NCBI GenBank assembly: GCA_003134855.1
Contig: PLCS01000009.1
Location: 257,911 to 321,910 of the forward strand
Length of the DNA: 64,000 nucleotides
Direction of reading: 5' to 3'
DNA from: Acidobacteriaceae bacterium
GTDB taxonomy: Bacteria > Acidobacteriota > Terriglobia > Terriglobales > Acidobacteriaceae
Under the pieces are notes generated by a model. It saw nothing but the letters and a program-made list of their open reading frames with translations. It did no database searches and was not told the origin of the DNA. The position numbers were made by a program, and so were the translations under genes. Below, one piece after another: positions 1 to 64,000 of this stretch. The stretch's first letter is position 1. Each line of letters begins with the position of its first letter.

Positions 1-282
1 ATGGACCAACGACCGGCGGTGCCACCACCATGACGACTGGCGGTGGCGGGACCACCACGCACGGACCAGCGACCGGCGGAGCCACCAACATGACGACTGG
101 CGGTGGCGGGACTACCACACATGGGCCAATGACCGGCGGTGCGACGCACGCCACGGATGGCGGAATCACGCACGGCACGACTGCCGGGGAGGCCACACAT
201 GGACCAACGACCGGCGGGGCGACGCACGCCACGGATGGCGGAATCACGCACGGCACGACTCCGGCTGGCATGCACAATACAA
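1..282 (+). repeat. In-frame tandem repeats of about 60 and 78 bp encoding HGPxTGGATNMTTGGGGTTT and HGPxTGGATHATDGGITHGTT units
   Basis: Direct repetition of ggaccaacgaccggcgg...atgacgactggcggtggcggga and gcgacgcacgccacggatggcggaatcacgcacggcacgact. Confidence 0.85.
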
Positions 283-1766
283 CTACAACCCCAACCGGAA
301 TGCACACCAACGGCGGAGGCGCTGCCGGTCTGCACCCCGGTGTCACAGGAGGCGGTGCTTCGCACGGCGGCATCGGCGGCCACCCATCGGCGATCAGGGG
401 CGGAGCAGCGCCGCGGGGAAGCAACGAGCATATCACCCGGAGCGGCGGCGCGGTGCGCACCCGCCCCAACGGCAGGGTGAGCGACGTGCATGACACCAAG
501 CGGGGGATGGATGTTCATCACGGACTGAACGGCAACCGCAGGGTCTCAATGGAGCGCCATGACGGCAGCCGCATGGTTTCCGAGCGGGGTCGTCCCGGAT
601 ACGTGCAGCGCGGATACAGCTATCACGGCCACGACTTTGCGCGGCGGTCCTACTACTACCATGGCCATGAATACAACCGCTATTACCGCGGCTATGGCTT
701 CCGCGGGTTGAGTCTGAATATCTATTCGCCGGGCGTCTACTATGGCCCCGGCTTCTATGGATGGGCATACAATCCCTGGGCGGCTCCCATCGCTTTTGGG
801 TGGGGATGGGGAGGCAGTCCCTGGTACGGCTACTATGGCGGCTACTTTCAGCCGTACCCGGTCTACCCCAGCGCCTCGTACTGGCTGACGGACTACATCA
901 TCTCGCAGAATCTGCAGGCAGCCTATGCGGCGCATCAGGAGGCCGGTGAAGTGGATGGAGCGCAGTCCTCCGCGGGCGGCCCGCCGGCGCTGACGCCCGA
1001 TGTGAAGCAGCAGATTGCCGACGAGGTGAAGGGCCAGTTGGCTCTGGAAAACGCCGAGGCAACTCAGACCGCGCAGCATCAGGATGTGGACCCGGCTTCC
1101 AGTGGGATTGCTCGAATACTGGCTGACGTGTCCGCCGGCCATGCGCATGTCTTTGTGGCCGGAAGCGCTTTGGACGTGACGAACCCCAATGGGCAGGAGT
1201 GCGCGCTCAGCGACGGCGATGTGCTGCTGCTGCAGACTCCTCCGGCCGCCGACGCAACCACAGCGGACCTGGTGGTACTGGCCAGCAAGGGCGGGCAGGA
1301 GTGCCCGAAATCCAGCATGATTACGGTGCAGATGACCGACCTGCAAGAAATGCAGAACCATATGCGGGAGACCATCGACCAGGGACTCCAGGATTTGCAG
1401 GCCAAGCAGGGCAAGGGTGGATTGCCGGCGGCTCCGCCTTCGGCGCAGGCTCCGCCGACTGCGACAGAATTTGCCGCGATTGCGCCTCCGCCCACTCCCC
1501 AGGACGCGGCCGATCTGCAGCAGCAGAGTCAGCAGGCCGACCAGGCTGAGCAGGATGTGCAAAGTGAAGCGGCGCAGGACAGCGGCTCGCCGGTCAGCGC
1601 GGCTCCGGCAGCGCCCGCCTCTGTCGAAATGGGCCAGACTCTCGACCAGGTGCAGGCGGCAATGGGCGCGCCATCGCGGGTGGCCAACCTGGGCTCGAAG
1701 GTCATTTATTACTACAACGGCATGAAGGTCGTCTTCCAGGACGGCAAGGTGGCTGACGTTCAGTAA
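3..1766 (+). CDS. Secreted low-complexity Gly/Thr/His-rich repeat protein, 5'-truncated at window edge; Tyr/Gly-rich middle and SmpA/OmlA-like C-terminus
   Basis: Frame open from base 3; N-terminal HGPxTGGAT... repeats; C-terminus GQTLDQVQAAMGAPSRVANLGSKVIYYYNGMKVVFQDGKVADVQ resembles SmpA/OmlA-like fold. Confidence 0.75.
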   Translation, partial: GPTTGGATTMTTGGGGTTTHGPATGGATNMTTGGGGTTTHGPMTGGATHATDGGITHGTTAGEATHGPTTGGATHATDGGITHGTTPAGMHNTTTTPTGMHTNGGGAAGLHPGVTGGGASHGGIGGHPSAIRGGAAPRGSNEHITRSGGAVRTRPNGRVSDVHDTKRGMDVHHGLNGNRRVSMERHDGSRMVSERGRPGYVQRGYSYHGHDFARRSYYYHGHEYNRYYRGYGFRGLSLNIYSPGVYYGPGFYGWAYNPWAAPIAFGWGWGGSPWYGYYGGYFQPYPVYPSASYWLTDYIISQNLQAAYAAHQEAGEVDGAQSSAGGPPALTPDVKQQIADEVKGQLALENAEATQTAQHQDVDPASSGIARILADVSAGHAHVFVAGSALDVTNPNGQECALSDGDVLLLQTPPAADATTADLVVLASKGGQECPKSSMITVQMTDLQEMQNHMRETIDQGLQDLQAKQGKGGLPAAPPSAQAPPTATEFAAIAPPPTPQDAADLQQQSQQADQAEQDVQSEAAQDSGSPVSAAPAAPASVEMGQTLDQVQAAMGAPSRVANLGSKVIYYYNGMKVVFQDGKVADVQ

Positions 1767-1950
1767 CCGCGGGGCGGGAGGGAATCGATGATTCTTTCCC
1801 GCGCCCGCCAAACCCATGACCCAGGTGAGTTGCTGGCGCGAGGGCGATGCGTTCGAGCGATTTTCATTATCGGAAAGAGCCAACCGCATCTGCTTCCGCC
1901 CGGTTTTTTACCCTGAAACCGCGTGAAGAAGAGAACAAAAGGAGGCCATC

Positions 1951-2583
1951 TTGGCTAGTTTTTGTGCGAATTGCGGTGCTGCATTATCCCCCGACAACCA
2001 TGCCTGCGCGGCCTGTGGCGCGCCGGCAGCCGGAGTCCCTGTTGCGACGCCGGTTCTAACGGCCGCTCCTGCAGCCACTTCCGGCGGCAGCGCGCTGAAG
2101 ATCGTTCTGATCATCGTCGCCATCGTTGTGGGGCTGGGCATCCTCGGTATGGGCGCCGTAGGATTCGCGGTCTGGCGTGTTTCGCGGGCCATCCACGTCA
2201 ACGGCCATAACGGCCAGATGACGATGCAAACTCCGGGAGGAACCATCACAGCCGACTCATCGCAGAGCTTCACCGCATCCGAACTGGGCACGGATGTCTA
2301 TCCCGGAGCTCTGAGCGCCCGCGGCGGCATGAGGATGAACCTGCCCACTGGCTCGATGGTGACCGGAGTATTCGTCACCTCGGATTCGAAGGAGCAGGTG
2401 GTGGATTATTACAAAAGCAAGTTGGGCAGCGGCGCTTCCACCTACGATTCCGGCGATAGCGCTATGGTCACCCTCGGCCGGGGCGAGCAGGAATCCATCA
2501 TAGTGACGATCAGCGCGCGGGCATCGCAGGAAGACGGGAAGACGCGGATCGCCATTGTGCATACGAAAGCCAGCAAGCCTTAG
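1951..2583 (+). CDS. Zinc-ribbon membrane protein (N-terminal CxxC..CxxC, one TM helix)
   Basis: TTG start preceded by ggagg; MASFCANCGAALSPDNHACAACGAPA zinc ribbon then VLIIVAIVVGLGILGMGAVGFAV TM. Confidence 0.75.
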   Translation: MASFCANCGAALSPDNHACAACGAPAAGVPVATPVLTAAPAATSGGSALKIVLIIVAIVVGLGILGMGAVGFAVWRVSRAIHVNGHNGQMTMQTPGGTITADSSQSFTASELGTDVYPGALSARGGMRMNLPTGSMVTGVFVTSDSKEQVVDYYKSKLGSGASTYDSGDSAMVTLGRGEQESIIVTISARASQEDGKTRIAIVHTKASKP

Positions 2584-2722
2584 CTCTAGCGGCCGCGGTG
2601 GTGTTCGGACGCCACCGTCCGCACAGGCTGTGTTGAGAATGGTTTCCTACTGCGTCTGACAAGAACGACCGGAATCAGCCGAGCCGAAGACCCGTGCAGT
2701 TGCGCGAGAGGCGTCCTCGGCT

Positions 2723-3124
2723 CTACGCGTAGTTGATGGGATTCTTGGTGAGCCACCGCTCGTCGCGCACCTTGCCGATGTTCTTCATCGCGCCTTCGGC
2801 GACGCTGGCGCTGAGATGGCGGCTCTTCCAGGCCATGCCGGTGGTCAGCCCGATCGCGCAACCCAGCAAACCATAGGCCAATGTGACCGTGGCAGCCGAG
2901 GACTTCTTGCGGAAGATGGGATAAGCCACCAGCGCGCCGACGCAGGCCCCAATCGCCGCGGGCATCAGCGAGCCTTTGACCGACTCACTCAGAAAGGGAG
3001 CAAGAGGTTCTCCGTCAAGGAACTCTTCCTGGCCGGAACGCGCTCCCTCAATTCCGGAGTCCACCAGCCGCCGGCCATAATCAACATTGGATTTCACCCA
3101 GTTGCCCAAGTCCATGGAAACCAC
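2723..3124 (-). CDS. Small hypothetical membrane protein
   Basis: 133 aa ORF with two hydrophobic segments; antisense ORFs lack protein-like composition. Confidence 0.6.
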   Translation of the reverse strand: MVSMDLGNWVKSNVDYGRRLVDSGIEGARSGQEEFLDGEPLAPFLSESVKGSLMPAAIGACVGALVAYPIFRKKSSAATVTLAYGLLGCAIGLTTGMAWKSRHLSASVAEGAMKNIGKVRDERWLTKNPINYA

Positions 3125-3335
3125 CTCAACTTCCGCGAAAACACTCCCTAGTTTAGCAGATCGTCAAAACCCTGTGTTAAGGCCGTATCACAGCCGCACC
3201 ACATTGTGGGCGCAGCACGCTAAACGCCGAGTGCCGCGGGCGGCGTGTGAGCAATATCAAAGGAAGACGCTGCAAAGGCTGATCGCGACCCTGATCCTCG
3301 TCCCGCTTGGTAGGATAGGGGCGGGTGTGGTTGGA

Positions 3336-4433
3336 ATGCGGATTGCGTATATGCTCACCTCGCTCGGCATGGGCGGAGCGGAACGGCAGGTGGTGGCGCT
3401 GGCGGAGCGCATGAAGGCGCGCGGCCATGCGGTCGTGCTGATCCTGCTGCGCGAGCGCGAGCCCGAAGAGTGGCCCACCACGGTTGAGCTCGTTTGTCTG
3501 GAGATGCGCAAGACTCCCGCCAGCTTTCTAGCCGGTCTGCTGAGAGCACGCCGCTGGCTGCGCGACTTCCGGCCGGAGCTGATCCACAGCCACGTCTTCC
3601 CGGCCAACATGGCGGCCCGGCTGCTCAGGATTTCATTTCCGGCGGCGGTTCTCTCTACCGTTCATAACGTTTATGAAGGAAGCTGGCCGCGTATGATGGC
3701 CTATCGGCTGACCGATGGGCTGAGCTGCCGCACTGCTTTTGTCAGCCAGGCCGCGGCCGACCGCTACGCGCGCCTCAAAGCAGTCCCGGCTCGCAAGGCT
3801 TCGGTCCTCACCAATGGGATTGACTTGGCGGAGTTTGCGCTCAGCGCCGAGCGCCGTGGCCTCATTCGTGCGCAGATGGGTGTTGGGGACGAGTTTGTCT
3901 GGCTGGCCGCCGGGCGCATCGTGCCCGCCAAGGATTTTCCCAACCTGCTGCGCGCCTTTGCGCGGGTGCGCGGTGAGATTCCGGAGGCGCGGCTGTGGGT
4001 TGCCGGAGAGGCGCTTGGAGCCGGCTCCGAGGCCATTCAAGCGCAGGCGGCTGAGTTGGGAGCGTCCGTTCGCTGGCTGGGTCTACGCCGGGATATGCCC
4101 GCCCTGCTGGATGCTGCCGACGGCTTTGTGCTGGCTTCGGCCTGGGAGGGAATGCCGCTGGCCGTGGGCGAAGCGATGGCCATGGAGAAGCCGGTCGTGG
4201 CCACCGATGTGGGCGGCGTGCGCGAGCTGGTGGGCGAAGCCGGCGTGATGGTGCCCGCCAAGAATCCGGAGGCTCTTACACAGGCGATGCTGGAGATGAT
4301 GCGAAGGACGGACGAAGAGCGCCACACGCTAGGAGTGACGGCGCGGGAACGCATTGCGGCCCGCTTCAGCATCGACGACAAGGCCGATGAGTGGGAGGCG
4401 CTCTACCGGGCTGTGTTGGAGAACGAGCGATGA
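3336..4433 (+). CDS. GT4-family glycosyltransferase
   Basis: MRIAYMLTSLGMGGAERQVVALAERM N-terminus; C-terminal EGMPLAVGEAMAMEKPVVATDVGGVRELV motif; ATG at 3336 preferred to the longer ORF start. Confidence 0.85.
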   Translation: MRIAYMLTSLGMGGAERQVVALAERMKARGHAVVLILLREREPEEWPTTVELVCLEMRKTPASFLAGLLRARRWLRDFRPELIHSHVFPANMAARLLRISFPAAVLSTVHNVYEGSWPRMMAYRLTDGLSCRTAFVSQAAADRYARLKAVPARKASVLTNGIDLAEFALSAERRGLIRAQMGVGDEFVWLAAGRIVPAKDFPNLLRAFARVRGEIPEARLWVAGEALGAGSEAIQAQAAELGASVRWLGLRRDMPALLDAADGFVLASAWEGMPLAVGEAMAMEKPVVATDVGGVRELVGEAGVMVPAKNPEALTQAMLEMMRRTDEERHTLGVTARERIAARFSIDDKADEWEALYRAVLENER

Positions 4434-4631
4434 TCGAAGCCAGCATTGCCGGTCGCGAAAACTCGTGGTGGACGCCGCGGCTCTGGCACAGGTATTGCTG
4501 TCGGCATTCACAGTGCTGCTGGTTTGGCGGCGGGCTTGCCGCGCAGGGATGCGTGATAACCTTAACGGCGAATGGAACGGGTCGCCTTTTCATCCGCGAA
4601 TGCGGTTGAGTGAAAGGCGTGGAGGAGTTGG

Positions 4632-7265
4632 ATGCGAGCAGCAACGGCCTGGGGAGTGATGTGCTGCGTCCTGGCGGGCGCAGTGGTTGGCAGAGGAGGC
4701 GAGATGGCGCAGGCGCAAGTCAGTCCGGCGCGGAATGCGGTCGTGGCGCTCGATCATGGCTGGCAATTCCGGCAGATCACGGCCGGCGTCGAGCAGGGCG
4801 AAAGCGGCTGGCTTCCCGCCACCGTTCCCGGCGACGTGCATCTGGACCTGCTGGCCAACAAGAAGATTCCCGACCCGTTCTTTCGCGACAACGAAGCCAA
4901 GCTGCAGTGGATTGAGCTGGTGAGCTGGGAGTACCGGCTCAGCTTCGTGGTGACGCCGGCCATGCTCGCCCGGAGCCATGTGGACCTGGTCTTCGACGGC
5001 CTTGATGCCGCCGCCGAGGTTTCTGTGAACGGCGCAAAAGTTCTCAGCGCCGACAATAGCTTCCGCGTCTGGCGGGTGGCTGCCAAGAGCCATTTGCACG
5101 TCGGCAAGAATCTGCTGCGGGTCGTCTTCCCATCGCCGATCAATGCCGCGGCCGAGGTTGCCGCCAGCGACTTTTTCCGGGTTCATTCGAAGACCGCGGA
5201 GAAGACCTACATCCGCAAGCCCGCGTATGAGTATGGCTGGGATTGGGGACCGCGCTTTGTAACCAGCGGCATTTGGAAGCCGGTGCGCATCGAGGCATGG
5301 GACAAGGTTCGCATTGCGGACTTTGCGATTCGTCAGCGCGACGTGTGCAGGGAAGTGGCTCACCTCGACGCCGAGGTGGAGATCGAAGCCGCCAGCGCGG
5401 GGCCGGCCAAGGTGAGCGTGCAGTTCAACGATCGAGGCAAGCCGGTGACGGAAACGGCAACGGTAAGCGTTCATGCCGGGCGCAACACTATCGATCTGCC
5501 CATCGAGATTCGCCAGCCCAAGCTCTGGTTCCCGGCCGGCTACGGCGAGCAGCCGCTCTATGAATTCACCGCGCGGGCGGGCACGGGCGTGCAGCCGGCC
5601 GAGCAGCGCAAGGTCAAAGCCGGTCTGCGCTCCATCGTGCTGCATCGCGAATTGGACAAGTGGGGCCGCTCGTTTGAATTGGTCGTCAACGGCATTCCCG
5701 TCTTCGCCAAGGGCGCGGACGTGATTCCCTTCGACAGCTTTCCCAATCGCGTGACGACAGCTGACTACCGCCGCATCCTGCAATCGGCGCGCGACGCTAA
5801 TATGAACATGATCCGCCACTGGGGCGGCGGCTACTACGAGACGGATGAGTTTTACGCGATCTGCGATGAGCTGGGCATCATGGTTTGGCAGGACTTCATG
5901 TTCGGCAACGACTGGCAGCCGGGCACGTACGCTTTCAAACTGAACATCGAAGCCGAGGCCGAAGACGTAGTGCGCCGCCTGCGCAACCATCCCAGCATCG
6001 TCGTCTGGTGCGGCAACAACGAGACGGAGAGCGCCTTCAGTTGGGCCGGACGCCCGGAGTTTCCGTCCGATGTGAGGCTGCTGATGTGGCAGGACTACCT
6101 GACCGTCTTCAGCGGCATTCTGCCGCGCGTGGTGGCGCGGCTGGACGCGGAGACGCCCTACTGGCCCAGTTCGCCCAGCGCAGACTACGAAGCGCTCAGC
6201 GATCACTATCAATCGGGCGACGACCACATCTGGGACGTGTGGCACGGACGCGTGCCGTTCTCGACCTACGAAACGCATCATGCGCGCTTTGTCACGGAAT
6301 ATGGCTTCCAATCGTTTCCCGAGATAAAGACTATCGAGGCCTTCACGCAGCCGGAGGATCGCGCGAATATTTTTACGCCGGTGATGCTGGCCCATCAGAA
6401 AAACAACGAAGGCAATGATATTATCCACAACTATCTGCTCAAGGACTACTCAGAGCCTAAGGATTTCGCGAGCTTTCTTTACGTGAGCCAGGTTTTGCAG
6501 GCCGAGGGGATCAAGATCGGCGCGGAGCACTTCCGCCGCCTGCGCCCGGAGACGATGGGGTCGATCTTCTGGCAGTTGAACGACTGCTGGCCGGTGGCTT
6601 CATGGTCGTCGATTGATTACTACGGCCGCTGGAAGGCGCTGCAATACTATGCGCGGCGCTTCTATGCGCCGGTGCTGGTCTCGCCGCACGTGGAGGACGG
6701 CGCGCTGAAGGTCTACATTGTCAGCGACAAGGTCAAGGCCGAGCCCGCCACGCTGCGCGTGCGGCTGATGGACTTCTACGGCAAGGTGCTGCTGGAGGAG
6801 ACGAGCGAGGTGGAGGTTGCGCCGCTCACCAGCAAGGTCTATCTCGACTGGCCGCTGAAGAAACTCGCCGACGCGGGCGCGCAAGACACTTCGCGCGTCT
6901 TTGTGGTGGCCGAGCTGACCGCCGGCGAAGCTGAGATTTCACGCAACCTTGTTTATCTGGCGCCGGTCAAGGAAATTCATCTCAAGCCGGCCGCGCTCAA
7001 AGTGGAAGCCACGGGCGCGAATGGCCGCTACAAGATTCGCGTCTCGTCGCCGGTGCTGGCGCGCAGCGTTTATCTTTCTTTCGGCAATCTCGACGCGCAG
7101 CTTTCCGACAATTACTTCGACCTGCTGCCGGGCGAGACGGTGGAGATCGCGGCCACCAGCGCGGCCTCGCTCGATGTGCTCAAGGCGCAGTTGAAGGTGA
7201 TTTCGTTGACGGATGCCTTTACTCCGGGCGATGGACAGGCTGCTACGGTGAAGGCGGGCAGATAA
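4632..7265 (+). CDS. Glycoside hydrolase family 2 beta-mannosidase, secreted
   Basis: WDWGPRFVTSGIWKPVRIEAW, NMIRHWGGGYYETDEFYAICDELGIMVWQDFMFGN, VVWCGNNETE and TEYGFQSFP motifs. Confidence 0.9.
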   Translation: MRAATAWGVMCCVLAGAVVGRGGEMAQAQVSPARNAVVALDHGWQFRQITAGVEQGESGWLPATVPGDVHLDLLANKKIPDPFFRDNEAKLQWIELVSWEYRLSFVVTPAMLARSHVDLVFDGLDAAAEVSVNGAKVLSADNSFRVWRVAAKSHLHVGKNLLRVVFPSPINAAAEVAASDFFRVHSKTAEKTYIRKPAYEYGWDWGPRFVTSGIWKPVRIEAWDKVRIADFAIRQRDVCREVAHLDAEVEIEAASAGPAKVSVQFNDRGKPVTETATVSVHAGRNTIDLPIEIRQPKLWFPAGYGEQPLYEFTARAGTGVQPAEQRKVKAGLRSIVLHRELDKWGRSFELVVNGIPVFAKGADVIPFDSFPNRVTTADYRRILQSARDANMNMIRHWGGGYYETDEFYAICDELGIMVWQDFMFGNDWQPGTYAFKLNIEAEAEDVVRRLRNHPSIVVWCGNNETESAFSWAGRPEFPSDVRLLMWQDYLTVFSGILPRVVARLDAETPYWPSSPSADYEALSDHYQSGDDHIWDVWHGRVPFSTYETHHARFVTEYGFQSFPEIKTIEAFTQPEDRANIFTPVMLAHQKNNEGNDIIHNYLLKDYSEPKDFASFLYVSQVLQAEGIKIGAEHFRRLRPETMGSIFWQLNDCWPVASWSSIDYYGRWKALQYYARRFYAPVLVSPHVEDGALKVYIVSDKVKAEPATLRVRLMDFYGKVLLEETSEVEVAPLTSKVYLDWPLKKLADAGAQDTSRVFVVAELTAGEAEISRNLVYLAPVKEIHLKPAALKVEATGANGRYKIRVSSPVLARSVYLSFGNLDAQLSDNYFDLLPGETVEIAATSAASLDVLKAQLKVISLTDAFTPGDGQAATVKAGR

Positions 7266-7269
7266 ATGG

Positions 7270-7298
7270 CCTTGTTCATTTGGCTCCTGTGAACAAGG
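7270..7298. terminator. Perfect 9-bp inverted repeat CCTTGTTCA..TGAACAAGG between convergent genes; possible bidirectional terminator
   Basis: ccttgttcatttggctcctgtgaacaagg immediately after the mannosidase stop. Confidence 0.45.
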
Positions 7299-7309
7299 AG
7301 AGACAGGGG

Positions 7310-7350
7310 TTCGTGGATTCCCAGGTCCCAAAAGCGGACCTGGGGCAACC
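7310..7350 (+). repeat. Dispersed palindromic repeat, family A copy 1
   Basis: ttcgtggattcccaggtcccaaaagcggacctggggcaacc; ccaggtcc/ggacctgg stem, shared with copies at about 31.2, 41.0 and 52.6 kb. Confidence 0.75.
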
Positions 7351-7375
7351 AAATGTTTTCACAGAGCAGAAATAA

Positions 7376-10300
7376 TCAGAACGCGAAGACAGCCTGCACG
7401 AAGATGCGCCGCGCGGCCGAGCCTTGTGAGAACATTCCACCGGCCAGGTAGGTAGATTTTCCAAAATTCGGCGCGGTGATGGTTCCGTTCGGCTGACCTT
7501 TATCGATGTCGTTGAAGAGGTTCAACGCCTGAGCGCTGAAGGTCAGTGAGTACCTGTGGCCGGTGCTGTTGCTGCCGCCACCTAATCCCATAGGACCGCC
7601 ACCGGGGCCACCGCCAAAGCCGCCGCCTCCACCGCCTCCGCCTGGACCGCCACGTCCGCCACCCGGTCCGCCGCCCGGAGGCGGTCCTCCTGGAGGCGGC
7701 CCATTCGGCGGTCCGCCCTCAGGCTGAGGGGTCGCGGAGACGAGTTTGGGACCGATGCCGAAGGCTTTGCTGATGCGCAGGTTGAAGGCTACCGCCGCAG
7801 GACCGTTGCCCAGGTTCACGGGGATAGTTGCGCCCGTGAGTCCGGTGTCGTCCAGAACGCCGAACTGCGTTGTGACCTGGTCGGCCAACGGAGTCGAAGC
7901 GGTCGCGTAAGTCGGGCGCTGATTGAAGAAATTGTTCAGCGGATCGGTGGGCAGCGTGATGTTAAAGGGGCGTCCGGACTGCGCGACCATGAACGGACTA
8001 AGGCGAATCCCCCAGGGAGCGGTGTAGTTGCCCATCATGAAAAGATTATTGCGCGTAACAAAGCCGGCGCGCCCGTAGTTCTTGTCCAGATCATAGGCGT
8101 CGGTGGCGCTGCCGTTGTTGTTGCCGTTGGCATAGGAGAGCGTGTAAAAGCCTGTCAGGTTCAGGTTTTTGGTGATCCTGGTGTTCACGCTGGCTATGAG
8201 CTGATTCTGCTTGAAGACGGCCTCGGGGAAAAACTCGTTCTTGTAGCCGCCGAGGTTATGCAGCGGATTTCCATCCGGGGCCTGGTTGACGTTGCGCGTG
8301 ACCGTCTGATGAACGCCGAAGGTGTGCATATAAGTGAGCGTAAGACTGGTGCCAGGGGTCAACTGCCGCTCCAGGCTGACGCTGCCCTGCTCGTTGTAGG
8401 GCGCGTGATAGTGCGGGTCAATCTGGTACTTCACCGCGGAGGATGAGCCGCTGCTGGTGCAATTTCCCGATTCCAGGATATTCACGTTCAGCGAGGTTTC
8501 CGTCGAGGCGCAGTTTGGATTGACCAGCACATACTGATTCTGGATATCCGCAAAGTGAACGCTCTTCAAGTTGCCGGTTCCCATGCGGTCGTAGAAGAAG
8601 CCGTAACCGGCGCGCAGCACGGTCTTGGCTTTCTTGTCCTTGCCGTTTCCATCCAGGGCATAAGCCAAGGCAGCGCGCGGCGCCCAATCGTCGTGGTCAG
8701 AGATATGATTCTGCGCCTCCCAGCGCAGGCCGCCGGAGAGGGTGAGCCGGGGATTGAACTTCCAGTCGTCCTGCGCATACAGCGCGATGTCGAAGACGTT
8801 GGCAACGGAGGATTCGCAGTTGCCGGCGACGACGCATGTGGTATAGCTGGCGGTGGAAGGACCATACCCCTGATTGACCAGAGTGGCGAAGCTCTGACCA
8901 CCAAACAGACCATTGGCCATGATCATGTATACGTCACTGGAAGAGTAAGTTGCCTGGCCTACCGTGACCGGTGCAAAGGTGAAAGAGCCATTGAAGCCGC
9001 CGTTGGTGAAGGTTGCATCCCGCGAGTCGCGAATCCGCGTGCCGAACTTGATAGCGTGAGCGCCATGGCTCATCGTCGTCATATTCTGGAATTCGAGGCG
9101 AGTGTAGTGATCGTTGCTCTGCTGGCCGCCGTAGCCGCCGCCGCTAAAATCTCCCTGCACGTTGATGGTGGCTGCCGTCGAGTCGGGATAGTGATTCTCA
9201 TTCTGCCGCTCGAACTGGAAGCGGCTCTCGTTGACAATGTGATCGTTGATGATGATCGCATCGCTCATCTGCACGGTGTGGTCGGTGTTTGATTCATGCG
9301 TGGAGGCGCTGGCCAGTGAGTTGCCGTTCAGATCGCCGTGCTCGGACTCGGACCAGAAGCCATAGCGCGCCGTGAATGTGTTCTCGGGGCCGAGTTGCAA
9401 ATCGATGCGCGCCGAGGCGTTGTCGCGAATGCGGCGATTCAACAGGTTGACGCCGAAGTTTGTGCAGGAGACGAAAGGGCCGGTTCCCGTGCAGTTTGAG
9501 TACGCGCCGGAGGAGTTATCAAGGATTGCGTCGGGAATCTGCCAGGCATTGATGCTCCCGGTGTTGCGCTGCTCGGCGCTCACAAAGAAGGAAGCCGTCT
9601 TGGAGAGCGAGCCGCTCACCGTGCCGTTGAACTGATAGCTGTAGTACGGCGGAATGACCGGCGTGAATGGGTTGCCGGTATTGAAGGCCTTGTCGTTACC
9701 CTGGATGAACAACTGGCCGCGCAGCTTGTCGGTTCCGGGCTTGGTGAGAATCTCGATGCGGCCGAAACCGATGCGGTCGAACTCGGCCGAAAAAGGATTC
9801 TGATTGATGCGAATCTCGCGAATCGCCGACTTGGGCGGAAGCTGTCCGCCGCTAAAGCCGTCGATATAAATCTGCCCGCCATTCGGTCCCGCCGAGGGGC
9901 CGGCCAACGCCGTCAACTCGTTCGACAGCTCATCCGGATCGTCTGAGAGCGCGTCAAGATCCTTATCCTTGAGGACCATCGCGTTGGCGTTGCCGCCGGC
10001 CTCGACATTGACTGCCGCAGTCTCATCGGTGACCGTGACGTTCTGCTGTTCGACAGCCATGGCCATGGAAATCTTCACGTGCATCACCTGGCCGGCCGCA
10101 AGCTGAATGGGCTGTGAAGCAAAGTCAGCAAAGCCTTCCACCGAAGCCAGCACAATATACTTGCCGGGGGCGAGGCCGCTCACCTCATAAGCCCCGCTCG
10201 CGTCCGCGGTTGCCGTGGCCACGGTCACTCCAGCGGAGGTAGTGATGGTGATCGTTGTGCCCGGAATCAGCGCACCTGTGGGGTCAGCGACTTGACCGCG

Positions 10301-10480
10301 CAAGGTGCCTGTCGAAACTGGAGCCGCTGCAGCCGCTGTTGCCGATGAAGGAGTCGCCACTGCCGGCGCGGGAGCTGGCGCCTGTGCGGCGGCCACACCG
10401 GCCGCGCCCAGCGCCAAGGCAACAAAAAGATGAGTGAAGCCATGCAATTTTGAGTACACGTGTCCCTCGCTTGTGTTCAA
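7376..10480 (-). CDS. TonB-dependent receptor/Oar-like protein with N-terminal carboxypeptidase-regulatory-like domain
   Basis: GTLRGQVADPTGALIPGTTITITTSAG..SGAYEVSGLAPGKYIVLASVEGF; plug-like region FIQGNDKAFNTGNPFTPVIPPYYSYQFNGTVSGSL; C-terminal aromatic. Confidence 0.85.
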   Translation of the reverse strand: MNTSEGHVYSKLHGFTHLFVALALGAAGVAAAQAPAPAPAVATPSSATAAAAAPVSTGTLRGQVADPTGALIPGTTITITTSAGVTVATATADASGAYEVSGLAPGKYIVLASVEGFADFASQPIQLAAGQVMHVKISMAMAVEQQNVTVTDETAAVNVEAGGNANAMVLKDKDLDALSDDPDELSNELTALAGPSAGPNGGQIYIDGFSGGQLPPKSAIREIRINQNPFSAEFDRIGFGRIEILTKPGTDKLRGQLFIQGNDKAFNTGNPFTPVIPPYYSYQFNGTVSGSLSKTASFFVSAEQRNTGSINAWQIPDAILDNSSGAYSNCTGTGPFVSCTNFGVNLLNRRIRDNASARIDLQLGPENTFTARYGFWSESEHGDLNGNSLASASTHESNTDHTVQMSDAIIINDHIVNESRFQFERQNENHYPDSTAATINVQGDFSGGGYGGQQSNDHYTRLEFQNMTTMSHGAHAIKFGTRIRDSRDATFTNGGFNGSFTFAPVTVGQATYSSSDVYMIMANGLFGGQSFATLVNQGYGPSTASYTTCVVAGNCESSVANVFDIALYAQDDWKFNPRLTLSGGLRWEAQNHISDHDDWAPRAALAYALDGNGKDKKAKTVLRAGYGFFYDRMGTGNLKSVHFADIQNQYVLVNPNCASTETSLNVNILESGNCTSSGSSSAVKYQIDPHYHAPYNEQGSVSLERQLTPGTSLTLTYMHTFGVHQTVTRNVNQAPDGNPLHNLGGYKNEFFPEAVFKQNQLIASVNTRITKNLNLTGFYTLSYANGNNNGSATDAYDLDKNYGRAGFVTRNNLFMMGNYTAPWGIRLSPFMVAQSGRPFNITLPTDPLNNFFNQRPTYATASTPLADQVTTQFGVLDDTGLTGATIPVNLGNGPAAVAFNLRISKAFGIGPKLVSATPQPEGGPPNGPPPGGPPPGGGPGGGRGGPGGGGGGGGFGGGPGGGPMGLGGGSNSTGHRYSLTFSAQALNLFNDIDKGQPNGTITAPNFGKSTYLAGGMFSQGSAARRIFVQAVFAF

Positions 10481-10497
10481 TGAATGTTCGTGTGTGT

Positions 10498-11700
10498 CTA
10501 TTGTGCGGCCGCTTCCGCCGCGCCGCCGTTCATGCTCCAGTTGGCGAGCAGGTTCTGGCTGGCCGCGGGAGCCTCCAGCAGCGGTTCAACGCCCGCCAGC
10601 AGCGTGATTGCCGAAACCTCGCTTGTACCGTCGGTCGCCACCAGCATTACCGCCTCTCCCTTTTGCAGATCTCCGAGTTGAATCGCCGGGGCGCGACTGA
10701 GCATCTGTTGCGGGTCAGAAGCGCCGCCATTGCCCTGACCACCATTCTGTCCACCCCATTGACCTCCGCCGTGCTGCCCGCCTGCCGGGCCGCCATTCGC
10801 CGCGGACGCATTACCGCCCCATCCGCCTTGACCGACGCTCGTTGTCCCCTTCAGCCGCATGGCCAGCATCCGCGCCATCATCTCCGGCAGCCGCCGCATC
10901 TGCGCCTCGGCTGTGATGTGGATGGTGACCTGCTTCTTCGTCGCCAGATCCTTCACCACCAGTGTTGCTCCTGCCGCATCGAGCGACGTGATGGTTCCGG
11001 CGATGTTGCGGAAGCTGCCGGAAACCACCTCTTCGGCTGTAATCTCCGAACCTTCCGCATTCTTCTCGCCGCGCGCCCGCAACTGGTCGCCCGTGTGGAT
11101 CGCATCGATCGGGGCCGGCTGCGCCTCGTCAAAGCGCACCGAGGCCGGCGCGTAACGCTTGAGCATCGTCGCCTTGGCGGTATGCACGGTGATCGTCTTC
11201 GCCATGACTCCCGCGCCGCTGGTCAACACAAGGTCGCCCGAGGCGGCATCAACGCTCTTCACCAGCCCGCCCACGCCGCGCCGCTGCCAGTCCTCGCGAT
11301 CCCTCTGCTGCTTCAGCGCCAGGTCGGTTTGCTTGATGGCGACGACGCGAAGAGCCTGGATTGTGGTTCCGGTTGCATTCGGATCAGGCTTTACCAGCGC
11401 TCGATCGCCCACAGCCAAATCGCTGAACGCAATCTTCTCCGCGCTGCTCAAATCCTTAGCTCCGGGCGCGATGCGCAGGATTGCCGCGTCCGAAGGAACT
11501 TCGACTTGATAAACTCCGTCGGCATCAGTCTTGACCGTAAGTGTGCTGCGATTGATGGCGGTGATCGAGCCCTGGAAAGGCTTGGGCGCCTGGGCCAGCG
11601 CCGCGCCGGCCAGCACAGCCGACATCACAGCCAAATGCGCAATCGAAAGCGGAAATCGAATCTTCATCTTGCCTTTCATAGGCCAACTTTCACCGGCCAA
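10498..11700 (-). CDS. DUF5666-domain periplasmic/secreted protein
   Basis: Signal peptide; repeated GSITAINRSTLTVKTDADGVYQVEV / GTITSLDAAGATLVVKD beta modules typical of DUF5666. Confidence 0.7.
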   Translation of the reverse strand: MAGESWPMKGKMKIRFPLSIAHLAVMSAVLAGAALAQAPKPFQGSITAINRSTLTVKTDADGVYQVEVPSDAAILRIAPGAKDLSSAEKIAFSDLAVGDRALVKPDPNATGTTIQALRVVAIKQTDLALKQQRDREDWQRRGVGGLVKSVDAASGDLVLTSGAGVMAKTITVHTAKATMLKRYAPASVRFDEAQPAPIDAIHTGDQLRARGEKNAEGSEITAEEVVSGSFRNIAGTITSLDAAGATLVVKDLATKKQVTIHITAEAQMRRLPEMMARMLAMRLKGTTSVGQGGWGGNASAANGGPAGGQHGGGQWGGQNGGQGNGGASDPQQMLSRAPAIQLGDLQKGEAVMLVATDGTSEVSAITLLAGVEPLLEAPAASQNLLANWSMNGGAAEAAAQ

Positions 11701-11855
11701 CGCCTCTTGGCGTGCGGGATGGGAAAGATCATCACTGTTTGAGTAGACGACTCAGGCCGCCAAAAGGTTGAGGGAAGCGTTCCACTGTGGTTAGAGTCTG
11801 CTGGAAAGCCCATGGATTCTAATGGATTTATCGATTCTTATCTATTACTGTCCGA

Positions 11856-13373
11856 TCAATACTTCGCCAGCTCCGCCGTCTCCAGAAAGGCAAAACTGCC
11901 CGACGGCGTGGGGACCACGTGCGTCAGCCGCCGGTTATGCACCACGACCGTATCCCTGTACCAGAGGTTGATGGCGGGCAGATCGCGTGCCAGCTTCTGT
12001 TGCGCCTCGACGTAATCGGCGCGCCGCCGGGCTGCGTCCGCGCTCTCGGACGCATCGGCAAGCAGCGCGTCAAGCTGCTGATTCGAGTAGTGGCCGCGGT
12101 TGGCGCCCTGTGGAGAAAAGCTGGCCGTAGCGAAGGCGTAAGTGAAGATGTCAGGCTGCTCGTTGCCGCCGATCCAACGCAGCGAATACAGTTGAAAGGC
12201 TCCGCGCGTCACGTCCGAGTAGAACGTGGCGAACTCGTAGCTGCGCAGATCGAGCGCAATGCCCGCCTTCGCCAGTTGCTGTTGCAAGACCGCGGCCAGC
12301 AGGCGAGTGTCGCCGTCGGTTGAAGTCTTCATCGCCAGATGAAAGCGCACGCCATCGCGCCTCGGCGCATGGCCCGCTTCATCCAACAGCCGCGCCGCTC
12401 GCGCCGGATCGTAGTCGTAGCGGGCGAGATCATTGGTGAAGGCCCAGTGGCTTGTTGGCAGCAGACTCTCTGCCGTATGTGCATGGCCTCCCAGCAGCGT
12501 CTCGATGATCAGCCGGCGGTCGATGGCGCAGGCAATCGCCTGACGGACGCGCGTGTCTTTCAAAAGAGAATCGCGCAGGTTGAAGCCAAGGTACTGCACC
12601 TGCGTTCCCGGCGCGTCTTCGACGATCAGATTCGGCCGCGTCGCGAGCACCGCCAACGAATCCATGGGCAGCGAATTGACTGCCACGTCGCCCGAGCCTT
12701 TTTCCAGCTCCAGCGACTCGGTGATCGCGTCCGGCACCACGCGAAAGCGCACGCGCTCAATCTTCGGCTCTCCAGACCAGCTCTGCGGATTGCGCTCCAC
12801 TACAACGTCTTGATCGATCTGCTGGTTGACGAAGCGAAACGGCCCTGTGCCCACCGGATGCCGCCAGAACTCGCGCCCGCTGCCCTCGGGAACAACGCCG
12901 AATGCGCCCGTCGAAAGATTGGTCAGCAGAAAGTTGTCCGCGTGCTTCAAATGAAAAACAACCGTCCGCGTATCGCGAGCCTCGACCGCATCCACCGACG
13001 CATAAGCCGCGGCCTTGGGCGAGATCACCGCGCCGGAGCGGATCGAATTCACGGTCCACGCCACATCGCGCGCCGTCAACGCGCGGCCGTCGTGGAACTG
13101 CACCCCATCGCGCAGATGAAAGACCAACGTCAGCGGCTCCGGCTGCTCCCAACTCTCAGCCAGCGCGGGAGTGAAATGAAAGCTGGCATCGCGGGCCACG
13201 AGCCCGTTAAAGAGCAATTCGTCGATGTGCTCCGATTGCGCATCGGTGCCGACGCGCGGGTCCAGGCTGGCCGGGCTGCTTTCGATCAGAAAGACCACCG
13301 TCTGCGGATCGCGCTGCGCCGAGTGGCAGCCCGCAAACGCTATCAGGCTGATGAGCGCAAGCAGCCTACGCAT
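11856..13373 (-). CDS. ABC transporter substrate-binding protein, family 5 (oligopeptide-type) lipoprotein
   Basis: Lipobox LIAFAGC; SSPASLDPRVGTDAQSEHIDELLFNGLV; FHLRDGVQFHDGRALTARDVAWTVNSI. Confidence 0.85.
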   Translation of the reverse strand: MRRLLALISLIAFAGCHSAQRDPQTVVFLIESSPASLDPRVGTDAQSEHIDELLFNGLVARDASFHFTPALAESWEQPEPLTLVFHLRDGVQFHDGRALTARDVAWTVNSIRSGAVISPKAAAYASVDAVEARDTRTVVFHLKHADNFLLTNLSTGAFGVVPEGSGREFWRHPVGTGPFRFVNQQIDQDVVVERNPQSWSGEPKIERVRFRVVPDAITESLELEKGSGDVAVNSLPMDSLAVLATRPNLIVEDAPGTQVQYLGFNLRDSLLKDTRVRQAIACAIDRRLIIETLLGGHAHTAESLLPTSHWAFTNDLARYDYDPARAARLLDEAGHAPRRDGVRFHLAMKTSTDGDTRLLAAVLQQQLAKAGIALDLRSYEFATFYSDVTRGAFQLYSLRWIGGNEQPDIFTYAFATASFSPQGANRGHYSNQQLDALLADASESADAARRRADYVEAQQKLARDLPAINLWYRDTVVVHNRRLTHVVPTPSGSFAFLETAELAKY

Positions 13374-14535
13374 ACGTCACCTGCCCCAGGATCGCCGGCC
13401 GGGCCGCGCCGGTTGCTCGCGGCAGATTTCCCGGCAGATGATGCCAGGTCTGCCAGGCCAGCAGCGCAAAGGCGGCGGCCTCCTTAGCCTCGGCGGGCAA
13501 GCCAAACTCCTCGCTGGCCGCTAGTTCGCAACCCAGCGGCTCTAGCCTTTGCGCCAGCATCGCCATCAGCGTCGCATTGCGCGCGCCGCCGCCGGAGACG
13601 ATGTAGTCAACTCCATGGCCTCGCATTGTGTTTTCAATGTAAGCTTTGTAACTCCGCGAAATTGTATCGGCCGTCAGCGCCGTCGCCGTGGCCAGCGCGT
13701 CTTCGGGCTTGCTGCTATGCCTCCGGCACTCGACCAAAAAGCCCGCCGCGTAAGCGCGCCCAAACTGCTCACGTCCCGCGGTGCGTGGCGGCTTCTGCTT
13801 GAAATACGAATTGCGCAACGCCTCGGTCAGCACCGGCGCAAGCACTGCGCCCTGTGCGGCAATGTTCCCGTTGCGGTCGTAGTTTTTGTGGAAGAGCTCC
13901 TGCGCCAGCCAGTCGATCACCATATTCCCTGGGCCGGTATCGAAGGCGATCACCGCGTCGGCCGCGGCTCCTGCGGGAATCGCCGTCAGGTTGGCGATGC
14001 CGCCGATGTTCTGCAGCACGCGCCCGCGCTTCGCGTCGGCAAAGAGCACGTAGTCGAGCAGCGGAACCAGCGGAGCTCCCTGGCCGCCGGCCAGAATATC
14101 CGCGGGGCGGAAATTGGAGACTATCGGAACGCCAATCGTCGCGGCCATCACCGCCGCCTCGCCGAGCTGCCAGGTGCAGGCGAAGCGCCGCCCCGCATAG
14201 CTCTCCGCCCGCGGCTGATGATAGAGCGTCTGCCCGTGGCAGCCAACCAGGTCAAGCTTGACGGGATGCAGCTTCAGCGTCTCGCTGACCGCCTCGGCAT
14301 AGGCCAGGCCGAGTCGCCAGTTGAGCCGCGCCAACTCGGCGGTTGAAGTTGCACTCGCATTCATCGCCGCTAAAACTGCGCGCCTTAACGCCTCCGGAAA
14401 TGCGAAGCCCTCATGCGCGAGCAGCGTGACGCGGGGCCGCAGATTTCCCGGCGCAATCCGCATTACGGCCACATCGATTCCGTCCGCCGAAGTGCCGCTC
14501 ATGATGCCGGCCACCGTCATGGTCTTCGCGCTCAT
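13366..14535 (-). CDS. anmK: Anhydro-N-acetylmuramic acid kinase
   Basis: AGIMSGTSADGIDVAVMRI; GCHGQTLYHQP; FDTGPGNMVID; SGGGARNATLM motifs. Confidence 0.92.
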   Translation of the reverse strand: MSAKTMTVAGIMSGTSADGIDVAVMRIAPGNLRPRVTLLAHEGFAFPEALRRAVLAAMNASATSTAELARLNWRLGLAYAEAVSETLKLHPVKLDLVGCHGQTLYHQPRAESYAGRRFACTWQLGEAAVMAATIGVPIVSNFRPADILAGGQGAPLVPLLDYVLFADAKRGRVLQNIGGIANLTAIPAGAAADAVIAFDTGPGNMVIDWLAQELFHKNYDRNGNIAAQGAVLAPVLTEALRNSYFKQKPPRTAGREQFGRAYAAGFLVECRRHSSKPEDALATATALTADTISRSYKAYIENTMRGHGVDYIVSGGGARNATLMAMLAQRLEPLGCELAASEEFGLPAEAKEAAAFALLAWQTWHHLPGNLPRATGAARPAILGQVTYA

Positions 14536-15647
14536 GCTGGCTGCGCCTCCGCATTGGTTTGGGCGCTTCGGATCGTTTCGCCAAAGCGCAAAATCCGCGC
14601 TCGCAGCGCTTCGAATTGCTTCGCCGTGAGCGCTGGCGAAACGCCGCTCGCAAAGAACTTTGCCCGCTGCTGCGCTGTTTGTTCCGCGCGCGCAATGAGC
14701 AGCTTCGAAAACGCCGCCGAGCGCTCGCTTTCGGCTATCAGCGCTTCATACGCGTGCAAAATCATCTCCGGTGTGTGGCAGATTTCCAGCAAATCCATCC
14801 CCGCGCGAATCGCCGCAACCGCAGCCTCTTCGATCGGCATGAACTTCAGAATTCCGCCCATCTCCAAATCGTCCGAGAAGACGATGCCGCGATAGCCGAT
14901 GTGCTTGCGCAGCACCGTTGTAATCCAGTAGGGCGATGCGCTTGCTGGTGTGTTTTTGCTGGGTGTTTCTGGATAAGCCGCGTGGTTGACCATCACCATC
15001 GGCAGCTCGTTGCGCAGATCGCGATAGGGCGCCAGATCCTCGCTCCATAGTTCGCGCATCTTGCGATGAACAGCCGGCGTTTCCACGTGCGAATCCAGAG
15101 AGCCGCCGCCGAGACCGGGAAAGTGTTTGCCGCAGCCCACAACTTTGTGCGCCGCTAGGCCAGCCAAAAAGTTGTGCGCATACTCGATCACTTGTTCCGC
15201 AGTTTCACCCGCTGCGCGTGAGCCAAGAACGGCTGCCGACGCAGGCAGAGCCAGATCCAGCACCGGCGCCAGCGTTGTGTTGAAGCCGAAGGCCTTCACG
15301 GCGCGCGCAATCAACTCGCCGTGCTCGCGAACCAGCGCACTGCGGTCTGTTCGTCGCGCCGACTCCGCCACGGCCTGCGCGGAGGGCATCGGCGCTAAGG
15401 CATCGCGCAGCCGGTCTACTGTTCCGCCTTCCACGTCCAAGCAGCAAAAGCTGTGCGGTACACAGAGAGCTGTCGCATCATTCAGCAGCGCCCGCGTCTG
15501 CCTCGCATCAGCAATGTTGCGCCGGAAGAGGATTGCGCCCGCCGGACGCACCAGCCTGAGCCATGCGCGCTCCAGGCCGGTCAGCTCCGTGCCACTCAGC
15601 CCCACGACCAGCAGACTCCCCGCTGCGTGACGTACATTTACTTTCAT
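14532..15647 (-). CDS. nagZ: GH3 beta-N-acetylhexosaminidase
   Basis: CLDVEGGTVDRLRD; KHFPGLGGGSLDSHVETP; GYRGIVFSDDLEMGGI motifs. Confidence 0.9.
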   Translation of the reverse strand: MKVNVRHAAGSLLVVGLSGTELTGLERAWLRLVRPAGAILFRRNIADARQTRALLNDATALCVPHSFCCLDVEGGTVDRLRDALAPMPSAQAVAESARRTDRSALVREHGELIARAVKAFGFNTTLAPVLDLALPASAAVLGSRAAGETAEQVIEYAHNFLAGLAAHKVVGCGKHFPGLGGGSLDSHVETPAVHRKMRELWSEDLAPYRDLRNELPMVMVNHAAYPETPSKNTPASASPYWITTVLRKHIGYRGIVFSDDLEMGGILKFMPIEEAAVAAIRAGMDLLEICHTPEMILHAYEALIAESERSAAFSKLLIARAEQTAQQRAKFFASGVSPALTAKQFEALRARILRFGETIRSAQTNAEAQPA

Positions 15648-18442
15648 CCTTTTTCCTTTAACTCACTTTGCAACTCTTCCAGCAGATTCAGCGCCTGCAA
15701 CGGCGTCAGCGAGTTCACATCCGTCGCTTCGATGCGGTCCACAATGCGCTGCGAGAGCGGCGTGAAGATGGTCAACTGCACCGGCTCGGCAGCCGTTTCC
15801 ACCTGCACGCTCTGCCGCTCCTGCTTTTCATGCTGGCGGAGCACGTGCCTGGCCCGCTCGATGACGGCCATGGGCAGCCCCGCCAGCCGCGCCACCTCGA
15901 TGCCATAACTCTTGCTGGCCGCTCCCGGCTCAATATTGTGCAGAAAGACAATCCCGCCCGCCGCCTCCTTCACGCCCACGCGCAGATTACGGACGCGCGG
16001 CAGTTTCTCGGCGAGCATAGTCAGCTCATGATAGTGCGTGGCGAAGAGCGTGCGCGCGCCGCTCTCCGCATGAAGAAATTCGACCGTCGCCCAGGCCAGC
16101 GAAAGCCCGTCGAAGGTCGCCGTTCCGCGCCCCATCTCGTCGAGCAGGATCAGCGAACGATTCGTCGCCGTGTTCAGAATCGTCGCCGTCTCGGTCATCT
16201 CGACCATAAATGTAGATCGGCCCCGCGCCACGTTGTCGCTCGCTCCTATGCGCGTGTAAATCCGGTCCACGAGGCCAAAGCGCAAACTCTCCGCAGGCAC
16301 AAAGCTGCCCATCTGCGCCAGCAGCACCAGCATCGCCGCCTGGCGCAGATAGGTGCTCTTGCCGCCCATGTTAGGGCCAGTTATAAGTAATAAACTCGGT
16401 CCCTCGCCCGCCGCGTTCAAATAAATGTCGTTCGGAATAAAGCGTCCCTCGCGCGTCTCCTCCATCCACTGCTCGATCACCGGATGACGGCCCGCAACAG
16501 CCTCGATCACAGGCTCTTCGGAGATTGTGGGCCGCATATACCGCCGTCCCGCCGCGAGATGCGCGAAGTTCGTCAGCAAGTCCGCCTCCGCCACGGCAGC
16601 CGAGGAGCGTTTGATTCGCCCCGCGGCCTCCAGCACGGCTTGCCGCAGTTCGGCGAAGATCCGCTTCTCAATTTCGATGGAGCGCTCGTGCGCCGAGAGA
16701 ATCTTGCGCTCATAATCCTTTAACTCCGGCGTGGTAAACCGCTCCGCATTGACCAGGGTTTGTTTGCGCTCATAATCAGCCGGCGCCAGGGCCATGTTCG
16801 CCTTGGTGATTTCAATGTAATAGCCGAAAACCGAGTTATAGCGCACTTTCAGCGAAGAGATCCCGGTCCGCGTGCGCTCCCGCTCCTCGATGGCCGCAAT
16901 CTGCTGACGGCCCGTCGTCGAAATCGCACGCAGTTCATCCAGCTCAGCGTCCACGCCCGCCGCAATTGCGCCGCCATCGACCAGAGTCAGCGGAGGCTCC
17001 TCGACCAGCGTGGTTGCAATCCGCGCCGTCACGTCTTCGAGCGTGTCCAGCCGCTCGGCCAGTTCACACCACCGCGCCGCCCGCATCGCATTGAGCGACT
17101 TCTTCAATCCCGGCAGACGGCTCAGACTGCTGGCGAGCGCTCGCACGTCTCGCGCTCCCGCCGAATCCAGCGACAACCGCGCCAGCAATCGTTCCAGGTC
17201 GAGAAGACCCGCAAACGCTCGCCGAATCTCCTCGCGCCTGACCAGATTCCCATGCGCCTCAGCGACGGCCTCGTAGCGAGCTTCCAAGGCCTCGGCGTCC
17301 ACCAACGGCCGCAGAATCGTAGCCCGCAGCAGCCGTTTGCCCATCGGAGTCTGGCAGGCGTCCAGCGTGTTGAAGAGCGTTGCCCGCGCGTCTTGCCCGG
17401 CAAAGAGCGGTTCCACTAATTCGAGGTTGCGCACCGTCACCTGATCCAGCTCCAACGCCGTCGAGTGCTCCTCGAATCGCAGACTGTCAATGTGCAGCGC
17501 CTCGTTCCGTTGCGTCGTGCGCACATAGTGCAGCACCGCCCCGGCCGCAATCGCCGCCGCCGGGTGATCGCTCAACCCATAGCCTTCGAGCGAGCGCACA
17601 TTCAACTGACGCTCCACCAGGGGCACGGCAAACTCCCGCGTCCAGACCCAGTCCTCGATGCGCGTCCGCGCCGCAATCCGCTCCAGTTGCGCGGGCAGCT
17701 CCGCGCTCGCGGCGGTGAGCACCTCGGAGGAGCCGGCCTTGAGAATCTCGTCCACCGCCTGCTGCCGGGCCGAGGCGCCGCTGAACTCCGCCGTGCGGAA
17801 CTCGCCGGTGGAAACGTCGAGGAGGGCTACCGCGCAGATCAGGCCGCCTGCTGCCGATGAACTTTCGGCTTTGAAGGGGAGCGGCTTCAGCTGCGCCGTT
17901 CGTGGTCCGGATTCAAGCAGGGCTTTAGCCCCTGAGGTATGTTTTTTCTCGACCCCGCCTCCAGCCTCGAAATACGCCGCCAGAAAATTGTTCTGCTCCT
18001 GGCCCAGCCCGGCATCCAGAGCGGTTCCCGGCGAAAGCACGCGGGTCACCTCGCGCCGGACAATTTTTTTCGTCAGCTTGGGATCCTCCATCTGGTCGCA
18101 GAGGGCGATGCGGTAGCCCTTGCGCAGCAGGCGCGTCAGGTAGCTTTCGACCGCGTGATAAGGTACCCCGCACATCGGCTGGGCCCGCTCCCGATCGCGC
18201 GCTGTCAGCGTCAGTTGCAGCTCCCGGCTGGCCGTCACCGCATCGTCGTAGAAAAGCTCGTAGAAATCTCCCATGCGGAAGAACAGCAGCGCATCGGGAT
18301 TCTCCCGCTTAGCCGCCGTCCATTGGCGCATGAAGGGGGTCAGCTCCGCGGAACCCTTGTCCGCAGGGGGAATTGACGGAGTCTCGGATTGGTTGTCGTC
18401 TCGAATCACGTTGGCTATAAGAGTATCGCGGCGGGACGGCAA
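15644..18442 (-). CDS. mutS: DNA mismatch repair protein MutS
   Basis: TPFMRQWTAAKRENPDALLFFRMGDFYELF; ITGPNMGGKSTYLRQ Walker A; LLDEMGRGTATFDGLSLAWA. Confidence 0.97.
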   Translation of the reverse strand: MPSRRDTLIANVIRDDNQSETPSIPPADKGSAELTPFMRQWTAAKRENPDALLFFRMGDFYELFYDDAVTASRELQLTLTARDRERAQPMCGVPYHAVESYLTRLLRKGYRIALCDQMEDPKLTKKIVRREVTRVLSPGTALDAGLGQEQNNFLAAYFEAGGGVEKKHTSGAKALLESGPRTAQLKPLPFKAESSSAAGGLICAVALLDVSTGEFRTAEFSGASARQQAVDEILKAGSSEVLTAASAELPAQLERIAARTRIEDWVWTREFAVPLVERQLNVRSLEGYGLSDHPAAAIAAGAVLHYVRTTQRNEALHIDSLRFEEHSTALELDQVTVRNLELVEPLFAGQDARATLFNTLDACQTPMGKRLLRATILRPLVDAEALEARYEAVAEAHGNLVRREEIRRAFAGLLDLERLLARLSLDSAGARDVRALASSLSRLPGLKKSLNAMRAARWCELAERLDTLEDVTARIATTLVEEPPLTLVDGGAIAAGVDAELDELRAISTTGRQQIAAIEERERTRTGISSLKVRYNSVFGYYIEITKANMALAPADYERKQTLVNAERFTTPELKDYERKILSAHERSIEIEKRIFAELRQAVLEAAGRIKRSSAAVAEADLLTNFAHLAAGRRYMRPTISEEPVIEAVAGRHPVIEQWMEETREGRFIPNDIYLNAAGEGPSLLLITGPNMGGKSTYLRQAAMLVLLAQMGSFVPAESLRFGLVDRIYTRIGASDNVARGRSTFMVEMTETATILNTATNRSLILLDEMGRGTATFDGLSLAWATVEFLHAESGARTLFATHYHELTMLAEKLPRVRNLRVGVKEAAGGIVFLHNIEPGAASKSYGIEVARLAGLPMAVIERARHVLRQHEKQERQSVQVETAAEPVQLTIFTPLSQRIVDRIEATDVNSLTPLQALNLLEELQSELKEKG
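17850..17955 (-). repeat. Palindromic repeat-like segment within mutS (in-frame insertion)
   Basis: On - strand: cctcaggggctaaagccctgcttgaatccggaccacgaacggcgcagctgaagccgctcccctttcaaa, with gggct-tt-agccc and agctgaagcc-type dyads; encodes a non-conserved HTSGAKALLESGPRTAQLKPLPFKAES segment. Confidence 0.55.
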
Positions 18443-18611
18443 CGGGGTAGCCTGCTCCCGTAAGCCGGGAAAATTCGTCTCTATTACCAGCGATTACCTT
18501 CCGGTTGCGCCCGCGCTTCTTGCCTTGGGCGCGAAAGATTAAAATCGAATCAGGCGGGCAAATTGGCGCGTTCATGCCCGGTTATTGCCGAGCTGAAGTC
18601 GCAAGACATTG

Positions 18612-19247
18612 ATGCGAAATGAGCAGGAGCAGATGGAACCGATTTCCACCGACTTTCCCCAGTCCGAACCAACCCTCGACCCTGGCGCAGACCTGAACCT
18701 GCCGACTCCCGTCCCAACGCCCGCGCCGTCGCTTCAATCCAGCGGCATTGGGCTGTGGGTGCGGGATTTACTGGTCTCCGCGGCCGCCTCGGTGCTCATC
18801 ATCACCTTTCTTTACCAGCCGGTGCGCGTGGAAGGCACCAGCATGTTGCCGCGGCTGGAGGATCAGGACCGCCTTTTCATCAACAAGTTCGTCTACAAAT
18901 TCACCTCCATCGAGCGCAGTGACGTGGTGGTCTTCCATTATCCCCGCGACCCTGAGAAGAGCTACATCAAGCGGGTGATCGCGTTGCCCGGCGACCGGCT
19001 GCGCATCGACCACGGCACGGTCTGGCTAAACGGCAGGCCGCTGCGCGAGAGCTACGTCCCCGAGGAGTTCCACGACAGCCGCTCAATGGCGGAGATGGTG
19101 GTTCCCGAGGACGCGTTCTTCATGATGGGCGACCACCGCTCCATCTCCTCCGACAGCCGCGAATTCGGTCCCGTCGAGCGCTCGCTGATCTACGGAAAAG
19201 CTGTCTTCGTCTACTGGCCGGCGCGCGACGCGGGCGCGGTGCGCTGA
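18612..19247 (+). CDS. lepB: Signal peptidase I
   Basis: VEGTSMLPRLEDQDRLFINKFVY; DVVVFHYPRDPEKSYIKRVIALPGDRL; FMMGDHRSISSDSREFGPV. Confidence 0.95.
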   Translation: MRNEQEQMEPISTDFPQSEPTLDPGADLNLPTPVPTPAPSLQSSGIGLWVRDLLVSAAASVLIITFLYQPVRVEGTSMLPRLEDQDRLFINKFVYKFTSIERSDVVVFHYPRDPEKSYIKRVIALPGDRLRIDHGTVWLNGRPLRESYVPEEFHDSRSMAEMVVPEDAFFMMGDHRSISSDSREFGPVERSLIYGKAVFVYWPARDAGAVR

Positions 19248-19250
19248 GGC

Positions 19251-20474
19251 TTATTTGACCAGATCGCGCAGCGAGTCAATGAACTTGTTCCCGACAAAGT
19301 AGGACAGGAACCCGATCGTCATTGCGCCCCACACGTCCAGTACCGAAATCTTGATGGGAAACTGCGTGTCGGAGAGGCGCGAGGCGACGATTGTGAAAGC
19401 AGCGCTGAGGATAGCCACTCCAAGCGCATCTCGAAGAATCATGAAGAGAAGAATAAGGCCTTCGCGGCTGAGTGCCTTGCCCATCCCCGTGAGTCCCTTA
19501 TCGGAAGTTACAAGAGAGAAAAAGTCACCGATGGGGCCGTCTGCGCTGCGCACGGTCACCACAAGATATGCGAGCAATCCGCCCACAACGGCAAAGATGA
19601 TAATCAGCGTCTGGTCAATACCAACCTGGAAGGTCGCGCTCTGCCCAAAGGAGCGCGATGGGTAGTAGTAGCACAAGGGTCCGAGCGCGTTCATATCGCA
19701 GACTGCGAACCGGCCGGAGACAAAGTATTCATAATTGCCGGGCGTGAAATCGAAGGCGCGCTTGATGGATCCGAGCGTGCCGGGGTTGCAGGATTTCGCG
19801 TAAGCGGCTTGCAGATCCCTCTGATACGGGGTCATAGGCGCGCTGACTACGGACGTACCTGAAGAAGAGGCAGCCGGTTGAGGGTTGGAACCTTCCTTTT
19901 GTAATTCCGCGTTGAGTTTATCCTGCTGCTCGGCGGTGAACGCCTGCTGCGAGAGATTGAAGAAGACCGTCAGGTGATCCTGCGGCAGCAGGATGAGCGT
20001 AGGCTGCAGCATGATGGTGGAGTTGGAAGTCCCCGCCAAGGGCATTACGCACAATGAGTCGGACGGGGTAACAATCGCGTGCGTCAATAGTTGCAGGGAT
20101 CTGGTCTCGATAATCACCGGGCGATTGGAGACATTCTGAATCTCCGCGGCAATGTTCGAGTTCGAGCCGAGCTTGAGGGGAATCTCGGATGGGATTAGGG
20201 AGATCTTCAAGAAATTTTCGGTCTGCACAGTGGCCGCGGGGCTCGTTGCAGTTGCCAACTGTCCCGGCGGTGTCGTGGTGTTGCTCTCCGGTGGGGGATT
20301 CTGAGGTGGAACTTTGGGAGCAGTGGCGCCGGGCTTGACGTTTGGCTTGGCGTTGGTTGCTTGCACCGGTGGTGGCGCCGAGGTGGCGAACTGCGCATGG
20401 ACCGTGATGGCGCCGAGGGCGGCAACAGCCAAAATTGCCGCGCAAAGCGGAAGAGGAAGTCGAGGTTTGCTCAT
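19251..20474 (-). CDS. Hypothetical membrane protein with signal peptide and Pro-rich linker
   Basis: MSKPRLPLPLCAAILAVAALGAITVHAQ signal peptide; C-terminal TM segments. Confidence 0.65.
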   Translation of the reverse strand: MSKPRLPLPLCAAILAVAALGAITVHAQFATSAPPPVQATNAKPNVKPGATAPKVPPQNPPPESNTTTPPGQLATATSPAATVQTENFLKISLIPSEIPLKLGSNSNIAAEIQNVSNRPVIIETRSLQLLTHAIVTPSDSLCVMPLAGTSNSTIMLQPTLILLPQDHLTVFFNLSQQAFTAEQQDKLNAELQKEGSNPQPAASSSGTSVVSAPMTPYQRDLQAAYAKSCNPGTLGSIKRAFDFTPGNYEYFVSGRFAVCDMNALGPLCYYYPSRSFGQSATFQVGIDQTLIIIFAVVGGLLAYLVVTVRSADGPIGDFFSLVTSDKGLTGMGKALSREGLILLFMILRDALGVAILSAAFTIVASRLSDTQFPIKISVLDVWGAMTIGFLSYFVGNKFIDSLRDLVK

Positions 20475-20679
20475 TGTCTTCTCCTGGGGGATGGGAGTGA
20501 CGGTATGGCCATTTCCGCACACAAAGCTAAAGAAGTCAATAAGAAAGAGCAAATTTGTTTGCGTTTGGCTAAGCCCGGGCTGCGCCTCTGACCATGGCAG
20601 CGATCGGGGTAACCCAGAGCAGGAAATTTCACAGCCCGAATTCTGTTAGAATCGATAGAATCCACTCCTCGGAGAGGCA

Positions 20680-21828
20680 ATGCAATCGATTTTAGCGCTC
20701 GAAGACGGGCGTATCTTCCGTGGCCTCGGCTATGGGCACCCAGGCGAATGCCGGGGCGAGGTCGTTTTCAATACTTCCCTTACCGGCTACCAGGAGATCG
20801 CCACCGACCCCTCCTATGCCGGGCAAATCGTCGTTCTCACCAACCCCCAGATCGGCAACTACGGCACCAACCAGGCGGATAACGAGTCGGCCAAGCCCTA
20901 TATCGAGGGCCTGATCGTCCGCGAGTTCTCGCCTATCAGCTCCAATTGGCGCTCCGAGCAGGTTACCGACGAGTACATGGAGCGCTATTCCGTTCCGGTG
21001 CTGGCCGAGATCGACACCCGCGCCCTGGTTCGCCACCTGCGCACTTACGGCGTGATGCGCGGCGTGATTTCGACAGCGGAGAGCGACACAGACGTTCTGG
21101 TGGCCAAGGCCCGCGGCATTCGCAAGATGGACGGCACCGACCTGGCGCGCGTGGTCTCGACCAAGTCGGCCTATTCCTTCGACGCGACCGATAGCCGCAA
21201 CCAGACGGGCGATCCTTTACTGGCGGTGGGTTTTAACCAAAGCGCGGACGGGCGGAAGCCCCTCCATGTCGTAGCCTACGACTTCGGTATCAAGCAGAAC
21301 ATTTTGCGGATGCTGGTGCGCGAGGGCTGCCGGGTCACGGTGGTTCCGGCCGAAACCAGCGCCGAGGATGTCTTCGACCTGAAGCCAGACGGCGTCTTCC
21401 TCTCCAACGGCCCCGGCGATCCCGAGCCGGTCGATTACGCCGTGCGCGCGATTCGCAAATTCCTGGGCCGCGTGCCGGTCTTCGGAATTTGTTTGGGCCA
21501 TCAACTCACCGGTATCGCCCTGGGCGGCAAGACTTACAAGCTCAAATTCGGCCATCACGGCGGCAACCACCCGGTGCGCAACAACCTCACCGGCAAAGTG
21601 GAGATTACGGCGCACAACCACAACTTCGCCGTCGATCCGGACTCGATCAACGCCAACGAAGTCGAGCTTACGCACGTGGACCTGAACGACCAGACGCTGG
21701 AAGGCCTGCGCCACCGGACGCTGCCGCTCTTCAGCGTGCAGTACCACCCCGAAGCCGCTCCTGGTCCGCACGATTCGAATTACTTATTCCGCGACTTCCG
21801 GCGCATGATGGAGGAGTGGAAGGGATGA
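20680..21828 (+). CDS. carA: Carbamoyl-phosphate synthase small subunit
   Basis: [57 protein letters not shown]. Confidence 0.97.
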
Positions 21829-22466
21829 GGCGCTGGCTCCCACTCCTGGCGTTGTTAGCGGGGCTGGGGTGTTCTATTTCCTTTGCTCAGACTAAAGTAC
21901 AGAACGACCCATTCAGTCAGTATCTAACCGGAATCAAGGCAAGTAGACCAGAGCCTTCGTTGGTGCGCTTCGCTCAAGAGTGCGGAGTCGATCTGAAAAT
22001 AGTTGTACCCCGTTATGCTGACCTTCCAGATAATACATGGATTCTCGTCAATGATTTGGCGAAAGGTATCCACGGGCTGGAAACTGATTTCTTTGTGACT
22101 GTGGCTGTGTGGAAACAGGGAGACCGAATTCTGGTCGAGATGTGGGAGATGCAATTGGATGTCGAGAATGAGAATAGGACATTCTATTGCATGGCTAAGC
22201 GAAAGATAACGGCTGAAGAGTTTTCAGATTGGATGCTGCCGGAGATTTTGCAGAATGGTAATGAGAAACCGGGATGGGGATATGAACAGCACTGGAAAAT
22301 GACGGCTGCAGGAAAGTTTGAGAGAACCTTTCATGGGTTTGTATATTTCAATGGGGAAGCAATTTCCGAACCAAAACTCGACGAGAAGACAAGAAAAGGA
22401 TTGAACTGGACGCCAAAGGTGCTGACCTGGAGTGATCTGAAGCTGCCTGCAGCATTGCTGCGATGA
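21825..22466 (+). CDS. Hypothetical secreted protein, AT-richer than its neighbours, between carA and carB
   Basis: ATGA overlap with the carA stop; [22 protein letters not shown] signal peptide. Confidence 0.75.
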
Positions 22467-22556
22467 ACTGAGAACAAGGTGGGTTTTTCACGGGCGCAGT
22501 TTTGGCCGTACTGCTAGGTAAGACAACTTACTGGGCTTTTAAGGGTAAACAGAACA

Positions 22557-25500
22557 ATGCCACGCAGAAATGACATTCAGAAGATACTGGTGATCGGCTC
22601 GGGGCCGATTGTGATTGGCCAATCGGCGGAGTTTGATTACTCCGGCACGCAAGCCTGCAAGGCTCTCAAGCAGGAGGGCTACGAGGTAGTGCTGGTGAAC
22701 TCCAACCCGGCCACCATCATGACCGATCCCGACCTCGCCGACCGCACTTACATCGAGCCGCTCACGCGCGAGTACGTTGAGGAGATCATCCGTATTGAGG
22801 CCGAGATGCTGGCCAATGGCCCCGGCCTTCCATCGGGTGGAAATGGCGTTGACGGCGCGGGCGCAAACCTTCCCGGCAAGTTCGCGCTGCTGCCCACGGT
22901 CGGCGGGCAGACGGCGCTCAACCTTGCTGTCGATCTGGCCGACGCAGGGATTCTCGACAAGTACAACGTCGAGCTGATCGGCGCGAAGCTGGAGGCAATC
23001 AAGAAGGCCGAGGACCGCCTGCTCTTTAAGGACGCGATGCTCCGCATCGGCCTGGATGTTTCCAAATCCGCGCTGGTGAATAATCTGCGCGACGGCCTGG
23101 AGTTTGCCTCCAAGTTAGGCTTCCCAGTGCTGATTCGCCCCAGCTTCACGCTGGGCGGCACGGGTGGCGGCATTGCCTACAACCGCGAAGAGTTGATGGA
23201 GATTCTGGCGCGCGGACTTGACCTTTCTCCAGTGCACGAGTGCCTGATCGAAGAGAGCGTGCTCGGCTGGAAAGAGTTCGAGCTGGAAGTTATGCGCGAC
23301 TTAGCCGACAACGTCATCATTATTTGTTCGATTGAAAACTTCGACCCGATGGGCGTGCATACCGGCGACTCGATTACCGTGGCTCCGGCACAGACTCTCA
23401 CCGACCGCGAGTACCAGAAGATGCGCGATGCGGCCATAGCTGTGATGCGCGAGATCGGCGTGGAGACCGGCGGCTCCAACGTGCAGTTTGCCATCAATCC
23501 TGTTGATGGGCGAATGACAGTGATCGAGATGAATCCGCGCGTCTCGCGTTCCTCGGCGCTGGCCTCGAAGGCTACCGGCTTCCCCATCGCCAAGATCGCC
23601 GCGAAGTTAGCCGTGGGTTACACGCTCGATGAGATTCCCAACGACATTACGCGCAAAACTCCGGCTTGCTTTGAGCCGACGATTGATTATGTCGTCGTAA
23701 AAATTCCCAAGTGGCAGTTTGAGAAGTTTCCCGGCGCGGACGAAACGCTCGGCCCGCAGATGAAGTCGGTGGGCGAGGTGATGGCCATTGGCCGCACCTT
23801 CAAGGAAGCGCTGATGAAGGCCTGGAGGGCTTTGGAAACCGGCAAGAAGACCGGCGCGGAGGTTCTTGATCCGCGGCGACTGACGCAGATGCTGGTCACT
23901 CCGAGGCCGGAGCGGCTGGGTTATATCCGTTATGCCTTCGAGCGCGGCATGAGCGTGCGCGAGGTGGCGCGGCTTACCACCATGGATCCCTGGTTCCTGC
24001 ATCAGATTCGCGAGATCACTCTTGCCCAAAGCGCGATTGCGCAAACCACGCCGGAGACCATCGGCACCGAAGAACTCCGCCACCTCAAGCGCCTGGGGTT
24101 GAGCGACGAGCGCATCGCGACGGAGTGGAAGCTGGAAGGCCACCCCGGCACGCAACAGGTTCGCGAACTGCGCGAAAGGAAGGGAATCAGGCCGGTTTTC
24201 AAGTTAGTGGACACCTGCGCCGCCGAGTTCGAGTCGATGACTCCCTACTTATATTCGACGTATGACGAAGAGGACGAAGCGCCGCCGACGCAAACTCCCA
24301 AAGTTATTATTCTAGGTTCGGGACCGAATCGCATCGGGCAGGGGATCGAGTTTGATTACTGCTGCTGCCACGCGGCCTTTGCGCTCCGGGAAGACGGCTA
24401 CGAAACCATCATGGTCAACTGCAATCCAGAGACCGTTTCGACCGATTATGACACCAGCGACCGGCTTTACTTTGAGCCGCTGGTGCTGGAAGACGTGCTG
24501 GCGATTTATAACCATGAGTCGCAATCGGGCGCCGAGGTCGGAATGATTGTGCAATTCGGCGGGCAGACCCCGCTGAATCTGGCAAAGAGGCTGCTTGCGG
24601 CCGGCGTGCCCATTATCGGCACCTCTCCAGAGTCGATTGACCTAGCCGAAGACCGCAAGCGCTTCGGCAAGCTGCTCGATGAGCTGCAGATTCCGCAGCC
24701 CGCGGGCGGCACGGCCACCAGCGTCGAGGAAGCTCTGGCCATCGGCGAGCGCATCGGCTATCCGGTGCTGGTGCGTCCGAGTTATGTGCTGGGCGGCCGC
24801 GCGATGGTGATTGCTTATGACGCCGAGGCAGTGACGCGCTATATGCGCGAGGCAGTCGAGTACTCGCAGGAGCGGCCGGTGCTGGTCGATCATTTCCTGG
24901 AGAACGCGGTCGAAGTGGACGTAGACGCGCTGTGTGACTCCAAGGATGTTATTATCGCCGGCATCATGCAGCATATTGAAGAGGCGGGCATTCATTCCGG
25001 CGACTCATCGTGCGTGCTGCCTGCCGTGAGCATCCGCGAAAGCACGCTGGAAACTCTGCGCACTTATACGCGCAAGCTGGCTCTCTCGCTCAAGGTGATC
25101 GGCCTGGTCAATTTGCAGTTTGCCATTCAGCGCGACGCCCAGGGCGAGGACCACGTATACGTGATCGAAGTGAACCCGCGCGCCTCGCGCACCGTGCCCT
25201 ATGTCTCTAAGGCGACGGGAATTCCGCTGGCTAAGATCGCCGCGCGGCTGATGACCGGCCGCAAGCTGAGTGAGTTATTGCCCGCCCAGTTAGCCACGGG
25301 CAAGGATTTAGAAACCGGGACACATTCTTATGTAAAATCGCCGGTCTTTCCCTGGAATAAATTTGCCGGCGTCGATACGGTACTAAGTCCGGAGATGAAG
25401 TCTACCGGGGAGGTGATGGGCGTCGCCGCCACCTTTGGCGAGGCCTTCGCCAAGGCGCAGCTTTCCGCCGGCCAGGTGCTGCCCACCGGCGGCACGGTCT

Positions 25501-25895
25501 TTTTCAGCGTCAACGACCACGACAAGGAGGCGGCTGTCGACTTAGTGCGCCGCTATATGGAGCTAGGCTTCAAGATTGTCGCTACCGAGGGCACGGCGAA
25601 TGTGCTGGAAAAATCCGGCCTCGCTGTTGAGCGTGTCTTCAAGGTCAAGGAAGGCCGGCCTAACATTGTTGATCTGATCAAGGGCGACCGCATTCAGCTT
25701 GTTATTAACACCCCGCGCGGGCAGGACACCTTCTTTGATGAGAAGGCCATTCGCCGGGCCGCGGTGCTGGCGCGCATTCCTACTATCACCACTATCGCCG
25801 CCGCGCAGGCCGCCGTCGAGGGCATCAGCGCGATGCAGCGCCACCAGACCACGGTTTACGCACTGCAACATTTGCACGCTGTGACTTGCGGGTGA
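22557..25895 (+). CDS. carB: Carbamoyl-phosphate synthase large subunit
   Basis: [37 protein letters not shown]; duplicated ATP-grasp; [24 protein letters not shown]. Confidence 0.98.
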
Positions 25896-26047
25896 GGAAT
25901 TCCGGGTCGACTCGATCGATGAAAGCGCATCTTGTTGTTGAAACAAAGACAGCAACTTAGCTCCTGATTCGCGGGGTTAGCGAGTCAGCAAGTTGGCGGG
26001 TTTCCGCGAGAGTCCGGGTTTCCGCGTCAACCTATTACAATACAGCC

Positions 26048-27172
26048 ATGCTGATCGAAGGCATCTTTGCCGCGGTTCCCACGCCGTTTTACCCGGACGA
26101 GCGCGTCTATTATCGCAAGCTCGAAGCCAACATTGTGCATTATTCGCGCACGCTGCTCTCCGGAGTGCTGCTGTTAGGCTCCACGGGCGAGGCTGTGATG
26201 CTCGACGACAGCGAGAGCCGCGAGGTGCTGCGCGTAGCTGCCGAGGCCGCCGCGCCGGAGAAGGTGCTCATCGCCGGCGTGGCGCGCGAGAGCGTGAAGG
26301 CCACGGTCGCATTGGCCGAGGCGGCGGCCCAGTTCCGCTACGACGCCGTGCTAGTGCGCACGCCGACTTACTACGCCAGCCAGATGAGCGTGGCGGCCGT
26401 GCTGCACTACTTCCGCAGCGTGGCAGACCGCTCGCCGCTGCCGGTTCTGATCTACAACATTCCCCAGTGCGCGCCTTATAACATCCCCGTTGAGCTGGTG
26501 GCCGAACTTGCGCAGCACCCCAACATCATCGGCATCAAGGATTCCAGCGGCAGCGTGGAGCGGATACGCGCGTTGGTTGAAGGAGTGAAAAACGCGCCCT
26601 GGAGAACGGTGACTGTGACGCCGATCTTCGAGGCGGTCACCGGACGGATGCTGACGGCTCAGGCGGGGAGTGAAGAGGCGCTGGTTTCCATCGGCGGCGT
26701 TGTTGATTTGGATGGAAAACAAAGTGGGATGGAATCCCACCCTAGCGACTTCGCTCAGGGCAGGCTTCGCGACAAAAACAAGAACGACGCGAGGGTGGGG
26801 CACTCGGTGACTCTGAAGACGCGGACCAAGGAAGTCGGCTTTCCCGTGCTCTGCGGCTCGACGGCCACGCTGCTTGGCTCTCTTGAGGCAGGCGCCGCTG
26901 GGGGCATCACAGCCTTCGCCTCGTGCGCGCCGCAGGCCTGCCAGGAGGTCTATCTTGCCTGGAAGGATCGTGACTTCAAGCTGGCCGCGGAGAAGCAGCA
27001 GCGCATCGCCGCCGCCAGCCAGCGCATCGTTGGCCAGTTGGGCATGAGCGGCGTCAAGTATGCCTGCGACTTCAACGGTTACTACGGAGGCCACACCCGC
27101 GCGCCGCTGTTGCCCGTCACCGGGGCCGTAAAGGCGGAAATTGAGGCGCTGCTGGCCGGGATTCGCAATTAA
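26048..27172 (+). CDS. Dihydrodipicolinate synthase/N-acetylneuraminate lyase family protein
   Basis: GVLLLGSTGEAVMLDDSES; VRTPTYYA; PVLIYNIPQ; IIGIKDSSG; about 30-aa apparent insertion at ESHPSDFAQGRLRDKNKNDARVGH. Confidence 0.85.
   Translation: MLIEGIFAAVPTPFYPDERVYYRKLEANIVHYSRTLLSGVLLLGSTGEAVMLDDSESREVLRVAAEAAAPEKVLIAGVARESVKATVALAEAAAQFRYDAVLVRTPTYYASQMSVAAVLHYFRSVADRSPLPVLIYNIPQCAPYNIPVELVAELAQHPNIIGIKDSSGSVERIRALVEGVKNAPWRTVTVTPIFEAVTGRMLTAQAGSEEALVSIGGVVDLDGKQSGMESHPSDFAQGRLRDKNKNDARVGHSVTLKTRTKEVGFPVLCGSTATLLGSLEAGAAGGITAFASCAPQACQEVYLAWKDRDFKLAAEKQQRIAAASQRIVGQLGMSGVKYACDFNGYYGGHTRAPLLPVTGAVKAEIEALLAGIRN
26724..26803 (+). repeat. Palindromic repeat element inserted in frame in the dapA-family gene
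   Basis: gtgggatggaatcccaccctagcgacttcgctcagggcaggcttcgcgacaaaaacaagaacgacgcgagggtggggcac; ccaccct..agggtgg dyad; tcgctcagggcaggct resembles intergenic tttgctcaaggcaggct at about 31.1 kb. Confidence 0.65.
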
Positions 27173-27338
27173 CAGGAATCCGGCGGCTTGTCTTACGGTG
27201 AAAGTGCCCAGGGTTGCGTCTATCAGGCGATGACACCGATGGCCACCGGCGGCGGTAAGACCGCTGTGTTTGGCTCCTGGCTGGTGGATGGCGAAGCCGC
27301 ATTGAGTTTCGCCTTCATTGTTTCGGCAGTGCGCAGAC

Positions 27339-28952
27339 TCACTTCGCCAGCGGCACGCGCAGATCGCCACCGGTCATCTCCTTGGGCAGGCCCAGGTCGA
27401 GAATGTTCAGCAGGGTGGGCGAGATGTCGCGCAGCGAGCCGTCGGGGCGCAAACGGAAGCGCTTTGCCTCTTCGGCCACGTAGATCAGCGGCACGGGGTT
27501 GGTGGTGTGCGCGGTGTGCGGGTTGCCGGTCACCAGGTCCACCATCTGCTCGGCGTTGCCGTGGTCGGCGGTGATCAGCCAACTGCCGTTGCGCTCGCGG
27601 ATGGCCTTGTAGACACGGGCCAACTGGGCATCGATGGCATCGATGGCCTTGATCGTCGGCTCCAGCTTGCCGGAGTGGCCCACCATGTCCGCGTTGGCAA
27701 AGTTGGCGACGATCAAGTCAAAGCTCCCGTCGTTGATGGCTTTCACAATGGCGTCGCCGATGGCCTCGGCCTTCATCTCCGGCGCCAGGTCGTAGGTGGC
27801 CACCTTCAGCGAGGGAATCAGCACGCGCTCCTCGCCGGCGAAGGGCGTCTCCACGCCTCCGTTGAAGAAGTAGGTCACGTGGGCGAACTTCTCCGTCTCG
27901 GCGACTCTCAGATTGCGCAGATGATGCGCGGACAGCACATTGGCCAGAATGTTATCCAGCGACTCCGGCGGCATGATGAACGGCAGCTCGTAGAGCTTGT
28001 CGTACTGGGTCATGCAGAGGTAGTAGAGATTTTTCGGAATTTCGGAGCGGGGAATCGTGGCGTCGAGCGCCTCCCAGCCGTCCAGGTCGCGTCCGCCCTG
28101 CTTGTTAAGGCCGCTCTCGCGGGTCAGCACGCGGGTAATCTCGCGGGCGCGATCGGCGCGGAAGTTGAAGTTGATGCAGACATCCTCGTCGCGAATCTGG
28201 CCCACCGGCTTGCCCGCGGCATCCACGACCACGAAGGGAATCAGGAACTCGTCGGTGATGCCGTTGTTGTAATTTTCCTTGATGCGCGCGACGGCATTTG
28301 GATAGGCGCCGCCCTCGGCCTTGCCGTTGACCATCGCGTCGAAGGCTTTGCGCTCGCGCTCCCAGCGTTTGTCGCGATCCATCGCGTAGTAGCGTCCGTT
28401 GATGGTGGCCACTTTGCCTACGCCGTACTCGCGCATTTTTTGTTCCAATTGCGCGATGTAGGCGACGCCGGAGTCGGGTGGAGTGTCGCGGCCGTCCATG
28501 AAGGCGTGAACGAAGACCCGGTCCAGGCCGTACTCGCGCGCGGTGCGCAGCAGGGCGTAGATGTGCTCCTGATGGGAGTGCACGCCGCCGTCGGAGACCA
28601 GGCCGAAGAGATGGAGCTGCCGTCCGCCCACTTGCGCCCGCTTCATGGCCAGCGCGACGGGAGGGTTCCGGGAAAATTCACCCGATGCAATCTGCGCGTC
28701 GATGCGGGTAATGTCCATCTGCACGATGCGCCCGGCGCCGATGTTCAGGTGGCCGACTTCGCTGTTGCCCATCTGCCCGTCGGGCAGGCCCACAAAGTGG
28801 TCCGAGGCCTGGATCAGCGTGTTGGGGTACTCGCGCAGCAGCTTGTCGTAGGTGGGCTTTTTGGCCAGCGCAATGGCGTTGTTGGTGGTTTCGGCGCGAT
28901 AGCCCCATCCATCAAGGATGGTCAGAACGAGTGGACGCTTGAAGATGGACAC
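27339..28952 (-). CDS. gpmI: 2,3-bisphosphoglycerate-independent phosphoglycerate mutase
   Basis: [54 protein letters not shown]. Confidence 0.96.
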
Positions 28953-29109
28953 GTAGACTACACCTCAAAACGGGATCGAAGCACTGCTTTCAGGATAACC
29001 TGCAAGGGCATCGCATCCGATTCACGAACGAATCAACTTCGCTCGATGGAATTCGTAGTGGGACGCTTCGCACACGGTCAGCACGTAAAATACTCTTCAG
29101 GGAGAAGGA

Positions 29110-30591
29110 ATGTCGCAGCCCCCCATCATAGATCCGACCGAAAAGATCAGCATTGCCACGCAAGTCGAAGCCAGCGGAAGCCTCGATCCAGTGGATTGGG
29201 CTGCTTTTTGCGCACAGGCGCACCTCATGCTGGACGATATGCTCGGCTACATCGAAAAGATCCGCGAGCGACCTGTCTGGCAGCCGATTCCGGATGCTGT
29301 GCGGGCGCGTTTTCGTTCGCCAGCGCCGCGCGTGGGCGAGGAACTCGCGCAGGTCCATGCGGAGTTCATGCAGGATGTGCTGCCCTATACGCAAGGCAAC
29401 GTGCATCCGGGCTTCATGGGCTGGGTCAACGGTGGCGGCACGCCGGTGGGTATGGTGGCCGAGATGCTGGCCGCTGGGCTCAACGCGAACCTCGGAGGCC
29501 GCGATCATATTCCGGTCGAGGTCGAGCGGCAGGTGACCGCGTGGGTGAGGGAGATCTTCGGCTTCCCGCAAGGGGCAACAGGGTTATTTGTTACCGGAAC
29601 ATCGATGGCGAATCTGATTGCCGTGCTGATCGCCCGCGACGCCGCGCTTGGCTTCGAGGTGCGCGCCAGCGGAGTGGCCGCGGAGCCACGGCGGCTCACC
29701 GCATACACCTCGAATGCTGTTCATGGTTGCGTGCCCAAGGCAATGGACATTGCCGGCCTGGGCAGCGATGCGCTGCGTCTGATTCCCACCGACAGCTGCT
29801 TCCGCATTGACCTGGCGGCGCTCGCCGAGGCAATTCAGCGCGACCGCGAGGCTGGCTTCACGCCGTTTCTGGTGGTGGGAACCGCGGGAACCGTGAACAC
29901 CGGAGCCGTTGACGACCTGGCCGGCCTGGCTGATTTGTGCCGGCGCGAGAAGCTCTGGTTCCATGTGGACGGAGCCTTTGGCGCGCTGGCAAGGCTGGCC
30001 CCCGATCTTGCGCCCAAGCTCAACGGCATTGAGCGCGCGGATTCCGTGGCCTTCGACTTTCACAAATGGGGACAAGCGCCCTACGACGCCGGTTTCATTC
30101 TGGTGCGGGATGGAGAAGCGCACAAGAACGCCTTCGCCCTCCCGGCAGCCTACCTGCAACGCGCCGAGCGTGGGCTGGCCGCCGGCTCGCCCTGGCCCTG
30201 CGACTTCGGACCGGACCTCTCGCGCGGCTTTCGCGCCTTGAAGGTCTGGTTCACGCTGAAGGTCTATGGCACCGAGGCCCTGGGAGCGTCCATCTCCCGC
30301 TGCTGCGCGCTGGCCCGCTACCTTGAAGACCGCATCGCCGTGACGCCGGAGCTGGAGTTGATGGCCCCGGTCGAGCTGAATATCGTCTGCTTTCGCTATC
30401 GCGCTGAAGATACGAATCGAGTGAACGAAGCCATCGTCGTGGCGTTGCAGGAGTCGGGAGTTGTGGCTCCGTCCACGACCCGGATCGGAGGCCGCACGGC
30501 CATTCGCGCCGCCATCGTCAACCACCGCACCAGCCGCGCGGAGATCGATGCGCTGGTGGACGGCGCGCTGTCTTTGGGGCGCGGTCTTTAA
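29110..30591 (+). CDS. Pyridoxal-dependent (group II aromatic-L-amino-acid-type) decarboxylase
   Basis: HPGFMGWVNGGGTPVGMVAEMLAAGLNANLGGRDHIP; AFDFHKWGQAPYDAGFILVRD (PLP lysine). Confidence 0.88.
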   Translation: MSQPPIIDPTEKISIATQVEASGSLDPVDWAAFCAQAHLMLDDMLGYIEKIRERPVWQPIPDAVRARFRSPAPRVGEELAQVHAEFMQDVLPYTQGNVHPGFMGWVNGGGTPVGMVAEMLAAGLNANLGGRDHIPVEVERQVTAWVREIFGFPQGATGLFVTGTSMANLIAVLIARDAALGFEVRASGVAAEPRRLTAYTSNAVHGCVPKAMDIAGLGSDALRLIPTDSCFRIDLAALAEAIQRDREAGFTPFLVVGTAGTVNTGAVDDLAGLADLCRREKLWFHVDGAFGALARLAPDLAPKLNGIERADSVAFDFHKWGQAPYDAGFILVRDGEAHKNAFALPAAYLQRAERGLAAGSPWPCDFGPDLSRGFRALKVWFTLKVYGTEALGASISRCCALARYLEDRIAVTPELELMAPVELNIVCFRYRAEDTNRVNEAIVVALQESGVVAPSTTRIGGRTAIRAAIVNHRTSRAEIDALVDGALSLGRGL

Positions 30592-30779
30592 TGAGCCTCG
30601 CGGCGTGGAATATCTTTCAACTCCGGCATCGTGCCTCCCAATGCCGCCAATCTGCAAGAGCTTTCCCGCTCAATGAGAGCTTTGAGAGCCTCCTGAACGA
30701 GAGCCGACTTCCTGGTTATGCCCGTATATTCCTGTGCGATGAGCATTATGTCGTCGTCGAGCGTAACTTGTATTCTCAT
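30588..30779 (-). CDS. VapB-type antitoxin (DUF2191-like), apparently solitary
   Basis: MRIQVTLDDDIMLIAQEYTGITRKSALVQEALKALIERESSCRLAALGGTMPELKDIPRREAH. Confidence 0.7.
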   Translation of the reverse strand: MRIQVTLDDDIMLIAQEYTGITRKSALVQEALKALIERESSCRLAALGGTMPELKDIPRREAH

Positions 30780-31093
30780 GAGGCCTCCATGCGCCGGTTA
30801 TGCATTGTTACTGCCGTACTGAACCGCATATCGGATGTTTCCCAGCTATCAACATCGAGGTCGGGCCGCCTACGTCTCACATATTGATACTTTCCGGTTT
30901 GGGTGGTCTTCCGAAAGTATTGATTTCAGGGTGGTTAAAATAATCTGCAAGGTATCGAAAATATAGAAGGGGGTAGGGGGTGCCTCAGAAAACAGGGGTC
31001 AGGGATCAGGGGCCAGTAACTGCCCGCGCCTCTGGTTGTGATTCATTCTTATATTGTGTGCGCCGGGAGGGAAATCAACTGCAAACCGCCTTT

Positions 31094-31232
31094 CGGCTTT
31101 GCTCAAGGCAGGCTCTGCGGTGGGATCAATGGCTCGCTTGCCGCTCGCATTGAGTTCGTGGTTTCCCAGGTCTCAAAATCGAGACCTGGGGCACCCAGAT
31201 TTCACCTACCCCGGACCTGCGCCACCCGCCAG
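31094..31232 (+). repeat. Dispersed palindromic composite repeat, family A copy 2
   Basis: tttgctcaaggcaggctctgcggtgggatcaatggctcgcttgccgctcgcattgagttcgtggtttcccaggtctcaaaatcgagacctggggcacccagatttc...gcgccacccgcc. Confidence 0.75.
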
Positions 31233-31270
31233 CGGTCGAGATCGAGTCGGAATGGATGGTAAGGCCCCGC

Positions 31271-31356
31271 GGCCCACTCATCATAAAGCCGCGATGAATG
31301 GGGCACAGCCCCGCAACCCCAAGGTGCATATTCAAAAGCAATAGGTGGGCCACCTG
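31271..31356 (+). repeat. Dispersed repeat, family B copy 1
   Basis: cccactcatcataaagccgcgatgaatggggcacagccccgcaaccccaaggtgcatattcaaaagcaataggtgggccacctgcc. Confidence 0.75.
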
Positions 31357-31510
31357 CCGTATAGTCTAGGAATACGACTCGTTCGTTGCCACATTCCCCC
31401 CAGAGCCGGACCGGTTGAGTCGTACACCGCCTAGAATATTGATCTGCAGCCATTCGCAGACGCGTACCCTTCCGGCTCCAGCGGAAATCCCAACAGTTGA
31501 GGAAACCGAC

Positions 31511-32032
31511 ATGAAAATCTCTCGAGAGATTCTCCGGGCATCCCATTCAGATTCAAGGCCCTCAGCCGGAAGGCGGCGGACGGAAAAGCTGGTTGCATTT
31601 GTTTTAGCTTCTCTTGCTTGTTGCGCGGCGGTTGGTCCAACCGGCTGCACTAATGGTTTACAAAACAAAGACTTAAGCTTTGGCCCGTCCAAGGCCGAGG
31701 TCACCGCAGCCGCAATCGGGGTTGGCGCCGTGGTGGTCGGCACGGTCGTCCTTATTGAGGTTCATCATAGTCATCACACTTTGAAGGGCTGTGTTTTCAG
31801 TGGCCAGAACGGCATTGAGGTTCAGACTCAAGGCGATAAGAAGACCTACGCCCTGGCTGGAGAAACCGCCGACATCAAGGTGGGTGACCTAGTCCAGTTC
31901 CATGGGACAAAGGGAAAGAAAGTGAAAGACAGCGCCGGCGATCAGACATTTACGGTTGAGAAGATCAGCAGGGACTACGGGCCGTGCATGCTGAATTCCG
32001 GGCAGCCTACGAACGCTCCCAACGCCAGGTAG
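31511..32032 (+). CDS. Hypothetical lipoprotein-like/secreted protein flanked by family B repeats
   Basis: ATG at 31511; hydrophobic N-terminus ending in Cys (LASLACCAAVGPTGC). Confidence 0.65.
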   Translation: MKISREILRASHSDSRPSAGRRRTEKLVAFVLASLACCAAVGPTGCTNGLQNKDLSFGPSKAEVTAAAIGVGAVVVGTVVLIEVHHSHHTLKGCVFSGQNGIEVQTQGDKKTYALAGETADIKVGDLVQFHGTKGKKVKDSAGDQTFTVEKISRDYGPCMLNSGQPTNAPNAR

Positions 32033-32062
32033 ATAGCCGTTTCGGACCCTCATTGCCAGCGG

Positions 32063-32163
32063 CAGGTGGCCCATTCATCGATTCTGAAGACAGAACTCGG
32101 CTTTCGGGGCTGCGCCCCGCAACCCCAAGGTGCATATTCAAAATCGATAAGTGGGGCACCTGG
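32063..32163 (+). repeat. Dispersed repeat, family B copy 2, with terminal inverted repeats
   Basis: gcaggtggcccattcatcgattctgaagacag...gccccgcaaccccaaggtgcatattcaaaatcgataagtggggcacctg. Confidence 0.75.
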
Positions 32164-32298
32164 GAAAGGGTGATTTTTCAGTTTTCGAATCGAGTGCTGG
32201 GCCGTGCGCTCTCACTCCCGCTCTTCGAGGCGAGTCACGACCTGCTCGACCAGTCGCTCCAGCTCACCGGTATTCTCTCCCTGCGCCGGAGCGGCCGG

Positions 32299-33084
32299 TT
32301 AGGAGATCCGCCTCATGCGAGCATCAGGCATTCCCATCCGCCGCTTGACGAGCAGTAGCTCATCGATCTTGCCGTCGGGAAGGAAGTTGAGCGGACGGCC
32401 GATCTGTTGGGCGATGAGGTAGGTCTTGCAATAGGTCTCGAAGGTCTCTACCAGCCACTCGGCATGGGTGACGGTGTCAGACCAGCAGACGATGCCGTGA
32501 TTGCTGAGCAGGATGGTGTTGTGGTCCTGGACAAAGGGCAGCACCGTCTCGGCAAAGGCCTTGGTGCCGGGCGTTTCGTAGGGCGCCACCGCTGCCGGGC
32601 CAATCGAGGTCTCGTACTCGGAGATCAGCCCGATAGGCGGCGCGGAGCCGGTCATCGCAAAGGCCGTGGCGTGCGGCGGATGGCAATGCACAATGGCGCG
32701 GGCTACGGAGTTGGCTTTGTAGATAGCCAGATGCAGCAGCACCTCGCTGGTCCTCATGCGGTCGCCTGCCAGGATGTTGCCGTCCAGATCAGAGAGGCAG
32801 ATGTCGGCCGGCGCCATGTCCCGCTTGCTCATCATTGTTGGCGTGCAGAGCAGGTACTTCTCGCCCAGCCGCACGCTGATATTGCCGCCGTTGCCGTCCA
32901 CGTACTGCCGCTCCCACAGCTTGCGCCCCACCAGGATGATCTCCTCGCGCATGGCCTCGGCCTCGAAGAGGAGCGCGGCCTCCAGCGGCGAGTTCACCTC
33001 GGCCTGCGCCGCGTGCGAGCTCTCCGCCACGGCCTGCGCCGCTTCTCTGCACTGCTCCTCAAGCTCAACCCAACTCTGCTCCAT
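32299..33084 (-). CDS. Class II aldolase/adducin family protein (L-fuculose-phosphate aldolase-like)
   Basis: DGNGGNISVRLGEKYLLCTPT; SVARAIVHCHPPHATAFA; LLSNHGIVCWSDTVTHAEWLVET. Confidence 0.85.
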   Translation of the reverse strand: MEQSWVELEEQCREAAQAVAESSHAAQAEVNSPLEAALLFEAEAMREEIILVGRKLWERQYVDGNGGNISVRLGEKYLLCTPTMMSKRDMAPADICLSDLDGNILAGDRMRTSEVLLHLAIYKANSVARAIVHCHPPHATAFAMTGSAPPIGLISEYETSIGPAAVAPYETPGTKAFAETVLPFVQDHNTILLSNHGIVCWSDTVTHAEWLVETFETYCKTYLIAQQIGRPLNFLPDGKIDELLLVKRRMGMPDARMRRIS

Positions 33085-33212
33085 GGATGACCTCACGCGG
33101 GTACGTCAAGACCAGCTTTCGGGAATCGCTGGCTCTTTCCTCAGATTATATAGAGCGCCCTTTGCGGCCTGCTCCGGTGACTGCGGTCACGAATGAATGG
33201 GCCTATCACCTT

Positions 33213-34571
33213 TTACTCCGCTCGCACCAGCCGGCGCTGCAAGGCTTCCAGTGTCTGCCCCTTGGTCTCCGGGTAAACCAGCAGCACTACCACAAACTGC
33301 AACCCGGTCATCACGGCGAAGAAGGTGAACGGGGCGCTGCGGCCGATCTGCGCCACCACCATGGGAAACGCCAGTTGGATGGCCGTGTTCATGAACCAGT
33401 GGCTGGCGTTGCCCACGCCCTGGCCCTTGGAGCGAACGGCGTTGGGAAAGACTTCGCCGATGTAGACCCAGATCACCGCGCCCTGCGAGAGCGCGAAGAA
33501 GGCGATGTAGGTAATCAGCACCCAGACCAGAGCGCCGGGGTGGGAGTTCGTCGCAAAGAGCCACGAGACCGCCGCCAGGCAACTGGCCGTGCCCGCCGCG
33601 CCGATCAGCAGCAGCGTCTTGCGCCCCAGTTTGTCGATCACGCTCATGCCGACGATGGTAAAGACTAGATTCGTGAAGCCGATGGCGATGGCCTGCTGGT
33701 CGCCGGAGATCTGACTGAAGCCCGCCGAGGCGAAGATGCTGTTCAGGTAGTAGAGGATCGAGTTGATCCCGGCCAACTGATTGAATGCGCCAATCGAAAT
33801 CGCCAAAAACAGCGGATAACGATACTTCCACTGAAAGACCGGTTCGTGAGCCGTGGCGTGCTCCTCGGCCAGCGCGGATTGAATGTCGGCCAGCTCGGCC
33901 TCGGGGTTCGGGTCGCCCATCAGTTTCAGCACGGCCAGAGCTTCTTCGTTGCGCCCCTTGGAGGCCGACCAGCGCGGGCTGCGGGGAATGCCGAACAAGA
34001 GCGCCAGGAAGCCCAGGGCGGGCAGCGCGGCGATGCCCACCTGCCAGCGCCACTCCAGAGAGCCCAGGTGCAGCGTGCGGATAAGGTAGTTGGAGGTGTA
34101 AGCCGCCAGAATGCCGAAGACCACGTTGAATTGGAAGGCGCCCACCAGCCGGCCGCGCCATTTGGCCGGGGCAAGTTCGGCAATGTACACCGGCCCCAGC
34201 ACCGACGATGCGCCGATGCCCAGACCGCCAACGAAGCGGAAGAGCATCAGCACCGGCCAGTTCCAGGCCAGCGCGCTTCCGATGGCCGAGACCACATAGA
34301 GCACGGCGGTGATGCGCAGCGTCTCGCGCCCGCCGATCTTCTGCCCTACATGGCCCGCGCCCAGCGCTCCCGCCACCGTGCCGATCAGCGCGATGGCCAC
34401 CGTCCAGCCCTTGCCGTAGGGGCTCAGGTTGTAGAGCTTGACCAGAGAGTCGATGGCGCCCGAAATCACAACAGTGTCGAAGCCGAAGAGCAGGCCGCCC
34501 AGTGCGCCGGTCAGCGTTGCCTTCATCAGGTTGAGGTTCGGTCGCATGGCGCGCGGCTCCTTGATTTCCAA
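33213..34571 (-). CDS. Sugar porter family MFS transporter
   Basis: GALGGLLFGFDTVVISGAI; RFVGGLGIGASSVLGPVYIAELAPAKWRGRLV; PETKGQTLEAL. Confidence 0.9.
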   Translation of the reverse strand: MEIKEPRAMRPNLNLMKATLTGALGGLLFGFDTVVISGAIDSLVKLYNLSPYGKGWTVAIALIGTVAGALGAGHVGQKIGGRETLRITAVLYVVSAIGSALAWNWPVLMLFRFVGGLGIGASSVLGPVYIAELAPAKWRGRLVGAFQFNVVFGILAAYTSNYLIRTLHLGSLEWRWQVGIAALPALGFLALLFGIPRSPRWSASKGRNEEALAVLKLMGDPNPEAELADIQSALAEEHATAHEPVFQWKYRYPLFLAISIGAFNQLAGINSILYYLNSIFASAGFSQISGDQQAIAIGFTNLVFTIVGMSVIDKLGRKTLLLIGAAGTASCLAAVSWLFATNSHPGALVWVLITYIAFFALSQGAVIWVYIGEVFPNAVRSKGQGVGNASHWFMNTAIQLAFPMVVAQIGRSAPFTFFAVMTGLQFVVVLLVYPETKGQTLEALQRRLVRAE

Positions 34572-34757
34572 ACCATCCTACAGGCCAGCCCTATCTTTAC
34601 CAAACGCTGACCGCCGCACCACTCGCGCCACCGTACTCCGGCGTCACGCGCTTTCTCGACTCATTTCAGATGATCGCCCGCGTCAAGAATTAGGGCTGAG
34701 ACTGTGTGATTTGGTAATTGTTCCTGTACAAATGCGGGCGTGGACACCCGCACGACA

Positions 34758-34775
34758 GCCGGTCTGGAGACCGGC
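34758..34775. repeat. Short perfect palindrome GCCGGTCTGGAGACCGGC, intergenic REP-like motif
   Basis: gccggtctggagaccggcgctac directly readable. Confidence 0.5.
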
Positions 34776-34823
34776 GCTACGTTCCGGCCTAACCACAATC
34801 ACACGGTCTCGATACCAGGCCGG

Positions 34824-35420
34824 TCAGCCTTCCGCGCGCGGGCCGGCAGGCGTCACCGCCAGAATCCGGCAGCGGTGCTTGTTTGCCGCGCTCCAGGCCA
34901 GAGCCATCTCGCTATCCATATAGGCGCAATCGCCGGCCTCGAGCACCTCGTGCAGCCCGCCCGCATCCAACTGCAACTTGCCCTCCAGCACGTACACCAG
35001 GCCGCTGGCCACGTAGCAGGCATCCGTGGCGCTGGAGGCGCCGCCGACGGGAAACTCGATCATCTGCGCCACCAGCCGCGTATTAGCCGCCAGTGCATTC
35101 AGCGGGGTTGTCTTTACTGACTCCAGTCCGCGGCTGTTGCCCTGCAAATGGGCCTTGCGCGTGATCGAGAGCGTGTGCTTGGCGGGCTCGGAGAAAAAGT
35201 AGCTCATGCCCACGCCGTAGACCCGGCTGATGGTGGCCAGTGTGGGCAGCGTGGGAATCATGCGGTCCGTCTCCAGCTTGGAGAGCAGCGCCGTTGATAG
35301 CTTGGTCTCCGCCGCCAGACGCGCCAGCGTGAGCCGCTTCTGGGTGCGCAGCGAGCGCAGTTTCATCCCGATGCAGTAAGGTTCCAGAGACCACTGAGCA
35401 TAAGAAACAGTCTTGGTCAT
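34824..35420 (-). CDS. XRE-family transcriptional regulator with C-terminal cupin domain
   Basis: LRSLRTQKRLTLARLAAETKLSTALLSKLETDRMIPTLPTLATISRVYGV HTH; YVASGLVYVLEGKLQLDAGGLHEVLEAGDCAYMDS cupin. Confidence 0.85.
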   Translation of the reverse strand: MTKTVSYAQWSLEPYCIGMKLRSLRTQKRLTLARLAAETKLSTALLSKLETDRMIPTLPTLATISRVYGVGMSYFFSEPAKHTLSITRKAHLQGNSRGLESVKTTPLNALAANTRLVAQMIEFPVGGASSATDACYVASGLVYVLEGKLQLDAGGLHEVLEAGDCAYMDSEMALAWSAANKHRCRILAVTPAGPRAEG

Positions 35421-35649
35421 GAGTTACTCCCTTCTATCAGTTTGCCAGCCGCCGGTCTTGTTTTCCCTGACGAATTCATGAAGTTTTTCTGAACTATCTT
35501 CGTCGTTGGTAATGCTCCTTGGTTACTTTGCGCATGACAAGAGACAAAAGAACACTGGTACTTTCTTCCCGCAGTCCGTCGAAAAGCAGATAATCTAATG
35601 GTTAAAGAAGATACTGGGCTCATCGAAGCACAGAGATTCGCCGGGAGCG

Positions 35650-37770
35650 TTGCTGTTCTTTCCCCCTGGGTTGTCCCCCACGCAGATTCCCGCGGCCACT
35701 GTAGGCAGATGCCTATCTCTTGTCCGAACCGGCAAGAGAGCGGCAAATCTATTGCCAAGGATTCGAGGAAGCGCGTTGGTTGTAACGATCGATCCCCGCT
35801 CAGGCTCGCGCGGCACACAGGACGATTCGTCCCCGGCGACCGGTCTGAATCGCCGCCGAGGAGATGCCGGCTCCGCGGAGGCAAGTCTTGGCCGCCGGCG
35901 CGGGGATACCAGTTCCGCGGGGACAGCTCTAGGCCGTCGGGGCAGGGTGTCGTCCTGCTCCTTTGCCGGCTTCCGGCTGGACGCGGATGGAACGCTCTGG
36001 CGCGGTGAAGCCGTGGCTCACCTGCCTCCCAAGGAGTTGGCGGCGCTGCGGCTGCTGGTGGCCCACGCCGGCCAGATTGTTTCGCCCCTGCAATTGAAGT
36101 ATGCGCTGTGGGGCGACGTGCACGTGACGGCCGACAGCGTTCCCAAGTGCCTCTCTTCGCTGCGCGCGCGGCTGGAGCCGGAAAACTGTATCCAGACGGT
36201 TTACAAGCGCGGCTACCGCTTCACGGCCGAGGTGCTGCGGCAGGGCCTTCCGCCGGCCGGGGAGCTTCCGCGTCTGGCCATCCTGCCCTTCGCCACCCTG
36301 CACGCAGTTCCCAAACACCTTGGGCCGGCCATCGCCGAAGAGACCATCGTCCGGCTCTCGAATGCGCGTTCTCCGGCCCTTTCCGTTTTGGCCCGGGATT
36401 CCATCTTCACCCTGGTTGGTCGCGGGTATACGGCCCAGCAGATTGGCGAGACGCTCAAAGCCGACCTGGTGTTGACCGGAAGCCTCCGCGCCCTTTCCTC
36501 GCAATACCGGCTGCGCGTGGAGATGATCCGCGTCGAGGATGGCACGCAAATCTGGGTGGAAGATATGCTGGTGGACCAGAACCGGATCGCCGGATTGGAG
36601 TCGGAGTTGGTGCAGCGGCTGGCCTGGCGTCTGGGCGCCGGGGTATCGGGCGACAGATCCTGGTCGCCGGGGTGGAATGCCGGGGTCTCCGGCGGAAAGT
36701 CCTTGCGGCCGAGGTCGAGCAAGGGAGGGCTGTCCATCTCCGCGGCTGCCGCGCCCCCGGTCGAGCACGAGGGCGGCCCGCAGCGCCGGGAGGCCTACGA
36801 AAACTTCCTGCGCGGACGCCACGAGTGGCAGTCGCTTCATCGCCATCGCATGCAGGATGGGCTGCAGCACTTGTTGCGGGCCATCGAAGTGGATCCCTCG
36901 CTGATCTCCGCCAAGATTGATTTGGCGCATCTCTGCGTGACTCAGAGCTTCTACGGCTTCATGTCTCCAGCGGTTGCGGCGGAGCACGTACACCGCACGG
37001 CCGAGTCCATCCCGGATCTGTCCCGCCAGGCGGAAGCCATCTTGCCCGCGCTGGGCTGGGTGAACTTCCACTTTGACCGTAATCTGCCCGCGGCCCTCAA
37101 CGCCTTCTCCCTCAGCGCCCATCTGCCCCACGGTCCCTGGACCACCCGTATCCGCGCCATGTTCGCGCTCAGCCGGAGCCGTTTTGCCGAAGCCATCGAG
37201 TTGCTGCGCGCGGCCATCCAACTGGACCCCTATTCTGCCTGGCTGCACAGCCGTCTGGCCTGGGCGCTCCACCTGGATGGACAAGCCGCCGAAAGCCTTG
37301 CGCAAAGCCAGATCGCTCTCAGCCTCTTTCCCGAACATGAATTCACGATCTTCTATGGGGCTCTGATACTCGCCTTCAACGGCGAGGCGGCACGCGCTGC
37401 CGAGCTTGCAGAGAACCTTGCGCAGCGCGTGCCCTTCTTCGACCTGGCCACCGCCGTTCACGCCTACGCCCTGGCCTGCGCGGGCCGCAGCGACGAAGCG
37501 CGCGCCATCCTCGAGCGTATGCAATGGCTCAGCCGCGAACGCTTCCTCCTCCGTTCATTCACCCCGGCGGTCTATGTGGCGCTCGGCGACCCGGATGCCG
37601 CCATTGAGGAGCTTCAAGCTGCCAACGAAACCCGCTGCCCATGGTTCTTCCAGACGCTGGCCGATCCGCGCCTGAAAGCCCTCCACGGCCACCCGGAGTT
37701 CGAGCGGATGCGCGCCATTCTCACCATCATGGAGGCCGAGGCGGCGCAAAATGCGGAGTTGGAAGATTGA
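35650..37770 (+). CDS. Winged-helix (OmpR/CadC-type) regulator with TPR-like C-terminus; start uncertain (GTG at 35947 also plausible)
   Basis: FAGFRLDADGTLWRGEAVAHLPPKELAALRLLVAHAGQIVSPLQLKYALWGDVHVTADSVPKCLSSLRARL; helical repeats downstream. Confidence 0.75.
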   Translation: MLFFPPGLSPTQIPAATVGRCLSLVRTGKRAANLLPRIRGSALVVTIDPRSGSRGTQDDSSPATGLNRRRGDAGSAEASLGRRRGDTSSAGTALGRRGRVSSCSFAGFRLDADGTLWRGEAVAHLPPKELAALRLLVAHAGQIVSPLQLKYALWGDVHVTADSVPKCLSSLRARLEPENCIQTVYKRGYRFTAEVLRQGLPPAGELPRLAILPFATLHAVPKHLGPAIAEETIVRLSNARSPALSVLARDSIFTLVGRGYTAQQIGETLKADLVLTGSLRALSSQYRLRVEMIRVEDGTQIWVEDMLVDQNRIAGLESELVQRLAWRLGAGVSGDRSWSPGWNAGVSGGKSLRPRSSKGGLSISAAAAPPVEHEGGPQRREAYENFLRGRHEWQSLHRHRMQDGLQHLLRAIEVDPSLISAKIDLAHLCVTQSFYGFMSPAVAAEHVHRTAESIPDLSRQAEAILPALGWVNFHFDRNLPAALNAFSLSAHLPHGPWTTRIRAMFALSRSRFAEAIELLRAAIQLDPYSAWLHSRLAWALHLDGQAAESLAQSQIALSLFPEHEFTIFYGALILAFNGEAARAAELAENLAQRVPFFDLATAVHAYALACAGRSDEARAILERMQWLSRERFLLRSFTPAVYVALGDPDAAIEELQAANETRCPWFFQTLADPRLKALHGHPEFERMRAILTIMEAEAAQNAELED
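35848..35946 (+). repeat. Imperfect 42-bp tandem repeat near the 5' end of the regulator ORF
   Basis: aatcgccgccgaggagatgccggctccgcggaggcaagtctt / ggccgccggcgcggggataccagttccgcggggacagctcta / partial third unit ggccgtcggggcagggtg. Confidence 0.7.
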
Positions 37771-37803
37771 AAACCCAAAGGGCTTAGGTTAGAATAGGAA
37801 CAG

Positions 37804-38058
37804 ATGGGTTCGATCAGGCTCAGCGGTGTACGTTTCGCTGCATACACGATGGACCACGCGCCGCGCCACGTGCACGGTTTCTACGCTGACATTGAGGTGA
37901 TCGTTGATCTTCGCCCAGACGGCAAGGTCTCGCTCGCCAACCGGACAGACGCCATCAGGCCGAGCAACGCAAGCAAATCGGATGTGCGCCATGTGCTCAC
38001 GGTAGCCGCAGGGCATTTCGATGAACTGGTTTTTCTTTGGGAGAAGCATCATGGCTGA
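37804..38058 (+). CDS. DUF4160 domain protein
   Basis: YTMDHAPRHVHGFYADIEVIVDLRPDGKVSLANR resembles DUF4160 (DHxPxHxH). Confidence 0.7.
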   Translation: MGSIRLSGVRFAAYTMDHAPRHVHGFYADIEVIVDLRPDGKVSLANRTDAIRPSNASKSDVRHVLTVAAGHFDELVFLWEKHHG

Positions 38059-38482
38059 CCATGAAGTCATTACAACCGATGCCGAGATTGAAGCCGCCTT
38101 GAAGCGGGCAAAGCTCCACGACAGCGACCCGCGCGTGCAGACCGTCGAGCACATCCCCGCGCTAAAACTGCTCATTGTAGGACTCAGCAACAGTCGCCGG
38201 TTGGTGCTTCCTATCGAGGACGTGCAGGGGCTGGGCAACGCCACGCACGAGCAAATTCAGAACTACGAATTGCTCGGCCGCGGAACGGGCATCAGTTTTC
38301 CAGAGCTTGACGTTGACCTCTACGTTCCCGCCCTGATCGAAGGCATCTACGGAAACCGCCGCTGGATGGCGCAGTTAGGCAAGAAGGGTGGCAGCGCCAA
38401 AACCGAGGCCAAACGCCTGGCGGCAAAGGCAAACGGCGCCAAGGGCGGAAGGCCGGCTAGAGCCGCCGCGGCCAGCGCCTGA
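38051..38482 (+). CDS. DUF2442 domain protein with basic C-terminal NGxKGGRP tail
   Basis: RRLVLPIEDVQGLGNATHEQIQNYELLGRGTGISFPELDVDLYVPALIEGIYG; AKANGAKGGRPARAA tail; 8-nt overlap with upstream gene. Confidence 0.72.
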   Translation: MADHEVITTDAEIEAALKRAKLHDSDPRVQTVEHIPALKLLIVGLSNSRRLVLPIEDVQGLGNATHEQIQNYELLGRGTGISFPELDVDLYVPALIEGIYGNRRWMAQLGKKGGSAKTEAKRLAAKANGAKGGRPARAAAASA

Positions 38483-38589
38483 GTGATGCGTGCCAGAACG
38501 TATGAAATCGGCTCGCCAAGCAGTTCGCATTCGTAGAGTTTGCGACGGCGAATTGCCGATGGTCCCGGCCACGTCGTAAACTTTCATAT

Positions 38590-39474
38590 ATGTACAAAAT
38601 CGTAGACGCCCGCGGCGTCGGCCTCAACATCAAGCAGTTCGTGATCGAGGCGCCGCGCATTGCGCGCAAGCATAAGCCAGGCCAGTTCATCATCCTCCGC
38701 CTTCATGAGAAGGGCGAGCGCATTCCGCTCACCATCAAATCCTCTGACCCGGTAGCGGGCACGGTCACCATCGTGGTGCAGGCCATCGGCAAGACCACCT
38801 CGCTGCTCAACTGCCTGGAGACGGGCGACTCCATTCTGGATGTCGTCGGCCCGCTCGGCAAGCCCTCGGAGATCGAAAACTACGGCACAGTTGTGGTCTT
38901 GGCGGGCAGCGTGGGCACGGCGATGGCGCTGCCCACCGCCTACGCGCTCAAGCAGGCCGGCAATCATGTCGTCTTCATTGAAGGCGCGCGCAGCGCGGAA
39001 ATGGTCGTCTTTGAAGACGAGGTGCGCGCGGCCAGTAGCGAAGCCTTCATCATGACCGACGACGGCAGCTACGGCGAAAAGGGGCTGGTCACCAAAAAGC
39101 TCGATGAGCTGCTTGAATCCGGGCGCATGATCGACTTTGTGCTGGCCGTCGGTCCGGTGCCGATGATGAGGGCCGTCGCGCGGATGACCACGCCGCTGGG
39201 CATCAAGACAATGGTCAGCCTGAACTCAATCATGGTGGACGGCACGGGAATGTGCGGCGGCTGCCGCGTGCTGCTGGGCAAGCAGAGCAAATTCGCCTGC
39301 GTGGACGGCCCGGAGTTCGACGCCTCCATGGTCAACTTTGAAGTTTTGATGCAGCGCAACACCATGTACCGCGAGAAGGAGTGCGCATCGCTCAAGCAAT
39401 TCCAGGAGAATATGGAAGAGCAGGTAGTCGAGCTTCGTGAAGAATTGGCCGCGGGGGAGAAACATTATGTCTGA
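38590..39474 (+). CDS. Sulfide/dihydroorotate dehydrogenase-like FAD/NAD-binding protein (NfnA/SudB-like)
   Basis: MVDGTGMCGGCRVLLGKQSKFACVDGPEFDA [2Fe-2S] motif; FAD/NAD-binding PdrG-like fold. Confidence 0.85.
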   Translation: MYKIVDARGVGLNIKQFVIEAPRIARKHKPGQFIILRLHEKGERIPLTIKSSDPVAGTVTIVVQAIGKTTSLLNCLETGDSILDVVGPLGKPSEIENYGTVVVLAGSVGTAMALPTAYALKQAGNHVVFIEGARSAEMVVFEDEVRAASSEAFIMTDDGSYGEKGLVTKKLDELLESGRMIDFVLAVGPVPMMRAVARMTTPLGIKTMVSLNSIMVDGTGMCGGCRVLLGKQSKFACVDGPEFDASMVNFEVLMQRNTMYREKECASLKQFQENMEEQVVELREELAAGEKHYV

Positions 39475-40924
39475 GAACAGAGTTCTGCCCCGCTCCGCAA
39501 TGAATGTTCTTCCCCTCAAGGAACGCATGAAGATCCTACGCAGGCACATGCCGGAGCTGGACCCGCTGGTGCGCAGCCGCAATTTTGCCGAAGTGAATCT
39601 GGGCCTGAATGTGCTGGACGCCGTGACCGAGGCCTCGCGCTGCATTGAATGCGCCAAGCCGGGCTGCGTCGTCGATTGCCCGGTGGGCGTGCAGATCAAG
39701 ACCATCGTGGCCCTGATTCATGCCGGCGACTACCTGGGAGCGGCGGCCAAGCTGCGCGAGGACAACGCGCTGCCGGCCATCACCGGCCGCGTCTGCCCGC
39801 AGGAGAATCAGTGCGAGGGCGGCTGCATTCTGGGTAAGAAAGGCGCGCCGGTCGCTATCGGCAACCTGGAGCGCTTTGTCGCCGATTTTGAGCGCGAAAG
39901 CGGTCAGCTTGGACTGCCGGCGAATGCTCCTAAAACCGGCAAGAGCGTGGCCATCGTCGGCAGCGGCCCGGCCGGGCTCTCAGCCGCCGGAGACCTCGTC
40001 CAGAAGGGCCATCGCGTGCGCGTCTTCGAAGCGCTGCACGAACTGGGCGGCGTGCTCATCTACGGCATTCCGGAGTTTCGCCTGCCCAAGTCGATTGTCA
40101 AAGGCGAGGTGGACAACCTGCGTCGCATGGGCGTCGAGTTCGAGACCAATGTGGTCGTCGGCAAGAGCGTCACCCTCGACGAATTGATGAACGAGGAACA
40201 CTACGACGCGGTCTTTGTTGCCACCGGCGCGGGTCTGCCGGTCTTTCTCAACGTCCCCGGCGAACACTTCAACGGCGTCTACTCGGCCAACGAATTTTTG
40301 ACGCGCGTCAACCTGATGCGCGCCTATAACTCTGAGTTCGACGAGCCGGTCTACGATTGCCGCGACAAGGACGTGATTGTGGTGGGCGGCGGCAACACCG
40401 CGATGGACGCGGTGCGCACCGCAAGGCGTCTGGGCGCGCGGACTGCTACTTTGGTTTACCGCCGCTCCGAGGCCGAGATGCCGGCCCGCAAAGAAGAGGT
40501 CAAGCACGCCCGCGAAGAGGGCATCGAATTTTATCTGTTGACCAACCCGGTCGAACTCCTCGGCAACGAAAACGGCTGGCTCACCGGCGCGCGCTGCGTG
40601 CGCATGGAGCTCAGTGAGCCGGACGAAAGCGGGCGGCGCAGGCCGGTCGAGATCAAAGGTTCGGAGTTCGTTCTGCCCGCCAATGTGGTCATCATCGGCG
40701 TCGGCACCACCGCGAATCCGCTGATCCAAAGCACCACGCCGGATCTCGCGACCAACAAGCACAACTACATCGTCGCGGATGAAAAGACCCTGCGCACCTC
40801 CAAGCCGGGCGTCTTTGCCGGCGGCGACATCGTCACCGGCGGAGCAACGGTCATCCTTGCCATGGGCGCGGGGCGCAAGGCCGCAGCGTCGATTCATGAG
40901 TATCTGACCCGTGGCGAGTGGTAG
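39467..40924 (+). CDS. Glutamate synthase small-subunit-like flavoprotein (NfnB/SudA/GltD-like)
   Basis: CIECAKPGCVVDCPVGVQI; CPQENQCEGGCILG; VAIVGSGPAGLSAAGDL; VIVVGGGNTAMDAVRTARRLGA. Confidence 0.9.
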   Translation: MSENRVLPRSAMNVLPLKERMKILRRHMPELDPLVRSRNFAEVNLGLNVLDAVTEASRCIECAKPGCVVDCPVGVQIKTIVALIHAGDYLGAAAKLREDNALPAITGRVCPQENQCEGGCILGKKGAPVAIGNLERFVADFERESGQLGLPANAPKTGKSVAIVGSGPAGLSAAGDLVQKGHRVRVFEALHELGGVLIYGIPEFRLPKSIVKGEVDNLRRMGVEFETNVVVGKSVTLDELMNEEHYDAVFVATGAGLPVFLNVPGEHFNGVYSANEFLTRVNLMRAYNSEFDEPVYDCRDKDVIVVGGGNTAMDAVRTARRLGARTATLVYRRSEAEMPARKEEVKHAREEGIEFYLLTNPVELLGNENGWLTGARCVRMELSEPDESGRRRPVEIKGSEFVLPANVVIIGVGTTANPLIQSTTPDLATNKHNYIVADEKTLRTSKPGVFAGGDIVTGGATVILAMGAGRKAAASIHEYLTRGEW

Positions 40925-40982
40925 AAGGCAGTAAGGGGCGGTTTCCGCATAGAAGTGGTAGCTCCGGAGTATGCTGATGTAA

Positions 40983-41052
40983 GTTCGTAAATTCCCAGAT
41001 CCCAGAAACGGAACCTGGGGCACCCATATTTCCTGTGGGACATGAGCCACCC
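40983..41052 (+). repeat. Dispersed palindromic repeat, family A copy 3
   Basis: gttcgtaaattcccagatcccagaaacggaacctggggcacccatatttcctgtgggacatgagccacccgcc. Confidence 0.7.
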
Positions 41053-41140
41053 GCCCCCCGTTCCGCGTTTGGTCCGAGCCGGGGCGAGGTGGTCACTCTC
41101 TGCTTTAAGTCTGCCGTAGTTAGAAATTGCTGGAGGTTGA

Positions 41141-43114
41141 ATGCAAGACGGACGGGGAACTGCTGATAGTCATCAAACAAGCTACCGCCCAGATATCGAC
41201 GGTCTGCGAGCCGTAGCGGTGCTATCTGTGATTGCATACCATCTATCAACTGGAGTTCTACCAGGCGGCTTTCTGGGAGTAGATATATTCTTCGTTATAT
41301 CGGGTTACCTGATTACCAATGTTATCTGGCGCGAGGCGATCAACAGGAACTTTTCAATTGCGCGCTTTTATGAACGCCGCGTGCGACGGATCATGCCGGC
41401 TGTTCTTTTCGTCCTGATCGCAGTCTCCGCGGGCTCCATCGCCCTCCTGCTGCCGATCGATCTGAAGGGCTATGCAAAGAGCGTTTTTGCGAGCCTTGGT
41501 TTCGTTGCTAATATTTATTTCTGGAGAGACACGAATTACTTCTCGCAGCTTGCTGAAGAAAAGCCCCTGCTGCATGTTTGGTCTTTGGGAGTTGAGGAGC
41601 AGTTCTATATTATTTTTCCACTTTTTGTGGTTCTATGTGTGCGGTGGCGCCGTCGGGCTCTATTACCGCTCACCGCTGTGCTTGTCCTGCTTTCTCTGGC
41701 AGCCAACATCCTTATGGTCAGAATCGGGGGCGGCCTGCCAGCCTTTTATCTTCTCCCGATGCGCGCATGGGAAATTGGCGCAGGCGCACTTCTTGCTCTG
41801 GCCCCGGCAAGCAAGGTTGCCAAACCATGGATGCGGCACGCACTTGCGACCCTGGCTGCGGCGCTTCTCATCGCCGGCCTGTGCTCCCCGGGACACCCGC
41901 TTTCGGCCCTGATTCCGCCCGCCCTTTGGGTAGTGTTAGGCGCAGTTACAGCAATATATCTTGGAGATGCCGGCGGCAGCTGGCTTACGCACTTGATCTC
42001 CAAGCCCGCGCTGGTATGGGTTGGGCTCATCTCCTATTCTTTATATCTCTGGCATTGGCCGGTTATGGTTTTGACTCGCTATTATCTTGTGCGGTCGGAC
42101 TTGTCGCTTGTAGAGACGGCAATTGTGGTTGCAGTGATGTTCGCACTTGCGGCTTGTTCCTGGCGTTACATCGAGCGTCCTTTTCGTAATCGCACCATGT
42201 CCATTGGTGCTGTACTGACCTGGGTGGGGTTCGGATGCCTGGTGGTTGCGCTAATCTCCGTGGCTTCCCTCGCCTACAATGGATTTCCCTCTCGATTCAA
42301 TGCGGATGCAACGCGCATCAACTCGGCTGTTGGTACAGAATATCGCTGCAATGTGAACGAGTATATTGCCTTTGGCGGATCGCGCGGCTGTCTCATGTCC
42401 ATGCCCAGCAGAGATCCGAAAGATGCTACCGTCGCACTGGTAGGCAACTCGCACGCGCAGATGTATGCGCCGCTTGTCACGGATATCCTGCGGGAGAACC
42501 ATCGTGGAGGCATTCTGGTTCCGTTGAACAGTTGCCTGCCCCTGCCGGATTTTAATGAGTCGTCGACGTGCATGGAGCTTGCGGCCAAAAACCTTGATGC
42601 GGTTGAGAATCTGCCACGCATGCGCGTGGTCATTCTTGCAATGACATGGGAGTGGAATAATCCGATGTACACTCCGGCCGGTCTAGTGTCGGACGATAGT
42701 AAAACAAAAGTGTTTACCGAGAGCCTCGACCGCGTAATTCAGAACCTGGAATATCACGGCAAGACGGTCGTACTGGTCGGGCCGATATCCTCACCGGGGT
42801 GGGAATCGGCCTCGATTGTAGCCCGTCAACTGGGATTCGGCCACAAAGTCACGGAACCGCTGTTTTTGCCTGAAAGCACATTCATGGCAACTCAGGGCGC
42901 CACAATTGCGCATTATGCCTCTCGCGACGACATTATTTTCATACGGCCAGACCGTATCCAGTGCCAGCTAAGCAGATGCGACTACTTCCGCGAAGGAGCA
43001 TCGCTATTTGCGGACTCCAGCCATATTGCCGAGGGGGCGTTACCGTTGTTTCGTCTGGTTTTCGAACCTGCGCTACGGCAAGCCTTTATCCTCAGCACAC
43101 AAACACAGTTGTAG
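41141..43114 (+). CDS. Acyltransferase-3 (OafA/YrhL-like) membrane protein with C-terminal SGNH-like domain
   Basis: YRPDIDGLRAVAVLSVIAYHL; GGFLGVDIFFVISGYLIT; HVWSLGVEEQFYIIFPL; VALVGNSHAQMYAPLV. Confidence 0.92.
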   Translation: MQDGRGTADSHQTSYRPDIDGLRAVAVLSVIAYHLSTGVLPGGFLGVDIFFVISGYLITNVIWREAINRNFSIARFYERRVRRIMPAVLFVLIAVSAGSIALLLPIDLKGYAKSVFASLGFVANIYFWRDTNYFSQLAEEKPLLHVWSLGVEEQFYIIFPLFVVLCVRWRRRALLPLTAVLVLLSLAANILMVRIGGGLPAFYLLPMRAWEIGAGALLALAPASKVAKPWMRHALATLAAALLIAGLCSPGHPLSALIPPALWVVLGAVTAIYLGDAGGSWLTHLISKPALVWVGLISYSLYLWHWPVMVLTRYYLVRSDLSLVETAIVVAVMFALAACSWRYIERPFRNRTMSIGAVLTWVGFGCLVVALISVASLAYNGFPSRFNADATRINSAVGTEYRCNVNEYIAFGGSRGCLMSMPSRDPKDATVALVGNSHAQMYAPLVTDILRENHRGGILVPLNSCLPLPDFNESSTCMELAAKNLDAVENLPRMRVVILAMTWEWNNPMYTPAGLVSDDSKTKVFTESLDRVIQNLEYHGKTVVLVGPISSPGWESASIVARQLGFGHKVTEPLFLPESTFMATQGATIAHYASRDDIIFIRPDRIQCQLSRCDYFREGASLFADSSHIAEGALPLFRLVFEPALRQAFILSTQTQL

Positions 43115-43371
43115 CAATAATGGGTGGCCCACATCTCGATTCTGAGCATTAAACAGGCTTTGGCCGGTGGAGATGGGAAGGAACACGTCATTTTCCCAGA
43201 AATTCTGGCACAAATCCACCTCATGTAAGTTGTTGATTTTATGGAGCCAGAAAAAGTGTTCCTTAGGAGATGTGGGATACGATTAACTCCAATCCGCTGC
43301 TGCGGATCTAGGAAGTCTGGATCACCACGAACCTCAACCGGGTTAACTTACCACTGGTTACTGACCACTAC

Positions 43372-43407
43372 AAAAAAACGGCGGCAAGAGGATCGCCTCC
43401 TGCCGCC
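43372..43407 (-). terminator. Intrinsic terminator of the ECF-sigma operon (minus strand)
   Basis: On - strand ggcggcaggaggcgatcctcttgccgcc hairpin followed by gttttttt. Confidence 0.8.
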
Positions 43408-43466
43408 ACCGGTCTTTGCTGCAACCGCATTTGCTCTCTGCTTAAAACTTGCTCTGCAAATCCCTT

Positions 43467-44138
43467 TTACTGCTCGGCTCCCGCTCCTGGAACCGAACCC
43501 GGAGCCGGGGGCGCTGGCGGAGCCGCTGGAGCCGGCGCCTGGTGGTGGTACTGACTACCCGGTCCCTGGCCGCCCTGCTTCCAGCCGCCCGGTCTCTGGC
43601 CGTCATGTCCCGGCCCGCGCTCTTCCCGGCCCCGGCCCTCGTGCTCATGGTCGGCGCGGAAGGCCTGCACCAGTTTCCACTGCTCAGGCGTCAGCTTGGC
43701 GCGAATCGCCAGCAGAAAGCCGGCATTCGCCTTTTCAAGCTCAGCCCGCGCCTGCGCAACCTTGTCGATCTGCGCCAGAATCTTCGCCTCATTCGGCGAA
43801 TCATCGCTCATCAGCGGCTCCAGCGTCAGTTCGGCCTTCTCCAGGCTGGCGCGCAGGTCAATCAGCTTAGCCCGGTGATCCAGCAGAATGTCGTCAAACG
43901 TCTTCCGCTGTTCATCGGTCAGCTTCAACTGCTCCACCACCTTCGGGTTGTTCCACCAGCGCCCATGGCCACCCTGGGCTCCGAAGGCCCGTTCCATGGG
44001 AGGCCGATGCTCGCCGAATCCTGCTCCTGGTCCCATTCCCGACCCAGGCCCCATTCCGCCGCCCGGCCCCTGCGCCAGCGCCGTCGCCGCCAGCAAAACT
44101 CCCGCTATCGTCAATCCCATCGCCCCAAATGCCTTCAT
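43467..44138 (-). CDS. Spy/CpxP/metal-resistance-like periplasmic protein
   Basis: Signal peptide; LKLTDEQRKTFDDILLDHRAKLIDLRASLEKAE...KLTPEQWKLVQAFR LTxxQ-like motifs. Confidence 0.75.
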   Translation of the reverse strand: MKAFGAMGLTIAGVLLAATALAQGPGGGMGPGSGMGPGAGFGEHRPPMERAFGAQGGHGRWWNNPKVVEQLKLTDEQRKTFDDILLDHRAKLIDLRASLEKAELTLEPLMSDDSPNEAKILAQIDKVAQARAELEKANAGFLLAIRAKLTPEQWKLVQAFRADHEHEGRGREERGPGHDGQRPGGWKQGGQGPGSQYHHQAPAPAAPPAPPAPGSVPGAGAEQ

Positions 44139-44195
44139 CGCTTCTCCTTTTCCTCGATCTCGCCGTGGTTGTGCTTCTGTTTCCCAATTTCTCTC

Positions 44196-44627
44196 TTACT
44201 TGGTCTCGTACTCGGCCATCATTTGAGCCAGCGGCTCCATGGCGCTCGGAACTCCTCGCGATACATCGCTGTCCACCTTGGCCAGCAAATCCTCATCCTC
44301 TTGCCGTGCCTGCTGATTCCGCTCATTGGCGGCCAGCCGCTCGTGCTCGGCCACGCGAGCCGCGGCCATCCTCATCTCCTGCCGATGATGCTCCCAGACT
44401 CCTGTCGAGATGCCGCCGGCAACCAGTACGCCGCTCAGCGCCCACCCGGCCGCCAGCCGCCAAACCTGCTTCAGCCGCCCTGCCGCGACCGCCGTCCGCG
44501 GCCGGCTATAAGCGGCCTCGCTCCAGGCATGAACGCTCAGTCGGAACTCCCGCAGCGCCAAATCCAGCTCCGGACTCATCTCTTCACCCGCCGCGCTAAC
44601 CGCATCAGTCTTGTCCTTGAAGCTCAT
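44196..44627 (-). CDS. Single-TM hypothetical protein, candidate anti-sigma factor
   Basis: ATGA overlap with ECF sigma gene; central TM LAAGWALSGVLVAGGISTGV. Confidence 0.6.
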   Translation of the reverse strand: MSFKDKTDAVSAAGEEMSPELDLALREFRLSVHAWSEAAYSRPRTAVAAGRLKQVWRLAAGWALSGVLVAGGISTGVWEHHRQEMRMAAARVAEHERLAANERNQQARQEDEDLLAKVDSDVSRGVPSAMEPLAQMMAEYETK

Positions 44628-45202
44628 CGTTTTCCCCCAAGTTCCGCGCGCACTCTTGCCAATGCCCGCGAAAGGTGCGCCTTCACCGTGCCCTCATTCA
44701 GCCCGGTGGCACGCGCAATCTCGCTCAATTCCAGCTCTTCCACGTAGCGCAGCAGGAACACCGTCCTCTGCCGCTCGCTCAGCCCCTCGACTGCCTTGCC
44801 CACCTGCGCAACCCGCTCCCGCGCCAACAATTGCTGTTCCACGGACCGTTCCCCGCTGGGCAGCCAATCGCTGGCCTCGTCCAGCTCCACCGCGTTCGTC
44901 TGCGTCTTCCGCCAGAACTGCATCCGCCGGTTCCGCCAGTGGTCCTTCTGCAGGTTGATGGCGATGCGCATCAGCCAGGTCATCGCGCTTGACTCGCCGC
45001 GAAAGCTCCCCCAATGCCGGTGCGCCTTCAGGAAACAATCCTGCGTCAGCGTCTCCGCCAGGTCAACGTCACGCGTCGACGAAAGCAGAAACCGGAAGAT
45101 CTGCGGGCGGTGCTTCGTGACGACAGCCGAAAACTCCTCGGCGGCAATTTCCTGTGCCGTAGCCATGGTCATCGCTTCCAATGCTGTGCCGGCTGCCATC
45201 AC
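44624..45202 (-). CDS. ECF RNA polymerase sigma factor
   Basis: AETLTQDCFLKAHRHWGSFRGESSAMTWLMRIAINLQKDHWRNRR; LSERQRTVFLLRYVEELELSEIARATGLNEGTVKAHLSRALARVRAEL. Confidence 0.93.
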   Translation of the reverse strand: MMAAGTALEAMTMATAQEIAAEEFSAVVTKHRPQIFRFLLSSTRDVDLAETLTQDCFLKAHRHWGSFRGESSAMTWLMRIAINLQKDHWRNRRMQFWRKTQTNAVELDEASDWLPSGERSVEQQLLARERVAQVGKAVEGLSERQRTVFLLRYVEELELSEIARATGLNEGTVKAHLSRALARVRAELGGKR

Positions 45203-45791
45203 TCAGGTAGACGCCCGCACCGGCTGCAAGTTTACAGCCTCGGCGTCATTTCTCATCGATATAAATAATTCGAAACTGGCCGCCCCGCCCACACCGCGCT
45301 TTCGTTACTGCGGCTAAGGCGGGTTTGGCTTTACTTTTCCGAAGAGGCCGTATCCATCCTTTGTGGCGCGATTTACTTGGGCGCGCTCGCCCCAGTCCCG
45401 GCCTCACCAGCAGCAGCCGGCTCTTCGCCCATCAGGCCGTTATGCCTGAAATAGGCGCTATCCTTCATCAAGACCGCCAGATCATATGTATCAAAGGATT
45501 CCGGCTTGCCAAACTGCGGCAAGGAGGGTCAATCGGCTCAGAAGTACGGGATATTCCATTACTACAGATTTCGGTAGGTCAATCCCTTTTGCCGTAGGCT
45601 GTATGCTAGTTATTGTATTTTCTTGAGCGCCGCCGCTGAATCCGGTTGACCTTTCCCGGAACGAAACGTCCCTATCTTGCGTATTCTCAACCAATTGCCC
45701 TTTTGTTTCAGGTCTTCAACAGATTCTTCACCCATGGCAACCGACGTGCTAAAGAGTGGAGAGAGCAGAAGAATGTAAGGTGTTCCCCCGC

Positions 45792-48700
45792 ATGGAGACA
45801 AGTCTCATCAACCGTTTGCAGTTGACGCTGCTGGCCTTGGTCACGCTCGGCCTCCTGGCGCTTGCGAGCTTGAATTTCTGGCAGGAGCGGCACTCCCAAC
45901 TGCCCGACGACGGCGTTTGGTGGCGCGAGGCAGCCAACGGCAGCGGCTTGGTGGCCGACAAGGTCTTGCCCGGCACTCCCGGCGAACGCGCCGGCATCAA
46001 AGCCAATGATCTGCTGACCGGCGTGAGTGTTCTGCCTGTCGCTGGGCTGCATAGCAGCATCAAGCCGCAGGTTCCTCTCACAGCAGTCAAGGAACTGCCG
46101 GACGAAGCCGTCCAGCAACCCAGTGAAGAGCCGCTTGCCCTGCCGGCGGTCGAGGTCAAATACACCCCTGTCGCACGCGTGGCTGATCTGGAGCGCGCCT
46201 TCTATCGCACCGGAAGCTACGGCAACATTAAGTACCGGATCACCCGCGGCGGCATTCCCCTGGACACTCCGGTCGAGGTGATCCCCGAACAGGCCGACAG
46301 GAGCCTCGCGCTAGGGATGCGCCTCATCGGGCTGATCTATCTGGCCATCGGCATCTACGTCCTGTTCCGTCGCTGGACAGCGCCGCGCGCCACCCACTTT
46401 TACCTCTTCTGCCTGGTCTCCTTCGCCCTCTATGCGCTAAAGTACACCGGTGCTTTGGACGCGACGGGCCATTGGGACAAGCTGGACCAGGCGGTCTTCT
46501 GGTTCAATGTGCTGGCGGAATCGCTGCAACCGGCGCTGTTTCTGCACTTTGCCCTCAGCTTCCCCGAGGAGCGCCTGAAGAAATTCAGCCGCCGCATTCT
46601 GCTTCCGCTGGTTTACGCGCCTGGCGCCATGCTGCTGGGCCTGTGGCTCTATGCTTACAATTTCTGGCAGGCCACGGGTCTACTCAAACACCGCCTCGAA
46701 AAGATAGCCACCGGCTACGATGCGGTCTTCTACGTCTTTGCCGCCTGCCTCTTCGTGCTCAGTTACCGCCGGGCAAGCACCCCTTTGCAGCGCCAGCAAC
46801 TGAAGTGGCTCTATCGCGGCGCATGGCTGGCGGTAGGGCCATTCACCCTTTATGCGATCTTCTTCCTTTCCGATCTGCGCATACCCAGCTTCTTTGAAGA
46901 TCTGGCCGGCTTGTCGATGGTGGTTCTGCCACTCACCTTCAGTTGGGCGATCATTCGCTACCGGCTGATGGACACTGACCTGATCTTCAAGCGCGGCGTG
47001 GCCTACACGCTGGCCACGAGCCTGATTCTGGGCGGCTATTTCGGCGTCATTGCACTGATCACGCTCGTAGTCCAGACTCGCCTGTCGGAAAACGTGCGGG
47101 AGGCGGGCCTGGTAATCGCCATCCTGGCAACGGCCGCCCTCTTCGACCCGCTCAAGCGCAGGATTCAAAGCTGGGTGGACCGCGTCTTCGACCGCCAACG
47201 CTACGACTATCGCAAGGCGCTGATCGAGTTCGGTAGCGGACTCAGCTCGGAGACCGATCTCCAGGCTCTGCTGGAATCCATCGTCGAGCAGTTGCCTCAC
47301 ACCCTGTTGGTGGCCCGCGTAGCGGTCTTCCTGGCCCAGGACGCAGAGAATTCCAGCCCTCTGCGGCTGGCAGCCTCCCATGGGCTGACCGCCGAAGCCC
47401 TGGCCGCGCAGAACCGGACTGGCTGGGGCGCGCTGGATTTGGGCTTCCTGGACTTCGACAACGCCCAGGACCACAGCCATATCTTCCTCGAAAACGCTCA
47501 AGCCGCCCTGCATCTGCCCCGGGACCAGCAGCGTACCGCCGCCCTGCTCGACCTGAACTATTATCTGCCCTGTCGCGTCGCCGTGGGCCAGATTCAAGCC
47601 GGTGAAGCCAATCCAAATCGACCCGACACCACGCGCACTATCGCCGTCATAGGCTTGGGGCGCACCATCGGCGGCGACTTCCTCTCCAGCGAAGATGTGG
47701 AGTTGCTGGAATCCCTGGCCAGCTATATCGGCATCGCCCTCCAGAACGCCAGCCTCTACGCCCGCCTGGAAACCAAGATCGGCGAATTCGAGCGCCTCAA
47801 AGAGTTCAACGAAAACATCGTGGAATCCATCAACGTCGGCATTCTGGCCGTCGATCTCAACGACTGCATCGAGAGCTGGAATGCGCAGATGGAGGCCATG
47901 TACGCCCTCAGCCGCGCCGAGGCCCTCGGCCAGGCGCTTTCCGACGTCTTCCCGGTGGAGTTTGTCGAGGCCGTGGACAGCTTCCGCAACGAATCCGGCG
48001 TCCACCACCTCTACAAATTCCGCCTTACCACCAGAGCTGGCGAACAGCGCACCGCCAACATCGCCATCGCTCCCCTGCTCTCGCGCGATTTCGTCTCCGT
48101 CGGCCGCATTATCCTGGTCGATGACATCACCGAGCGCGTCTCTCTGGAAACCCAACTGGCGCAGGCCGACAAGCTCAGCTCCATCGGTCTGCTGGCCGCC
48201 GGCGTGGCCCATGAGATCAACACCCCACTGGCCGTCATCTCCTCGTATGCGCAGATGCTTTCCAAGCAGCTCAAGGGCGACGCCCGCCTCGGCCCGGTCC
48301 TCGACAAGATCACCCAGCAGAGCTTCCGCGCCGCCGAGATCGCCAACGGCCTGCTGAATTTTTCCCGCACCTCGACCACCGAGTTCCGCGATACGGACCT
48401 GAACCAGGTCATCCGCGACACACTCTCCCTGCTCGACCACCAGTTCAAGACCGCGCAGATCATCGTCGATCTCCAGCTCACCGAGCAATTGCCCCCCATC
48501 TTCGGCAACCCCGGCAAGCTGCAGCAGGTCTTTCTCAATCTGCTCTTGAACGCCAAGGAGGCCATGCCCGGCGGCGGCCATCTGCGCGTGGCCACCCAAG
48601 TCGCAACGCCCAGCGGCCACGACCACTACGTCGCCGCGCTGGTTGCCGACTCCGGCAGTGGTATCGAACCGGAGAACCTCAAGCGCATCTACGATCCGTT

Positions 48701-48878
48701 TTTCACCACCAAGACCACCGCCAAACCCGGCGACCGCCGCGGCACCGGCCTGGGACTTTCCGTCTCCTACGGCATCATCCAGGAGCACGCCGGCAAGATT
48801 CATGTCGAAAGCGCCATCGGCGCCGGCACAACCTTTCAACTCGAGTTTCCCTTGCTGAGGAATTCCGTTCATGCCTGA
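45792..48878 (+). CDS. Sensor histidine kinase: PDZ-like N-terminus, multi-TM, GAF, PAS, HisKA, HATPase_c
   Basis: GLVADKVLPGTPGERAGIKANDLLTGV (PDZ); LAAGVAHEINTPLAVISSYAQML (H-box); QVFLNLLLNAKEAMPGGGHL (N-box); GTGLGLSVSYGIIQEHAGKI. Confidence 0.92.
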   Translation: METSLINRLQLTLLALVTLGLLALASLNFWQERHSQLPDDGVWWREAANGSGLVADKVLPGTPGERAGIKANDLLTGVSVLPVAGLHSSIKPQVPLTAVKELPDEAVQQPSEEPLALPAVEVKYTPVARVADLERAFYRTGSYGNIKYRITRGGIPLDTPVEVIPEQADRSLALGMRLIGLIYLAIGIYVLFRRWTAPRATHFYLFCLVSFALYALKYTGALDATGHWDKLDQAVFWFNVLAESLQPALFLHFALSFPEERLKKFSRRILLPLVYAPGAMLLGLWLYAYNFWQATGLLKHRLEKIATGYDAVFYVFAACLFVLSYRRASTPLQRQQLKWLYRGAWLAVGPFTLYAIFFLSDLRIPSFFEDLAGLSMVVLPLTFSWAIIRYRLMDTDLIFKRGVAYTLATSLILGGYFGVIALITLVVQTRLSENVREAGLVIAILATAALFDPLKRRIQSWVDRVFDRQRYDYRKALIEFGSGLSSETDLQALLESIVEQLPHTLLVARVAVFLAQDAENSSPLRLAASHGLTAEALAAQNRTGWGALDLGFLDFDNAQDHSHIFLENAQAALHLPRDQQRTAALLDLNYYLPCRVAVGQIQAGEANPNRPDTTRTIAVIGLGRTIGGDFLSSEDVELLESLASYIGIALQNASLYARLETKIGEFERLKEFNENIVESINVGILAVDLNDCIESWNAQMEAMYALSRAEALGQALSDVFPVEFVEAVDSFRNESGVHHLYKFRLTTRAGEQRTANIAIAPLLSRDFVSVGRIILVDDITERVSLETQLAQADKLSSIGLLAAGVAHEINTPLAVISSYAQMLSKQLKGDARLGPVLDKITQQSFRAAEIANGLLNFSRTSTTEFRDTDLNQVIRDTLSLLDHQFKTAQIIVDLQLTEQLPPIFGNPGKLQQVFLNLLLNAKEAMPGGGHLRVATQVATPSGHDHYVAALVADSGSGIEPENLKRIYDPFFTTKTTAKPGDRRGTGLGLSVSYGIIQEHAGKIHVESAIGAGTTFQLEFPLLRNSVHA

Positions 48879-50322
48879 GGTCGAACTGCCCTTGAATCCG
48901 TCCGCAACCGCCGTCTCCGGCGACTCCGCTCTCGCCAGCGGCTTGGCCCGTATCCTGGTCATCGACGACGAGGCCGCCATCCGCGAGTCGCTCGAGGTGT
49001 TGCTCACACTGGAGGGCTACGCGGTCACTATGGCCGTCGACGGCGAAGAGGGGATGAGGATTCTCGATCAGGACAGCTTTGATCTGCTGTTGCTGGATCT
49101 GGCCCTGCCCGGCCAGAGCGGCCTTGAGCTGCTCCCGCAGATCAAAGAGCGACATCCCGACCTGCCGGTCATCATGATTACCGCCTACGGCACCGTGGAC
49201 AATGTCGTAGACGCGGTCCGCGCCGGCGCGGAAAACTTCGTTCAGAAGCCCTGGGACAACGAAAAGCTGCTGGCCGACATTCGCTCCGCCGTCGCCCGCC
49301 ATCGCGCCGAGGAGGAGAACCTCCAGCTCAAGCGCACTCTCAAGCAGCGCTACAACTTCTCCAACATCGTCGGCAAGAGCGAGATCATGCTGAAGGTCTT
49401 CGACCTGGTCGCCCAGGTCGCGCCCAGCCGCTCCACAATTCTGATTCAGGGCGAAAGCGGCACCGGCAAGGAAATGATCGCCAAGGCCATCCACGCCAAC
49501 TCGCCGCGTAAGGACAAACCCTTTGTCCCCATCAACACCGGCGCCATGCCCTCTGAGTTGCTCGAATCCACGCTCTTCGGCCACGTCAAGGGCGCATTCA
49601 CCTCGGCTGTTGCCTCCAAAAAAGGCCTCTTCGAAGTCGCCAACGGCGGCACGCTCTTCCTGGACGAAATTGTCACCATGGGCATGGACACCCAGGCCAA
49701 AATCCTGCGCGTCCTGCAAGACCGCCGCTTCATGCACCTGGGCGGCGTCTCGGAGATTCAGGTGGACGTGCGCATCATCGCCGCCACCAATATCGATCTC
49801 CGCCAGGCCGTTCGCGACGGCAGCTTCCGCGAGGACCTCTTCTACCGGCTTAACGTCATCACCGTGGACCTGCCGCCGCTGCGCGCCCGCCGCGAAGACA
49901 TTCCCCTGCTGGCGCAGCACTTTCTCGACTTCTACGCCAACGAGAACGGCCTCGCCCCGCGCAAGCTCTCCGCCGACGCGATGCGCGCCCTGGTCGATTA
50001 CGAGTGGCCCGGCAATGTCCGCGAACTTGAGAACTGCATCGAACGCGGCGTCGTGCTCTCCTCGGGGCCGGTCATCAGCTCCGACCTGCTCCCCGGCCAC
50101 ATCACCGGGCGCAGCTTCCAGGATGCCATGCTCGCCCACAACCCCAACGCCTCGCTCTTCGACATCCTCGAAGACATCGAGCGCCGCATCATCATCGAAA
50201 AGCTGGAGCGCTGCAACGGCAACCAGACCGAGGCCGCCGAGCAGTTCCACATCCCGCTCTCCACCCTCAACCAGAAGATCAAGCGCCTCACCATCGAGGT
50301 CCGCAAAAAGGGCAGAGAGTAA
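48871..50322 (+). CDS. Sigma-54-dependent NtrC-family response regulator
   Basis: ILVIDDEAAIRESLEVLL; LLLDLALPGQSG; GESGTGKEMIAKAIHANS; GHVKGAFTSAVASKKGLFEVANGGTLFLDEI; YEWPGNVRELENCIE. Confidence 0.95.
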   Translation: MPEVELPLNPSATAVSGDSALASGLARILVIDDEAAIRESLEVLLTLEGYAVTMAVDGEEGMRILDQDSFDLLLLDLALPGQSGLELLPQIKERHPDLPVIMITAYGTVDNVVDAVRAGAENFVQKPWDNEKLLADIRSAVARHRAEEENLQLKRTLKQRYNFSNIVGKSEIMLKVFDLVAQVAPSRSTILIQGESGTGKEMIAKAIHANSPRKDKPFVPINTGAMPSELLESTLFGHVKGAFTSAVASKKGLFEVANGGTLFLDEIVTMGMDTQAKILRVLQDRRFMHLGGVSEIQVDVRIIAATNIDLRQAVRDGSFREDLFYRLNVITVDLPPLRARREDIPLLAQHFLDFYANENGLAPRKLSADAMRALVDYEWPGNVRELENCIERGVVLSSGPVISSDLLPGHITGRSFQDAMLAHNPNASLFDILEDIERRIIIEKLERCNGNQTEAAEQFHIPLSTLNQKIKRLTIEVRKKGRE

Positions 50323-50485
50323 GGCGAGGGAACAGGGATTAGGGAGCGGAGTTCAGTCCTCAGGGATCATGGTAAGGCGATGGAGCTTAATCCTCCAGCG
50401 AATGGCCGCTCACCCACCTTTGCGGAACTATCAGAACCGGCTATTCTTGTATTGTTTTCCGCTCCCCTACCTGCCGAGGTCCCTC

Positions 50486-52366
50486 ATGAAAAAATGGCTT
50501 CTCGCTTGGATCGTCGCTTTACTTGTCTCGCTCTGTGCCCATGCCATTGTGACGGTTCCGCCTGAGCAATGCGTTTACAAGGTTGGTGACGATCCGCGCT
50601 GGGCGGCGGCCGATCTGGACGAGAGCGGCTGGAAGCCATTCAGCCAGTACGCGCTGACCGGCGACATGACGGTCGTGTGGGCGCGCTGCCACACAAACGC
50701 GAATCTGGCAGGGGTGCGGCAGCCAGCGGTTGGATTTGATACAGGTTCATCTGCGCTGCAGGTATTCGTGAACGGCCGGCCCATTGGCGGAATCGTCGAT
50801 ACCTGGGCGGGATATGGCTCCGCTGAAACAATCGAAAAACGGGTTCTCTCGCTGCCTCCGGAACTGGCGCGCCCGGTGCGCAGCATCGCGGTGCGTATTG
50901 TGAACGACTGGTTTCCGGCCGGTGAATGGCCAGACCGGGAGCCTGTTCACATCTCCCTCGGCGATCGCGAGGCCCTGGTCGACAGCACAGTTCGGTCCTT
51001 CGGCCAAGGCTTAGTGGGATTCATCCCCGCCTACTCCTGCTTTCTGGTGATCGGCGCTGCCGGCCTCTTCCTGCTCGGGCTTTTCCTCTTTGATCGCTCG
51101 CAGAGGCCCGCCTTGTGGCTTGGGCTCTACTGCTGTTGCGTGGGTCTCGTCCGGGTTGGTTCGATTTGCGGGTTGTTCGTGCCACAAATTCCGGTTTGGG
51201 TGGAAGAGATCGAATGGGCCCTCACCATCTTCGAGGTCTACGCGCTGGTCCTCTTCTCTTTTGCCCTGGTAAATCGCCGCGTGCCGCGCATCTACTGGAT
51301 CTTGCCGGCAACGATCATCGTTTTGAATATCGGCACTATCGCCGCAATCCTGTTGCCGCCCCATTGGGCGCTGCCGCTTTCGCTGTTTGTGCAGGTGACC
51401 TGCTTCAACCCGATGTGGTCGATCTTCGCATTTGCCGGGACGGCTCCGTTCGTGGCCTTCTGGCCCTGGGCCAAAGTACGGGGCCGCATGAGGATTGTGG
51501 CCCCGCTGTGCGCGCTCTGGGCGCTGCTCGAAGCCGCCTTCTATTTGGGCCAGGTCATCTTTGGGCGTCAAACCTGGACCGGACCGGTGCAAACCTACTG
51601 GTCCATCTCCATCATGATCGTTGTGGTGGCATTGGTCGGCTACATCTTTCGCGATCAGCGCGCCACCGCGGACGAGCGCGCGCAACTTCACGGCGAACTC
51701 ACCGCCGCCCGCAAGGTGCAGCGCGCGCTCATGCCGGAAGAGCTGGATGTGGCGCCCGGCATGGCGATCAGCGTCGCATTCCTGCCCGCCACCGAGGTGG
51801 GAGGAGACTTCTTCCGCTGCCGTACGCTCAAGGACGCCAGCCAGCGGGTGGTGATCGGCGACGTCAGCGGCAAGGGCGTCGCAGCCGCGTTGACCTCCGC
51901 TCTGCTCCTCGGGACCGCGGATCGCTGCGACGATCTTCCTCCGGCCTCTGTGCTGAAGGTGCTCAACCTCGCCCTTCGCAATAGCGCCATTGGCGGCTTC
52001 ACCACCTGCCTGTGCGCCGATGTCTCGCCGGACGGCAGTATGCGCATCGCGAATGCGGGCCACTTGCCGCCGTACCGCAACGGCGAAGAACTGCCGCTCA
52101 TTAATAGCCTTCCGCTGGGCGTCGTGGACCGCATCGACTACCCGCAGACACCTCTGCAACTGGCGTCCGGAGATACGCTGACGTTTATCTCCGACGGGGT
52201 TGTTGAAGCGCGCAATGTGGCGCGGGAGCTGTTTGGCTTCGCACGCACGCGCCAAATCAGCACCCGCCCGGCGCAGCAGATCGCCGAGGCGGCGCGGCTC
52301 TTCGGGCAAGAGGACGACATTACGGTATTGACCCTGACTCTAGCGCCTGTGGTGGTTCCTGCGTAG
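50486..52366 (+). CDS. 7TM-DISM-like membrane protein with SpoIIE/PP2C phosphatase domain
   Basis: N-terminal signal and beta-sandwich; seven hydrophobic segments; AARKVQRALMPEEL..VAFLPATEVGGDFFRC..VVIGDVSGKGVAAALTSALLLG. Confidence 0.88.
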   Translation: MKKWLLAWIVALLVSLCAHAIVTVPPEQCVYKVGDDPRWAAADLDESGWKPFSQYALTGDMTVVWARCHTNANLAGVRQPAVGFDTGSSALQVFVNGRPIGGIVDTWAGYGSAETIEKRVLSLPPELARPVRSIAVRIVNDWFPAGEWPDREPVHISLGDREALVDSTVRSFGQGLVGFIPAYSCFLVIGAAGLFLLGLFLFDRSQRPALWLGLYCCCVGLVRVGSICGLFVPQIPVWVEEIEWALTIFEVYALVLFSFALVNRRVPRIYWILPATIIVLNIGTIAAILLPPHWALPLSLFVQVTCFNPMWSIFAFAGTAPFVAFWPWAKVRGRMRIVAPLCALWALLEAAFYLGQVIFGRQTWTGPVQTYWSISIMIVVVALVGYIFRDQRATADERAQLHGELTAARKVQRALMPEELDVAPGMAISVAFLPATEVGGDFFRCRTLKDASQRVVIGDVSGKGVAAALTSALLLGTADRCDDLPPASVLKVLNLALRNSAIGGFTTCLCADVSPDGSMRIANAGHLPPYRNGEELPLINSLPLGVVDRIDYPQTPLQLASGDTLTFISDGVVEARNVARELFGFARTRQISTRPAQQIAEAARLFGQEDDITVLTLTLAPVVVPA

Positions 52367-52548
52367 CTCCTCGTCCGATCCCTACTTCACCCGCACCTTC
52401 GGCTCCACCGAAAGCCCCGGCCTCAGCTCGTGGCCCGGTCTTTCGCTGTCTCATGTATCGGGCGCACTATGCCCCGACGAAGAGATCAGCTCACAATATC
52501 AGCTCATAAAGTTGAGAACTGCGAGGCAGACGCCGAAGATTTAACGGT

Positions 52549-52712
52549 TAGTTGGCGGGTGGCCCGCATCTGACCAATAAAGTTGGGTGGCCCAGGTCCG
52601 GATTTTTGGACCTGGGAGTCCAAATCGCCGGGTGCCCCAGGCCCCGCCTTTGGGACCTGGGATACGACAAAGCTAATGCGAGCGAACAGCGAGCGTCTGC
52701 CCCACCGCAGGT
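52549..52712 (-). repeat. Dispersed palindromic composite repeat, family A copy 4 (two palindromes, reverse orientation)
   Basis: gggtggcccaggtccggatttttggacctgggagtcc and gggtgccccaggccccgcctttgggacctgggatacgacaaagctaatgcgagcgaacagcgagcgtctgccccaccgcaggtgg. Confidence 0.75.
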
Positions 52713-52714
52713 GG

Positions 52715-54157
<1,443 letters not shown>

Positions 54158-54453
54158 TCACGCAAGGATTCTAGCAAAGTGGGCTGAGGAGAACGATGAA
54201 ATGCCGTTCTCTGGGGCAAAACGTTGCCGGCACGGGAACGGCGCCAGAGCAGGTTGCCTTTGTTGATTCGTGCTGTCCAAGGCACGTCCCGGCTGCTCAG
54301 CAGGCCATCGGCGCCTGATCCAAGCTAGCCTTGAATTGGGTACGTCTGTGCGCGGCGATCGCGCGGATGAAAGTTGCGTGCAACTCTAACCGCCAGGCAG
54401 GGTTTGAATTCACAGCGAGTTTTTGCCCGCGCCTCGTATAGAAGGAGACTTAG

Positions 54454-55392
54454 ATGAAACGGTCAATTCATGTGTGCGCCTTGCTGCTGATGGCTGCTGC
54501 CACTCTGGGAGCGCAGGAGGCAAGCCAATCCAGCCCCTACGAAGGAACCTCGACGCCTCCCCCGGATAACACCATCGTGACCGCCAGAACTCCTCATGCC
54601 AAGCCACCGGCCGGACGACCAATGCAGCCTGCCGCCACGCCTGTTCAGGAACTGGTGCAGACGCCGGCCACGCCCCCGTCCGCCGATCCCGCCGTGAACG
54701 CACCCGCCCAGGACAATGGCGTTGTTGCGGTTGCGCAGGGCGCTCCCGCTCCGTCGCAGCCGGCACTGACGCAGCGCGACTACGACGCCGATCCGGATGG
54801 CGACATTGTGCACCCGCATCCGCTGCGCCCCGGCGAACTCCCGGAAGGCGCCACCATTCGCGTGGTGCTGCTCGATCAGCTCTCCACCACCGCCAGCGAG
54901 AAGGGCGAAGCCTTCCGCAGCCGCGTGGCCTCGGACGTCTTGCAGGGCGGCCAGGTACTGATTCCCGAGGGAGCGGAGATTGACGGGCGACTTGCCGAGG
55001 TCTCCAGCGGCCATCCCGGCGGTCACGGCTCCATGATTCTGCGGCCGGAGACGGTGATTCTCGCCGATGGCACGCGCTACCAACTGCACGCCGAGATCAC
55101 CGCAACACCCGGCGCCAAATCCAAAGTCGGAAGCGAAGGCAAAATCCTGCCCGGCTCGCGCCTCAAGCGCGACGGCATCGAGTACGGCGGAGCCGTAGGG
55201 GCGGGCGCAACGACCGGCGCAATTGTCGGCGGCCCGGTGGGCGCCATGACCGGCGGCCTGATCGGAGCCGGCGTTGTCACGGCTCACCTGCTCATCAGCC
55301 ATCCTCAGGCTACGCTTGAGCAGGGCACCGTCTTGATCTTCACCCTCACCGAACCGCTGCAAATGGCCCCGGCCAGCGCTACTGGCAACTGA
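54454..55392 (+). CDS. Hypothetical secreted protein with glycine-zipper-like C-terminal segment
   Basis: Signal peptide; Pro-rich linker; [30 protein letters not shown]. Confidence 0.7.
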
Positions 55393-55447
55393 CATCTTCC
55401 TTACTGGGCGTAACGAAGCGGACTATATTGGTTCCAGAGGAGTCCCC

Positions 55448-57085
55448 TTGTCTACCGTCGCAGTGACTTCCAAAGGGCAGATAACGATTCCGCTCGAAAT
55501 TCGCATGAAACAAGGCACAGCGGTCATTATCGGAGCCGGTCCAGCCGGACTTACCGCGGCGCTCGAGTTACAGAGGCATTCGGGCGTCAAGCCCATTCTG
55601 CTTGAGGCCAGCCAGGAAATCGGCGGTATCTCGCGGACCATTCGCTACAAGGGCAACCGCATGGATATTGGCGGCCATCGCTTCTTCTCCAAGTCGGACC
55701 GCGTCATGCGCTGGTGGCTCGAATTGATGCCGACTGAGGCCACCTGCGGTGGGGCGGAAGGGGAGTTACGTTACCAGGGACAAGAGCGCGAGCTTCCCGC
55801 GGTCGCCGCAGCTCCCGATCCGCAAACAGAGGACCTGGTCATGCTGGTCCGCCAGCGCAAGAGCCGCATCTATTTCCTGCGCCGCTTCTTCGACTATCCC
55901 ATCAGCCTGACCGCGGCGACCTTCAGGAACATGGGCCTTGTCCGCACTGTTCGTTGCGGCGTAAGTTATATGCGTTCGGCATTGCTTCCTCAACGCGAAG
56001 AGAAATCACTCGAGGATTTCATCATCAATCGCTTTGGCAAGCAGCTTTATCTCACTTTTTTCAAGTCCTACACCGAAAAGGTTTGGGGCGTGCCTTGCCG
56101 CGAGATCAGCGCCGAATGGGGAGCGCAGCGCATCAAGGGGCTTTCGCTGAAGGGTGTGATGACGCATTTTCTCAAGAAGACCTTTGGCCCAAAGAACTCC
56201 GGCAGCATTGCTCAGAAGACGACCGAGACGTCGCTGATCGAAAAGTTTCTTTATCCCAAGTTAGGCCCCGGCCAGCTTTGGGAACACGCGGCCGAACTGG
56301 TGAAGAAGGGCGGCGGAGAAATTCATTTCGGCATCCATATCGATCGCATCAACGTGGAAGGGAACAAGGTGGTTTCCGTCGAAGGCCTAAACTGTGCTGG
56401 AGAACGAGTCACTTATGCGGGCGATTACTTCTTTTCGACGATGCCGGTCCGCGATCTGGTTCGCGCTGTCTCCACGCCGGTTCCCGCCGAGGTGGCGGAA
56501 GTGAGCGAAGGCCTCATGTATCGCGACTTCATCACTGTTGGCCTGCTCGCCAGCAAGCTTGCGGTGACTGAGAAGGACGGCTCGCCGCTTAAGGATAACT
56601 GGATCTACATTCAGGAGCCCGACGTGGTTGTCGGCCGGCTGCAGATCTTCAATAACTGGAGCCCGTGGCTGGTGAGTGGCAAGGATAAGGTCTGGATTGG
56701 CCTGGAATACTTCTGCAACGACACCGATCCGCTGTGGAAGCTGTCCGACGAGGAGATGGCGAAGTTTGCCGTCGCGGAGATCGCGAAAATCGGCATTCTC
56801 AAGGCGGAGGATGTCGAGGACTTCCACGTGGTCCATGTGCCGAAGACTTACCCGGCATACTTCGGAAGTTATGGCCGCTTCGATGTGATTCGCAACTATC
56901 TAGATGGCTTTGAGAATCTATTTCTGGTGGGCCGCAACGGCATGCATAAGTACAATAACCAGGACCACTCGATGCTGACCGCGATGACCGCTGTCGAGAA
57001 CATCGTCAACGGCGTTACAACCAAGGACAACATCTGGGCGATTAATACCGAGATGGAGTATCACGAGGCGAAGGCGGAGAAGTAA
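55448..57085 (+). CDS. FAD-dependent oxidoreductase (UDP-galactopyranose mutase/protoporphyrinogen oxidase-like); true start may be ATG 55505
   Basis: [24 protein letters not shown] Rossmann motif; N-terminal [18 protein letters not shown] matches AbrB/MazE signature. Confidence 0.85.
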
Positions 57086-57133
57086 CGCAGGCAGGCTGTA
57101 CGCAATTTTCTGTGGTCTGGGCCTTTAGGCACG

Positions 57134-57691
57134 TTATACCTTCCACTTGATGTTGCAGCCGATCGAGGGGCGCTGGTCTGCGGGGATCGGCTTGCCGGCG
57201 AGCGCTAAGTCGATAGCGGCGCGCAGATCTTCGCCGGTGACGGAGATTCCGTTGCCGGGGCGGCTGCGGTCGAATTGCCCGCGATAGACCAGGCGGAAGC
57301 CGGCGTCGAAGAGAAAGAAGTCCGGCGTGCAGGCGGCTTTGTAGACGCGCGCCGCGGCTTGCGTCTCGTCGTACAGGTAGGGAAAGACGAAGCCTAAGGT
57401 TTCAGCCTGGCGCTTGAGTCCGGCGGGCGAGTCGGCGGGATGGGTGACGGCGTCATTACTGCTAATGGCGGCAATGCCGATTGGTTGGCCGGCGTAATCT
57501 TTGCCCAGCGCAGCCAGTCCTTTCTCGATGTGCTTGACATAGGGGCAGTGCGCGCAAATGAACAGGACCAGCAGGGCTTTTTGGCCGCGAAAGTCTTCGC
57601 GGCGGACGGTCTTGCCGGTCACAACGTCGGTAAGGGTGAAGTCAGGGGCGGTGACGCCCAGTTCCATCATGGTGGATTCGGTAAGTGACAT
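57134..57691 (-). CDS. Thioredoxin/AhpC-TSA-like family protein
   Basis: APDFTLTDVVTGKTVRREDFRGQKALLVLFICAHCPYVKHIEKGLAALGKDY. Confidence 0.88.
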   Translation of the reverse strand: MSLTESTMMELGVTAPDFTLTDVVTGKTVRREDFRGQKALLVLFICAHCPYVKHIEKGLAALGKDYAGQPIGIAAISSNDAVTHPADSPAGLKRQAETLGFVFPYLYDETQAAARVYKAACTPDFFLFDAGFRLVYRGQFDRSRPGNGISVTGEDLRAAIDLALAGKPIPADQRPSIGCNIKWKV

Positions 57692-57745
57692 TGGGGTTTC
57701 CTCCCTGTTGAATTAGAAGTTAGCAAGTTGTTCTGGTTCTTTGAT

Positions 57746-57782
57746 TCCCACCCTTTCGCACAGAACACGAAAGGATGGGGCA
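57746..57782. repeat. Intergenic inverted repeat CCACCCTTTCG..CGAAAGGATGGGG, related in form to the dapA insertion
   Basis: cccaccctttcgcacagaacacgaaaggatggggcac. Confidence 0.6.
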
Positions 57783-57794
57783 CGGAGTTACTTT

Positions 57795-58832
57795 CTAAAA
57801 CAGCGGCGTCTGGCGGCCGGGCATGGTCAGGCCAAAGTGCTCATAGGCCAGGCGCGTGGCTACGCGGCCGCGCGGCGTGCGGTCGAGAAACCCGATTTGA
57901 ATCAAGAAGGGCTCGTAGACCTCTTCCAGCGCGTCTTGCTCCTCGGCCAGGGTGGCGGCCAGGGTGCTCAGGCCAACCGGGCCGCCATCGTATTTCTGAA
58001 TAATAGCCAGCAGCAGGCGGCGGTCGATTTCGTCGAAGCCGTGGGCGTCCACTTCGAGCATGGTGAGGGCGGCGTTGGCGGTGGGGCGGTCGATGATGCC
58101 CGAGCCGCGGACCTGGGCGAAGTCGCGGACGCGGCGCAGCAGGCGGTTGGCGATGCGCGGAGTGCCGCGGGAGCGCAGGGCGATTTCGGCGGCGCCGTCC
58201 TGGTCGATGGGAATCTGCATCACTTCGGCGGAGCGCGAGACGATGACGCGCAGTTCCTCTTCGGTGTAGAACTCGAGGCGCAGCAGAATGCCGAAGCGCG
58301 AGCGCAGCGGAGAAGAGAGCAGGCCGGGTCGCGTGGTGGCGCCGATGAAGGTGAAGGGTCGGATTTCCATTACGTGAGTGCGCGCGGCGGGACCCTGGCC
58401 GATGATGATGTCGAGCTTGTAGTCTTCGAGAGCGGTGTAGAGTTTTTCTTCCAGGACCGGCTGCATGCGGTGGATTTCGTCGAGGAAGAGCACCTGGCGC
58501 TCGCGCAGGTTGGTGAGGATGGCGGTCAGGTCGCCCTGGATTTGCAGGGCCGGGCCGGAGGTCTGCTGGAAGCCGACGTCGAGTTCGTTGGCGATTATGG
58601 TGGCCAGCGTGGTTTTGCCCAGGCCGGGAGGGCCGAAGAGGAGCACGTGGTCGAGGGCCTCGCCGCGGGATTTGGCGGCTTCCAGGGCGATGGCGAGCTG
58701 CTCCTTGGCTTTGGACTGGCCGATGAACTCGCGCAGCCAGCGGGGGCGCAATTTGAGTTCAAAGCCCTGCTCTTCGTCGGCGCGCGAGGCGCTGACCAGC
58801 CGTTCGGGAGTGTTGTCGCGCGCGATAGCCAT
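57795..58832 (-). CDS. ruvB: Holliday junction branch migration helicase RuvB
   Basis: [84 protein letters not shown]. Confidence 0.97.
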
Positions 58833-59050
58833 GCTGGAAGAAGTGTAGCCGTTGGCGGTGGAAGGGGGCAAAGCGCAGCCGGCGGCGGGGCGAGAAGCAG
58901 GCCGAGACCGCTGGTCTGGCAAGGGCAAAGTGCTTGAGCCGCCGGGGGATCGCTTATTGACTTTCTTGATTCCGTTTGCCGGTGAACTTTTTTGTGGGCC
59001 AGGAGTAGAGCGGTAGGTGTAAAATCATCAGGAAAAGCAAGGAGTCTTCT

Positions 59051-61762
59051 ATGCTTGACCGTTTTTCTCTCAGGGCGCTAGTACTCGCCGGCCTTTTGCT
59101 TCCGCTCGCCAGTTGCAGCGTATCGCCTTCCCTGTCGCTCATCACTGTGACTCCGACTACGATGACCTTTGGGGGGCCGGGCCTCACCACGCAGTTGACG
59201 GCGATTGGGACCTACACCCAAGGGAGCCATCCCGCGACGACCCGGGACATCACAGATTCAGTCACCTGGGCGAGTTCCACTCCCGCATGTGTGACGGTCA
59301 ACAGCACCGGACTCATCACCTCAGGCAGCAACACCTGCAGCAACATCCTGGTTACCGCCACCGCGCCCGGGTTTACCGGTACCATTACGGGCAGCATGAC
59401 GGTGAATGTCACCCAGACCACCACCTCTAGCTCCGAGCCGGTGGTCTCTCTGTCCATCACGCCCGCTACGTACAGCGAAACGGTCGGTCAGACCGCTTTC
59501 TTCAAAGCTTTCGGCACAAACAGCGCAGGCGCTCAAATTGATCTGACCACACAGGTTGCCTGGAGCGTCACCAACCCCCAGGTTGCCACCATCGTCGCCT
59601 CTGGCGCTGCGACCGCCGGCGGCCCCGGCAGCACGCAGGTCAACGCAGTCTGGACAAATCCCGACAAGACTATCGTACCCGCTTCCGCCACCTTAACCGT
59701 TACCGGCGCTTCGACCACCTCCAGCGCGATCACCGGATTGTCCATCATCCCAGGCTCGCAAACCATTGCGCTACCTGAAGTTGGACAGCCGAATCCGACC
59801 GTCAGCCTGGTCGTCCTAGGTACCAATGCAGCCGGACTGCAAACCAATCAAAGCGGCGCTGTTACTTGGGTCTCCAGCAATCCCGCCGTCCTGCCCACAG
59901 CCAATATCGTCGATGGCACGAATGCCGCCACTGCCATGGTCGTTGGCCCCGGCACCACCACCCTCACCGCCACCTTCACCAATGTCTCCACCCAAGCGAA
60001 TCCAGTTGCCAGCGTGGCGTCCTCGACCGCAACCCTGACCGCGACAGAGCCGGCGGCGGAGCTTTTGCTTTCGCTGGCCGTTATTCCCAACACGCCCACG
60101 GTGCCGTTCCCGACTCAGACCACCCAGCTCACCGCGGTCGGAACCTTTTCGCAGGCTCCCGTCACGCAGAATCTGACGAATACGGTCACCTGGAGTTCCA
60201 GCAATCCGTTGGTAGCCAAAGTTTGCAACGCAACAGCTACCACTACCGTTCCCGTTTCCTGCGCAACGACTCCCGGGCTGGTTACGGCGGTGGGCCAGGG
60301 CACAGCCGCCATCACGGCCACGACAACAAGCGCCAACGACGGCTCATTCGTTTACGCAACTGTGCCTTACACGGTTCAGTCGGGAAGTGTACAACAGGTG
60401 AGCGCGCTCACCATTGTTCCGAGTTCGCTGGCGCTCTCCGCAACGGGCCAGCCCGGCAGCCTGATTGCGCTGGGCACTTCCACAAGCACCGGACTTCAGC
60501 AGGATGTAACAGCCTCGACGCAGCTTGCGTGGACTTCCAGCAACGTGAACATCGCCACGGTCAGTTCTTTGCTTGCGCCGACGCAAACCTGTACGACCAA
60601 CAATGCGACGCCACCTGTCCAGACCTGCACCAACGATGCCCCCGGCGTAGTCAAGGGCGTCAGCGCGGGTTCTTCCACCATTACAGCCGAATTCAACGAT
60701 CCCGCCAGCGGCACGACTCCCGCCAGCGTGGTTACGGCTACAGCATCCGTCGGTGTGACAACGACACCCGCGGCGGAGCCTCTGCTTTCGATCACAGTTC
60801 AGCCGACTACGGTTACTACCTGGGATTTGTTGGGGACCGGGCAGTTTCTTGCGTTTGGAACTTTCTCGACCGCACCAACCTCGATGGACGTCACCAACGG
60901 CTTCTTCCACCAGGGTTTCCCCACAACCAGTTGCACCGCCGCTTATGCAACGGCCGATGCCGCCCAGGTCGCGATTGATTCCGCTACGAATGTGGCGATG
61001 ACGAATCTCCCCTACGCCCAATGCTCCTTTGTTCCCACCACCTGGGTTTCCCTCCCCAATCAATTTATCTTCCCGATTAACTCCGCCGGAGCTCCGGGCG
61101 CATACGGAGGACTCATTACAGCTGACGGGTCCGGAATTGCGGATGTCTATGCTGTGGCGGCGAACCCCGACGGCACTCTTGTTTATAGCTCAAGCTCAAC
61201 CTTCAATTGCCCCTATGTGGCGCCGACCTATGCCACGATCACAACCACCCTTGCCAATGGCACGACCACAACGACCTACGACTATAACGACATTCTCAAC
61301 ATTGGCGAGTGCAATTACCTCACGATAGGGAACGGCCTCTTGTCGACGCTGACGGTCTTTGACGCAAACCTGAATAGTACAGGTTTGAATCAGACGAATT
61401 GGCTGATTACCGCTCTTTCGGCCACCAGCACACCGGCTGATCAGGTGGAAGTAATCCATTGCGGCCCCGGTTCGCCCGCCGGCGGGTCTGTTTGCGAGGC
61501 GTCCTATCCGAACGGTACGCAAGTCGTCTTAACTGCGCCAGCCCAGGCTGGAGTGAACTTCGGCGGATGGTCCGACAACTGTGTTCCTTGCACACTGAAC
61601 CCAACCACGCTTGCCTGCCCGATCACTCCAGCCCCGACCATCACAGCGACAGGGCCAAACTCCTGCGCAGTGGTGGTTGGAGGAAGTTGCACCCTCAACA
61701 ATCAAAGCTCTACTTACATATGCGACCAGTCCAACGTATCCGTGGGCGCCGTCTTCAACTAA
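59051..61762 (+). CDS. Ig-like (BIG2-type) repeat lipoprotein
   Basis: Lipobox LLLPLASC; repeated VTWASS/VTWVSSNP/VTWSSSNP/LAWTSSNVNIATVS Ig-like motifs. Confidence 0.85.
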   Translation: MLDRFSLRALVLAGLLLPLASCSVSPSLSLITVTPTTMTFGGPGLTTQLTAIGTYTQGSHPATTRDITDSVTWASSTPACVTVNSTGLITSGSNTCSNILVTATAPGFTGTITGSMTVNVTQTTTSSSEPVVSLSITPATYSETVGQTAFFKAFGTNSAGAQIDLTTQVAWSVTNPQVATIVASGAATAGGPGSTQVNAVWTNPDKTIVPASATLTVTGASTTSSAITGLSIIPGSQTIALPEVGQPNPTVSLVVLGTNAAGLQTNQSGAVTWVSSNPAVLPTANIVDGTNAATAMVVGPGTTTLTATFTNVSTQANPVASVASSTATLTATEPAAELLLSLAVIPNTPTVPFPTQTTQLTAVGTFSQAPVTQNLTNTVTWSSSNPLVAKVCNATATTTVPVSCATTPGLVTAVGQGTAAITATTTSANDGSFVYATVPYTVQSGSVQQVSALTIVPSSLALSATGQPGSLIALGTSTSTGLQQDVTASTQLAWTSSNVNIATVSSLLAPTQTCTTNNATPPVQTCTNDAPGVVKGVSAGSSTITAEFNDPASGTTPASVVTATASVGVTTTPAAEPLLSITVQPTTVTTWDLLGTGQFLAFGTFSTAPTSMDVTNGFFHQGFPTTSCTAAYATADAAQVAIDSATNVAMTNLPYAQCSFVPTTWVSLPNQFIFPINSAGAPGAYGGLITADGSGIADVYAVAANPDGTLVYSSSSTFNCPYVAPTYATITTTLANGTTTTTYDYNDILNIGECNYLTIGNGLLSTLTVFDANLNSTGLNQTNWLITALSATSTPADQVEVIHCGPGSPAGGSVCEASYPNGTQVVLTAPAQAGVNFGGWSDNCVPCTLNPTTLACPITPAPTITATGPNSCAVVVGGSCTLNNQSSTYICDQSNVSVGAVFN

Positions 61763-61784
61763 ACCGCATTCAGACCCACGCAAG

Positions 61785-61808
61785 AAAGCCGCCCTTCGGG
61801 GCGGCTTT
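61785..61808. terminator. Strong UUCG-tetraloop hairpin AAAGCCGCCC-TTCG-GGGCGGCTTT after the Ig-like gene
   Basis: aaagccgcccttcggggcggctttcct, 10-bp perfect stem; between convergent genes. Confidence 0.8.
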
Positions 61809-61831
61809 CCTGCGCTTGGAGGAATACAGGC

Positions 61832-62515
61832 TCATGCGGGCAGGCATACCACCCCGGCCACCAGCTTGTAGTGGAAGCCCTCGAAGGGTTCGCTGAGACT
61901 GATGGTGAGGAAAGTCTTTGCGGGCTTGCCGCCAGATAAAAGTGCGTGAGGGTAGATGCCCGCAGGCAATTGGTTCATCAATTTGAGCCATGCAGGGTCG
62001 GTGACGGCCAGGTCGTAGCGGACGCGGCCAACGTGGCCGACGCGAAAGACGGCGCGATTCTTGCGCTTGCCGGTTTCGTCGCGAATCCACCACCAGAGAT
62101 CGTCAGGGTGGATCAGCTCCAGGGACTTCTCGGCTGAGGCCCCAGCAAACTTGCGACCGTAGACTCTGTCGCAAGATCCCTGCAAGATGGAAGGCCCCTT
62201 GTTCACATATGCGGCGAGAAACTGCGCATCGCGCGGCTTATCAAAGCGGCGCACCGGCTGCCATGGGGTTTCTGTAACAAACACATCCTCCGGGTGGCAG
62301 TTGGTTCCGCATTTCTCGCCGAGTTCGGCCTCGAAGACATCGAGGAGCGCAACTTCCTTTGCGCCGGGGTAGCTTGCTTCCTTTACGGTGAGACAGCCGG
62401 GAACCTGGTGGCCAATGAGCCTGACCCACCGCTTTGTAATAAGGTTGATTCCAGCCACACAACGATGGTCGTGCTTGTACGAGTTGGCGAGGCAGAGGAT
62501 ACGATCCAGGCCCAT
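61832..62515 (-). CDS. Predicted dual-OB (DuOB-like) domain protein
   Basis: MGLDRILCLANSYKHDHRCVAGINLITKRWVRLIG...; operon position after DUF488 genes. Confidence 0.6.
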   Translation of the reverse strand: MGLDRILCLANSYKHDHRCVAGINLITKRWVRLIGHQVPGCLTVKEASYPGAKEVALLDVFEAELGEKCGTNCHPEDVFVTETPWQPVRRFDKPRDAQFLAAYVNKGPSILQGSCDRVYGRKFAGASAEKSLELIHPDDLWWWIRDETGKRKNRAVFRVGHVGRVRYDLAVTDPAWLKLMNQLPAGIYPHALLSGGKPAKTFLTISLSEPFEGFHYKLVAGVVCLPA

Positions 62516-62537
62516 GAGATCACCTTCAGGACGAGAA

Positions 62538-62975
62538 TTACAGATGATGAATTACTACACCGATCCATTGCTGTTGTAAATACTCCAGCGCCAGCCGCCG
62601 ATGGCAGTTCTGCGGGGTTGGCTCGCTGCACAGCAGGACGGTCTTCTTCACAAAGCTCGCTTTCGAAAGAACCGATTCCACCTTTCGAGAGCGAATCAGA
62701 GCGAGATAGGCTTCGGTGTAATCCTCCCAGCTCCCTTTTTTCTTCTTGAAAGCGTCGAGCATCTCCTGCGTGGGAGCGAGCAAGGGTTCGTGTTCGTAGG
62801 CAGCGCCGCAGATTTCGCTGAGAAAGTAAGCCAGGTCGGCCTGCTTGGCAAAGGCAGCAAGCTGGGAGGTGTTATTCAGGCGCACATCAAGCAGGCGCTC
62901 GATGCCGTGAGCCTTCAGTGCTCCGAAAAACTCTGCGGCGCTTTTTTGGGTAAAACCGATGCTGTAGATCTCCAT
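62538..62975 (-). CDS. DUF488 family protein (short paralogue)
   Basis: MEIYSIGFTQKSAAEFFGALKAHGIERLLDVRLN...VLLCSEPTPQNCHRRLALEYL. Confidence 0.85.
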   Translation of the reverse strand: MEIYSIGFTQKSAAEFFGALKAHGIERLLDVRLNNTSQLAAFAKQADLAYFLSEICGAAYEHEPLLAPTQEMLDAFKKKKGSWEDYTEAYLALIRSRKVESVLSKASFVKKTVLLCSEPTPQNCHRRLALEYLQQQWIGVVIHHL

Positions 62976-63505
62976 TGGTCCTCGTCGAGTTCCGCGAAGA
63001 GCGCGGGCTGTGCGCCGATGAGCGGCTTGCCGGCTTCCGCGGCCACCGTCTCGTCGGATTCCAGGCGGCCGTCGCCGCGAATGTGCTGCATGGTGTGGCC
63101 GCGCTCAATGAGTACGCGGCCGATGAGCAGGCGGCGATGGCAGTGAGCGGGATCTTCCTCGCCGCAAACCAGGGCCACGCGGTAGCGCTCCATGCCGCTC
63201 TCCAGCCGCGCGATCCCCGCCTGGAAGCGGGCATCGTCGCGCAGACGGCTATAGAGGACGCGGCCCTTGGCGTCGTAGTAGCCGGGATTGGCCGGACGGC
63301 CACCCAGTTCGGCGCCGAGGAAGAGATAGCGGATTCCCGCCTGCTCCAGCGAGCGCTGCATCAGCTCCTTGTCGAATTGCGGGACGTACTTCGAGTAAGG
63401 CGAACTGCGCGTATCGACCACCACCTCGACGGCGTGCCGGCGGAGCAGGGCAAGCCACGCCGGGAACTCGTGGTTGGAGTGGCCGATGGTGAAGAAACTG
63501 CTCAT
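62915..63505 (-). CDS. DUF488 family protein
   Basis: MSSFFTIGHSNHEFPAWLALLRRHAVEVVVDTRSSPYSKYVPQF...VALVCGEEDPAHCHRRLLIGRVLIERG. Confidence 0.88.
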   Translation of the reverse strand: MSSFFTIGHSNHEFPAWLALLRRHAVEVVVDTRSSPYSKYVPQFDKELMQRSLEQAGIRYLFLGAELGGRPANPGYYDAKGRVLYSRLRDDARFQAGIARLESGMERYRVALVCGEEDPAHCHRRLLIGRVLIERGHTMQHIRGDGRLESDETVAAEAGKPLIGAQPALFAELDEDQWRSTASVLPKKAPQSFSEH

Positions 63506-63610
63506 GCGAACCCTTGCTGAGGAGAATAGCACTGAAGAGGCTCTCCGGCGGTGAGAAATGGGAAACTTCGCGAGATGAGCGTTTAGACTGGTAAGGTTCC
63601 TTTGAACACG

Positions 63611-64000
63611 ATGACCCACCGCTTTGCACGCATTCGCCGCTTTCGCTTCAATCTGCCGCAGCGCATCGCCGCCGGGCTGCTGGCGGTGTTTCTGGCGCAG
63701 GGACTGTGGCTCACCGGCCACCAGACGCTGACCGATCGCGACTACCACTACGCCGACTGCGGACGCAGAAGCTGGGAGCAGCCGGCAAACTTTGCCGCCG
63801 GATTGACCCCTTGCGGTAGTACCCCCGACGGCATTCTGGCCTACCGTCTGGCCGGGCTGCCGCTGACGCTGAATCTGCTCGCCGAGCGCGGGCTGGACAG
63901 CTTCCGCAAGCCCGAAGATCAAGTTGTGCAAACCCAGGGCTGGCTGAGCACGTGGGAGCTACGCCATCAGCTCACACACACTCTGCTGCTGCTGCGTCTG
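63611..64000 (+). CDS. Hypothetical membrane protein, 3'-truncated at window end
   Basis: ATG at 63611 with frame open to the window edge: MTHRFARIRRFRFNLPQRIAAGLLAVFLAQGLWLTGHQTLTDRDYHYADCG... Confidence 0.6.
   Translation, partial: MTHRFARIRRFRFNLPQRIAAGLLAVFLAQGLWLTGHQTLTDRDYHYADCGRRSWEQPANFAAGLTPCGSTPDGILAYRLAGLPLTLNLLAERGLDSFRKPEDQVVQTQGWLSTWELRHQLTHTLLLLRL

Follow-up and report, generated by a model that had tools for sequence, protein, structure and literature searches.

A REP-like palindrome read in frame within an aldolase-type gene of an acidobacterium

We analysed a stretch of 64,000 nucleotides (the window) from the genome of a soil acidobacterium and found that its DHDPS/4-hydroxy-2-oxoglutarate-aldolase-like gene (26048–27172, + strand) contains a composite palindromic repeat of 69 bp (26735–26803, + strand), read in frame as residues 230–252 (SHPSDFAQGRLRDKNKNDARVGH). 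We consider it very probable (about 0.88) that a REP inserted here after the lineage had split from its sister species, and that the 69 bp, open in frame, are coded as 23 tolerated residues. An earlier note on this DNA had described an in-frame palindromic repeat in this dapA-family gene; this was borne out, with the unit now refined to 26735–26803 and resolved as composite. Its suggestion that a mobile repeat had turned coding while keeping the frame is supported by the multicopy nature of the element and by the lack of the segment in the orthologues.

The composite insert and its host gene

The segment DLDGKQSGMESHPSDFAQGRLRDKNKNDARVGHSV lies in frame within the ORF of 374 residues (Pfam DHDPS, 8.1e-44). 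The insert begins with the 15-bp left arm of a class A REP (TCCCACCCTAGCGAC, 26735–26749, + strand), part of an inverted repeat and the same as the left arm of the intergenic copy L151. This is followed by 24 bp of foreign sequence (TTCGCTCAGGGCAGGCTTCGCGAC, 26750–26773, + strand), which belong to a second dispersed repeat family, are not found in other class A copies and finish with a repeat of GCGAC. The remaining 30 bp comprise the class A loop and right arm (AAAAACAAGAACGACGCGAGGGTGGGGCAC, 26774–26803, + strand), with up to 94% identity to approximately 38 other copies in the genome. With the nested 24 bp taken out, what remains is an ordinary 45-bp repeat of the kind seen in L151 (TCCCACCCTAGCGACAAAGACAAGAACGTCGCGAGGGTGGGGCAC). 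By blastn, window positions 26746–26766 show a 21-bp exact match to G000:C8:449397–449417.

The arms of the insert, CCCACCCT (26736–26743) and AGGGTGGG (26792–26799), extend to a 12-nt pair that is 92% complementary and separated by 40 nt. As single-stranded DNA, the window copy folds only modestly better than shuffled sequences (z = -1.7), and its hairpin is degraded. Its GTGG is found at 26724–26727, seven bases before T26735, outside the canonical spacing; the canonical GTGG was probably lost from this copy or not carried along. A short additional dyad (GTGGGA-TGGAA-TCCCAC, 26724–26740) overlaps the insert on its left side, and GGATGGAA occurs as a direct repeat at 26710 and 26727.

Comparison with orthologues indicates when the segment was gained. 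The segment is absent from every orthologue aligned (52 contig loci and 29 same-genus loci, in overlapping sets), including the nearest, from the sister genome G009 (L015), in which the flanks are 95% and 93% identical and the insert is missing. Most orthologues are 351 residues in length, and the 23 extra codons here correspond to the 69-bp element. The linker of orthologue L016 reads SASQLAGGVTLAAAPP followed by VATLKVRTK (16 + 9 residues) and that of the window protein SIGGVVDLDGKQSGME, 23 residues and SVTLKTRTK (16 + 23 + 9), thus the net gain equals the length of the element. The G009 orthologue has 345 residues, having lost 6 codons at the linker site, and because it is shorter there the exact empty site was deduced. 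No target duplication is visible at this site or at that of a second copy, in comEC, although both empty sites have diverged, so this is weak evidence. Insertion of the HUH type (IS200/IS605-type) would leave no target duplication. Taken together, the alignments point to a lineage-specific insertion confined to one species.

The closest PDB relative of the 374-residue protein, in both sequence and fold, is human 4-hydroxy-2-oxoglutarate aldolase (HOGA1, 3s5o). In the AlphaFold model, the barrel is mostly predicted with pLDDT above 90, and residues 191–257, which include the insert, fall below 50. The insert peptide is therefore placed by the model in a low-confidence linker, predicted to be disordered, of an otherwise confident TIM barrel, in line with the surface loop that the earlier note had proposed to look for. 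This linker is a lineage-specific extension, variable in all orthologues aligned, whereas the human enzyme passes straight from the helix to KTRKQDFQVLAGS.

Repeat families and RAYT transposases

The host genome (Acidobacteriaceae, Terracidiphilus-like; 3.94 Mb in 17 contigs) is rich in related elements. A blastn search of the insert against its own genome returned 40 places (best after the window itself, 1.2e-8), and the right arm, AGGGTGGGGCAC, occurs 155 times with up to one mismatch, compared to 12 for a reversed control. We built a class A covariance model from 30 copies, excluding that of the window, and scored 150 candidates; the class A/B family has at least 146 copies at E ≤ 0.01, among them the window copy (3.3e-7). 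Each of the 36 same-genus genomes examined contains members of the family, the number of matches at E ≤ 1e-5 ranging from 1 to 137. The repeat has no match in Rfam, and the class A consensus none in the plasmid collection.

Class A has a 45-bp palindromic consensus, TCCCACCCTAGCCGCAAAAACAAGAACGCGGCGAGGGTGGGGCAC, with a long hairpin loop of approximately 12 nt. Class B copies are mostly 36–42 bp and end in AGGATGGGGCAC. The REP core spans 36–45 bp, its stem shows compensatory changes in three pairs, and composites of 84–86 bp with a second inner hairpin also occur. The dyad at 57746 that the earlier note had related to the insert is an intergenic class B relative of 38 bp (TCCCACCCTTTCGCACAGAACACGAAAGGATGGGGCAC, 57746–57783, + strand). 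The note had also matched the inner part of the insert to intergenic sequence at 31.1 kb. This match is real (CTTTGCTCAAGGCAGGCT, 31097–31114, + strand, two mismatches), but it belongs to a different repeat family, that of the nested 24 bp. Copies of this second family are seen as CTTCGACTTCGCTCAGGGCAGGCT, and its core, at up to two mismatches, has 11 genome copies, compared to none for the reversed control.

In the family consensus, TTCGTGGTnTCCCA, GTGG lies two bases 5' of the hairpin, which fits the rule that REPs carry a GTAG or GTGG tetranucleotide 0–2 nt 5' of the hairpin (PMC6006769). RAYT-type Y1 transposase genes lie between inverted class B REPs in two genomes of the genus (G010, L397; G016, L398) and between class-A-like hairpins in a third (G028, L408), and many other RAYT genes are bracketed by hairpins with a TCCC...GGGGCAC foot. 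Since the same hairpins bracket RAYT genes in the genus, we assign the repeats to a REP/RAYT system. The host genome has an intact RAYT gene (L012/L412) bracketed by class D hairpins; no RAYT gene with class A or B hairpins on both sides was seen there. The same class D hairpin occurs in the window as a REP (TCCCAGGTCTCAAAATCGAGACCTGGGGCAC, 31164–31194, + strand) whose foot sequence is that of classes A and B. Adjoining it, positions 31235–31297 read VEIESEWMVRPRGPLIIKPR-stop, near the C-terminus of the L010 and L394 RAYT proteins, and look like a RAYT gene remnant. Elsewhere in the genus, the coding sequence of a RAYT gene (G012, L391/L415) overlaps at its 3' end with a class-A-like REP, which is read as part of the C-terminus, and at least six near-identical REPs (TCCCGCCCTTGCGA...) form a regular array with a spacing of approximately 88 bp downstream of another RAYT gene (G007, L400).

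We propose that the REP, a short DNA hairpin, would be mobilised by a RAYT transposase, and we infer that a RAYT carried out the class A insertion, into the part of the DHDPS-family aldolase gene that encodes the variable and disordered linker joining helix 6 to strand 7. The insertion would date from after the split from the sister species, and the 45-bp element would have been enlarged by 24 bp of the second repeat either before or after the move. Because 69 bp is a multiple of three and the frame is open, the insert would add 23 hydrophilic residues to the protein, and the gene would survive.

In-frame copies in other genes and alternative readings

We mapped 145 copies, taken from searches and the sequence surrounding their hits, and counted as intragenic those with an open frame and coding-like codon use on both sides, followed by domain and orthologue checks. 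This left 11 copies, all in frame, spread over ten genes; the mapped copies are mostly extragenic. At 88% coding, a typical value that we assumed, approximately 128 of the 145 would be expected in genes, thus gene copies are strongly depleted. Class A copies are coding in the dapA-type window gene, dus (L113), an ABC-F-type ATPase gene (L150) and comEC (L162, as SHLSHKNKDVAKVGH), in each case in the frame SHPS..KN.DAARVGHP. Class B copies are coding in gcvPB (glycine dehydrogenase subunit 2, L254), rlmN (L271), ileS (L293), an AMP-binding/acyl-carrier/acyltransferase fusion (L130, two copies), a UvrD/RecB-type helicase-nuclease (L251) and a protein without a Pfam match (L297), the insert of which is common to G009. 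Some of these genes are probably essential. The seven class B copies within genes all belong to a 41-bp subtype that makes up 25 of the 145 in the census; perhaps this length suits the reading frame together with the flanks. Other candidates were rejected. Long stop-to-stop ORFs cross repeats at L160, L117, L144 and L108, for example, but the repeat precedes the domain and is probably upstream of the real start, and three loci flagged by codon score (L289, L288 and L304) were near-terminal and without support.

The same loops have been filled repeatedly. The ileS loop of the sister G009 reads EYVALQAGDEVYIV without an insert, that of this genome holds a class D element and then a class B element, and in G003 this place is taken by two class D-like peptides. 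The gcvPB loop holds class B in this genome versus class D (CAPGLDSETWES) in G026. In dus, the class A insert is common to this genome and G009, while in other species SGIRDQGSGVRDQ-type tandem repeats occupy the site. The loop is full of tandem SGIRDQ/GSGVRDQ-type repeats in the dus orthologues L194, L196 and L181; these correspond to an intergenic GGGATCAGGGATCAG-like repeat that is also found near window positions 30996–31017. The mutS gene of G022 (L199:969–3932) has a class A copy, SHASGKNEDAARMGHP, in frame before the VCALALLDLSTGEF strand; it came to light when the Dus protein was used as the query and is thus uninformative on frame preference.

Could the palindrome instead be a dyad that arose by chance in an ordinary linker of variable sequence? 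The variability of the linker in all orthologues and the modest folding score of the window copy would suit this reading, yet it is refuted by the blastn and covariance model searches, which show the element to be multicopy and not single-copy, and it sits badly with the low counts of the reversed-pattern controls and with a length gain that matches the element; we give it almost no credence. A conserved protein feature was rejected, as the segment is in none of the aligned orthologues. Insertions into genes are usually damaging, and the insert might mark a decaying pseudogene. This is very improbable given an intact frame of 374 codons and the retention of the residues at the expected catalytic Tyr and Schiff-base Lys positions of the DHDPS-type family (Y136 and K164, invariant across 32 orthologues), together with a pairwise dN/dS against the sister of 0.09 for the part upstream of the insert and 0.14 for the part downstream. 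At a dN/dS of approximately 0.1, purifying selection acts on the host gene. The gene still looks functional from its sequence, and the protein is presumably made and active.

A further reading grants the insert a function, with the extra hydrophilic loop selected for interaction, regulation or solubility beyond mere tolerance. The four class A coding copies share a single frame out of four that are usually open (p = 1/64 under equal use), and it is the most hydrophilic of these. An antisense APSFPR.SAERVG frame is common to five of the seven class B coding copies. These frame-sharing figures come from a small number of cases and were not fixed beforehand. The dus insert has also been kept open in both this genome and G009. 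However, its REP part is less constrained (dN/dS of approximately 0.55, from three changes) than the gene fragment (0.065), and the dapA insert is limited to one species, in a linker that varies throughout; selection for the loop is thus improbable. The AlphaFold model of Dus is poor (mean pLDDT of 62) and does not enter into the argument. We favor a tolerated REP insertion in the dapA-type gene, which is likely close to neutral. Going beyond this gene, the REP/RAYT system of the genus and other dispersed repeats might together keep supplying core enzymes with new disordered loops, as different repeats fill the IleRS, GcvPB, RlmN and Dus loops across sister species. The repeats would have settled into forms with protein-tolerated hydrophilic frames, and a function may have been gained by some of the loops. 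We offer this wider view tentatively and consider it rather doubtful as a whole.

Comparison with known systems

The repeats resemble known REP/RAYT systems in being short multicopy palindromes, mostly intergenic, with GTGG 5' of the hairpin foot and bracketing RAYT genes, and in that part of the copies lie in frame within genes, repair genes among them (Di Nocera 2013, PMC3733652; PMC6006769). They differ in the class A loop of approximately 12 nt, in the filling of the same protein loops by several repeat classes and in the nesting of the window copy with another repeat. Intragenic REPs were described in several genera, with repair genes noted, and for Acidobacteria the same study reported only TIRYT genes with other inverted repeats (Di Nocera 2013, PMC3733652). 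In-frame REPs inside RAYT genes have also been reported, and flexible-loop insertions referred to (PMC6006769). The family and phylum are not among the REP/RAYT cases that we found described in the literature, and our open-access search returned no report of in-frame palindromes for this genus, which is not proof of absence.

In-frame palindromes have been described from Rickettsia (Ogata 2000 and 2002, both cited in a passage of PMC10969869), the genus in which protein-coding palindromes were first recognised as a recurrent feature. The analogy drawn by the earlier note to these Rickettsia palindromic elements (RPEs) holds for behavior, namely palindromic repeats in frame inside unrelated genes (ten here) at places that the protein tolerates. 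RPEs, however, are approximately 150 bp (same passage of PMC10969869) and from Rickettsia, whereas the elements here are 36–45 bp, RAYT-linked and in an acidobacterium. Thus, the elements behave like RPEs but look like RAYT-linked REPs and not relatives of RPEs. The enterobacterial RU repeats (PMC2759123) are also small, mobile, intragenic and able to supply coding sequence, but are longer (103–168 bp) and described as MITE-like. The phenomenon has been described before, in Rickettsia and some other bacteria; what is new is a well-populated acidobacterial case that offers unusually good material for comparison. With more than 100 copies per genome, clear before-and-after orthologues and an identifiable transposase, a genus other than Rickettsia now allows comparative and laboratory tests of how proteins come to take in mobile repeats and which of their loops can accommodate them.
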